Positions 1-36,631 of a stretch of DNA of 36,631 nucleotides are shown piece by piece (within the stretch, counting starts at the first letter, position 1; each line of letters opens with the position of its first letter). The notes beneath the pieces were generated by a model that saw only the letters and a program-made list of their open reading frames with translations, did no database searches and was not told where the DNA came from. A program made the translations under genes and the position numbers. Where the stretch lies: IMG/VR virus record IMGVR_UViG_3300044522_000339, positions 1 through 36,631 of that record. One strand, written 5' to 3'. This DNA is from a virus.

Positions 1-127
1 GCAAACACAGCAAGTTGCACAAGCGAAATTAGAAACTGCTGAAGCCGCAGCTCGTGTTAGATATGCGGATTATGATTCAATTATTGAAAGAATCACTTCC
101 GATCCGATACTGGCTCAGAACCAAACT
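1..127. repeat. Terminal overlap, identical to 36505-36631
   Basis: All 127 bases are repeated exactly at the other end of the window, inside the scaffold gene. This is the signature of a circular or circularly permuted genome that an assembler opened with a k-mer-length overlap. It is not a biological terminal repeat unless reads show otherwise, because it lies within a coding sequence and its length is typical of an assembly k-mer. Confidence 0.95.
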
Positions 128-424
128 ATTAGAGAAGCTATATTAGGAATGGAAAATGGCCCTGATATAGCCTATCAATTAGGTCGTAATCTTGATGTCG
201 CCTATGAAATATCTAATATGTCACCTATACAAGCTGGAATGAGGTTAGCGTCAATTATAAGACAAGACGCTAAATCAAGCGCAGCACCTAAGCCTATCAG
301 ACCGATTAACGGCACTGGGGGTACAAACAACGTTAAATCCTATTCTGAAATGTCTACTTCAGAATATATAGCTGCTCGTAATGCTGAAGATAGAGCAAAA
401 TTAGTTGCTCGCATGAAACGCTAA
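1..424 (+). CDS. Scaffolding protein, C-terminal part (gene split by the contig join)
   Basis: This is the 3' part of the gene that starts at 36110. Codons begin at base 2 and stay open from the window edge to the stop at 422-424. Joining 36110-36631 to 128-424 gives one uninterrupted 272-residue protein. The visible part has an Ala/Gln-rich helix, then a charged segment ending in a basic tail (KLVARMKR). P22 scaffold gp8 directs coat assembly through a basic C-terminal helix-turn-helix and leaves the procapsid before maturation; the basic end here fits that picture. Position between portal and coat supports the assignment, but I see no diagnostic motif, so the function rests mainly on order and composition. 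A strong terminator follows directly. Confidence 0.75.
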   Translation, partial: QTQQVAQAKLETAEAAARVRYADYDSIIERITSDPILAQNQTIREAILGMENGPDIAYQLGRNLDVAYEISNMSPIQAGMRLASIIRQDAKSSAAPKPIRPINGTGGTNNVKSYSEMSTSEYIAARNAEDRAKLVARMKR

Positions 425-432
425 CCCCACTC

Positions 433-464
433 ACCGCCAATAAAACTTATTGGCGGTATTTTTT
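433..464 (+). terminator. Rho-independent terminator after scaffold gene
   Basis: A perfect 11-bp stem (433-443 with 447-457, arms ACCGCCAATAA and TTATTGGCGGT) closes a 3-nt loop and is followed by ATTTTTT. It lies 8 nt after the scaffold stop. It would reduce read-through from the packaging genes into the coat gene, allowing coat transcription to be set independently. Confidence 0.85.
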
Positions 465-628
465 ATGTACATCTTAAATAGTTTATGGTATATAATATCC
501 CCACGTCTATTTAAGCTTTTGCCTGCTTAGATAGTTAGGCAACCTCAGTACAGATAATTCGAGGGATTGGCTCCCATCTGGAATAAAATCAGGCTAAACA
601 CCTTTTTCTTTTCATTTGGAGTATATAA
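465..628 (+). promoter_or_regulatory. Coat gene promoter candidate and leader
   Basis: This gap lies between the terminator and the coat start. It holds a TATAAT at 491-496; an overlapping TGgTATATA at 486-494 resembles an extended -10. No good -35 is visible, so the promoter is a weak call. The leader that follows is about 130 nt long, and two small inverted repeats could fold in it: TTGCCT at 519-524 with AGGCAA at 537-542, and GGGA at 563-566 with TCCC at 572-575. A GGAG at 618-621 is a well-placed ribosome site for the ATG at 629. Confidence 0.4.
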
Positions 629-1882
629 ATGGCTAATCAGCTGCTTACCATAAGCATGATTACAAACGAAGCATTGCGGGTCTTGACCAACAGCTTAGTT
701 TTTACTCGTGCAATCAGTCGTCAATATGACGACAAATTCGCTATTGAAGGCGCAAAAATCGGTACTACCATTAACTTGAGAAAACCTCCTCGTTATGTTG
801 GTAGAACTGGCCCTGCACTTCAAATTGAATCTTCTGTTGAAACTTACGTTCCATTGACTCTGAACACTCAGTTCGGTGTTGATATGGCGTTTACAACTCA
901 AGATTTGAGCTTAAACATTTCTGACTTCTCAGACAGATTTATCAAACCAGCTATTGCGGCAATTGCTAACAAGATCGATTATGATGGTCTACAACAATTC
1001 CTAAACGTATATAATATGGTTGGTACTCCTGGTCAATTGTCCGGTACACCAACTCAAGCTCAGTCTTTAGCTACAATCTTAGCTGCTCGTGCTAGATTGA
1101 ACCAAGAAGCTGCGCCTGTTGATGAACTCCGTCACATTGTTGTCGATCCTACTATTGATGTTGGTCTAGTTTCTGGTTTGACTAACTTGTTCAACCCACA
1201 AGGTGTTATTTCTGAAATTTTCAAGAAAGGCGCAATGGGCGACAGCACTTTAGGCTTCAACTTTGCAATGGATCAAAACGTAGGTAACTTTACTTCAGGT
1301 TCTTTCATTGTTGGTACTGATACAATCGCTGTAGCTGCACAAGCTGGCGGTGCTGTTCAAACTAACGCTGCAACAACTTTTGGTTTAACTGCGACTATTT
1401 CAAACGGTAAAACATTAACTCAAGGTACTGTTTTTACAATACCTGGCGTTTATGCTGTGAACCCACAAAACCGTCAATCAACTGGTACACTACGTAATTT
1501 CGTAGTAACTGCGTTGACTACTGGTACTGGTTCTTCACAAACTGTTCAAGTATCACCAACACCTGTCTTTAGCGGTCAATTCCAAAACGTAACTAGCACT
1601 GGCGGTACTATTGCTTCTGGCAATGCTACTGTAATTTCTGGTTCTGCAGGTGCGAGTTATGCTAACGCTATCGCTTTCCATCGCGATGCTTTTGCTCTTG
1701 GTACTGCTGATCTGTTATTGCCACAAGGTGTTGATATGGCTGGACGTGCGTCTGCTGATGGTATGTCAATTCGTTTGGTTCGCCAATACGATATTAACTC
1801 TGACCAATTGCCGACTCGTCTTGATGTTCTTTATGGCTTCAGCACAGTTTATCCTGAGCTGGCTTGCCGTATCACTGGTTAA
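629..1882 (+). CDS. Major capsid (coat) protein, P22 coat family
   Basis: The product forms the icosahedral head shell. The 417-residue length is close to the P22 coat (430). The N-terminal region reads like the P22 coat family: an opening helix with NEALRVLTNSLVFTRAISRQ, then TINLRKPPRYVGRTGPA and a long amphipathic stretch (about residues 60-130). Residues about 225-345 are Gly/Thr/Ser-rich and beta-prone, in the place where P22 coat carries its inserted I-domain; I infer an equivalent insertion. The C-terminal segment has GVDMAGRASADGMSIRLVRQ, which resembles the end of the coat fold. GGAG lies 8 nt upstream of the ATG. The gene follows the scaffold after a terminator and a long leader, as expected for the most strongly expressed virion gene. 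Confidence 0.92.
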   Translation: MANQLLTISMITNEALRVLTNSLVFTRAISRQYDDKFAIEGAKIGTTINLRKPPRYVGRTGPALQIESSVETYVPLTLNTQFGVDMAFTTQDLSLNISDFSDRFIKPAIAAIANKIDYDGLQQFLNVYNMVGTPGQLSGTPTQAQSLATILAARARLNQEAAPVDELRHIVVDPTIDVGLVSGLTNLFNPQGVISEIFKKGAMGDSTLGFNFAMDQNVGNFTSGSFIVGTDTIAVAAQAGGAVQTNAATTFGLTATISNGKTLTQGTVFTIPGVYAVNPQNRQSTGTLRNFVVTALTTGTGSSQTVQVSPTPVFSGQFQNVTSTGGTIASGNATVISGSAGASYANAIAFHRDAFALGTADLLLPQGVDMAGRASADGMSIRLVRQYDINSDQLPTRLDVLYGFSTVYPELACRITG

Positions 1883-1897
1883 TAGGAGTATTTTAAT

Positions 1898-2272
1898 ATG
1901 AGTAATCCAGGCCCTAATATAGTTGCAGTCGCACCAATCCGCGCTACATCTATTGTATCTTTAGCAGTAACTCCTGCTGCTGTTGCAACAATTACCACTG
2001 CTGAGCAAGATTTTACTCTTACTGGCGTTGCTGTAGGTGATTTTGTATCAGTATCAACTACAGCAGCTCAAACTGCTGGAGTTGCTATAGCTGGCGCAAG
2101 AGTGAAAGCTGCTAATACTATTAGTATCACTTATGTAAACCCAACTGCTGCAAGTAAAACTCCAGCAGCTGATACATATTTAGTTCAAATTGTTCGTTCT
2201 TACCCTGTTGCTACTGACTTTATGACAGCATCACCAAGTAACTACGGTGCAATTGCGGCTAATAACCCATAG
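1898..2272 (+). CDS. Small beta-rich protein after coat; possible head decoration protein
   Basis: This encodes 124 residues and starts 15 nt after the coat stop with a good AGGAG site. The protein is Ala/Thr/Val-rich and hydrophilic with alternating short hydrophobic stretches, suggesting an all-beta fold. No signal peptide, membrane segment or cysteine is visible. Its place directly behind the coat gene and before a strong terminator is typical of head decoration or stabilisation proteins and implies similarly high expression. I do not recognise a family; the decoration role is inferred from position only. Confidence 0.6.
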   Translation: MSNPGPNIVAVAPIRATSIVSLAVTPAAVATITTAEQDFTLTGVAVGDFVSVSTTAAQTAGVAIAGARVKAANTISITYVNPTAASKTPAADTYLVQIVRSYPVATDFMTASPSNYGAIAANNP

Positions 2273-2279
2273 TAAGATG

Positions 2280-2314
2280 AAGGTGGAGGGATAAAGTCCT
2301 CCACCTTTTTCCTT
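2280..2314 (+). terminator. Rho-independent terminator after the coat operon
   Basis: A 10-bp perfect stem (2280-2289 AAGGTGGAGG with 2298-2307 CCTCCACCTT) closes an 8-nt loop and is followed by a T-rich tract. It begins 8 nt after the stop of the previous gene. With the terminator at 433-464 it brackets coat and its small partner as a separate transcription unit. Confidence 0.85.
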
Positions 2315-2326
2315 TTTAGGTGAAAT

Positions 2327-2506
2327 ATGGCAATCGAATATCCATGCTCGATGCACAAAGACTCATATGACAATTCAACAATTGCCATCGATGAGCAAGA
2401 ATATAAAGCTTTATCCAAGGACGGATGGCTAACTTCCCAAGAATGGGACAGTAAGGGTAAAGAAATCCCCGTAAAACGTGTTAGATCGACCAAATTTGAG
2501 GAATAG
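2327..2506 (+). CDS. Small hypothetical protein (59 aa)
   Basis: The frame runs from the ATG at 2327 to the TAG at 2504-2506 and encodes 59 charged residues ending in KRVRSTKFEE. AGGTG lies 5-9 nt upstream, partly within the tail of the terminator. The stop is 3 nt before the spike ATG, so the two are probably translated together. The sequence is soluble, with aromatic residues in KDGWLTSQEW. I do not recognise the family. Tight packing, a ribosome site and coding-like composition support a real gene. Confidence 0.6.
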   Translation: MAIEYPCSMHKDSYDNSTIAIDEQEYKALSKDGWLTSQEWDSKGKEIPVKRVRSTKFEE

Positions 2507-2509
2507 TAA

Positions 2510-4606
2510 ATGTCTAGCCTAGCGAATCAGCAACAAAATTTATCCTTTCCAGGCTTATTGCAGGTTCCTGGCGGCATAACTTCAACGCTTCAACAAGTTC
2601 AAGATGGTGATGGAAATGTTACTGGTTTAAGCCTTAGCTCTGCCGGAGCTTCTGTAACTACATCAGATACATTTCAGGCATCTAAAAACGGAATTACTTT
2701 AACTGGAGCTTTACCAAGATTAATTAGTGATGGTTTTGGAGATTTGCCATCTGTTAAAGATTTTGGCGCTGTTGGCAATGGTGTAACTGATGATACCGCT
2801 GCTTTTACTGCTGCTATCGCTGCAAGTCCTACTGGCGTAGCTGTCCCTGCTGGAAGTTATAAAATTACTGGTACAGTTACAGGCGCATTTTATAGCTTCG
2901 GTACAGTAACTATCGTTACAGGTAAAGTTGCATCAATTCAGAATATAACTGGAAACATTACTTCAGTTAAAGATTTTGGCGCTGTTGGTGATGGTGTTAC
3001 TGATGATACGGCGGCTATACAAGCGGCTATAAATACCGGAAAAAATGTTTATGTGCAAAATGGTAATTATAAAATAACCGACGCACTAACTATCACGACG
3101 ACCTGCCAAAGGATATATGGTGATAGCCGAGAAAACACTAATTTTGTAATTGATACAACATTTAATATGTCAGCATTAGGTGTTATTGTTTTTGCTAGTG
3201 GTGAGACTGGCCCAGTATTAGATAGTATAGGGATAATATTTACTCAGCCTGATACAACCATTAGAGCAAACCTCATTCAATATCCTGCGGCTATCTATGC
3301 AGTAGCACAACCTAGATTCATTATTACACAAGTACGCATTACCGCTGCCTGGAATGGTATAAACATGACTGGCAATAGTGGGGGGGTGTTTATAGATTTC
3401 TTGGAAATGTCAGCGTTTAATATTGGTATTTCTATAGATGGTGCATACGATACAGTTAGAGTTAATAACTTCCATTTTTGGCCTTTTGGTTTAACCAGCA
3501 ATCAAATAAACTCGATTTTTTATGTTGCACCAACAAAGGCATTTAGCATTGGCCGTTGTGATGGGCTATTAATTTCTGAATTTCTAAACATATCAAATTT
3601 AGCGATTGATATGTTTGCAGGGGCTACTGGGTCAGCAGCGGTACTTGTTGTTAATTCAGCATTTGATACTTTTAATGGAGTTAATATTTCAGCTGGGGGT
3701 ATAGAAATAGCAAACAGCTATATGTCATTTACATCACCAGCTACTGCATCGGTACAAGGGATTGTAATGAGCGGAAACAATTATGTAAAGTTGACAAATG
3801 TAGGTTTTAGTGGTTTGTTGACTGATCCCGTTATAACCGTTAATAATTCAGATAGATCAGTTTTACAAATTAATAATTGTACTTTTCTTTGCGATTCTAC
3901 TAAAGCTGTTTATTTAAGTGGTTCATCAGCTAACGGCCCTACATTAATTATTTCAGATAATTATTTTAGTTGCTTGAACGCTACTGCTCAATTATTAGAT
4001 TCAACAGGCATAACGTCTGGGGGATGTTATGCAGCGATAAGTAACAATAGAATATTAATATCCGCCAACCTTAATTATGGGAATATAATAGATGTATCTA
4101 ATTGTTTAGCTAGAGTAACTTGTAATCAAATAAATGATAAAGGCACAGGAACTGGAAACTTTATTTATGTATCTACAGATACTGGGCATTATATTTCAGG
4201 AAATATTGGTTATGGATGGGCAAATAGTTTTCCAACGGCTGTTCAAGGGTTTTATGACCTAAATAGCAATGCAACTTATACACCATTAACTGTTAAAAAT
4301 GGCGGCACAGGCTTAACCACATTAACTGCTGGCAGAATACCATACGGCAATGGCACTGGGGCTTTGAATTCAAGTGCTAATTTATTTACTGATGGCACTA
4401 GCGTGGGGATTGGGACGAGTAGTCCAAACGCATCAGCAATACTAGATGCACAATCAACAACAAAAGGCGTTAGGTTTCCTAACATGACCACTACACAAAA
4501 AAATGCTGTAGCTACTCCCGCAGCAGGGCTTGTGGTTTTTGATACAACGCTGGCTAAACTATGCGTCTATTCTGGTTCGGCATGGCAAACTATAACTTCA
4601 GTATAA
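2510..4606 (+). CDS. Tail spike with pectin-lyase-like parallel beta-helix
   Basis: A 698-residue host-adsorption protein. Residues 84-98 (DFGAVGNGVTDDTAAF) and 155-169 (DFGAVGDGVTDDTAAI) are two copies of the strand-helix start of the pectate-lyase-3 fold found in phage spikes and depolymerases. A long Asn/Gly/Ser-rich beta-helix region (about 170-585) follows, with repeated short strands. Near the C-terminus comes VGIGTSSP, then a short domain ending in a CVYSGSAWQTI-like sequence, a cap often seen at fibre ends. The first 80 residues would attach it to the virion. It could degrade a surface polysaccharide, but I cannot identify catalytic residues. The VGIGTSSP cassette is shared with the fibre at 8585-11461. 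Confidence 0.85.
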   Translation: MSSLANQQQNLSFPGLLQVPGGITSTLQQVQDGDGNVTGLSLSSAGASVTTSDTFQASKNGITLTGALPRLISDGFGDLPSVKDFGAVGNGVTDDTAAFTAAIAASPTGVAVPAGSYKITGTVTGAFYSFGTVTIVTGKVASIQNITGNITSVKDFGAVGDGVTDDTAAIQAAINTGKNVYVQNGNYKITDALTITTTCQRIYGDSRENTNFVIDTTFNMSALGVIVFASGETGPVLDSIGIIFTQPDTTIRANLIQYPAAIYAVAQPRFIITQVRITAAWNGINMTGNSGGVFIDFLEMSAFNIGISIDGAYDTVRVNNFHFWPFGLTSNQINSIFYVAPTKAFSIGRCDGLLISEFLNISNLAIDMFAGATGSAAVLVVNSAFDTFNGVNISAGGIEIANSYMSFTSPATASVQGIVMSGNNYVKLTNVGFSGLLTDPVITVNNSDRSVLQINNCTFLCDSTKAVYLSGSSANGPTLIISDNYFSCLNATAQLLDSTGITSGGCYAAISNNRILISANLNYGNIIDVSNCLARVTCNQINDKGTGTGNFIYVSTDTGHYISGNIGYGWANSFPTAVQGFYDLNSNATYTPLTVKNGGTGLTTLTAGRIPYGNGTGALNSSANLFTDGTSVGIGTSSPNASAILDAQSTTKGVRFPNMTTTQKNAVATPAAGLVVFDTTLAKLCVYSGSAWQTITSV

Positions 4607-4616
4607 GGATAATAAA

Positions 4617-4949
4617 ATGTCAATAACAAATACTTGGGGTATTGTAGGGATGGATTGCGCCCCAACAAAAGGTTCTTTAACTGATTATGTAGTGGCTTTT
4701 CGCTGGACACTCAGCGCAACCGATGGAACTTATATGGGGTCGGCTTATGGAACAGTGTCTTTTGATGTTTCCTTGACTAACCCTAATTACATCCCATATG
4801 CTGACATATCATTAGAACAAGCTATTGATTGGGCTAAAGACTCTTTAGGTGCTGAACAAGTTGCAATGTATGAAAAAGCTGTTGCTGACCAAATTGAAGC
4901 GCAAAATATCCCACCTACTATAAATCCTCCATTACCTTGGAATATTTAA
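4617..4949 (+). CDS. Small fibre-associated protein, copy 1
   Basis: A 110-residue protein directly after the spike gene, with an AGGATAA-type site before the ATG. It opens with SITNTWGIVGMDC, continues with a beta-rich segment (RWTLSATDGTYMGSAYGT) and ends with a helix (LEQAIDWAKDSLGAEQV) and a proline-rich tail. It is clearly paralogous to the protein at 11458-11784, about 60% identical by eye across the whole length. Both copies sit immediately downstream of a long fibre or spike gene. That makes a fibre chaperone, fibre tip or accessory subunit a reasonable inference. I have no direct evidence for the biochemical role. Confidence 0.7.
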   Translation: MSITNTWGIVGMDCAPTKGSLTDYVVAFRWTLSATDGTYMGSAYGTVSFDVSLTNPNYIPYADISLEQAIDWAKDSLGAEQVAMYEKAVADQIEAQNIPPTINPPLPWNI

Positions 4950-4989
4950 ATTTCATAATCGCAAAAAATGAGATTAAAAGAGAGATATT

Positions 4990-6093
4990 ATGGCTAGATA
5001 TTTTACACTTGATTTAGTACCTCAACTTGGAGGCCAATTGGGGTTGGCATCCGCAAAGGTATTTTATGCAAATACTTCATCTGCGGTAGCAATCTTTCAA
5101 GATCAAGCGATGACTACGCCTATTGCTAACCCTATAGTAATTACTAGCGGGTACAATATATCTTTCTGGGTAGCAGATGGTATACAAGACTATGATATTC
5201 AGTTGATAGGGGGAAATCTCATATCAACTGTTTTCATTAATGATATTTGGACTTTACCAGCTCCTATCTGGGGCAATCGTTCAGTATTTTGGAGTAATGC
5301 ACCAGAAGAATGGGCGCATATTTCACCTTACCCTATTGCCGTTTCAATGGTCAGCAATGTTGGTCAACTTTATACAGCAAATGATTTAGTACGCGCTGCG
5401 ATGCGATTAATTCAAGTATCATCTGTAGATACTGATTTAACTGCAAACGAGCTTAAAGATGGCATAGAATCGCTTAATCGAATGTTAGATTCGTGGTCTG
5501 CTGATGAATTGATGCTTTATCAGATCACTAGAGAAACATTCCAATTATCAGCTAATACTAATCCTTACACTATAGGGCTTGGAGCAACTTGGAATACTAT
5601 TAGGCCAAGCCGAATTATAGATGCATATTTTACTATCTACACAGGTAGCATACCTGTTGATTACCCCATGCAAATTATGGAATGGGATGATTACAATGCA
5701 GTAAGGCTTAAAAGTTTACAAACTAATTTTCCCGGCTATTTATTTTATGATAGAGGATTCCCTATTGGAAATGTCTATATCTATCCAATATGTTCATCAA
5801 GTAATGAAACGATTACTTTGACATCTTGGAAACCTTTTACGGTAGTTAATGATCCTACTGCGTACATTAGCCTTCCTCCAGGCTATTGGGAAGCAATAGT
5901 ATTTAATTTAGCTATTCGTATTGCTGAAGAATACCAATTTGATATTAGACAAACGTCTGTTGCTTTAGCTCAAAATGCTATTAAACGCATTAAACGAATT
6001 AATCAACGAACTCCTACCCTTAGTACGGATGTAGCGCTTATGAGTACCAGCCAAATGAGATATAATATTTATAGCGATGGATACGGACGATAA
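4990..6093 (+). CDS. gp4-like tail accessory/neck protein with an extra N-terminal domain
   Basis: P22 gp4 closes the portal ring and is the first tail factor added after packaging. Here residues about 125-367 show the pattern of that family: an N-terminal helical segment (ANDLVRAAMRLIQVSSVDTDL, split around residue 140) with ELKDGIESLNRMLDSWSADELM, then beta-rich sequence and a C-terminal helix rich in Arg/Lys. P22 gp4 is only 166 residues. The extra residues 1 to about 110 look like the start of the collar fibre at 16993 (NPIVITSG, W-x-ADG, Y-D-x-x-L patterns). This is therefore probably a fusion of an adsorption-type beta domain to a neck protein. The stop shares a base with the next ATG (TAATG). 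Confidence 0.78.
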   Translation: MARYFTLDLVPQLGGQLGLASAKVFYANTSSAVAIFQDQAMTTPIANPIVITSGYNISFWVADGIQDYDIQLIGGNLISTVFINDIWTLPAPIWGNRSVFWSNAPEEWAHISPYPIAVSMVSNVGQLYTANDLVRAAMRLIQVSSVDTDLTANELKDGIESLNRMLDSWSADELMLYQITRETFQLSANTNPYTIGLGATWNTIRPSRIIDAYFTIYTGSIPVDYPMQIMEWDDYNAVRLKSLQTNFPGYLFYDRGFPIGNVYIYPICSSSNETITLTSWKPFTVVNDPTAYISLPPGYWEAIVFNLAIRIAEEYQFDIRQTSVALAQNAIKRIKRINQRTPTLSTDVALMSTSQMRYNIYSDGYGR

Positions 6094-8585
6094 TGCCAGA
6101 AGCCATTGTTCTTCCTATATTAGGGGCTGGCATAGCTGGACGGTCTAAAGCTGTTTCTGCTCAAAAAAGACAAAATCTTTTTCTTGAAGTTAAGCCTGAA
6201 AAAGATAAAACAAATTTAGCCGCATATCCCACACCTGGCTTAACATTATTTGCTAATGCGGGTAAGAACCCTTCGCGTGGGTTATGGTGGTTACAATCTT
6301 TAAATTTACTCTACTCGGTAAATGCTAATAAGTTATTAGAGATTGATAAAAACGGTGTAGTTACTGAAAGAGGAACGCTTTCAACGGCTGAAGGCACAGT
6401 ATCAATTTCCGATAACGCTCAACAAATCATAATCGTTGATGGCGAAAATGGGTACATTTACGAACCTAAAACGCTTCAATTAAGCTATACCTACCCCGCT
6501 AATTCAGTATCAAATGTTTATAGCCGTACAGGATTAACTATAACTGTAACAGGTTTTGTTAATGCGGGTATTGCTGGAGATACGGCTACCATCACTACTG
6601 ATGGTGGCGATGTGCTTTCAGGCGCATATACAATTGCTTCAGCTACTCAAGGAAGTTGGACTTTTAATGTTGTATTACCATCTTTACAAACACCTATCAT
6701 AGCTACTGCTTTAGTAATAGGTTCAAGATATACAGTTTTAACTTTAGGAACTTCAGATTTTACGCTTGCAGGTGCAGCTTCTAATGTATTAGGCGCTGTT
6801 TTTACTGCTACTAAAGCAACCTTTGGCACAGGCACAGTTGTTCCTGCCACTATTGATGTTAATGTTCCAGCAACTGCTTTAGTAAATGGTCAAAAATATA
6901 TAATCTTAATTATAGGGTCTACAGATTTTACCCTTTATGGCGCAGCATCTAACACTGTAGGATTAGAATTTACAGCGTCATTAGCTGTCGTTAATGCAAC
7001 TGCTTTAGTAAATGGTACAAGTTATCAAATCTTAACTTTAGGTACTACAGATTTTACACTTTATGGCGCTGCATCTAATACTATAGGGACTATATTTACT
7101 GCGTCTGGGGTAGGAACTGGCACAGGAACAGTTTATACAACCCCTGTTGGTACAGGCGTAACCATAAACAATAGCTCTTCAGGACTTCTTACCTATTTAC
7201 AAAACGGTGTTGTTGCAGTAACAGAAACTGCAACCAATCGACATACAAATGACAATGTTGATATTTTAAAAACCGCAGGGCCAGTGCCATCAGGTGAATA
7301 TGTTGTCAATTTTCCTTTAACTTCTGCTACTGCATTAGTTGTCGGTACTCAATACGTTATCAATAGCATTGGATCATCTGATTTTCAATTAGTTGGCGCT
7401 CAAAATAATGAAGTTGGTACTTCGTTTGCAGCTACTGGAACTACAGTAGGAACTGGCACTTGCACATTAGCTAATGAATGGACGTTCGCTGTACCAAGTA
7501 CAACTCCTGCTGGTGCAGGTGGACTAGAAGTAATTAATAATTTTAGACAAATTACAGCTGCTGGGTTCCCTGGAGGTAACACTGTAACTTTCTTAGATGG
7601 GTATTTCATTGTTAATTCACCTAATACAAGACAATTTTACTTATCCCAGCTCTATGATGGCTTCTCATGGAACGCTCTATCCTTTGCCAGTAAGGAAGCT
7701 TATACGGATAATTTAGAAGCTGTTGCTGTTGATAATAGCTGTTTAGTTTTATTAGGGTTTATTTCGCAAGAATACTGGCAAGATATCGGTGCATACCCAT
7801 TTCCATTATTAAGAATACCGGGATCGCCTACTGATATGGGAGTAGCTGCTAGATGGAGTATTGCCCGATGTAACGGTGAGTTAATATATTTAGGTAGGGC
7901 TAGACGAGGAGGATTGTCAGTTGTAACGATCCAAAATTATCGACCTGTTACTGTATCTACACCTGATTTAGATTTCTTATTTAATGAATATGTAAATCCA
8001 AGCGATGCCATTGCATTTAGTTATCGTCAAAATGGGCATGAATTTTATCAAATAAGTTTTCAACAGCAAGGGGTTACTTGGCTATATGATGCAACTTCAC
8101 AAGTTTGGAGTACCTTATTATCTGGTGCTACCACAAGACATTATGCTAATTTTGGCTGTCAATTTGATTTCCATGTAATAACTTCAGATTATCGTAACGG
8201 TAATTTGTATATTCTTGATCCTGCATCATACACAGATAACGGTGATTTAATAGCGCGAGAATTAATTACGCCTCATTTCTTTGTAAACACATCATTTAAT
8301 AAACTTCATATTTATAGGCTTCGATTAGATATGGAACAAGGCGGCGGGCTTAATGACGGTCAAGGTCAAACTCCACAAGTCATGCTACAAGTAAGCCGTG
8401 ATGGGGGCTATACATGGGGGGATGAAATGTGGGCGACTTGTGGAGCGCAAGGTGATTTCTTAAGCCGCGCTGAATGGCGAAGATTAGGTGTGTCACGAAA
8501 CTATGTTTTTAAATTTAGGATAACTGATCCAATCAAAACGGTATTGATTGGCGCTGCTGCTTACGCAACACAGGCATCTAAATAA
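6093..8585 (+). CDS. gp10-like packaged-DNA stabilisation protein (tail hub) with inserted repeats
   Basis: P22 gp10 joins gp4 to the needle and tailspikes and keeps packaged DNA inside. This 830-residue protein starts like that family (residues 1-75, with RQNLFLEVKPEKDKTNLAAYPTPG split around 30-50). Its C-terminal third (about 490-830) has the usual mixed beta-propeller-like sequence, including SPTDMGVAARWSIAR and QVSRDGGYTW. P22 gp10 has 472 residues; most of the excess is an insertion at about 130-480. Four copies of a roughly 40-residue repeat lie there, at about 202-249, 259-299, 301-347 and 411-461, each with ALV-x-G-x-x-Y and DF-x-L-x-GA-x-x-N-x-x-G. The stop overlaps the next ATG. 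Confidence 0.82.
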   Translation: MPEAIVLPILGAGIAGRSKAVSAQKRQNLFLEVKPEKDKTNLAAYPTPGLTLFANAGKNPSRGLWWLQSLNLLYSVNANKLLEIDKNGVVTERGTLSTAEGTVSISDNAQQIIIVDGENGYIYEPKTLQLSYTYPANSVSNVYSRTGLTITVTGFVNAGIAGDTATITTDGGDVLSGAYTIASATQGSWTFNVVLPSLQTPIIATALVIGSRYTVLTLGTSDFTLAGAASNVLGAVFTATKATFGTGTVVPATIDVNVPATALVNGQKYIILIIGSTDFTLYGAASNTVGLEFTASLAVVNATALVNGTSYQILTLGTTDFTLYGAASNTIGTIFTASGVGTGTGTVYTTPVGTGVTINNSSSGLLTYLQNGVVAVTETATNRHTNDNVDILKTAGPVPSGEYVVNFPLTSATALVVGTQYVINSIGSSDFQLVGAQNNEVGTSFAATGTTVGTGTCTLANEWTFAVPSTTPAGAGGLEVINNFRQITAAGFPGGNTVTFLDGYFIVNSPNTRQFYLSQLYDGFSWNALSFASKEAYTDNLEAVAVDNSCLVLLGFISQEYWQDIGAYPFPLLRIPGSPTDMGVAARWSIARCNGELIYLGRARRGGLSVVTIQNYRPVTVSTPDLDFLFNEYVNPSDAIAFSYRQNGHEFYQISFQQQGVTWLYDATSQVWSTLLSGATTRHYANFGCQFDFHVITSDYRNGNLYILDPASYTDNGDLIARELITPHFFVNTSFNKLHIYRLRLDMEQGGGLNDGQGQTPQVMLQVSRDGGYTWGDEMWATCGAQGDFLSRAEWRRLGVSRNYVFKFRITDPIKTVLIGAAAYATQASK

Positions 8586-11461
8586 TGTCTATTTCTCAGC
8601 CTCCCTTTCAGTCTACTTTAGTTGATGCTAACGATCGAGTGCAAACTCCTTGGGCGCAATGGTTTAGTCAATTACAACCTATTCTGCAATCAGTTGTAGC
8701 TAGCGGCCCTACATCAGGAAGACCAACTCAAAATCTTTATATAGGTTATCCTTATTTTGATACGACAATAGATCAAATGGTTTATTGGAATGGTGTCATT
8801 TGGGTAACGTATGCACCTTCTACAACTGGAACCAGTATTTTAAAAGGTAATGGATCAGGTGGATTTAATAACGCTGTAGCAGGTGTTGATTTTGCCCCTG
8901 CAACGTCAGGCAATGCAATTTTGTATGGTGATGGCTCTGGCGGTTTTAATTCAGTTTCTATCGGTTCTGGCGTTACTTTTGCAGGAGGTGTTTTATCTGC
9001 AACTGGATCAGGTGGAACGGTTACTTCCGTAACAGGAACTGCACCTATCGCATCATCTGGCGGTAATACTCCTGCAATTAGTATTAGTCAAGCCGGAGTT
9101 AGTACAAATGGATACCTATCGTCAACTGATTGGAATACATTTAACAATAAAGCACCTGCAACGTCCGGTACAGCTATTTTATATGGTAATGGCACTGGTG
9201 GATTTAGTAATGTAACAATTGGAAGTGGAGTTACATTTGTAGCTGGAACATTAAGCGCTACTGGATCAGGTGGTACAGTTACTGCTGTAACAGGAACTGC
9301 ACCTATTGCTTCGACTGGCGGAACTACTCCAGCTATTAGTATGGCAGCTGCAACTGCTACAGTTAATGGATATTTAACTTCTACTGACTGGAATACATTC
9401 AACAATAAAGGTTCAGGAACAGTTACTGCTGTAACAGGAAGCGGAAATATTGCTTCTAGTGGAGGGTCAACACCTGATATCACCTTTACTGGAATACTTC
9501 CTATTGCCAATGGCGGCACGAATGGCACAGCTACCCCCACAGCAGGTGCAGTAGCTGTCGGTAACGGTACTCAATACGCATTTACCGCAGCAGGATCAGC
9601 AGGTCAAGTTTTAACTTCTAATGGTTCAACAGTGCCTACTTGGGCAACTGTAGCAACAGGAATTGGTACAACAGGTTATTGGGGATCATTCTGGGATACA
9701 ACTAATCAAACTGCAGCCAGTACAACTGTAGCGTACACAATTAATATTGGTACTTCTGACCCTAATAATAATGGGGTCAGTATAGTTAGCAGTAATCAAA
9801 TTACAGTTGCATATGCTGGCGTATATAATATTCAATATTCCATACAATTTGAAAACATTGGAACTGGAAATAAAAATTATAATGTTGATGTATGGTTTCG
9901 ATTAAATGGAGTAGATATACCTGATAGTAATAGTACCTATTGGATTGCTTCAAAAAATTCAACCGTTAATGGTGAAATGATTGCAGCCGTAAATTATGTG
10001 CTGACATTAAATGCTGGGGATTATATCCAAATATTATGGGCTGTTAGTGATGTTGATATTTCAATCGCAACGCTGCCAGCTGCATCAAGCCCAACAGTTC
10101 CGAGAACACCTGGAGTTATTGTAACAGTAACCCCGATTACTGAAGTAGGTATAGGGTATTACAATTTAACTTCGGTTTCTTCTGTAGCTATCGCAACAGG
10201 ATCACAAACGTTCACTACAAACGTATCTAATATTTCAACGGCTTTTACGGTAGGAACTAGAGTTAGAGTGGCTTATGTCACTACGCCAGCTAATTACATG
10301 GAAGGTGTAATTACATCTTTCAGTGGTACAACTTTAGTAGTCAATGTTGATTCTATTGGCGGCTCTGGAACTTATGCTAACTGGACAATTTCGGTTGCTG
10401 GTATTCAAGGGTCTAATGGCGTTACATCTATTACAGGTACGGCTAATCAAGTTATTGCATCTGCATCAACAGGAGCAGTTACATTAAGTTTACCTCAAAG
10501 TATTAATAGCGGGGCAACACCTACTTTTACAGGCACAAACTTTACGGGTATTCCTAATGCAGGGTTGACCAATTCAGCTATTACTATTAATGGAACTGCT
10601 ACCAGCTTAGGAGGTTCAATATCAGTAGGGACTGTAACTGGGGTTACTGGAACTGCGCCTGTCGTATCTTCTGGCGGTACAGCCCCAACTATTAGTATGG
10701 CCGCAGCCACTACTTCAGTTAATGGGTATTTGACATCAACTGACTGGACTACTTTCAATAGTAAATACTCAACTGGAGGCGCGCTAGGAACTCCATCAAG
10801 CGGAACAGTTACTAATTTAACTGGTACAGCATCAATCAATATTAACGGAACAGTTGGCGCAACAACCGCAAATACAGGTAAATTTACTACATTAGAATAT
10901 ACAAGCACATTCACAGGCTCAACAGGCATAATTGCCATAGGTACTAACCAGATATACAAAGATGCTTCCGGTAACGTGGGTATTGGGACGAGTAGTCCTA
11001 CTTGTGCATTACAGATCAGTAAATCCAATACTGCCTATAGAGGACAATTAAGTCTTGATGGTGGAGTTGGGGGTAATACTCAGATATCTTTATACAATGG
11101 GCCAACTACTCTCACTAATCTTGTTGGTTTTTTCTATACTGCTACTGATAATTTGGGAGTAACTTTAGGGTCATACGCATCAGGAGGGTATCTTGTATTT
11201 TTGACTGGCAACGTAGAACGCGCACGTATTAATGCTTCCGGCAACGTGGGTATTGGGACTAGTAGTCCTACAGGAAAATTAGACGTAGCTGGAACAATAA
11301 AAACTTTAGGTTACACAGTAGCTACATTACCAACAGGTGTAACTGGAGCAAGAGCATACGTCACTGATGCTTTAGCGCCTACATTTGGCGCAACAGTCGT
11401 AGCAGGAGGCGCAGTCGTTATACCTGTATTTTTTAACGGCACAAATTGGATAGTGGGATGA
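8585..11461 (+). CDS. Long tail fibre with tandem repeats and a C1q-like domain
   Basis: A 958-residue Gly/Ser/Thr-rich fibre. The N-terminus (about 1-75, with QTPWAQWFSQLQPILQSV) probably docks to the tail. Residues about 85-360 hold repeats of two kinds: one with ATSGxAILYGxGxGGF, and one with TGTAPIxSxGGxxPxIS followed by NGYLxSTDWNTFNNK; a further copy of the second lies near residue 700. Residues about 363-512 look like a C1q/TNF-type jelly roll (VAYAGVYNIQYSIQFEN). Near the C-terminus NVGIGTSSP occurs twice, a cassette common at fibre tips. The gene overlaps its neighbours by 1 and 4 nt. It is a likely receptor-binding protein; no enzymatic motif is seen. Confidence 0.85.
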   Translation: MSISQPPFQSTLVDANDRVQTPWAQWFSQLQPILQSVVASGPTSGRPTQNLYIGYPYFDTTIDQMVYWNGVIWVTYAPSTTGTSILKGNGSGGFNNAVAGVDFAPATSGNAILYGDGSGGFNSVSIGSGVTFAGGVLSATGSGGTVTSVTGTAPIASSGGNTPAISISQAGVSTNGYLSSTDWNTFNNKAPATSGTAILYGNGTGGFSNVTIGSGVTFVAGTLSATGSGGTVTAVTGTAPIASTGGTTPAISMAAATATVNGYLTSTDWNTFNNKGSGTVTAVTGSGNIASSGGSTPDITFTGILPIANGGTNGTATPTAGAVAVGNGTQYAFTAAGSAGQVLTSNGSTVPTWATVATGIGTTGYWGSFWDTTNQTAASTTVAYTINIGTSDPNNNGVSIVSSNQITVAYAGVYNIQYSIQFENIGTGNKNYNVDVWFRLNGVDIPDSNSTYWIASKNSTVNGEMIAAVNYVLTLNAGDYIQILWAVSDVDISIATLPAASSPTVPRTPGVIVTVTPITEVGIGYYNLTSVSSVAIATGSQTFTTNVSNISTAFTVGTRVRVAYVTTPANYMEGVITSFSGTTLVVNVDSIGGSGTYANWTISVAGIQGSNGVTSITGTANQVIASASTGAVTLSLPQSINSGATPTFTGTNFTGIPNAGLTNSAITINGTATSLGGSISVGTVTGVTGTAPVVSSGGTAPTISMAAATTSVNGYLTSTDWTTFNSKYSTGGALGTPSSGTVTNLTGTASININGTVGATTANTGKFTTLEYTSTFTGSTGIIAIGTNQIYKDASGNVGIGTSSPTCALQISKSNTAYRGQLSLDGGVGGNTQISLYNGPTTLTNLVGFFYTATDNLGVTLGSYASGGYLVFLTGNVERARINASGNVGIGTSSPTGKLDVAGTIKTLGYTVATLPTGVTGARAYVTDALAPTFGATVVAGGAVVIPVFFNGTNWIVG
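10962..11001 (+). repeat. Fibre-tip DNA cassette, copy 1 of 2 (with 11232-11271)
   Basis: These 40 bp are 38/40 identical to 11232-11271 in the same fibre gene; both encode ASGNVGIGTSSPT. A shorter piece (4403-4425) lies at the end of the spike gene and encodes VGIGTSSP. The copies could let fibre tips be exchanged by recombination. Confidence 0.85.
11232..11271 (+). repeat. Fibre-tip DNA cassette, copy 2
   Basis: This copy differs from 10962-11001 at two positions. It lies 250 bp before the fibre stop, at the start of the final domain. Confidence 0.85.
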
Positions 11462-11784
11462 TTACAAACACTTGGAATATCGTAGCAATGAATTGTAAAC
11501 CAGATGTAAACGGTATGCTGGATTATGTGGTTACAGCACACTGGACTCTTACTGCAACAGACGGCACTTACACAGGTTCGGTATATGGGACAGCATCATT
11601 TGAAGTTGACCCTGACAAGCCTAACTACACACCTTATGAAGATTTAACTTTAGAGCAAGTGGTAGAATGGACACAAGCAGCATTAGGCGCAGAGCAAGTA
11701 GCCCCTTATGAAAAGTCTGTTGCCGACCAAATTAAAGCACAAAGTAACCCGACTATTGTAACACCTAAACTTCCTTGGTTATGA
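11458..11784 (+). CDS. Small fibre-associated protein, copy 2
   Basis: Paralogue of 4617-4949: 108 residues starting MITNTWNIVAMNC, with WTLTATDGTYTGSVYGT and GAEQVAPYEKSVADQIKAQ. I chose the ATG at 11458, which overlaps the fibre stop (ATGA), because it matches the start of copy 1; a TTG at 11446 would add four residues. No clear Shine-Dalgarno is visible, so translation is probably coupled to the fibre gene. As with copy 1, it sits directly after a fibre gene, supporting a role in assembly or completion of that fibre. Its stop again overlaps the next start (ATGA). Confidence 0.72.
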   Translation: MITNTWNIVAMNCKPDVNGMLDYVVTAHWTLTATDGTYTGSVYGTASFEVDPDKPNYTPYEDLTLEQVVEWTQAALGAEQVAPYEKSVADQIKAQSNPTIVTPKLPWL

Positions 11785-12257
11785 TCAACTTCATGGTTTT
11801 AGCGCTTCCTAGATCAGGGACAGCATGGGTTTCTAACTTGCTGACAACGGATACATCACTTTGTATTCATGAATCAGCTATGGATTATCATACAACTGAT
11901 TTAGATGCGATGGAGTATAACGGAACTTTAGGGATTGCTGAAACCAGTGCGTTTAGTAGAGTGGATGAACTTAACCTACATTCTGCTAAAAAGCTAATTA
12001 TAGACCGTCCTTTTGATGATATAAATAAATCAATAGCAGAGCTAGGCTTTAAAGCAATGCCAACATATTCGGCTGATTTGATGATTCAACTTAAAGGGTA
12101 TAGAATAGCTTTTAAGGACTTGTTTAATTACGATATTATGGCTGAAGCGTATTATTATTTACTGCGTAAAGAGCTTAACCAAGAACGGCATCGGATGTTA
12201 TGCCAAATGAATATTGAAAACACCGTAGCTATTGAACGTGTCAGAGGGCTAGTATGA
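11781..12257 (+). CDS. Sulfotransferase-like P-loop protein
   Basis: A 158-residue protein starting at the ATG at 11781, which overlaps the previous stop. Residues 5-17 (MVLALPRSGTAWV) match the PAPS-binding 5'-phosphosulfate loop of sulfotransferases (PRSGTxW) at its usual place near the N-terminus. ETSAFSRV and the later basic segment could form the rest of the nucleotide site, but the typical second (3'-phosphate) motif is not obvious. Cellular sulfotransferases are usually 250-300 residues, so this is a short form. It is cotranslated with the fibre genes and the oxygenase-like gene that follows. A plausible role is modification of a virion or host-surface molecule; the substrate is unknown. 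Confidence 0.65.
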   Translation: MINFMVLALPRSGTAWVSNLLTTDTSLCIHESAMDYHTTDLDAMEYNGTLGIAETSAFSRVDELNLHSAKKLIIDRPFDDINKSIAELGFKAMPTYSADLMIQLKGYRIAFKDLFNYDIMAEAYYYLLRKELNQERHRMLCQMNIENTVAIERVRGLV

Positions 12258-12829
12258 ATAACATTATGGCTATTGCTAAGGTAGATATTACACAGATACT
12301 GTTACAGTTGAAGCGTAATCCTCAGCTTTGGAATAGAAATCCTATTAGGACTAATACACCTTCTAGCCCTCATTATGGATTTGAGGACATCCATGTTAGA
12401 TTCCGCGATCTTGCTGAGTATGACGGGGGGGATTGGACTAAGTTTAATGGCGAACATCGTTCATGCTGGTATAAAGAAGCAGATAGCCTTCCTGCTATTA
12501 AAGATTTAGCTTTTCAGTTAATGGCTACCATGAAAGGTGAAGAACTAGGTGGAATCTTAATTTCTAAAATCCCCCCAGGCGGATTATGCAAACCCCATAC
12601 TGATACTACTTGGCACGCCAAGTATTATGACAAATATGCCGTACAGTTAGAAAGCCATCCAGATCAAGCATTCTGTTTTGAAGAAGGAGAGCATATATCT
12701 CCACCAGGTGAAGTCTATTGGTTTAATAACCAAGCCGTTCATTGGGTGCGTAATAATTCTCCGGTTGACCGGATCACATTAATTTTCTGTATTAAATCAG
12801 ATAGGAGGTTTTCATGCCTTGGGGAATAG
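12254..12829 (+). CDS. 2OG-Fe(II) oxygenase-like (aspartyl/asparaginyl hydroxylase-type) protein
   Basis: A 191-residue protein that starts in an ATGA overlap with the previous gene. It has the iron triad expected of a double-stranded beta-helix dioxygenase: His115-x-Asp117 (KPHTDTTWH) and His163 (AVHWVRN), followed by Arg173 (DRITLIF), which could bind 2-oxoglutarate. GEVYWFNNQ-x-x-HW is typical of the aspartyl/asparaginyl beta-hydroxylase branch. The reaction would be hydroxylation of a protein side chain or small molecule in the cytoplasm. Its place among fibre and ejection genes suggests a virion protein as target, which is inference. The last 16 nt overlap the next gene. Confidence 0.75.
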   Translation: MNNIMAIAKVDITQILLQLKRNPQLWNRNPIRTNTPSSPHYGFEDIHVRFRDLAEYDGGDWTKFNGEHRSCWYKEADSLPAIKDLAFQLMATMKGEELGGILISKIPPGGLCKPHTDTTWHAKYYDKYAVQLESHPDQAFCFEEGEHISPPGEVYWFNNQAVHWVRNNSPVDRITLIFCIKSDRRFSCLGE

Positions 12830-13620
12830 CAGCAGCAGGCGCCATAGGTGGTATAGCACAAGGTGAAGGTGAAAAAGCAGGCGCAGCAGCTCAAGCAGCG
12901 AACGCAGCAGCGCAAATGGCTTGGACAAAGAAAGTCTATGAAAACGCTCAAAAAGGCATTGAACCATACACGCAGTTAGGTGAAGTAGGCGCTAAAGGTT
13001 ATGAAGCTAATCTACCTTATTTAACATCGCGTTATGGCATGGAGGACTACAAACAAAGTCCTTTATACACACCGATGGTAAGGAATTTAGCTGAATTGCA
13101 AGCAACGCCAGGCTATCAATTCCAATTGCAACAAGGCCTGCAAGGTATTCAACAAGGTGCAGCCGCTAAAGGTGGGTTGCTATCTGGTGCGGCTGGTCAA
13201 GCCATGAACAATTACGCGCAAGGTCAAGCAGCTCAAGGTTATCAATCGGCTTGGGAAAGAGCGCAAAAAGCGTACGGTACAGCATTTACGCAAGATTTAA
13301 CCCAAAAAGCACAGATTGGTAATATGTATTTAGAACCTGCCAAGTTAGGACAAAACTCTGTATTAGGTTTAGGTCAAATAGGGGTCAACGCTGCCACAGC
13401 AATGCAGCCTGCTTATGCAGCTTTAGGCGCAGCTAACGCTGGATCAGCGATGGCTCCTTATGGACAAATTTCTAGCTTGGCAGGCGCAGCTGGAGGTTTA
13501 TTTGGCGAAGGGGGGCCATTAGAAAATTATTTTAAAGGTAGCGGTGGCGGTGGTGGCGGTGGTGGCGGAAACTACGGAACCCTCAATACTTCTTTTGCAG
13601 GGCTAGGAGGGAGAAAATGA
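12814..13620 (+). CDS. Ejection (DNA transfer) protein, p32/gp7-like
   Basis: A 268-residue protein with a strong AGGAGG site 5 nt before the ATG, lying inside the end of the oxygenase gene. It is Ala/Gly/Gln-rich and helical, with a hydrophobic start (WGIAAAGAIGGIA) and the segment GYQFQLQQGLQGIQQGAAAK followed by GGLLSGAAGQAM, which is characteristic of phage DNA-transfer proteins. A run of nine to ten glycines lies near residue 246. Such proteins travel with the DNA and help form a channel across the cell envelope. It heads a group of three genes in the place of the P22 7-20-16 ejection genes. Confidence 0.75.
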   Translation: MPWGIAAAGAIGGIAQGEGEKAGAAAQAANAAAQMAWTKKVYENAQKGIEPYTQLGEVGAKGYEANLPYLTSRYGMEDYKQSPLYTPMVRNLAELQATPGYQFQLQQGLQGIQQGAAAKGGLLSGAAGQAMNNYAQGQAAQGYQSAWERAQKAYGTAFTQDLTQKAQIGNMYLEPAKLGQNSVLGLGQIGVNAATAMQPAYAALGAANAGSAMAPYGQISSLAGAAGGLFGEGGPLENYFKGSGGGGGGGGGNYGTLNTSFAGLGGRK

Positions 13621-15053
13621 GCGATTTACTTGATTTATACAAATTTTATGGGGCTAAATTTCCCGAAGGCTTAAAAACATCGCAAGATGCACAAGCTAAC
13701 GCTATCGCTTTAGATAACGCCCGTAGAGCGCAACAAGAGCGTATGGACTTGAAAGCGCTATACGCTCAACAACCTCAACCTTCATATCAACAAATAGGTG
13801 CTATTGACCCTGCACTGGCGCAAGAGTATTTAAAAAATCAAGTTCTTATGCAAAAAGATATGGTAGGGATGCTGCATCAGCAAGCTCAGACAGGTGAAAT
13901 TGAAAATAAAATAGATCGAGAAAAAGAAACTTTAATGTCTAATGCAGCGTTGCCTTTTTTAAACGCTTATGAGACTAATAAACGAGAAGGTAAAATTTCA
14001 GATGCTGAAAATCATCATAGGCTAATGACCGCGTTAAGTAAAATTTCAACTCAAGCAGTTGCAGAAGGGTGGGCGCCTAGTCACCATACATCGATGGATC
14101 CTAATGCTTCATATGAATCCATAGTATCAAATGCTAATAAAAGCAAAGTTTATACGGATAGTCAACGGTTAAGTCAAGAGGCAGCTAAAGCTCGAGGTTC
14201 TCAAGAAGGGCTTGTTCAAGGAGGTGTTCCAATGACTCCTCAGATGACTCATGGTTCGATAGAATATGATCCAATTACAGGATTGTCATTTATTAGACCG
14301 CCTCTTAAAGGAAATCAACCCCCTGTTGGCGCTCAACCTACTGGTACTGAAGGTGCAGGTTTTACTTCTGAACAAAACGCGCAATTTAACGTACTTCAAG
14401 AGATATTGAACGCAAATCCTGATGATGAAGCTTTACGAAGATCAGTAATTGCACAAAGGCAAAAAATAGAATTGCAAGGCGGTGAGCAGCCTTTAATGCC
14501 TCAAAGCGAAATTGTTACTCCTACGCAATTACAAACTAAAAGAGTTGAGCAAAAAGCTAATGAAGAAAGTGCAATAGTTGCAGCTAAAAAACAAGCTGAA
14601 GAACAGCAGATTATTGATAAATCGCTTAAAGCCTATGAAACGCTCCCTGATATTAGCCACATCCGAAACTTGGTTAAAGGCTCTATAGGGGGGGATATTG
14701 AATATTGGACTAATAGATTAGGTCAAACTGCCGGTGAATCATTAGCTTCTGGTGATATTCAAGCGGCCTTAGCTGTTGTAGCTAGTGATATGGCTAACTC
14801 TATTGCATTTGCACCAGGCTCGCAATCAGAGCCAGAATTAATTCAACGACTAAAACAAGTAGGTAATCTTGATTCTAAAATGACTATCGATCAAAAGATG
14901 GCAGCGCTTGATGAATGGTATCAGGGAAGACAACGTTATATCGGAAAATACGGTAAATATTCAGACGATGAATTGATAGCCTTGGGTAAAGAAGGTAAAA
15001 TTACCCATGATACAGCGATGAAAGTTAGGGCTAACCGAAAGAAAGGACAATAA
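13617..15053 (+). CDS. Putative internal virion/ejection protein (gp20-like by position)
   Basis: A 478-residue, Gln/Glu/Lys/Ala-rich, mostly helical protein. The start overlaps the previous stop (ATGA) and has a GGAGGG site. Residues about 90-130 and 290-345 are strongly helical with coiled-coil potential; a Pro/Gly-rich linker lies around 200-245. The C-terminal helical domain (about 340-478) contains TNRLGQTAGESLASGDIQAA, resembling linker regions in other phage ejection proteins. I recognise no catalytic motif. The function is taken from gene order, as the second of three ejection-type genes. Confidence 0.6.
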   Translation: MSDLLDLYKFYGAKFPEGLKTSQDAQANAIALDNARRAQQERMDLKALYAQQPQPSYQQIGAIDPALAQEYLKNQVLMQKDMVGMLHQQAQTGEIENKIDREKETLMSNAALPFLNAYETNKREGKISDAENHHRLMTALSKISTQAVAEGWAPSHHTSMDPNASYESIVSNANKSKVYTDSQRLSQEAAKARGSQEGLVQGGVPMTPQMTHGSIEYDPITGLSFIRPPLKGNQPPVGAQPTGTEGAGFTSEQNAQFNVLQEILNANPDDEALRRSVIAQRQKIELQGGEQPLMPQSEIVTPTQLQTKRVEQKANEESAIVAAKKQAEEQQIIDKSLKAYETLPDISHIRNLVKGSIGGDIEYWTNRLGQTAGESLASGDIQAALAVVASDMANSIAFAPGSQSEPELIQRLKQVGNLDSKMTIDQKMAALDEWYQGRQRYIGKYGKYSDDELIALGKEGKITHDTAMKVRANRKKGQ

Positions 15054-15055
15054 CG

Positions 15056-16972
15056 ATGAATGATGACGAGTTCACTTCTGCGTTTAATGCGCCTCAAGCT
15101 GAAGATGGGTTTTCTAAAGCTTTTAGAACGGCTATATCTAAGCAGATGCCTAAGCCTGAAGTGTGGGAGCAATATGGATACCCTAAAAATCCTGCTGCAA
15201 CTCCATCTGTAAAACGTGAAGTTCCTATCGGATCGGGAAAGTCATTGGATGTAGCACCCTTTATGCTTGATTTTGATCTTAGGGATAAACCTTCTAATTT
15301 TCAATTAGGCGTTGATGCAGCTTTAAAAAGACAGTTCAAAGGGTTAAAAGGTATGTTTACCGATTTAACACCTGCGGAGCGAGAAGAATTAGCCGCTTCA
15401 AAAGCTTATATAGAAGCTGCGCCTTGGCAAGCTACAGCAGGTGAAATATTTGGTCAAGCAGTTCCTCAAATAGCATTAAGTAAAATTACGCCTGCAATAG
15501 CAGGGGTTAAAGGTCTTCTTTCTAGGGTAACTGGCGCGGGAGCGTATGGCGCAGCGACAGAGCCTGAAAATAGAGGAGAAGCTGCAATGTATGGCATGGC
15601 GGGTCAAGTTGGCGGTGAAGCTTTAGGTTATACAATCCCCCACGTTGTAAAATTAGGAAAAAAAGTATATGAAGGTTTAGCAGGAATGTTCCACGCGCCT
15701 ACAGCAGCAGCGCAGATATTAGGTAACTTTGCAGACGTTCCTGGAAGAACTATTCCAGAAACGGTTGAGCGTACTAGAACGTATGAAAGACTTCCAGGCC
15801 TTAAACCAACGTTAGCAATGGTAGTTCCCGAAAGTCAAAGAACATTACTTGAATTTGAAAATTACGTCCGTACTAAATTTGGTAAAACTGCTTTAGCTGA
15901 AGCAGATATATATAATCAACAAGCTATATTAAAAGGGCTTCAAGAACGCGCATTTGATCCAACGCAAGCGACTAAAGAAATGGAGTTATTAAACGCTGAA
16001 ACTGGAGCTTTGCGTAAAACAGCTTTTGAAAAAGCCAGAGAAAAATCATCTGCTGAACTTGCAGCGCCCATAATGCGTGTAACATCGGATATTAGAACTC
16101 GCCCAGGTGAAACTGGCTTAGGCTCTCCAGCAGCGCAAACACTCGCCTCTGAAATTGAAAACATTGCTTTAGGCCCTGTACGTAACAAATCAGTTATCGG
16201 CGCAGGAGGATTAGCAGTTGATGTTCCTGTATTTGCCAGAAAAGTTGATCCTGCCAATCTTTATGCAGCCAGAAAAACAATTGATGATGTTTTAAGGGGC
16301 GCTGTAGGGCCGAACGATGAAATTAAAAATGCTATTAAAGCTAATAAAGTAACATCAATAGAATTGAAAGGTGCAATTGATGAAGCGTTAAAAGAAGCAA
16401 GCGCTGGAAATTGGGAGAAATATCTCAACACTTACATAGAAAAGATAAAGCCTATTGAAGAAGGTAAAGCTTTTCAAGGAGTTTTAGATTTATTTAATAC
16501 CGCGCCTAGAATTCCAGGATCAACTTTGGCAAGCATTAGTCCTTATAAAATGCGTAAAGCTGCTTCAGAAGCCACATATAAAGAAATAGGAACTTCGTTA
16601 AAAGACATACTTTCACCAGAAGGTAGATCATTTTTAGATGATGCTGCAAATGCAATGTCAGCTATTGAAAATGTTAGGTCTGGATTAAATGCAACTAACA
16701 ATTCAGCCACAGCATCAAGATTTTATGAAATGGTTAGAAACGCTCCTAAAGCAGTACAACCTGTATTAAGCGCAGGGTTAGCAGCGGTTAATATACTTAC
16801 CAAAAATAAATCGCAAGAAATTATTGTTGACGCTTTAAAAAATCCTGAAAATTTTCAAGCAATTGTTAATAGGTATAATAAAATGAACAAAGTTCCAATA
16901 TCACCTTCTCAAGCTAAAGGGCTTCAAGTGCTATTGGGTTCTGTTGGTGCAGGCGCAGCGCAACAAAGATAA
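15056..16972 (+). CDS. Putative internal virion/ejection protein (gp16-like by position)
   Basis: A 638-residue protein beginning 2 nt after the previous stop. The N-terminus is acidic with two copies of an F-x-x-A/F motif (FTSAFNAPQ, FSKAFRTA), a short repeat typical of phage proteins packaged in virions. A Gly/Ala-rich hydrophobic region (about 140-205) could contact membrane. The rest is helical and charged, and the C-terminal 60 residues contain further hydrophobic helix. No lysozyme or transglycosylase motif is evident. It is the last and largest of the three ejection-type genes, matching the position of P22 gp16, a protein required for DNA entry. The identity is inferred from position and composition. 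Confidence 0.6.
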   Translation: MNDDEFTSAFNAPQAEDGFSKAFRTAISKQMPKPEVWEQYGYPKNPAATPSVKREVPIGSGKSLDVAPFMLDFDLRDKPSNFQLGVDAALKRQFKGLKGMFTDLTPAEREELAASKAYIEAAPWQATAGEIFGQAVPQIALSKITPAIAGVKGLLSRVTGAGAYGAATEPENRGEAAMYGMAGQVGGEALGYTIPHVVKLGKKVYEGLAGMFHAPTAAAQILGNFADVPGRTIPETVERTRTYERLPGLKPTLAMVVPESQRTLLEFENYVRTKFGKTALAEADIYNQQAILKGLQERAFDPTQATKEMELLNAETGALRKTAFEKAREKSSAELAAPIMRVTSDIRTRPGETGLGSPAAQTLASEIENIALGPVRNKSVIGAGGLAVDVPVFARKVDPANLYAARKTIDDVLRGAVGPNDEIKNAIKANKVTSIELKGAIDEALKEASAGNWEKYLNTYIEKIKPIEEGKAFQGVLDLFNTAPRIPGSTLASISPYKMRKAASEATYKEIGTSLKDILSPEGRSFLDDAANAMSAIENVRSGLNATNNSATASRFYEMVRNAPKAVQPVLSAGLAAVNILTKNKSQEIIVDALKNPENFQAIVNRYNKMNKVPISPSQAKGLQVLLGSVGAGAAQQR

Positions 16973-16992
16973 CCATATTTTTAGGAATTGAA

Positions 16993-17934
16993 ATGACTCA
17001 AGCTTACTTATCACCGATTTTACAAAACGCGCAGTTTAGCGATGACGGTACTTTCTTAAATGGAGGTCTTATTTGGTTCTACGCGGCTGGCACTTCGACA
17101 CCTTTAACTGCTTATCAAGATGGCGCTGCTACAACGCCTTGGCCTAACCCTATAGTGTTAAATGCTAGAGGTGAAACAGGTGGTGAACTTTGGTTAGATG
17201 GCATCTACAAATTAGTGTTGCAAGGCGCTCCTTTAGTTGGAGAAACTAATGGCCCTGCTATCTCGACATTTGATAACATTTACGGTATCAATGCTCCGAC
17301 ATCGTTTGCACCTCCTTATGTGTTTGCTGGTACGTCAACTTCACAATCCAACACCGACATCTTCATGGGGTGGAATGGGGTTAATTTTACTGCATCACAA
17401 GAAACAACCGATTTCGGTGCTAACTGGCCTATCAATATCACAGGCGCTGCTGGCCCTATCGGTCATGTAGCTGCTTACGCTGGTAATGTAGTGCCGTTAG
17501 GCTACTTAGAATGTAATGGTGCTGCGGTATCAAGAACAACTTATGTTAATCTGTTTGGTGTCTGCGGTATTTTATATGGCGCAGGCGATAGCACAACGAC
17601 ATTCAACCTTCCTGATTTAAGAGGTTATTTTGTCCGAGGTTGGGATGATTCAGCGGGAGTTGATGTCGGGCGTGTCTTAGGTTCTACACAAGCAGATTTA
17701 GTCGGGCCAATTACCGATCCTGGACATACACACACTGATGCAGGGCATACACATACAGCGGATCAACCATTTGCTGGTTCGACTGCGGCTGCCGGTGGTG
17801 GAGATTATGGGCAGGGTAGTAATAGAGCTACTGGATCAGGTATTGCTGATATTCAATCCAGTGTAACAGGCATCACAGGGGGCGCTGAAACCCGTCCTAA
17901 GAACGTAGCAATGATGTATATCATAAAAACATGA
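16993..17934 (+). CDS. Tail-collar-domain fibre protein
   Basis: A 313-residue virion protein. The N-terminal 95 residues form a beta domain (FYAAGTSTPLTAYQDGAAT, NPIVLNARGE, ELWLDGIYKLVLQ) that resembles the start of the gp4-like protein at 4990. Residues about 155-215 are a phage tail collar domain (PF07484 type): GYLECNGAAVSR, LYGAGDSTTTFNLPDLRGYF, VRGWD. It is followed by GHTHTDAGHTHT (about 245-256), a His-rich motif that binds metal in fibre tips such as T4 gp12. The C-terminus ends in RPKNVAMMYIIKT, also typical. It is therefore a receptor-binding or short fibre. Spacing of 20 nt with AGGAATTG leads into the ATG. Confidence 0.85.
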   Translation: MTQAYLSPILQNAQFSDDGTFLNGGLIWFYAAGTSTPLTAYQDGAATTPWPNPIVLNARGETGGELWLDGIYKLVLQGAPLVGETNGPAISTFDNIYGINAPTSFAPPYVFAGTSTSQSNTDIFMGWNGVNFTASQETTDFGANWPINITGAAGPIGHVAAYAGNVVPLGYLECNGAAVSRTTYVNLFGVCGILYGAGDSTTTFNLPDLRGYFVRGWDDSAGVDVGRVLGSTQADLVGPITDPGHTHTDAGHTHTADQPFAGSTAAAGGGDYGQGSNRATGSGIADIQSSVTGITGGAETRPKNVAMMYIIKT

Positions 17935-18092
17935 AAATAATTTGGTCAGAAGCATCAACTAAACGTGGGCTTATTTGGCTTTTAACAGCTATTGCAGGTT
18001 CAGTATTCATTTATCTAGGTAAGCCTATAGATCAGCTTTTGATACTTGCCAGTGCAGTTGCAGGTGGATTAGGATTGGTTTTAAAAGATTAA
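17931..18092 (+). CDS. Putative holin (53 aa, two membrane segments)
   Basis: The frame starts at the ATG at 17931, overlapping the fibre stop (ATGA), and ends with TAA at 18090-18092. The 53-residue product has a basic N-terminus (TKR at 10-12), a hydrophobic helix at about 13-30, a short polar turn (KPID), and a second hydrophobic helix at about 36-51, ending KD. That is the shape of a small two-spanner holin, which would form inner-membrane lesions at lysis. It lies two genes upstream of the endolysin. I do not recognise a family by sequence. Confidence 0.65.
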   Translation: MKIIWSEASTKRGLIWLLTAIAGSVFIYLGKPIDQLLILASAVAGGLGLVLKD

Positions 18093-18103
18093 AAGGAAAA
18101 AAC

Positions 18104-18337
18104 GTGACAGACCTTGACCTTAACTGTAGAGTTGCTAAAGTAGAACAAAAAATTGAAGGACTTACGCAAGAACTTCATAAAGAACTTGAAGATTCCAGAA
18201 GAAGATCGGATCGTATTTTCTTAGCGTTAGATGAACTTAAAAAAGAATCTGCAAACAACAAGGGTTTCTTTGGAGGGATTGTTTTTGCCGTTGGTGCTAT
18301 ATTTGCTGTAGTGGCATACATTTTTGGTAAAGGTTAA
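18104..18337 (+). CDS. XhlA-like small membrane protein of the lysis cassette
   Basis: A 77-residue protein with a GTG start at 18104 and AAGGA 6 nt upstream. Residues about 5-50 form a charged coiled coil (VAKVEQKIEGLTQELHKEL). Residues 55-74 are a hydrophobic membrane helix, and the last residues are GKG. This coiled coil plus C-terminal anchor matches the XhlA/haemolysin type of phage protein found next to holins and endolysins. Its stop shares a base with the endolysin start. It could assist the holin; an inner-membrane spanin role is less likely because the anchor is C-terminal. Confidence 0.6.
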   Translation: MTDLDLNCRVAKVEQKIEGLTQELHKELEDSRRRSDRIFLALDELKKESANNKGFFGGIVFAVGAIFAVVAYIFGKG

Positions 18338-18768
18338 TGTCGGCATTAGAACTATTAATCAAACTTATTAAAGAATCAGAAGGATGTAAGTTAAAAGCAT
18401 ATAAAGATTGTATTGGTGTGGTAACAATCGGTTGGGGTCAAACCAAAGGCATTAAAGAAGGAATGACTTGGACTCAAAACCAAGCTGATGAAGATTTAAT
18501 TAAAACGGCATTAGAGGTGCTTAATCAAGCGATTAAGGCTTCACCCATACTAGCAACAGTTAATATGGAAAAACAAGCTGCAATAGCAGATTTTGTTTAT
18601 AATTTAGGCATTGGCAATTACATTTCTTCAACTCTGAAGAAAAAAGTAGATGCTAATGATTGGGTTTCCGCAGCGATTGAAATCAAACGTTGGGATAAAG
18701 CAGGCGGTAAGGTCTTAAAAGGTCTTACTATTCGTAGAAATAAAGAAGCAGAATTATTACTCTTATGA
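18337..18768 (+). CDS. Endolysin, GH24 lysozyme (T4/P22 type)
   Basis: A 143-residue muramidase that cuts the N-acetylmuramic acid to N-acetylglucosamine bond of peptidoglycan. Glu15, Asp24 and Thr30 (ESEGCKLKAYKDCIGVVT) reproduce the E-x8-D-x5-T spacing of T4 lysozyme (E11, D20, T26). Further family marks are TIGWG, AAIADFVYNLG and the C-terminal TIRRNKEAELL. No signal peptide or SAR segment is seen, so release to the periplasm should depend on the holin. The start overlaps the upstream stop (TAATG) and the stop overlaps the next start (ATGA), so the cassette is translationally coupled. Confidence 0.93.
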   Translation: MSALELLIKLIKESEGCKLKAYKDCIGVVTIGWGQTKGIKEGMTWTQNQADEDLIKTALEVLNQAIKASPILATVNMEKQAAIADFVYNLGIGNYISSTLKKKVDANDWVSAAIEIKRWDKAGGKVLKGLTIRRNKEAELLLL

Positions 18769-18920
18769 TTAACTTAGAATTAGAACTAGAAGAAATTAAC
18801 ATCATTATGAACGCTTTAGGTGTAGGCCAATTCGTTCAAGTAGCTGGCGTTATCAAAAAGATTCAAGAACAAGCAGGCCCACAAGTTGCTGCGATGCCTG
18901 CTGAAGAAGAAATTATTTAA
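18765..18920 (+). CDS. Small acidic hypothetical protein after endolysin (51 aa)
   Basis: The frame opens at an ATGA overlap with the endolysin stop and ends at 18918-18920. The 51 residues start MINLELELEEINIIMNALG and form one amphipathic helix pair with an acidic end (AEEEII). Similar short Leu/Glu-rich proteins are common at the ends of phage operons, but I know no function. The last 8 bases overlap the 3' end of the minus-strand gene at 18913-19209. Confidence 0.6.
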   Translation: MINLELELEEINIIMNALGVGQFVQVAGVIKKIQEQAGPQVAAMPAEEEII

Positions 18921-19209
18921 TTCCTGGTATTGGTGGGATTGGAACAACTAGCATAGCAGGCGCTATTTGTTCCATCGGCGTTACTACTGGAACCACATCA
19001 GGTGTAGTAATATTTGTACCTAATGCCATGCGGTTAATCACCATCCCATTAGTACAGGTAGTTTGCGTACCAAAGGTAGTGCAGTTAATTGTTTCTGCTG
19101 ATGCAACATTAACCATTAACGATATGATTAACGCTATAGTAAGATATAAATTAATCATTCTAGCTTTATAAAGTTTAGTTTCTAATTCTTCACAGTTGTA
19201 AAAGATCAT
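18913..19209 (-). CDS. Small membrane or exported protein (98 aa)
   Basis: Last gene of the minus-strand unit. It starts at 19209 in a TAATG overlap with the upstream stop, with GGAG 7 nt before. A 17-residue polar N-terminus precedes a hydrophobic helix (about 19-38, INLYLTIALIISLMVNVASA) ending in an ASA site that could be cleaved. Two cysteines follow (about residues 43 and 51), then a Pro/Val-rich tail. If translation began at the inner Met18 the product would look like a classic secreted protein. Its neighbourhood next to the lysis cassette makes an envelope role, such as a spanin, possible, but nothing specific supports that. Confidence 0.6.
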   Translation of the reverse strand: MIFYNCEELETKLYKARMINLYLTIALIISLMVNVASAETINCTTFGTQTTCTNGMVINRMALGTNITTPDVVPVVTPMEQIAPAMLVVPIPPIPGIK

Positions 19210-19391
19210 TATTGTTCTCCAAATAATTGATTGCGCTCCCTAGCCATTCTCAAGGTGCAAAAGCGTTGATGTAGACGTATCAATACCATCGCACGTCTAG
19301 CGCCTACTTTTTCTTTCTCAAGAAGCGAAAGGACTTCTTTTTCATCTAAATCTATTAACACTTCATTCAGTTTTCGCCAACTCAAATTCAT
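19209..19391 (-). CDS. Small hypothetical protein (60 aa)
   Basis: I start this at the ATG at 19391 (MNLSWRKLNEVLIDLDEKEV), which overlaps the helicase stop (ATGA) and has GGAG 7 nt upstream. An upstream start at 19427 would overlap the helicase further without a site. The 60 residues are helical and very rich in Leu, Arg, Glu and Lys, ending in RMARERNQLFGEQ. No domain is recognised. Tight coupling on both sides supports a real gene. Confidence 0.6.
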   Translation of the reverse strand: MNLSWRKLNEVLIDLDEKEVLSLLEKEKVGARRAMVLIRLHQRFCTLRMARERNQLFGEQ

Positions 19392-20731
19392 CGAAGCTCC
19401 AGAATAGCTATTTCTGATAAGGTGCATTTCTCCTGCAATACGGAATAAATGCGTTCGTCTATCGTTTTATCGGTCAGCATGACATAACACCACACTTCCC
19501 GCTTTTGACCACTCCTATGGATACGCCCTATTGCCTGTTCGTAAAGCTCCAGTGACCACGGTAGCGATAAGAACACTATCTTATTGCCGTGATGCTGGAG
19601 ATTCAGACCATGCCCTGCGCTCTTAGGGTGTGCCAACAACAACTCAATCTGCCCCGTATTCCAACGCTCAACAGCGTTATGGTCATCTAAAGTTTGCGCA
19701 TGGGGGTATCTGCGCTTCAGTTCTGCTAACTCCTCCTTGTAGGTGTAAAAGATCATTGTACAATCTCTTTGGTTTTCTGCAAGTAATTCTTCTAGCCTAT
19801 CGAATTTATGACTGGAAAACCAAATCGATTCAGTAGATGAATCATACTTCCCCGGAGTCTTAGCAGGCGTAGTAGTCGTATGGTACACAAAGCCTGAACT
19901 CATTTGCTGAAGCTTAGTGGTCACGACTGCCGAATTAACCGCAACGGCTGTCACGCTAGGAAACTTCACTACAAAATCCTTCTTCATGGTATTGTAGAGT
20001 TCCAAGTCCATCTGACACTTTACTTCAACAATGTGCAAAGGAGGCATTAAGTCAGTATAATCGCATGCGTCTAATAGATATGTCGCTGGGCGTATCGCTT
20101 TCATTATCTTAGGTAAGGAATCAGAACGTGCCGCCCATTCTCCATAATCACGATTCATCAGTACGAAATACTTTTCTAAGAAAGCACCTTTGCTTCTGCC
20201 TAGCAATGTTTGGTCTACTACTTTACATTGCCCAAACACATCTTCTAAACCATTGCTAGTAAACGATCCGGTCAAGCCCCAACGTATCTTGAACAGGTCA
20301 ATTACTTTAAACAAAGCTTTAAAGCGTGAGCCTGACGGGTTCTTTAAACGTGTTAATTCATCGAAAACGATACCGTCAAAGCCTTTAAGCAAGTCTGGAC
20401 GTTCACGGCAAAGCCATAGCAGATTGTCGTAATTAGTGACGACAACATCTGAACCCGATAAAAATGCTCCCACTCTAATTTTTGTTAGCCCTACTGCTAC
20501 TTCAATCGTTAATCTAGGCGACCATTTAAGCCCTTCCTGCCTCCAAACATCTGTACACACACGCTTAGGCGCAAGCACTAGGAATCGCTTAACATGCCCA
20601 TCCTGTATCATCGCCTGCATAGCTGTTAGAGTAATTGCAGTTTTCCCAGCACCAACTGGCGCAAGGATCATCGCTCTATCACGGCTGTACAGGAAGTCAG
20701 CAGCTTCATCTTGATACGGTCTTAATACCAT
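19388..20731 (-). CDS. SNF2-type DEAD-box helicase
   Basis: A 447-residue superfamily 2 ATPase of the small phage SNF2 type. Motif I is APVGAGKT (residues 24-31), motif II is DELT at 124-127 in place of DEAH, motif III is LTGSF (about 155), and motif VI is QAIGRIHRSGQ (399-409) with the arginine fingers. GHGLNLQ (about 375) is motif V. The two RecA-like lobes cover nearly the whole protein, so no extra nuclease or methylase domain is present. It probably translocates on phage DNA during replication, recombination or repair. It overlaps the small gene upstream by 10 nt and is coupled to the gene downstream. Confidence 0.88.
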   Translation of the reverse strand: MVLRPYQDEAADFLYSRDRAMILAPVGAGKTAITLTAMQAMIQDGHVKRFLVLAPKRVCTDVWRQEGLKWSPRLTIEVAVGLTKIRVGAFLSGSDVVVTNYDNLLWLCRERPDLLKGFDGIVFDELTRLKNPSGSRFKALFKVIDLFKIRWGLTGSFTSNGLEDVFGQCKVVDQTLLGRSKGAFLEKYFVLMNRDYGEWAARSDSLPKIMKAIRPATYLLDACDYTDLMPPLHIVEVKCQMDLELYNTMKKDFVVKFPSVTAVAVNSAVVTTKLQQMSSGFVYHTTTTPAKTPGKYDSSTESIWFSSHKFDRLEELLAENQRDCTMIFYTYKEELAELKRRYPHAQTLDDHNAVERWNTGQIELLLAHPKSAGHGLNLQHHGNKIVFLSLPWSLELYEQAIGRIHRSGQKREVWCYVMLTDKTIDERIYSVLQEKCTLSEIAILELR

Positions 20732-20847
20732 TGCCTTGTCCAGTTCAAGTAAGCTTTACACGGAGTGCTTCCAAAACCTTTAACCTCATAAGGCCCGAGG
20801 CACATCCACATATTACCTACACGTTTAATTCTAGGCTTAATGTTCAT
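20722..20847 (-). CDS. Small hypothetical protein (41 aa)
   Basis: From the ATG at 20847 this reads MNIKPRIKRVGNMWMCLGPY and ends ...AYLNWTRQWY at 20722; an ATG at 20859 would add four residues. It overlaps the end of the gene upstream and the start of the helicase. Basic N-terminus, aromatic residues, a Gly-rich centre (GFGST) and a C-terminal AYxxW are features of very small phage proteins often seen near replication genes. The function is unknown. It is supported by its place in a continuous run of overlapping genes. Confidence 0.55.
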   Translation of the reverse strand: MNIKPRIKRVGNMWMCLGPYEVKGFGSTPCKAYLNWTRQWY

Positions 20848-21040
20848 AATAGTTGCCATTTCTAAAATCAATGAACAGACCGCAATCCAGTTCATTTAAT
20901 TCTTTTTTAAAATCACCATGCCACATGTAGTCCTTAGTATCAATTTCAATAGACAAATACCTAGCACAATCTTGTTTTTTTTCGCAGTTGCTACCAATAC
21001 ATCTGGCGTTTTCATTTGGTAATGGATATTTCATTTTCAT
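20837..21040 (-). CDS. Small cysteine-containing protein (67 aa)
   Basis: Starts at 21040 in an ATGA overlap with the upstream gene, just after a GGAGGTGAGGA sequence. Residues about 14-26 hold CIGSNCEKKQDCARY, a Cys-x4-Cys-x5-Cys set, with a fourth Cys near residue 53 (DCGLF), so a small zinc-binding fold is possible. The remainder is acidic and aromatic. I do not recognise the family. Confidence 0.6.
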   Translation of the reverse strand: MKMKYPLPNENARCIGSNCEKKQDCARYLSIEIDTKDYMWHGDFKKELNELDCGLFIDFRNGNYYEH

Positions 21041-21402
21041 TCTTCCTCACCTCCAATGCCATGTGCTTTTTCTACGCTTCTTATCCATCTAATGACGTAT
21101 CTGACTTGATGATCGTCCATATTTTCAACAATCCCTTCTTTATCAAGAGCATATATAACATCTTCTGTTAAGGGTTTGGGTGGTGCAAACTCATTGACCC
21201 CTTGTCTAAACCCTTTCCCATACCATTCAATCTTTGTTTCTGCTAAAAGAGGCTCAGTCTGCTCAGGTTGAGCGAGTAGTTCTTCTATTTCGTAAAACAG
21301 TTTACGGTTATCAGCATCTCTTGGGTAGCCAACCTTTGAGTCATCCCAATACTGGTCAATAAGTTCGATTGACCTTCCTAACAACTCTCTTTCTTTACTC
21401 AT
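21037..21402 (-). CDS. Hypothetical protein (121 aa), paralogue of its upstream neighbour
   Basis: Starts MSKERELLGRSIELIDQYWD at 21402 in an ATGA overlap. It shares three blocks with the protein at 21399-21731: the MSKERELL start, EIEELLAQPEQ at about residue 38, and the C-terminal HGIGGE. Between them the sequences differ (here WYGKGFRQGVNEFAPPKPLTE). This architecture, a short helical start, a linker and an APP-x-x-x-LT/S segment, is common in phage early-region proteins of unknown function. The GGAGGTG that encodes part of the C-terminal Gly-Gly also serves as the ribosome site of the next gene. Confidence 0.65.
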   Translation of the reverse strand: MSKERELLGRSIELIDQYWDDSKVGYPRDADNRKLFYEIEELLAQPEQTEPLLAETKIEWYGKGFRQGVNEFAPPKPLTEDVIYALDKEGIVENMDDHQVRYVIRWIRSVEKAHGIGGEEE

Positions 21403-21412
21403 TCCCCACCTC
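21380..21412. repeat. 33-bp direct repeat, copy 1 (RBS and start of the 121-aa gene)
   Basis: Identical to 21709-21741. Read on the minus strand it contains the GAGGTGGGGA ribosome site, the ATGA junction and the first eight codons (MSKERELL). The repeat marks the edge of the tandem gene duplication and is a possible site for deletion or expansion by homologous recombination. Confidence 0.9.
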
Positions 21413-21731
21413 CAATACCATGTATTCTTTCTATTTCTCTAACTGCCGCATGAAATGCATATTTATTGCCTATAGAATAAACCTCCTCATCACTCAAAGG
21501 CTCACGTTTTGGCGGTGCTGTGTAGAGCGGAATAAGATTTGCATGCTCATAAAAATGGTGATAAATACTTCTAACTGGTTCACCTGTTTCATCTAGCCCC
21601 TCATGTAACCAAGCCACAGGCTCTTGCTCAGGTTGGGCGAGGAGTTCTTGTATTTCATCTATAAGGTCTGCACAATACTCCCTATCTAAATTATATCGTG
21701 CCCTATTCAACAACTCTCTTTCTTTACTCAT
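21399..21731 (-). CDS. Hypothetical protein (110 aa), paralogue of its downstream neighbour
   Basis: Starts MSKERELLNRARYNLDREYC at 21731 and ends IHGIGGGE. EIQELLAQPEQEPVAWLHEG and LIPLYTAPPKREPLSDEE are the hallmarks of a family of phage hypothetical proteins in which EPVAW and PLYTAPP recur; no function is established to my knowledge. The start region lies in a 33-bp exact repeat also found at the start of the downstream paralogue, showing a tandem duplication. It overlaps its neighbours by 8 and 4 nt. Confidence 0.7.
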   Translation of the reverse strand: MSKERELLNRARYNLDREYCADLIDEIQELLAQPEQEPVAWLHEGLDETGEPVRSIYHHFYEHANLIPLYTAPPKREPLSDEEVYSIGNKYAFHAAVREIERIHGIGGGE

Positions 21732-21741
21732 TCCCCACCTC
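21709..21741. repeat. 33-bp direct repeat, copy 2 (RBS and start of the 110-aa gene)
   Basis: Identical to 21380-21412; it spans the end of the 55-aa gene and the ribosome site and first codons of the 110-aa gene. Spacing between copies is 329 bp, one gene length. Confidence 0.9.
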
Positions 21742-21891
21742 TAATTTTATTCTTTTTATATAAGATTGCTTTTCAATAATATAATAATTTTTATGCTCAT
21801 CAATTACGGTCATATATTTTTTATTATCTTTTAATTGCATAGATTCTAAAATTTTATTGTGTTTTTTTATAAGCGTATTAACTTTAATCAT
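21724..21891 (-). CDS. Small basic hypothetical protein (55 aa)
   Basis: Chosen start is the ATG at 21891 (MIKVNTLIKKHNKILESMQL), which overlaps the end of the HTH gene; a longer reading from 21963 would lie wholly inside that gene. The protein is Lys/Ile/Tyr-rich and AT-biased, ending KRIKLEVGNE. No motif is recognised. Its end overlaps the next gene by 8 nt and its last codons form that gene's ribosome site. Confidence 0.55.
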   Translation of the reverse strand: MIKVNTLIKKHNKILESMQLKDNKKYMTVIDEHKNYYIIEKQSYIKRIKLEVGNE

Positions 21892-22129
21892 CACACGCCT
21901 CCACACTAATATAATCCCCAACCCTCGGAGGGTTTTCCCCAGTTGCTTTAAGCCAATAATCAAGAAGATTAATTGCTTCTAACCACCCTGCTGGGGGGCA
22001 TTTAGATTCTTGTTTAACGGTTGACAGCGTACTCATTGAAGCTCCTGTTTTTCTAGCTATGTCTGCTAGGCTAAAGCCATTTACATGCAACACTTGCAAC
22101 ATCAATGCAAAATCAATATCCCTAGCCAT
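21884..22129 (-). CDS. Helix-turn-helix DNA-binding protein (81 aa)
   Basis: Starts MARDIDFALMLQVLHVNG at 22129 with GGGAGG 8 nt upstream, inside the end of the preceding gene. FSLADIARKTGASMSTLSTVKQ (around residues 19-40) is a clear helix-turn-helix of the XRE/Cro kind, followed by WLEAINLLDYWLKATG, where Cro-like proteins count out their last helices. It could regulate the early genes, perhaps through the symmetric control region at 23291-23399, although no binding evidence exists. Alternatively it is a replication-linked HTH protein. Confidence 0.72.
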   Translation of the reverse strand: MARDIDFALMLQVLHVNGFSLADIARKTGASMSTLSTVKQESKCPPAGWLEAINLLDYWLKATGENPPRVGDYISVEACDD

Positions 22130-22592
22130 TTTTAGACCTCCCGTCCATCATTCTGCGTCTGGCTTCATCGCAGTACAGTTCCATGTCCTTACTGCGGTGC
22201 ATGAACTGGACTACTTGTGCTGCCATTCCGGTAATCTTAATAACCGGACGTTTGTACATGAACGCGCAGACTTCTCTTATGTACGGTAGCCAGTCCATGA
22301 TCTCAGCGCGGTTGTAAAGGACTGTTCCGTCCATGTGAGTGCTGGTGTGCTTAGGCATACAGTAACGCGCGTCTTTGACGATCTTGTCGAGCGTTAATGC
22401 TTTAATGCCTATCAGCGTTAGTATTTCTTTTTTGGTAATGTTAGCTTGAGCAATAGGTCTGACACCTTCCACGCTTAAACGGGTGTTGAGGCGTTTCAAG
22501 CGGACACGTTCATTAATAGCGATTCGGTTTGCGTTATAGTAGGCAAAGCTTCTTTGCCGTTGTAGTTCGTCACGTTGCGTCTTTGTGTGCAT
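22122..22592 (-). CDS. Hypothetical protein (156 aa), possible AlpA/MerR-like DNA-binding region
   Basis: Begins at 22592 with GGAG 9 nt upstream and overlaps the DUF3310 gene end. The first 45 residues are very basic (RQRSFAYYNANRIAINERVR). Residues about 50-105 run KKEILTLIGIKALTLDKIV, then YCMP and LYNRAEIMDWLPYI, which is reminiscent of AlpA/excisionase winged-helix domains, where a Pro and an R-x-E-I-x-x-W close the wing. The last 40 residues are helical with several Met. DNA binding is likely; the specific function is not known. Confidence 0.6.
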   Translation of the reverse strand: MHTKTQRDELQRQRSFAYYNANRIAINERVRLKRLNTRLSVEGVRPIAQANITKKEILTLIGIKALTLDKIVKDARYCMPKHTSTHMDGTVLYNRAEIMDWLPYIREVCAFMYKRPVIKITGMAAQVVQFMHRSKDMELYCDEARRRMMDGRSKNG

Positions 22593-22785
22593 AGTCTAGC
22601 TCCAAGATTAGTTCACAGTAGTGTATGATTTTTTTAATGTCCTCTGCGCCATTCTTACTTCGATGACGCGTAATGTACTTTACGATGTTGCCTTCCATAA
22701 ACGGTAGTTTGTTAGCATGAATGTAAACAACAGGCTGAATGGGTAACAAATAATGATCCCCTCCAACCATTTTATTAGTAGTCAT
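22570..22785 (-). CDS. DUF3310 protein (71 aa)
   Basis: Starts MTTNKMVGGDHYLL at the ATG at 22785, with GGAG 8 nt upstream; a TTG-initiated extension to 22836 has no such site. GGDHYLLPIQPV, LPFMEGNIVKYITRHRSKNG and AEDIKKIIHYCELILE are the conserved blocks of DUF3310, a small protein widespread in phage replication regions. The family has been compared with nucleotide-metabolism proteins, but its role is unproven. Confidence 0.85.
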   Translation of the reverse strand: MTTNKMVGGDHYLLPIQPVVYIHANKLPFMEGNIVKYITRHRSKNGAEDIKKIIHYCELILELDYAHKDAT

Positions 22786-22832
22786 TGGATAACTCCAAAG
22801 GTTAATCGGTGGAAAAGTTAAGTCCGCCCATT

Positions 22833-23006
22833 TCAAACCATAACTTCCTTGAAAGCTTTAGTTCTAGCTGATGCCGTGGTTAAGCCGTTCATGCGTTTGT
22901 AGCGACTGACTAAGTAATCAAATTCATCTTCCTGCTTGTCAGTTGGACGTTTAAGTCTTGCCTTTACTACTTGTTCGTACAGCCAATCTATATCTTGATC
23001 TATCAT
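22833..23006 (-). CDS. Small hypothetical protein (57 aa)
   Basis: The frame runs from the ATG at 23006, in an ATGA overlap with the nuclease stop, to the TGA at 22833. The protein (MIDQDIDWLYEQVVKARLKR and on to AFKEVMV) is charged and helical, with DEFDYLVSRYKRMN in the middle. No domain is recognised. It fills the only gap between the nuclease and DUF3310 genes and is coupled to the former, which supports it. Confidence 0.65.
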   Translation of the reverse strand: MIDQDIDWLYEQVVKARLKRPTDKQEDEFDYLVSRYKRMNGLTTASARTKAFKEVMV

Positions 23007-23290
23007 ACCAATATTCCTAAATACTCTAAAGCCCAGTTATCAATCTGCTCAACTGTCCAAAGACAGGCGTAGTTTTGATTGAGTCGTATCATTTCTTGTG
23101 CAAATAATTTTTGTAATTCCGATAAGCGTCCGCCTTTTGTTTTTAATTCGACAAACCAACAGCTTCCATCTGCCAGACAAGCAATTCGATCAGCTACGCC
23201 TCGCTGGGTAGGTGAAGTAAACTTGAAGGTCTTGCCTCCGTGTACGTCAACTACCCATTTGAAATGCTTTTCAATGTCACGCTCTAGCAT
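23003..23290 (-). CDS. VRR-NUC domain nuclease (95 aa)
   Basis: First gene of the minus-strand unit. I start it at the ATG at 23290 (MLERDIEKHFKW), with GAGAG about 7 nt upstream and the usual family start; a GTG at 23326 would add 12 residues and run into the promoter region. Active-site residues of the PD-(D/E)XK fold are visible: Glu3, Asp34 in GVADR, Glu48-Leu-Lys50 in FVELKTKGG, and Gln60. These stand-alone phage VRR-NUC enzymes act on branched or damaged DNA, so it could resolve replication or packaging intermediates. Confidence 0.88.
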   Translation of the reverse strand: MLERDIEKHFKWVVDVHGGKTFKFTSPTQRGVADRIACLADGSCWFVELKTKGGRLSELQKLFAQEMIRLNQNYACLWTVEQIDNWALEYLGILV

Positions 23291-23399
23291 ATTGATCTCT
23301 CGTTTAGTGAGGGTGAAGCTTATCACTGTAAAAAAGATTTGTACAATTTATTTTTCTGTGAAATAATAGCTTCAACTTAAACTAAACGAGAATAAATTA
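23291..23399. promoter_or_regulatory. Symmetric divergent promoter region between early units
   Basis: This 109-bp gap separates the two divergent units. Its centre is the palindrome TTGTACAA (23339-23346), which could supply a -35 to both sides. Forward: TTGTAC, 17 nt, AATAAT (23362-23367). Reverse: TTGTAC, 16 nt, GATAAG (23319-23324). Both arms carry the same blocks in the same order toward each gene: GTGA, AGCTTCA and ACTAAACGAGA (23381-23391 forward; 23298-23308 reverse). The last block includes the GAG-type ribosome site on both sides. The matching arms are seen directly; the promoter assignment is inference. Confidence 0.6.
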
Positions 23400-24506
23400 A
23401 TGGCACACTCAAAGATTGTTGGTGGATCAACTGCCAAACGTGTTATCAACTGCCCAGGTAGTGTTGCGCTATGTAATGCTGCACCTGAAAAGCCTTCCAG
23501 CTCTTACGCTGAAGAAGGTACACTTCTCCATAACACCATCGCTGAATGGCTTGCGGATGGAAAAAAGCCTATTGCTAATGATATACTGACGCAAGACCTA
23601 ATTGACGAAAAGTACGCTGTTGCTTTGGAGTTGCTTAATGAAGTTGATCCCGAATTTGGTATGGACTATGCAGTCGAGGTTGAAGTCGGTTTCGGTGATT
23701 TCATTCCTGACGTTTTTGGTAGCTGTGATTTGCTTGGTCGTTTGGATAACCGCGCTATTGTATTGGATTGGAAGTTTGGAAATGGCGTCGTCGTAGAAGC
23801 CATAGAAAACGAACAGTTAATGTTCTACGCGGCAGCGGCCATGAGGACTGAGAAAGCGCAATGGGCGTTCAAGGATGTACAAGAAGTCGAGCTTATCATT
23901 ATCCAACCGCCAATGATTAAGCGTTGGGTAACGACAATAGAACGCATCAAAGCGTTTGAACAGCAACTGTTAAGTGCTGTTAATGCCGCGGCTAAGATTG
24001 ATGCGCCTCTCCGTGAGGGTAGCCATTGTAAATGGTGTGCGGCAAAGCCTACCTGCCCGCTAATGACAGGTGCAGTTGATCGCGCGTTGAAGGTAAAGAT
24101 AGATGCTATTGATGCACCTACTATAGATGCGTACCTTCAGAACGCTGAGATTCTGGAAGAATGGATAAAAGACTTGCGGGCTTTAGCGTTTACCATGCTA
24201 GAATCAGGTCGTGATTTACCGAATTACAAGCTTGTTGCGAAACGTGCAACACGCAAATGGTCAGATGAAGTTGAGGCTAAGAAAGCCTTGCTTGCAACTG
24301 GCTTAGCAGAATCTGATGTGATGGAATCATCGTTTATCTCTCCTGCACAGGCTGAAAAGAAGCTCAAGAAGCTTAAACAGCCCCTGCCAGAAGGATCAAC
24401 CATTTCTATCTCGTCAGGTAGCACTATGGCACATGTGGATGATCCTCGTCCTGCTGTGTTACTTATCGGGCAACAATTAAAAGTAGCCCTCACTAAACTT
24501 CAATAA
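23400..24506 (+). CDS. DUF2800 Cas4/RecB-like PD-(D/E)XK protein
   Basis: A 368-residue protein heading the replication unit. It opens with the family's AHSKIVGGSTAKRVINCPGS and AEEGTLLHNTIAEW. The nuclease core shows SCDLLGRLDNRAIVLDWKFG, with Asp123-Trp-Lys125 as the D-x-K pair, and NEQLMFYAAA as the following helix with its Gln. Cys210-x2-Cys213-x5-Cys219 (CKWCAAKPTCP), possibly with Cys20, would form a Cas4/AddB-type iron-sulfur or zinc site. The C-terminal third is helical. It is probably an exonuclease for recombination or DNA processing. An ACGAGA site precedes the ATG. Confidence 0.85.
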   Translation: MAHSKIVGGSTAKRVINCPGSVALCNAAPEKPSSSYAEEGTLLHNTIAEWLADGKKPIANDILTQDLIDEKYAVALELLNEVDPEFGMDYAVEVEVGFGDFIPDVFGSCDLLGRLDNRAIVLDWKFGNGVVVEAIENEQLMFYAAAAMRTEKAQWAFKDVQEVELIIIQPPMIKRWVTTIERIKAFEQQLLSAVNAAAKIDAPLREGSHCKWCAAKPTCPLMTGAVDRALKVKIDAIDAPTIDAYLQNAEILEEWIKDLRALAFTMLESGRDLPNYKLVAKRATRKWSDEVEAKKALLATGLAESDVMESSFISPAQAEKKLKKLKQPLPEGSTISISSGSTMAHVDDPRPAVLLIGQQLKVALTKLQ

Positions 24507-24517
24507 GGTATATTAAA

Positions 24518-25150
24518 ATGTCAAATTTAGTTGCGTTCTCTGGTTCTAACCTTCCTTCTGTTACTTCACTATCTACTGCGCTTCGTTCTTTGGAAACAGA
24601 AGTTGGTGGCTCTGCTGGCTCTGCGATTCTTAAAATGGATCGTACAGGTCATTGGGTGTTTGGTGCAGGCGAATCTGAAGTGGAATCAGACTCTACATGG
24701 GCGGTTAATCCGTTCTCTTTCGTACACGGCTTTATTTGCTGGGGTGAAGGTGAAGTTCTTGGTGAAAAGATGGTGGGCATCACTCAACCATTGCCTGAAC
24801 TTGATGCTGCACCTGCTGGCGGTAAGCGTGGATGGGAAACCCAAGTTGGCATGAGCTTAAAATGCTTGTCCGGTGAGGACAAAGGTTTGGAAGTTCGTTA
24901 CTCAACTACTTCGGTAGGTGGTAAGCGTTCCGTACAAACTCTTGCAGTTGCAATTGCTACGCAAGTAGACCTAGATCAAGGCAAACCAGTACCTGTCATC
25001 AATCTCAAGAAAGAATTTTACCAGCACAAAGCGTACGGTAAGATTTACACTCCTGTGTTTGATGTAGTTGAATGGGTTGGCTTAGATGGTGAAGCTAAGG
25101 ATGAAGATGGTGTACCAGCGGAGACTGGTAGACGTAGGCGCTCAGTCTAG
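24518..25150 (+). CDS. Putative single-stranded DNA-binding or recombination protein (210 aa)
   Basis: This lies 11 nt after the DUF2800 gene, with AAGGT upstream, and before the polymerase. The protein is beta-rich in the middle (about 40-150: GHWVFGAG, TWAVNPFSFVHGFICW, GWETQVGMSLKCL). It ends with a segment rich in Lys/Glu and a basic RRRRSV tail. Proteins in this position in related phage modules are thought to coat single-stranded DNA, an inference drawn from gene order; the classic SSB motifs are not visible. Codon use and GC match the neighbours. A hairpin that also serves the polymerase start follows the stop. Confidence 0.6.
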   Translation: MSNLVAFSGSNLPSVTSLSTALRSLETEVGGSAGSAILKMDRTGHWVFGAGESEVESDSTWAVNPFSFVHGFICWGEGEVLGEKMVGITQPLPELDAAPAGGKRGWETQVGMSLKCLSGEDKGLEVRYSTTSVGGKRSVQTLAVAIATQVDLDQGKPVPVINLKKEFYQHKAYGKIYTPVFDVVEWVGLDGEAKDEDGVPAETGRRRRSV

Positions 25151-25152
25151 TT

Positions 25153-25187
25153 AAGGAGAAGGCCCGAAAGGGCCTTTTTTAGCCATG
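25153..25187 (+). promoter_or_regulatory. Shine-Dalgarno, hairpin and AUG arrangement at the polymerase start
   Basis: AAGGAG (25153-25158) is the only ribosome site before the polymerase ATG at 25185, but it is 26 nt away. Between them lies a hairpin (25159-25176). When it is folded, only TTTTAGCC (8 nt) remains between the hairpin and ATG, a normal spacing. There is no other in-frame start before the upstream stop TAA at 25152-25154. A comparable layout is known for T4 gene 38. The folding-dependent initiation is inferred. Confidence 0.65.
25159..25180 (+). terminator. Terminator hairpin between the DNA-binding gene and polymerase
   Basis: Stem AAGGCCC (25159-25165) with GGGCCTT (25170-25176), a GAAA tetraloop, then a run of T to 25180. 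It looks like a strong intrinsic terminator, yet polymerase and primase genes follow at once, so it probably attenuates rather than blocks them. Confidence 0.8.
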
Positions 25188-27056
25188 CTATTTATCGATT
25201 TTGAAACAAAGAGCGCCTGTGACCTAAAAAAATTCGGAATTTATAATTATTGCCAAGACAGAAGCACTGAGGTGCTGTGCATGTCTTATGCTTTTGATGA
25301 TGACGTTCTAACTTGGACACCGGATCAACCATTTCCTGATGCTGTCAGAAATTACAAAGGTACCATAAGGGCGCATAACGCTACCTTTGAGCGCCTAATC
25401 TTCTGGTATGTGTTAGGCATTAACTTTAAGTTGGAACAGTTCTACTGCACAGCTACCCAAGCTAGGGCTAACTGCCTCCCCGGTAGTCTTGAAGATATTG
25501 GCAGGGCTATGTCTGCTAAGATGAAGAAAGATCATCGTGGTAAGCAGTTGATCCGCCAGTGCTGCGTTCCTCCTTATAATACTGCGTTGCTTCCAGAGCT
25601 GATTCATTATTGTGAACAAGATGTTCGGGCTATGCGTGAAATTAGTCTGGCTTTGCGTCAGTTAGATGCTGATGAACTGCTGGACTATCACATCAATGAG
25701 CGCATCAACGATAGGGGTTTGTTGATCGATGTGCCTTTATGTCATGCCGCTATTGGTTACGCTACGGCTGAATTAGAGGACATTCAAACATTAGTGAAAG
25801 ATATTACAGGTATTGCCTCGGCTAGATCGCCTAAGCTTAAACAGTGGGTTGCTGACCGGATTGATCCTGAACTGATGATGGTTGAGGATAAGTTGTCACT
25901 CAACAAAAATGTTCGTACTGCGTTACTGCAGCTTGATTTACCTGATGAAGTATTAGATGTTGTTCAGTGCATTGATGACATTAGCGCGTCATCGGTAGCT
26001 AAGTTCAAGCGTATGGGTGAGCTGGCTGATGTTGAAGATCACCGCGTTCGTGGTGCGTTTGTCTTTAATGGTGGCTCTGCTACTGGCCGTGCTTCATCGT
26101 ATGGCGTTCAGCTACAGAATATGAGTCGTGTGTGTGCTAAAGACCCTGTTGCGGTGCGTAAAGCTATGTTGGCTGGCGATTCCTTAAGCGCGTTCGGCAA
26201 TCGTGTGACAGACGTGCTGAAGGGCATGATACGTCCTGCTATAATTCCTGCACCCGGCAATGTTCTAATTGTAGCTGACTGGGCTGGTATTGAAGCACGA
26301 TGCAATCCTTGGTTGTCTAATCATGTGGCCTCGGAAGCAAAGCTGGACATCTTCCGATCCGGTGGCGATGTGTATGTCGAGAACGCTAAGTCTACGTTCA
26401 ATACGAAAGAAGTCACAAAAGAGCAACGCTTCATTGGTAAGGTGCAAGAACTCGCTTTAGGCTATTCGGGTGGAGCTGGTGCGTTTGCGTCGATGGCTAG
26501 AATCTATGGGCTTAACATGCCCGAACACCAGATCAAACGCATGATTAACGGTTGGCGTGTGGCGAACCCCTGGTGCATCCCGTACGGCCAAGATTTGGAT
26601 CGGGCTTACATGAGCGCCATGCGTCATAAAGGGCATGAGTTCTCGGCTGGGCGTGTGACTTATCTTTTTGATGGTAATCACCTCTGGTATATTTTACCGT
26701 CAGGTCGTATACTCAACTACCCATTTGCTCGGATTGAAGATGGCGCTGTCACTTACCTTAAGGCTGCGTTCAAGCCTGCTTCTGACGCTGTTGAATGGCC
26801 TCGCGCTAGATTGTGGCAAGGCATTGCACAAGAAAACTGCGCACAAGCTACTGCAAATGATTTACTAAGATACTCACTCCGGCAACTGGATGGCGTTATA
26901 GCGCACATCCATGATGAAATCGTTGTCGAGTGTAGGGAAGATGAAGCTGAAAACATAACAAAAAGAATGACATCCAGCATGTGTAGTGCGCCAGTTTGGG
27001 CTGAAGGGCTACCACTGGATGTCGAAATAGCAACAATGTATCGATATGGAAAATAA
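25185..27056 (+). CDS. Family A DNA polymerase with 3'-5' exonuclease
   Basis: A 623-residue replicative polymerase. The exonuclease domain starts at once with FIDFET (Asp5, Glu7), continues with RAHNATFE (about residue 67) and YCEQDVRAM (about 145). The polymerase domain has motif A ADWAGIEAR (catalytic Asp365), motif B with Arg415, Lys419 and Tyr427 (GYSGGAGAF) and motif C HIHDEIVVE (catalytic Asp577). The family sequence GGSATGRASSYGVQLQNMSR is also present around residue 290. It is of the short phage type, without a 5' nuclease. Translation seems to depend on the hairpin-bridged ribosome site. The end overlaps the primase-helicase by 11 nt. Confidence 0.95.
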   Translation: MLFIDFETKSACDLKKFGIYNYCQDRSTEVLCMSYAFDDDVLTWTPDQPFPDAVRNYKGTIRAHNATFERLIFWYVLGINFKLEQFYCTATQARANCLPGSLEDIGRAMSAKMKKDHRGKQLIRQCCVPPYNTALLPELIHYCEQDVRAMREISLALRQLDADELLDYHINERINDRGLLIDVPLCHAAIGYATAELEDIQTLVKDITGIASARSPKLKQWVADRIDPELMMVEDKLSLNKNVRTALLQLDLPDEVLDVVQCIDDISASSVAKFKRMGELADVEDHRVRGAFVFNGGSATGRASSYGVQLQNMSRVCAKDPVAVRKAMLAGDSLSAFGNRVTDVLKGMIRPAIIPAPGNVLIVADWAGIEARCNPWLSNHVASEAKLDIFRSGGDVYVENAKSTFNTKEVTKEQRFIGKVQELALGYSGGAGAFASMARIYGLNMPEHQIKRMINGWRVANPWCIPYGQDLDRAYMSAMRHKGHEFSAGRVTYLFDGNHLWYILPSGRILNYPFARIEDGAVTYLKAAFKPASDAVEWPRARLWQGIAQENCAQATANDLLRYSLRQLDGVIAHIHDEIVVECREDEAENITKRMTSSMCSAPVWAEGLPLDVEIATMYRYGK

Positions 27057-29355
27057 GATGAACTTTATTGACTACCTAATTAGTATAGCTCCTTCTGAAG
27101 AAACAGTATTATTTGTAAAACAAATTCCTAAACCTGACCTTTTTCACAAAGATGGCGCTCAACAATGCGCTTGGCCAGCCTACCTTCCGTCTAAGTATGA
27201 TGGTAAAGGTGCTTGGTATTGTAACACTGCCAGTTTCATCATCAAACGTTTTAAAGATGGTAAACCTGCCGCTTCTGCCGCTAATTGCGAAATGGTGGCA
27301 TTTTTAATGTTGGATGACGTTGGTACGAAATCAAAAACACCTGATCTAGCACCGACTTGGATCATGGAAACATCACCTGGCAACTACCAATACGGCTACA
27401 CCTTTAGCCTTGAAGATCAACCGACAAAAGGAAATTTCAGTGCAGCTATTAAATCTATTGCTAGTGCGGGCTATACAGACGGTGGGGCTATTAACCCTAT
27501 TCGTAATTTTCGGCTTCCAAACAGTGTTAATCATAAGCCTGATCGTGGCGGCTTTCTTTCTCGGTTAGTGTCGTTCAATCCTGAAAGAGAGTTCACCCTT
27601 CCGCAAATCTGTAACGCGTTAGGCGTTACTCCTGCTGAGGCAGACACAGCCAGCGTTAAGCGCATCGATTTGCTGGACGATGGTACTGATGACGTGCTGA
27701 CTTGGCTTGTTGGGCGTGGCGACGTGATCGAAGGTGCTAATGGTGAAGGCTGGGTTGGTGTGACGTGCATCAACGCTTCCGCTCACTCGGATGGTAATCC
27801 TATGGCGCGTTATCATCCGGTTAATCGCTCTTACATGTGCTTCCATGAGTCTTGCCAACATCTTGATAGTAAGACCTATCTTGAATGGGTGCAGGCTGAA
27901 GGTGGCCCGAAACATTCGCATGGGATTCGTGAAGAATTATTAGCCTCAGTTATGGTTGACACGTTAGCTAAACTCGAACCTACTGATATGTTTAGCCAAG
28001 ATGCGGCTAGTGCTATTGCTGAAGTCGAACGTAAGGAGTTAGGACGATTGGAAAAAAAAGATTGGTTTAGCAGATTTGCTTATATTCAAGCCGATGAGTC
28101 TTATTTTGATTTGGTTGCCAGACGTGAAGTCAGCCGATCTACTTTTAATGCGCTGTTCCGTCATCTTGAGTGCAAGTCTATTCATACAGGGCGTAAGATA
28201 GAAGCCTCAGTTTGTTTTGACGAGAACAGACAAGCGATGGGCGCACATGCTTTGGTGGGGATCACTTACGCTGCTGGGGAAACCATGCTGACCGCTCTTG
28301 ATGGTGACATGTACGGTAATCGTTGGCGTGATGCACGTCCTGATGTGACGGGTAAGGCTGGCAATGTCACTCGTTGGCTTGACCATTGCAAGAACTTAGT
28401 GCCTAATGAAGCTGAGTTGGAGCATATCTTCAACGTGATGGCTTACAAAGTCCAGAACCCTAAGATCAAGATCAATCACGCCATTCTGCATGGTGGCGAT
28501 CAAGGAGCTGGTAAGGATACGATGTATGCTCCTTTCATCTGGGCGGTGTGTGGCCCTCACTTTAAGAACCGAGGGTACATTGATAACGATTCGATGAACA
28601 GCCAGTTTGGTTACGCATTAGAGTGTGAAATCTTAGTCCTTAACGAGTTAAAAGAAACCGATGCACGAGAAAGACGAGCGTTGGCTAACAAATTGAAGCC
28701 TATCATTGCTGCACCGCCAGAAACGTTGTCTATCAACCGTAAAGGGCTACACCCATATGATATGGTGAACCGTTTGTTTGTACTTGCTTATTCAAATGAT
28801 CCAGTGCCAATTCAATTAGAGTCACAAGACAGACGATGGTTCTGCGTTTGGTCACATGCGCCTCGTATGGATTATGCAGAAGCACAATCGATGTGGGAAT
28901 GGTTTAAAACTGGTGGTGGTTATGAAGCAATTGCCAGTTGGTTGTATGCTCGTGACGTTAGCGCGTTCAATCCAGCAGCTGCACCGATGATGACTGAGTT
29001 CAAAATAAACCTAGTTGAGCAAGGCATGTCGAGCGCTGAGTCTTATCTTGTTGAGCTGATGCGTTTGCGTGTCGGTGAGTTTGCATCGGGAGTGATAGCA
29101 TCACCATTCCATGCGCTTTGTGATCGGTTGGTTAATACTGCACCGGGTAACATCAAGGTTCCTCAAGCTGCATTACTTCACGCCCTTAAAGAAGCTGGCT
29201 GGAATGATATGGGTCGCCTTAAGTCACGTGAATTTCCTAGCCAAAAACATATTTACAGCGCCCCTAATGATGAAGCAATTAACGCGCTGAGTAAGTCAGA
29301 CCTTAGAAGAATGGTTGAGCCAGACAGAAACAGAAAACTGACACTTGTGAATTGA
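27046..29355 (+). CDS. Primase-helicase (RepB-like primase fused to SF3-type helicase)
   Basis: A 769-residue fusion. The N-terminal part (about 1-200) has an archaeo-eukaryotic/RepB-type primase pattern: FLMLDDVG with Asp90-Asp91, METSPGNYQYGY, and NFRLPNSVNHKP with the basic active-site residues. A middle segment holds Cys/His residues (MCFHESCQH, about 265-275), which could bind zinc. The C-terminal part is a P-loop ATPase with Walker A GGDQGAGKDT (Lys490), EILVLNELKE as Walker B, and NRLFVLAYSNDPVPI as motif C/sensor, typical of DUF5906/SF3 helicases. A second ATG at 27058 is also possible. It opens the duplex and primes for the polymerase upstream. Confidence 0.88.
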   Translation: MENKMNFIDYLISIAPSEETVLFVKQIPKPDLFHKDGAQQCAWPAYLPSKYDGKGAWYCNTASFIIKRFKDGKPAASAANCEMVAFLMLDDVGTKSKTPDLAPTWIMETSPGNYQYGYTFSLEDQPTKGNFSAAIKSIASAGYTDGGAINPIRNFRLPNSVNHKPDRGGFLSRLVSFNPEREFTLPQICNALGVTPAEADTASVKRIDLLDDGTDDVLTWLVGRGDVIEGANGEGWVGVTCINASAHSDGNPMARYHPVNRSYMCFHESCQHLDSKTYLEWVQAEGGPKHSHGIREELLASVMVDTLAKLEPTDMFSQDAASAIAEVERKELGRLEKKDWFSRFAYIQADESYFDLVARREVSRSTFNALFRHLECKSIHTGRKIEASVCFDENRQAMGAHALVGITYAAGETMLTALDGDMYGNRWRDARPDVTGKAGNVTRWLDHCKNLVPNEAELEHIFNVMAYKVQNPKIKINHAILHGGDQGAGKDTMYAPFIWAVCGPHFKNRGYIDNDSMNSQFGYALECEILVLNELKETDARERRALANKLKPIIAAPPETLSINRKGLHPYDMVNRLFVLAYSNDPVPIQLESQDRRWFCVWSHAPRMDYAEAQSMWEWFKTGGGYEAIASWLYARDVSAFNPAAAPMMTEFKINLVEQGMSSAESYLVELMRLRVGEFASGVIASPFHALCDRLVNTAPGNIKVPQAALLHALKEAGWNDMGRLKSREFPSQKHIYSAPNDEAINALSKSDLRRMVEPDRNRKLTLVN

Positions 29356-29650
29356 AAAACCAAAATTTCTAAATTTCAAATCAAATCGGATTAAATTGGG
29401 TTTGGTCTAGAAATAGTTGGGAATTTTTAATTTGGGGTTGGGGGTAGGGTCAGCCTACGGATTTTCTCAGTGGCTTTTTAGTATCGATTCGCTATCAAAT
29501 CTAAGCGGGGATTTAATCGATTTTAAGCACGTTCTTTTTTAAAGCTATGTAAGTATTACTTTTACATTATCAAGCCTTAAAACATGTTTTTATTGGTTAG
29601 CTTGTAGGCTTAATAGCTAGGTTATAGGCGGGGACACTGGAACACAAGAC
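29356..29650. other. Non-coding gap between replication genes and minus-strand small genes; G-rich cluster
   Basis: No plausible gene is seen. The notable element is four G-tracts at 29419-29421, 29434-29437, 29440-29444 and 29447-29449, which could fold as a G-quadruplex on the plus strand. Two ATCGAT sites flank a stretch with CAAATCTAAGCGGGGATTTA. The gap lies after the convergent end of the primase-helicase gene, and no plus-strand terminator with a T-run is obvious. It might hold a secondary origin or a structured 3' end; neither is shown. Confidence 0.4.
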
Positions 29651-29677
29651 AAAAAAAAAGCCGCTTATTAGGCGGCT
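29651..29677 (-). terminator. Rho-independent terminator of minus-strand small-gene unit
   Basis: Read on the minus strand: AGCCGC (29677-29672), 7-nt loop, GCGGCT (29664-29659), then a run of T (29658-29651). It lies 28 nt after the last minus-strand gene and points away from it, so it ends that unit. Confidence 0.88.
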
Positions 29678-29704
29678 GTGATTAAGTTATTAAATTAAAT
29701 TAGT

Positions 29705-29863
29705 CTAAGGTGTATCGTTAAAATGTTTAGTTAAAAGGTATTGTACTAACTTACTTTTATTTTTCGTATCTTTTAACCGCTGCACTTGCCATCTTTTTAG
29801 ACTAAAGGTTGCAAGTATGTTTTTTTCATCAACTGGAATTGATGGCCGGCCTGGTAACTTCAT
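29705..29863 (-). CDS. Ribbon-helix-helix-like protein (52 aa)
   Basis: Start taken at the ATG at 29863 (MKLPGRPSIPVDEKNILATF), with AAGG 9 nt upstream; longer readings enter the preceding gene. GRP, then ATFSLKRWQVQRLKDTKNKSKLVQYLL, has the strand followed by two helices expected of ribbon-helix-helix (CopG/Arc) DNA-binding proteins, at about residues 17-48. It is the last gene of the AT-rich minus-strand unit and could regulate it, for example by binding the palindrome at 31193-31214. The fold assignment is by pattern only. Confidence 0.62.
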   Translation of the reverse strand: MKLPGRPSIPVDEKNILATFSLKRWQVQRLKDTKNKSKLVQYLLTKHFNDTP

Positions 29864-29864
29864 C

Positions 29865-30092
29865 TTAATAAACCTTAACTTTTGTTGATAGAATAAAATC
29901 ATCAGCCTTTACTTCGATAAAACCATTATCTAGCGGCCTGGTATAAAGCTTTTTATAACCATAACTAGATAAAACTTCATAGAGTGCAGATAATGTTTTT
30001 TCGTTTATCCCATGGTATTTATGGCCTTTTATGTTTACCTGGGCATTATCTAACATTTTTCCAATTAATCTTTTAGCAGTAATTATTTTCAT
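29865..30092 (-). CDS. Hypothetical protein (75 aa)
   Basis: Starts at 30092 (MKIITAKRLIGKMLDNAQVN) in an ATGA overlap with the stop of the GP88-like gene. It is basic and Tyr/Lys/Ile-rich, with an alternating helix then strand pattern (LSALYEVLSSYGYKKLYTRP) and a beta-prone end. No family is recognised. Coupled translation with the gene before it suggests shared function or dosage. Confidence 0.6.
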   Translation of the reverse strand: MKIITAKRLIGKMLDNAQVNIKGHKYHGINEKTLSALYEVLSSYGYKKLYTRPLDNGFIEVKADDFILSTKVKVY

Positions 30093-30688
30093 TTTTTTAT
30101 CTCGTTTATGTAAATAGTATCATTCTTGGAATAACAAACCATGCAGTCAATACATTTTGAATGACAATTGATAGTTTCTTTGGTGTTTTTATTGTGAGCT
30201 GTAAATACCTTATCAAAATACATAGGTAATTTTTCAATTTTACCGATAACAGCACTGCTAAAAATAAAAGATAGATTGTCCGGTTTTACGTTACCAGCTT
30301 TGAAATATGCGTTCACGATGTCTTTTCTTTTTGTCCATAAAGTGAAAAAGGTTAAGGGGTTGTGGGCCGCTATAGTTGCGTAATTCTCTAAGTGTTGAAG
30401 ATTGATTAATTCACCTAATGAATGGAACCTGAAAGCAATCGCATTTATAACGGGAATTAATCTAATAGGCAATGGTGATTCTGATAATAACGGCCCATTC
30501 TTTGAAATAGCGATATCTAAGTTTTTATACCTTTTTTGCATTAAGGCCGCATAACATTCTTGGCAAATGATACTGATATCAGTTTTTTTCATCATTTTAA
30601 TACAAAACTCATTTGTTAAAGTACTTGTATTGAGTGACTGGAAGCCGGCCAATTTATGAGATGAAGAATGGTTTGTAATATGTAACAT
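30089..30688 (-). CDS. GP88-family protein (199 aa)
   Basis: The protein resembles the 'gene product 88' domain (PF17338 type) found across many phages and some plasmids. Visible family features are a Cys pair near the start (ICQECYAALM, about 41-46), FRFHSLGELINLQHLENYAT around residue 87-106, and ALTFFTLWTKR-like sequence (here PLTFFTLWTKRKDIV). A C-terminal cluster CHSKCIDCMVCY (about 177-188) could bind a metal or iron-sulfur cluster. The molecular function of the family is unknown. It is the largest gene of the AT-rich unit. The start at 30688 is one of several possible (internal Met at 32 and 33). Confidence 0.75.
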   Translation of the reverse strand: MLHITNHSSSHKLAGFQSLNTSTLTNEFCIKMMKKTDISIICQECYAALMQKRYKNLDIAISKNGPLLSESPLPIRLIPVINAIAFRFHSLGELINLQHLENYATIAAHNPLTFFTLWTKRKDIVNAYFKAGNVKPDNLSFIFSSAVIGKIEKLPMYFDKVFTAHNKNTKETINCHSKCIDCMVCYSKNDTIYINEIKK

Positions 30689-30743
30689 GATAGATTACCT
30701 TTAGTTTAGTTTATTAGTCATCGATCCGATCTTTAGTATCGCT

Positions 30744-30914
30744 TTAATTTAAAATTTCAATTGGCTTTCCTGTAACTTCAATTGGAAATCCATTTTCATC
30801 ATGTAAATGTACGTTAATTACATCAAAGTCCATGGGACTTTGCCCATCTGTTGTAGAGTCATCAACTGTTCCAATTGTGCCGTTTTCTATTAAAACCGTA
30901 TAGATAACATTCAT
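30744..30914 (-). CDS. Small acidic hypothetical protein (56 aa)
   Basis: Start chosen at the ATG at 30914 (MNVIYTVLIENGTIGTVDDS), with GGGA 7 nt upstream; the TTG at 30926 is less likely. The protein is acidic, beta-prone (VINVHLHDENGFPIEV) and soluble. No family is recognised. It follows the 26-residue membrane peptide with a 1-nt gap. Confidence 0.6.
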   Translation of the reverse strand: MNVIYTVLIENGTIGTVDDSTTDGQSPMDFDVINVHLHDENGFPIEVTGKPIEILN

Positions 30915-30915
30915 T

Positions 30916-30996
30916 TTATATCCCAAAATAGTTTATTAAGTTCTCTACTAGCGCAACAAATAGCACTAGCAAGCCGACTGTTATTATCTGATTCAT
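30916..30996 (-). CDS. Tiny membrane peptide (26 aa)
   Basis: The frame runs from the ATG at 30996, in an ATGA overlap with the stop of the 50-residue gene, to TAA at 30916-30918. The product MNQIITVGLLVLFVALVENL plus six residues is a single hydrophobic helix with a polar start and end. It is extremely short, so the call depends on its exact coupling at both ends. Confidence 0.4.
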   Translation of the reverse strand: MNQIITVGLLVLFVALVENLINYFGI

Positions 30997-31145
30997 AGTT
31001 TTAATAAAATTAAAGGTGAAAAAGATATTACAGCCAGTATTAAAAGCATACTGTTAATAACAACCATTTGCGGCAATGACAAGATAATCATCGTTAAAAT
31101 TAAAGATATTATTAAGATTAAGAATATTAAAATTAGTGTTTTCAT
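30993..31145 (-). CDS. Small two-helix membrane protein (50 aa)
   Basis: First gene of the minus-strand AT-rich unit. The ATG at 31145 has AGAGA about 8 nt upstream. The 50 residues are almost wholly hydrophobic: helix 1 at about 4-24 (LILIFLILIISLILTMIILS), a PQ turn, and helix 2 at about 28-48, ending LKL. It would sit in the inner membrane. A holin or superinfection-exclusion role is conceivable, but there is no specific support; it lies far from the lysis cassette and behind its own promoter. Confidence 0.55.
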   Translation of the reverse strand: MKTLILIFLILIISLILTMIILSLPQMVVINSMLLILAVISFSPLILLKL

Positions 31146-31190
31146 GTTTTTTCTCTTTTATGTTTCCAGGCAATCTGAAAACTTAACTAT

Positions 31191-31219
31191 AGATTAAAAC
31201 TATTTAGTTTTAATGTCAA
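31191..31219 (-). promoter_or_regulatory. Minus-strand promoter with embedded palindrome
   Basis: On the minus strand TTGACA (31219-31214) is followed by a 17-nt spacer and TAATCT (31196-31191). The -35 is perfect and the -10 matches 3 of 6. A perfect inverted repeat, ATTAAAACTA and TAGTTTTAAT separated by TT (31193-31214), fills the spacer and touches both elements. A dimer bound there would block polymerase, so this looks like an operator. It lies 46 nt upstream of the first minus-strand ATG. Confidence 0.65.
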
Positions 31220-31440
31220 TAAATCTTTTACAAATATTTGTGGATAAAGTGTATAGAGCTGTGTATATGATTTTCAAGCAGTTTTGTACACTTCATCCCC
31301 TTTATTGACGGGGCGTTGAGAGCTGTGTGTATAATATGTATTATTAGTTATTATAAGGTTTATAAAATAATATAATATAATAGTTATAATATTACCGGGA
31401 AAAAATGTTACCAGCCACCGACTAAAAAACAGTGAGAACA
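31220..31440. other. AT-rich non-coding region with GTGTATA-type repeats
   Basis: No gene is supported. Recurring GTGTATA elements lie at 31249-31255, 31261-31267 and 31327-31333; the last two follow AGCTGTG or AGCTGTGTG. TTGACG (31305-31310) and TATAAT (31330-31335) form a plus-strand promoter candidate with a long 19-nt spacer. Bases 31330-31396 are almost purely A and T and could melt easily, as in a DNA unwinding element. Confidence 0.45.
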
Positions 31441-31602
31441 TTATGCACAATGTACACAAATGCCAATTTAAGCACTGATGCAAGGATCGCAAATAACCCT
31501 TGATGTGTATATTGTGCATAACTATTTTTAAGGTTATGCACAATATACACAATTCAAAAGTGTGTACTAAATCGTGACATTTTATAAAGCACCGATGCAA
31601 AA
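31441..31602. repeat. Iteron-like repeats and 19-bp inverted repeat
   Basis: Element A, TTATGCACAATRTACACAA (R is A or G), occurs at 31441-31459 and 31534-31552. A third copy in inverted orientation (31504-31522) forms a hairpin with 31533-31551: 19-bp arms, 10-nt loop. Element B, AAGCACYGATGCAA (Y is C or T), follows each direct copy of A, at 31470-31483 and 31587-31600. The A-B order occurs twice. Such iteration is typical of binding sites for an initiator or repressor. No protein-coding use is likely. Confidence 0.75.
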
Positions 31603-31966
31603 CAATAATGATAACAATAACTTGCGATGCTATTCAAGTCCTGCCTCCGTTCTTGAATGGTTACACAGCTCAATACTCAAACCGTAAACTGTATGTAATT
31701 CAATAGCTTAGACTAGAATGGTGTGCCATAACATAACCAGGCGTGTTTTTTGGGGGGGGTATAGGGGGATTTTGAACCGTCCGTTGCCCATGTACACCCC
31801 CCGCAGTAAAATTTTTTTTTAAAATAATTAGACCCCTTAGTAAAATTTTTTTTAAAAATGAAAACCCCCCCCAAAAAAAAGTTTTTAAAAAATTTCAGTG
31901 AACATGTAAAAAACTTTACTACTAAATGGAAATGATGTTAAATACAACTTTACACAAGGACAGACG
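31603..31966. other. Gene-free stretch with long homopolymer runs before terminase
   Basis: I see no gene. T6G8 (31746-31759) and C8A8 (31865-31880) are complementary over 14 bases at a distance of about 105 bp. Between them AGTAAAAT8-9AAAA occurs twice (31805-31824 and 31839-31858). A weak plus-strand promoter candidate for the packaging genes is TTTACT (31915-31920), 17 nt, TTAAAT (31938-31943). Run lengths may be affected by sequencing error. Confidence 0.5.
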
Positions 31967-32461
31967 ATGATTTCGATCCCCTTCACTCCAAGAGAAGTGC
32001 AAGCCACCGAATGGCGTTTACAACAAATATATGACGCTGCCGCCTTGGGGCTGAAAGGTGACAAGCTTGCCTTAGCCGCAGGAATGTTACCTTCCGAATA
32101 TCGACAGTTATGCCAGCTCGACCCTGTTGCTGAAATGGCAGCGTTGAAAGGCGCAGCTGATGGAGAATTGGAAGCGTCAACCCAGTTAAGAGAAGCTGCC
32201 AGAAACGGGGACGCTAAAGCGGCGCTATCAATACTGCAACACGCTCATGGTTGGACTGCCAAGCAGGAAATATCCATGTCAATTGAAACTATCAATATAC
32301 AATCTGCCCTAGATGAAGCGCGTAGCCGCGTCATAGAAGGTACGCACGTTACCCACACGCTTACACCCACCAAGGACATTAATGGCACAACAACCAATAT
32401 ACCGACCAGACGAAGAGCAAACGCTGATGGTGGAGTTATGGTCGCCAAAGATAGCGGATGA
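31967..32461 (+). CDS. Terminase small subunit
   Basis: A 164-residue protein expected to recognise the packaging site and load the large subunit. AAGGA lies 8 nt before the ATG. Residues about 5-50 are helical, with LGLKGDKLALAAGMLPSEYRQLCQ as a helix-turn-helix-like region. The helical middle (ELEASTQLREAARNGDAKAALSILQHAHGW) is the usual oligomerisation region ending in the conserved W-x-x-KQE step before the C-terminal tail. Similar order occurs in phage small terminases of the HTH type. The C-terminal 80 nt overlap the large-subunit gene in another frame. Confidence 0.82.
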   Translation: MISIPFTPREVQATEWRLQQIYDAAALGLKGDKLALAAGMLPSEYRQLCQLDPVAEMAALKGAADGELEASTQLREAARNGDAKAALSILQHAHGWTAKQEISMSIETINIQSALDEARSRVIEGTHVTHTLTPTKDINGTTTNIPTRRRANADGGVMVAKDSG

Positions 32462-33911
32462 TCCCGAAGCGTTTGTGCTGTTCGTGTTTCCTTGGGGGAA
32501 GAAGAACACCCCACTAGAACACTTTCACGGGCCGAGGAAATGGCAACGTGAAGTGCTAAGGGATATTGCTAACCATATTAAGGAGAATAAGGGTGAAGTG
32601 GATATGTCAACTCTGCGGTCAGCAGTATCATCTGGGCGTGGTATTGGTAAGTCTGCGTTAGTGGCGTGGCTAATTTTGTGGATGTTGACCACACGGGTTG
32701 GCTCAACGGTGATCGTGTCGGCTAACTCAGAATCTCAGCTAAAGTCCGTGACCTGGGGTGAACTGTCACGTTGGTACGCTATGTCTATCAACACGCACTG
32801 GTTTGAACTGTCTGCTACTAAGATGGCTCCTGCTACATGGTTGACCACGCTGGTGGAAAATCAACTGAAGAAGGGTACACGCTATTGGGGCGCAGAAGGG
32901 AAACTGTGGAGCGCAGAGAACCCCGACAGTTATGCGGGGGTTCACAACCATGACGGAATGATGCTGATCTTTGATGAAGCCTCAGGTATTCCTAATGAGA
33001 TATGGTCGGTAGGGGCTGGATTCTTTACCGAGAACATTCTTGATCGGTACTGGTTTGCTTTTAGTAACCCTAGACGGAATGAAGGGTACTTTTTCGAATG
33101 TTTTCATGGAAAGCGAGCGTTTTGGAAAAGTCGGACAGTGGACGCAAGAACTGTCGAGGATACCGACAAACAAGTATATGAGCAGATCATTGCGGAGTAC
33201 GGTGAAGATTCCTCCCAAGCACGAGTGGAAGTGTACGGCGAATTTCCATCAGCGGGTGAGGATCAGTTCATTTCACCTGACATTATTGAAGATGCGTTTC
33301 AGCGTCCTCAGTATAAGGATACAACTGCACCTATTGTTATCGGTGTCGATCCTGCTAGGGGCGGGGCTGACTCAACGGTGATTGTGGTCAGGCAAGGGCG
33401 TGACATCATTAATATTAAGCGCTACTCCGGTGAAGATACGATGGCGATTGTTGGACGGGTGATCGAGGCGATTGAGCAGTACCGCCCCACGCTGACGGTG
33501 ATCGATGAAGGGGGGCTGGGGTATGGTATTCTTGATCGCTTGGTGGAGCAACGGTATAAGGTCAGGGGCGTGAATTTTGGTTGGAAGGCGACTAATGCTA
33601 TCATGTGGGGCAACAAACGCGCTGAGATGTGGGGAACCATGAGGGATTGGCTGAAAACTGCCAGCATTAAGGAGGATAGGCAACTGAAGTCAGATTTAAT
33701 AGGGCCTATGAAGAAACCTAATTCGTCAGGTACAATCTTCTTAGAAGGTAAGAAAGAAATGCGGTCTAGGGGCCTAGCCTCACCTGATGCAGCGGACGCA
33801 TTAGCGGTTACTTTTGCGTTTCCGGTAGCCCAAAGGGAACAACGTGAACAACGTGAACAACGACCAAACAATTCATCCGGGGGCAGCGGTGGTTCTTGGA
33901 TGGGCGCTTAA
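32382..33911 (+). CDS. Terminase large subunit
   Basis: The 509-residue packaging motor. The ATPase domain has Walker A GRGIGKS (85-91) and Walker B MMLIFDEA (193-200, catalytic Glu199). The RNase H-like nuclease domain has Asp323 (GVDPARGG), Asp375 (VIDEGG) and Asp469/Asp472 (SPDAADAL), the expected metal-binding set. A short REQ repeat lies near residues 485-493, before a Gly/Ser-rich tail. It drives DNA into the procapsid through the portal and cuts it at the start and end of packaging. AAGGA about 5 nt upstream supports the ATG at 32382, which lies inside the small-subunit gene. Confidence 0.96.
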   Translation: MAQQPIYRPDEEQTLMVELWSPKIADDPEAFVLFVFPWGKKNTPLEHFHGPRKWQREVLRDIANHIKENKGEVDMSTLRSAVSSGRGIGKSALVAWLILWMLTTRVGSTVIVSANSESQLKSVTWGELSRWYAMSINTHWFELSATKMAPATWLTTLVENQLKKGTRYWGAEGKLWSAENPDSYAGVHNHDGMMLIFDEASGIPNEIWSVGAGFFTENILDRYWFAFSNPRRNEGYFFECFHGKRAFWKSRTVDARTVEDTDKQVYEQIIAEYGEDSSQARVEVYGEFPSAGEDQFISPDIIEDAFQRPQYKDTTAPIVIGVDPARGGADSTVIVVRQGRDIINIKRYSGEDTMAIVGRVIEAIEQYRPTLTVIDEGGLGYGILDRLVEQRYKVRGVNFGWKATNAIMWGNKRAEMWGTMRDWLKTASIKEDRQLKSDLIGPMKKPNSSGTIFLEGKKEMRSRGLASPDAADALAVTFAFPVAQREQREQREQRPNNSSGGSGGSWMGA

Positions 33912-33932
33912 CATTTTAATAGTTTAGGAATT

Positions 33933-36113
33933 ATGATGGCAAATTTAGATACAGATTCAATAATGGCGTCTTTTGATGCGGATGTGGAAACAGACCCAGA
34001 TCAAATGGATGAAGATACGCTAAAGGACATACGTGAACGCTTTAGTTCAGCTATAGAGTTTACGGCTACAAATAGACAAGAAATGTTGGATGACATTCGT
34101 TTTGCACGTTTAGGTGATCAATGGCCTGAGTCTGCAAAGTATGACCGTAATCGCCCAGGTAAAGAGCGCCCTATGCTGGTCATTAACCGTTTGCTTCAGT
34201 ATCGCGATCGCGTGGTCAATGAGATTCGTCAGAACACACCGAGTATTCGTATTCGTCCGGTCAACGATGAAGCCGATCAGGAAACAGCGGAAGTGTTGCA
34301 AGGGTTGATTCGTCACATTCAGGACAACAGCAATGCGGGTATGGCTTACGATACGGCTGTGGAATCACAAGTGGATATGGGTGTTGGCTATGTGCGTATT
34401 CGTAACGACTGGGCTGATGATGATTCATTTGACCAAGAGATTTACATTGACCGTATTCCTGATCCTTTTAAGGTGTACATGGACCCGCACAGCAAATCAC
34501 CAGATGGTTCCGATGCCGAATGGTGTATTTTAGCTGAAGAAATATCTAAAGATGAATTTGAGCGATTGTACCCAGGCGTTGAAGAAACGCATTTTGATGA
34601 TGCGGGTAATGGCGATGCTCAAGGTTGGTTTACCAAGGACAGTGTTCGTATTGCTGAATACTATTATATAGAACATGAAGAAGTCGAGATAGCTGACCCA
34701 CAAGACCCAACGCAAGTGCGTATAGCGGATAAAAAACGCTGTATGTGGTGTAAGGCTACTGGCGATACTATTTTAGAGCGTGGTGAGCTTCCTACGAAGT
34801 TTATACCTATTGTTCCAGTTATCGGGCATGAATTATGGCTACAAGGCAGACGCTATTTATCAGGATTAATCCGCAATGCTAAAGATGCTCAACGCCTATA
34901 TAACTATTATTTATCTGCTAATGCTGAAAATGTTGCTTTATCTCCTAAAGCTCCATTTATAGGGGTAGCAGGGCAATTTGAAACTGACCCTAATTGGGGA
35001 AGGGTAAACAAAGAATCAGTCGCCTACCTCGAATATGACCCCGTATCGATAGCTGGAACACCTGTTGGCTCACCTCAACGGGCGATGCCGCCACAATCAA
35101 GCCCAGCGATCATGCAAGCTATTCAATTAGCTGAAAATGACATCATGCAAAGCATGGGGATTTACCAACCAACGCTAGGCGCTCAGTCTAACGAAACGTC
35201 CGGTAGAGCCTTGTTATTAAGGCAAAAACAGGCCGATATTAATACGTTTCATTACCAAGACAACTTATCACGTTCAGTGCGTCAAATTGGCCGTGTCGTG
35301 TTGGATATGATTCCTAAAGTCTATGATCGTCCTAGAGTTGCGCGTATTTTAGGTGAAGATGGAACGCCAAGAACGGTTCAGCTTAACCCTAACATTCAAA
35401 CGCCGTCTGCTAATACTGAAAATAGCGCTATCGATTCAATATTTAATCCGACTATTGGACGTTATGATGTGGTTTGCGATGCAGGCCCTTCATATGCAAC
35501 TAAACGCGATGAAGCCGCCACGATGATGTTGACTTTAACCCAAGCAAATCCAGCACTATTTAATATCATTGGCGATTTGATGTTGAAAAACATGGATTGG
35601 CCTGGTGCTGAAGAAATTAGTAAACGTTTGCAAGCAATGTTACCTCCACAATTGCAAGCTCAAGCTAAGAGCGGGGATAAGATCAGCCCCGAAGTTTTAC
35701 AAGCTCAACAAATGATGGATCAATTAGCGGGGCAAATGGAACACATGGGTCAAGAAATAGCTCAACTCCGTGACCAACGCTCAATTGAACTTCAAAAACA
35801 AGAACGTGAATGGTTTGAAGCCCAAACTAAACGTATGGATGTGGAAGGTAAAATAATGATGACTGATAACCAATTACAGGCTGCGGTTAGAGAAAATTTA
35901 ACATTAATGATGGGGATGGGAACTCAAGAATTAGTAGAAAATAATGCAGAATTTGAACGATTAGAAATGCAAGCAATGGAACCTCCCATGCAGCCTCAAG
36001 GTATGCCTCAAGGTCAAGCACCACAAGGTCAGCCTATGCGACCCGGTGCTATGCGGAAGGAACCCGATATTGCAGCATTAACAAGTGAAGCTAAACCAGG
36101 AGAATCTATATGA
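33933..36113 (+). CDS. Portal protein, P22 family
   Basis: The 726-residue portal forms the dodecameric ring at one vertex, through which DNA passes. Length is equal to that of P22 gp1 (725). Residues about 30-110 carry the family's start (RERFSSAIEFTATNRQEMLDDIRF, split around 45, and RPMLVINRLLQYRDRVVNEI). The middle has GVGYVRIRNDW, and IPIVPVIGHEL and YNYYLSANAENVALSPKAP around 285-350. The C-terminal 150 residues are helical and Gln-rich, ending in a Pro/Gln-rich tail (MQPQGMPQGQAPQGQP), probably a barrel plus flexible end. GGA precedes two adjacent ATGs. The stop overlaps the scaffold start (ATATGA). Confidence 0.92.
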   Translation: MMANLDTDSIMASFDADVETDPDQMDEDTLKDIRERFSSAIEFTATNRQEMLDDIRFARLGDQWPESAKYDRNRPGKERPMLVINRLLQYRDRVVNEIRQNTPSIRIRPVNDEADQETAEVLQGLIRHIQDNSNAGMAYDTAVESQVDMGVGYVRIRNDWADDDSFDQEIYIDRIPDPFKVYMDPHSKSPDGSDAEWCILAEEISKDEFERLYPGVEETHFDDAGNGDAQGWFTKDSVRIAEYYYIEHEEVEIADPQDPTQVRIADKKRCMWCKATGDTILERGELPTKFIPIVPVIGHELWLQGRRYLSGLIRNAKDAQRLYNYYLSANAENVALSPKAPFIGVAGQFETDPNWGRVNKESVAYLEYDPVSIAGTPVGSPQRAMPPQSSPAIMQAIQLAENDIMQSMGIYQPTLGAQSNETSGRALLLRQKQADINTFHYQDNLSRSVRQIGRVVLDMIPKVYDRPRVARILGEDGTPRTVQLNPNIQTPSANTENSAIDSIFNPTIGRYDVVCDAGPSYATKRDEAATMMLTLTQANPALFNIIGDLMLKNMDWPGAEEISKRLQAMLPPQLQAQAKSGDKISPEVLQAQQMMDQLAGQMEHMGQEIAQLRDQRSIELQKQEREWFEAQTKRMDVEGKIMMTDNQLQAAVRENLTLMMGMGTQELVENNAEFERLEMQAMEPPMQPQGMPQGQAPQGQPMRPGAMRKEPDIAALTSEAKPGESI

Positions 36114-36631
36114 GCGATGAAGTTGAAATTGAAAGTCCAGTAGAGGTTCAAGAAGTTGAAACTCAAGAAGTTGAATCTGAGGCGGTAGAGTTGTCTGAAG
36201 AAGTTGCCGAAGCTGACCCTTGGTATAAAAAACGGATTGATGAACTGACTAAAGATAAGCATGATGCCAGAAGGCAAGCTGAACGCTTAGAACAAATGCT
36301 TGAAAAACAAGAGCAAATCCTTAGACAGTATTCACCTATTCAAGATCAAGCGCCATCAGCATTAGCGCCACCTGAACCATCGCAATTTGCAGGCGGTCAG
36401 TACGATCCTCGGTATATGGACGCAATGATGCAATATACCCGTGAATCTGCGGTTATGGAGGCTAAACAAGCGGTTGCACAGGAATATGAACAAAGAGCAA
36501 GAGCGCAAACACAGCAAGTTGCACAAGCGAAATTAGAAACTGCTGAAGCCGCAGCTCGTGTTAGATATGCGGATTATGATTCAATTATTGAAAGAATCAC
36601 TTCCGATCCGATACTGGCTCAGAACCAAACT
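36110..36631 (+). CDS. Scaffolding protein, N-terminal part (continues at base 128)
   Basis: The gene begins at the ATG at 36110, overlapping the portal stop, with GGAGA upstream. It has no stop before the window end; 522 bases equal 174 codons, and reading continues exactly at base 128 because 36505-36631 repeats 1-127. The N-terminus is very acidic (VEIESPVEVQEVETQEVESE), as in scaffolds that must stay soluble and exit the head. DPWYKKRIDELTKDKHDARR then leads into a coiled coil (about 38-75) and a Pro/Gln-rich linker. The C-terminal part is described at 1-424. Confidence 0.75.
   Translation, partial: MSDEVEIESPVEVQEVETQEVESEAVELSEEVAEADPWYKKRIDELTKDKHDARRQAERLEQMLEKQEQILRQYSPIQDQAPSALAPPEPSQFAGGQYDPRYMDAMMQYTRESAVMEAKQAVAQEYEQRARAQTQQVAQAKLETAEAAARVRYADYDSIIERITSDPILAQNQT
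36505..36631. repeat. Terminal overlap, identical to 1-127
   Basis: Exact second copy of the first 127 bases, inside the scaffold gene. It shows that the molecule is circular or circularly permuted; see 1-127. Confidence 0.95.

Follow-up and report, generated by a model that had tools for sequence, protein, structure and literature searches.

The window—the whole stretch of DNA analysed here, a 36,631-base IMG/VR virus record from a freshwater phage—contains a DUF2800/PD-(D/E)XK nuclease gene (23400-24506), an open reading frame for a 210-aa protein that we call SSB-like (24518-25150, + strand), a gene for a 623-aa family A DNA polymerase with an N-terminal exonuclease motif (25185-27056, + strand; PF00476, 5e-18; phrog_17, 1e-89), and a gene for a primase-like protein (27046-29355). 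Here we focus on the junction between the second and third of these, which reads TAG-TT-AAGGAG-AAGGCCC-GAAA-GGGCCTT-TTTTAGCC-ATG on the + strand. The stop codon of the SSB-like gene (TAG, 25148-25150) is followed after 2 nt by the Shine-Dalgarno (SD) sequence AAGGAG (25153-25158) and then directly by a 7-bp hairpin (25159-25176; 5' arm 25159-25165, GAAA loop 25166-25169, 3' arm 25170-25176), which begins 8 nt past the stop codon and has a core fold of -12.5 kcal/mol. The T-run of this terminator-like structure (25175-25180) extends from the 3' arm into the 8-nt spacer TTTTAGCC (25177-25184), which separates the folded hairpin from the polymerase ATG (25185-25187).

AAGGAG is a strong site, with an aSD duplex of about -9 kcal/mol (-9.2), and there is no other ribosome site in the last 8 nt before the polymerase ATG. 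The distance from AAGGAG to that ATG is 26 nt, or 8 nt without the 18-nt hairpin; for most other genes of the window the SD-to-start distance is 4-9 nt. The polymerase frame has a TAA stop at 25152-25154 and no ATG, GTG or TTG from there to 25185; the start is bounded on the downstream side too, by the invariant residues D5 and E7 of the exonuclease motif. A start upstream of 25185 and a fusion of the polymerase to the SSB-like frame are both ruled out by the in-frame stop and the invariant motif. A promoter-like match at 25219-25247 was likewise rejected, being coding sequence (Gly-Ile-Tyr-Asn-Tyr) within the polymerase. The first-pass annotation, made from the letters of the window, had described this element, and direct reading of the sequence shows its coordinates, spacing, frame and start-codon arguments all to be correct; the hairpin-containing junction element is thereby confirmed as real.

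Folding of the 40-nt element reaches -17.6 kcal/mol, whereas shuffled versions average -9.4 (z -3.3; 2 of 200 shuffles as good). The first-pass annotation was right about the hairpin and overlooked how far it reaches: the predicted minimum-energy fold extends below the 7-bp core, with GGAG (25155-25158) pairing with the UUUU of the T-run (25177-25180), and the GGAG bases are 0.01-0.32 unpaired in the predicted ensemble. The hairpin should therefore, according to the model, partly occlude the very SD that it bridges. Opening the SD is predicted to cost 3.9 kcal/mol, compared with the 9.2 kcal/mol gained by aSD pairing and a cost of about 20 kcal/mol for melting the whole element, so AAGGAG should still be able to serve while the core keeps its fold. 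Scanning the window and the junctions against Rfam returned no family at the junctions; elsewhere in the window, an Rfam microRNA model matched 31494-31563, within a long non-coding stretch (30688-31967), and this match was dismissed since the sequence resembles an inverted repeat and is hit in both orientations.

The name SSB-like is weakly supported, by a predicted structure. An AF2 model of medium quality (pLDDT 68, one of five) has SSB OB folds as all of its top PDB fold matches, at E values of 6e-3 or higher; an earlier model built from 4 sequences (pLDDT 31) was discarded. The protein gave no Pfam family and no match in a PDB sequence search. PHROG 9528, labelled 'nucleotidyltransferase', matches 24518-25150 (E 8e-18); an SSB-like OB protein is favoured by both the gene order and the fold matches, and it is possible that the PHROG label is a misannotation.

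Junction states among relatives

A polymerase search recovered 34 loci at 81-97% identity and a profile search about 60 more at 62-64%, and the relatives that were read fall into six junction states, A to F. Group A (18 loci and the window) has AAGGAG, the hairpin, T6-7, then AGCC, AGCT or AACT, and the ATG, with a spacing of 8-9 nt kept. Group B (6 loci) keeps the hairpin and T-run and lacks AAGGAG; a weaker site, TTTAGGA, follows the T-run near the ATG. Group C has an HNH gene inserted past the T-run, the polymerase having its own start region, and group D (63% identity) has the hairpin without a T-run, then typically GGAAAGGAGACGCCA-ATG. In group E a long structured RNA replaces the hairpin, and in group F a TGATG overlap joins the upstream gene and the polymerase.

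The ribosome site lies either 5' or 3' of the hairpin—never both, never neither—in all 25 distinct junctions of groups A, B and D. In each of the 10 distinct junctions of group A, a site scoring -7.8 kcal/mol or lower precedes the hairpin and no site follows it; groups B (5 distinct) and D (10 distinct) have no 5' site (0 to -2.9 kcal/mol) and a post-hairpin site of -4.0 to -10.3 kcal/mol. Given this mutual exclusion, AAGGAG very probably serves as the ribosome site of the polymerase gene in group A, used across the folded hairpin; it is identical throughout the group while nearby bases vary, and with 8-9 nt left beyond the hairpin, bridging would be the simplest mechanism. In the polymerase tree the junction types are mixed, with group A scattered and at least 3 changes forced for type B, which argues for repeated switching, by mutation or recombination, rather than one frozen ancestor.

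The group A stem is paired in 100% of cells across 9 distinct sequences, and its only changes are one compensated C-G/G-C swap (2 of 9 rows) and one change from A-U to G-U. The covariation score was reached by 11 of 500 shuffles; covariation here is real but thin. The first-pass annotation had taken AAGGAG as the polymerase site, bridged to the ATG by the hairpin, and had pointed to compensatory stem changes in relatives as a check. Both hold in the relatives: AAGGAG is kept only where there is no post-hairpin site, and every pair survives the changes seen. Relatives with a normal site elsewhere were also found, but their stem is kept rather than degraded, so a hairpin role independent of bridging should exist too.

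HNH homing-type genes lie right after the junction terminator in several loci (L001:1882-2010, L002:1826-1960, L005:1817-1960, L020 and L130:2315-2460). Ahead of them come a TATAAT-like sequence, directly against the T-run, and a segment of about 100 nt that has paired arms (TTGGCGG/CCGCCAA; AAGCCTTGT/ACAAGGCTT) and finishes in a T-run of its own; this may be a small RNA equipped with both promoter and terminator. No tRNA was found in the inserted segments. In other loci the polymerase match is about 650-900 nt longer than in relatives (L027:601-3366, L029:344-2986, L030 and L031:2501-5146, L032:2501-5035), which suggests that the gene is interrupted by an insert—an intron, intein or endonuclease gene.

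The group E RNA is absent from the window. It is about 105 nt long with a conserved core, GTTAAGYCAGCRTTCRAGGATG...TTTTCTGGYTTTC...ACCAAATYGAG, and at least 120 stretches appeared in the scan, of which 93 distinct copies were read. It often lies 11-33 nt past an early gene, SSB-like or otherwise, and directly ahead of a polymerase or exonuclease gene; examples from freshwater phages are L093:2897-3000, L129:2898-3000 and L134:2612-2730, with about 90 more copies in L134-L253. For 30 proposed pairs, the pseudoknot AAGCCAG/CTGGCTT among them, pairing is standard in 97.3% of cells across 15 diverse copies, and 17 of the 30 pairs change on both sides. The covariation score is 0.561; shuffles give 0.224, with 0 of 500 as high, and slid versions reach no more than 0.14. 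The loci tested gave no Rfam 15 match at E values up to 1. The group E element is an undescribed, strongly covarying pseudoknotted RNA.

The same arrangement at other genes

We scanned IMG/VR with the pattern AGGAG-N4-9-GAAA or TTCG-N4-9-TTTTTT-NNNN-ATG, filtered for a real hairpin, and recovered the window's clade along with seven unrelated SD-terminator-ATG junctions with an open reading frame. One of these (L328/L284) has a major head protein followed by a 51-aa frame, with T6-7 present and the small gene matching phrog_829 in L328; a second (L309) has a 463-aa major-head-like protein followed by 214 aa, and a third (L302) has a 467-aa head maturation protease downstream. The others have frames of 128 aa (L341/L323), 62-65 aa (L388/L369/L380), 928 aa (L387) and 212 aa (L285/L271). 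The start codons in L302, L309, L341, L387, L388 and L285 are putative, as read from these loci alone. The start in L328 is supported by annotated genes or open frames at the same ATG in Salmonella phage FSL SP-016, Escherichia phage JLK-2012 and E. coli prophages.

Relatives of L328 keep the order of SD, immediate hairpin, 6-9 nt and ATG. The capsid junction thus resembles the window in having SD-hairpin-ATG with a stem that varies and pairing that is kept: its stems are replaced wholesale (GCGGGG/CCCCGC, GGCGGGG/CCCCGCC, ACGGGAGGC/GCCTCCCGT and GCGGGAGGC/GCTTCCCGC), and conservation of pairing rather than of sequence appears much stronger here than in group A. It differs in that the T-run, present as T6-7 in L328 and L284, is gone in the E. 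coli and Salmonella members. In these (L489-L495 and L613-L621) the major capsid gene is followed by GGAGG, a perfect 7-9-bp hairpin, 6-9 nt and the ATG of a gene of about 55-74 aa; as read from sequence, this is a split ribosome site without a terminator. Among 5,426 complete E. coli genomes, 1,241 contain the junction, in the form SD-hairpin-9 nt-ATG, with coverage of a 151-nt query at 80% or above, and its recurrence in common E. coli prophages makes the arrangement directly testable. A Rhizobium relative (RHph_X2_26) has terminator, SD and ATG, which is the group B state. Since the capsid and polymerase junctions show the same states, these arose at two unrelated junctions.

The SD-hairpin-ATG arrangement is rare. 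In a limited sample of 4.15 Mb of phage loci, AAGGAG-hairpin-ATG was absent beyond the seeds and the fetched capsid family, and a general excess in phage DNA was rejected accordingly. Of 42 distinct matches to a composition-matched control, GGAAG with a TTCG loop, 2 had a hairpin; for AGGAG the figure was 8 of 33, though these numbers are small. A scan of bacterial genomes for TTCG loops gave 14 hairpins in 115 distinct matches among the matches listed, none of which had both AAGGAG outside the stem and an open reading frame 50 aa or longer. We also observed two loci (L393, - strand, 5680; L418:5678-5711) in which AGGAGG lies inside a terminator stem between a primase gene and a gene for a protein with an acidic DDFDL tail (SSB-like); there the ribosome site and the terminator should exclude each other.

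Interpretation and comparison with known systems

The best overall explanation, to which we give a probability of roughly two in three, is a split ribosome-binding site whose hairpin can also release some RNA polymerases. The 30S subunit would pair with AAGGAG while the stable hairpin core remains folded, which would leave the AUG about 8 nt away, at an ordinary spacing. That the site is hairpin-bridged in the manner of T4 genes 38 and 25 is the firmer part of this explanation, and we consider it likely; we infer bridging as a physical mechanism from the anatomy, the conservation, the compensated stem change and the mutual exclusion with a downstream ribosome site. Hairpin conservation is not accounted for by bridging alone, as groups B and D keep the hairpin where bridging is unneeded. 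A second role is likely, in forming the 3' end of the SSB message or protecting it, whether or not transcription terminates there.

Termination is the less certain part. The first-pass annotation had expected the hairpin and T-run to terminate transcription, and in both group A and group B the stem and T-run do receive a positive terminator score; the score is negative in group D, where the hairpin has no T-run, and the position of the hairpin, 8 nt past the stop codon, also weighs against the claim. A scan of the window for terminators did not list the junction hairpin, probably because the stem extension consumed the T-run. In published tests, the translating ribosome suppressed lambda tR2 almost completely when this terminator stood a few nucleotides past a stop codon, and its activity came back once translation was removed (PMC4824070). 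Termination here is therefore expected to depend on translation of the SSB-like gene, and is probably tuned by it.

We put active termination by the T-run, combined with the bridged site, at slightly worse than even odds. Were it active, the hairpin and T-run would release some RNA polymerases past the SSB-like gene, most strongly on transcripts whose SSB-like gene is poorly translated, and fewer transcripts would enter the polymerase gene. It is plausible, as the first-pass annotation had proposed, that the hairpin might in this way set the ratio of SSB to polymerase; this ratio effect, like any termination, is an inference. A more speculative extension, which we hold to be rather unlikely, is a translation-sensed valve: translation of the SSB-like gene would suppress the terminator, RNA polymerase would read on, and the ribosome site would work via the refolded hairpin, while falling translation would stop transcription before the polymerase gene. 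Phages would have reached such junctions several times, the known cases lying downstream of genes for abundant proteins, for instance the major capsid protein.

Three other explanations must be weighed against the split site. The hairpin could chiefly protect or define the 3' end of the SSB mRNA, as a terminator or a 3' exonuclease block, with the hairpin's place between the SD and the AUG a by-product of a deletion in which the downstream site was lost. This would account for a hairpin kept in A, B and D whether bridging or not, for group D with neither T-run nor positive terminator score, and for the different structured RNA that another lineage has in the same place; however, AAGGAG is absent in B and D and universal in A, which argues that it was acquired or kept in A for translation across the hairpin, and we think this explanation doubtful. 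Somewhat less probable again is termination-reinitiation, in which AAGGAG retains ribosomes that have finished the SSB-like gene, so that they start again at the AUG, with the hairpin either shortening their walk or being irrelevant to translation. The stop codon and SD are nearly adjacent, and the TGATG overlap in other relatives suggests that coupling is normal at this junction, yet direct initiation fits just as well with the strict 8-9 nt beyond the hairpin and with the capsid family, which keeps its SD-hairpin-ATG geometry despite a variable stop-to-SD distance. Reinitiation and direct initiation across the hairpin are not mutually exclusive. Finally, some bacterial genes initiate translation without an SD, and GGAG can pair with the T-run, so that AAGGAG might be a chance purine tract lengthening the terminator stem; the complementary SD positions across junctions, the invariance of AAGGAG amid varying bases, and the great rarity elsewhere in the 4.15 Mb of phage loci of AAGGAG next to a hairpin before an ATG make this very improbable.

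The split site, if it works as proposed, has consequences for annotation: gene finders and expression models that need an SD within about 15 nt would misread such junctions, as would models that equate a terminator with the end of an operon. As far as we could find, hairpin-bridged ribosome sites have so far rested on two T4 genes, and the largely open-access literature searched contained no survey of split ribosome sites.

Known intrinsic intra-operon terminators (the lambda tR2 tests and the pyrBI attenuator, PMC4824070) share with the window a GC hairpin and T-run near a stop codon. They differ in that the next ribosome site is normally 3' of the terminator, as in group B and Rhizobium phage RHph_X2_26, whereas here it is 5'. 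The closest likeness is to T4 genes 38 and 25, for which hairpin-bridged split ribosome sites have been shown experimentally (Nivinskas 1999; Malys and Nivinskas 2009; summarised in PMC3014915). That summary gives SD-AUG distances of 22 and 27 nt, shortened by the hairpin to 5 and 11 nt, compared with 26 and 8 nt here, and indicates an arrangement restricted to lineages within a phage group, as it is here (PMC3014915). In contrast, it does not describe those sites as having a T-run of the kind present here (PMC3014915). The window differs further in that its stem can extend into the SD, a gap of 2 nt separates the upstream stop codon from the SD, and the gene served is a replication gene after an SSB-like gene. 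The arrangement has thus been traced in a phage clade unrelated to T4, with gain and loss visible in sequence and with a terminator-like T-run.
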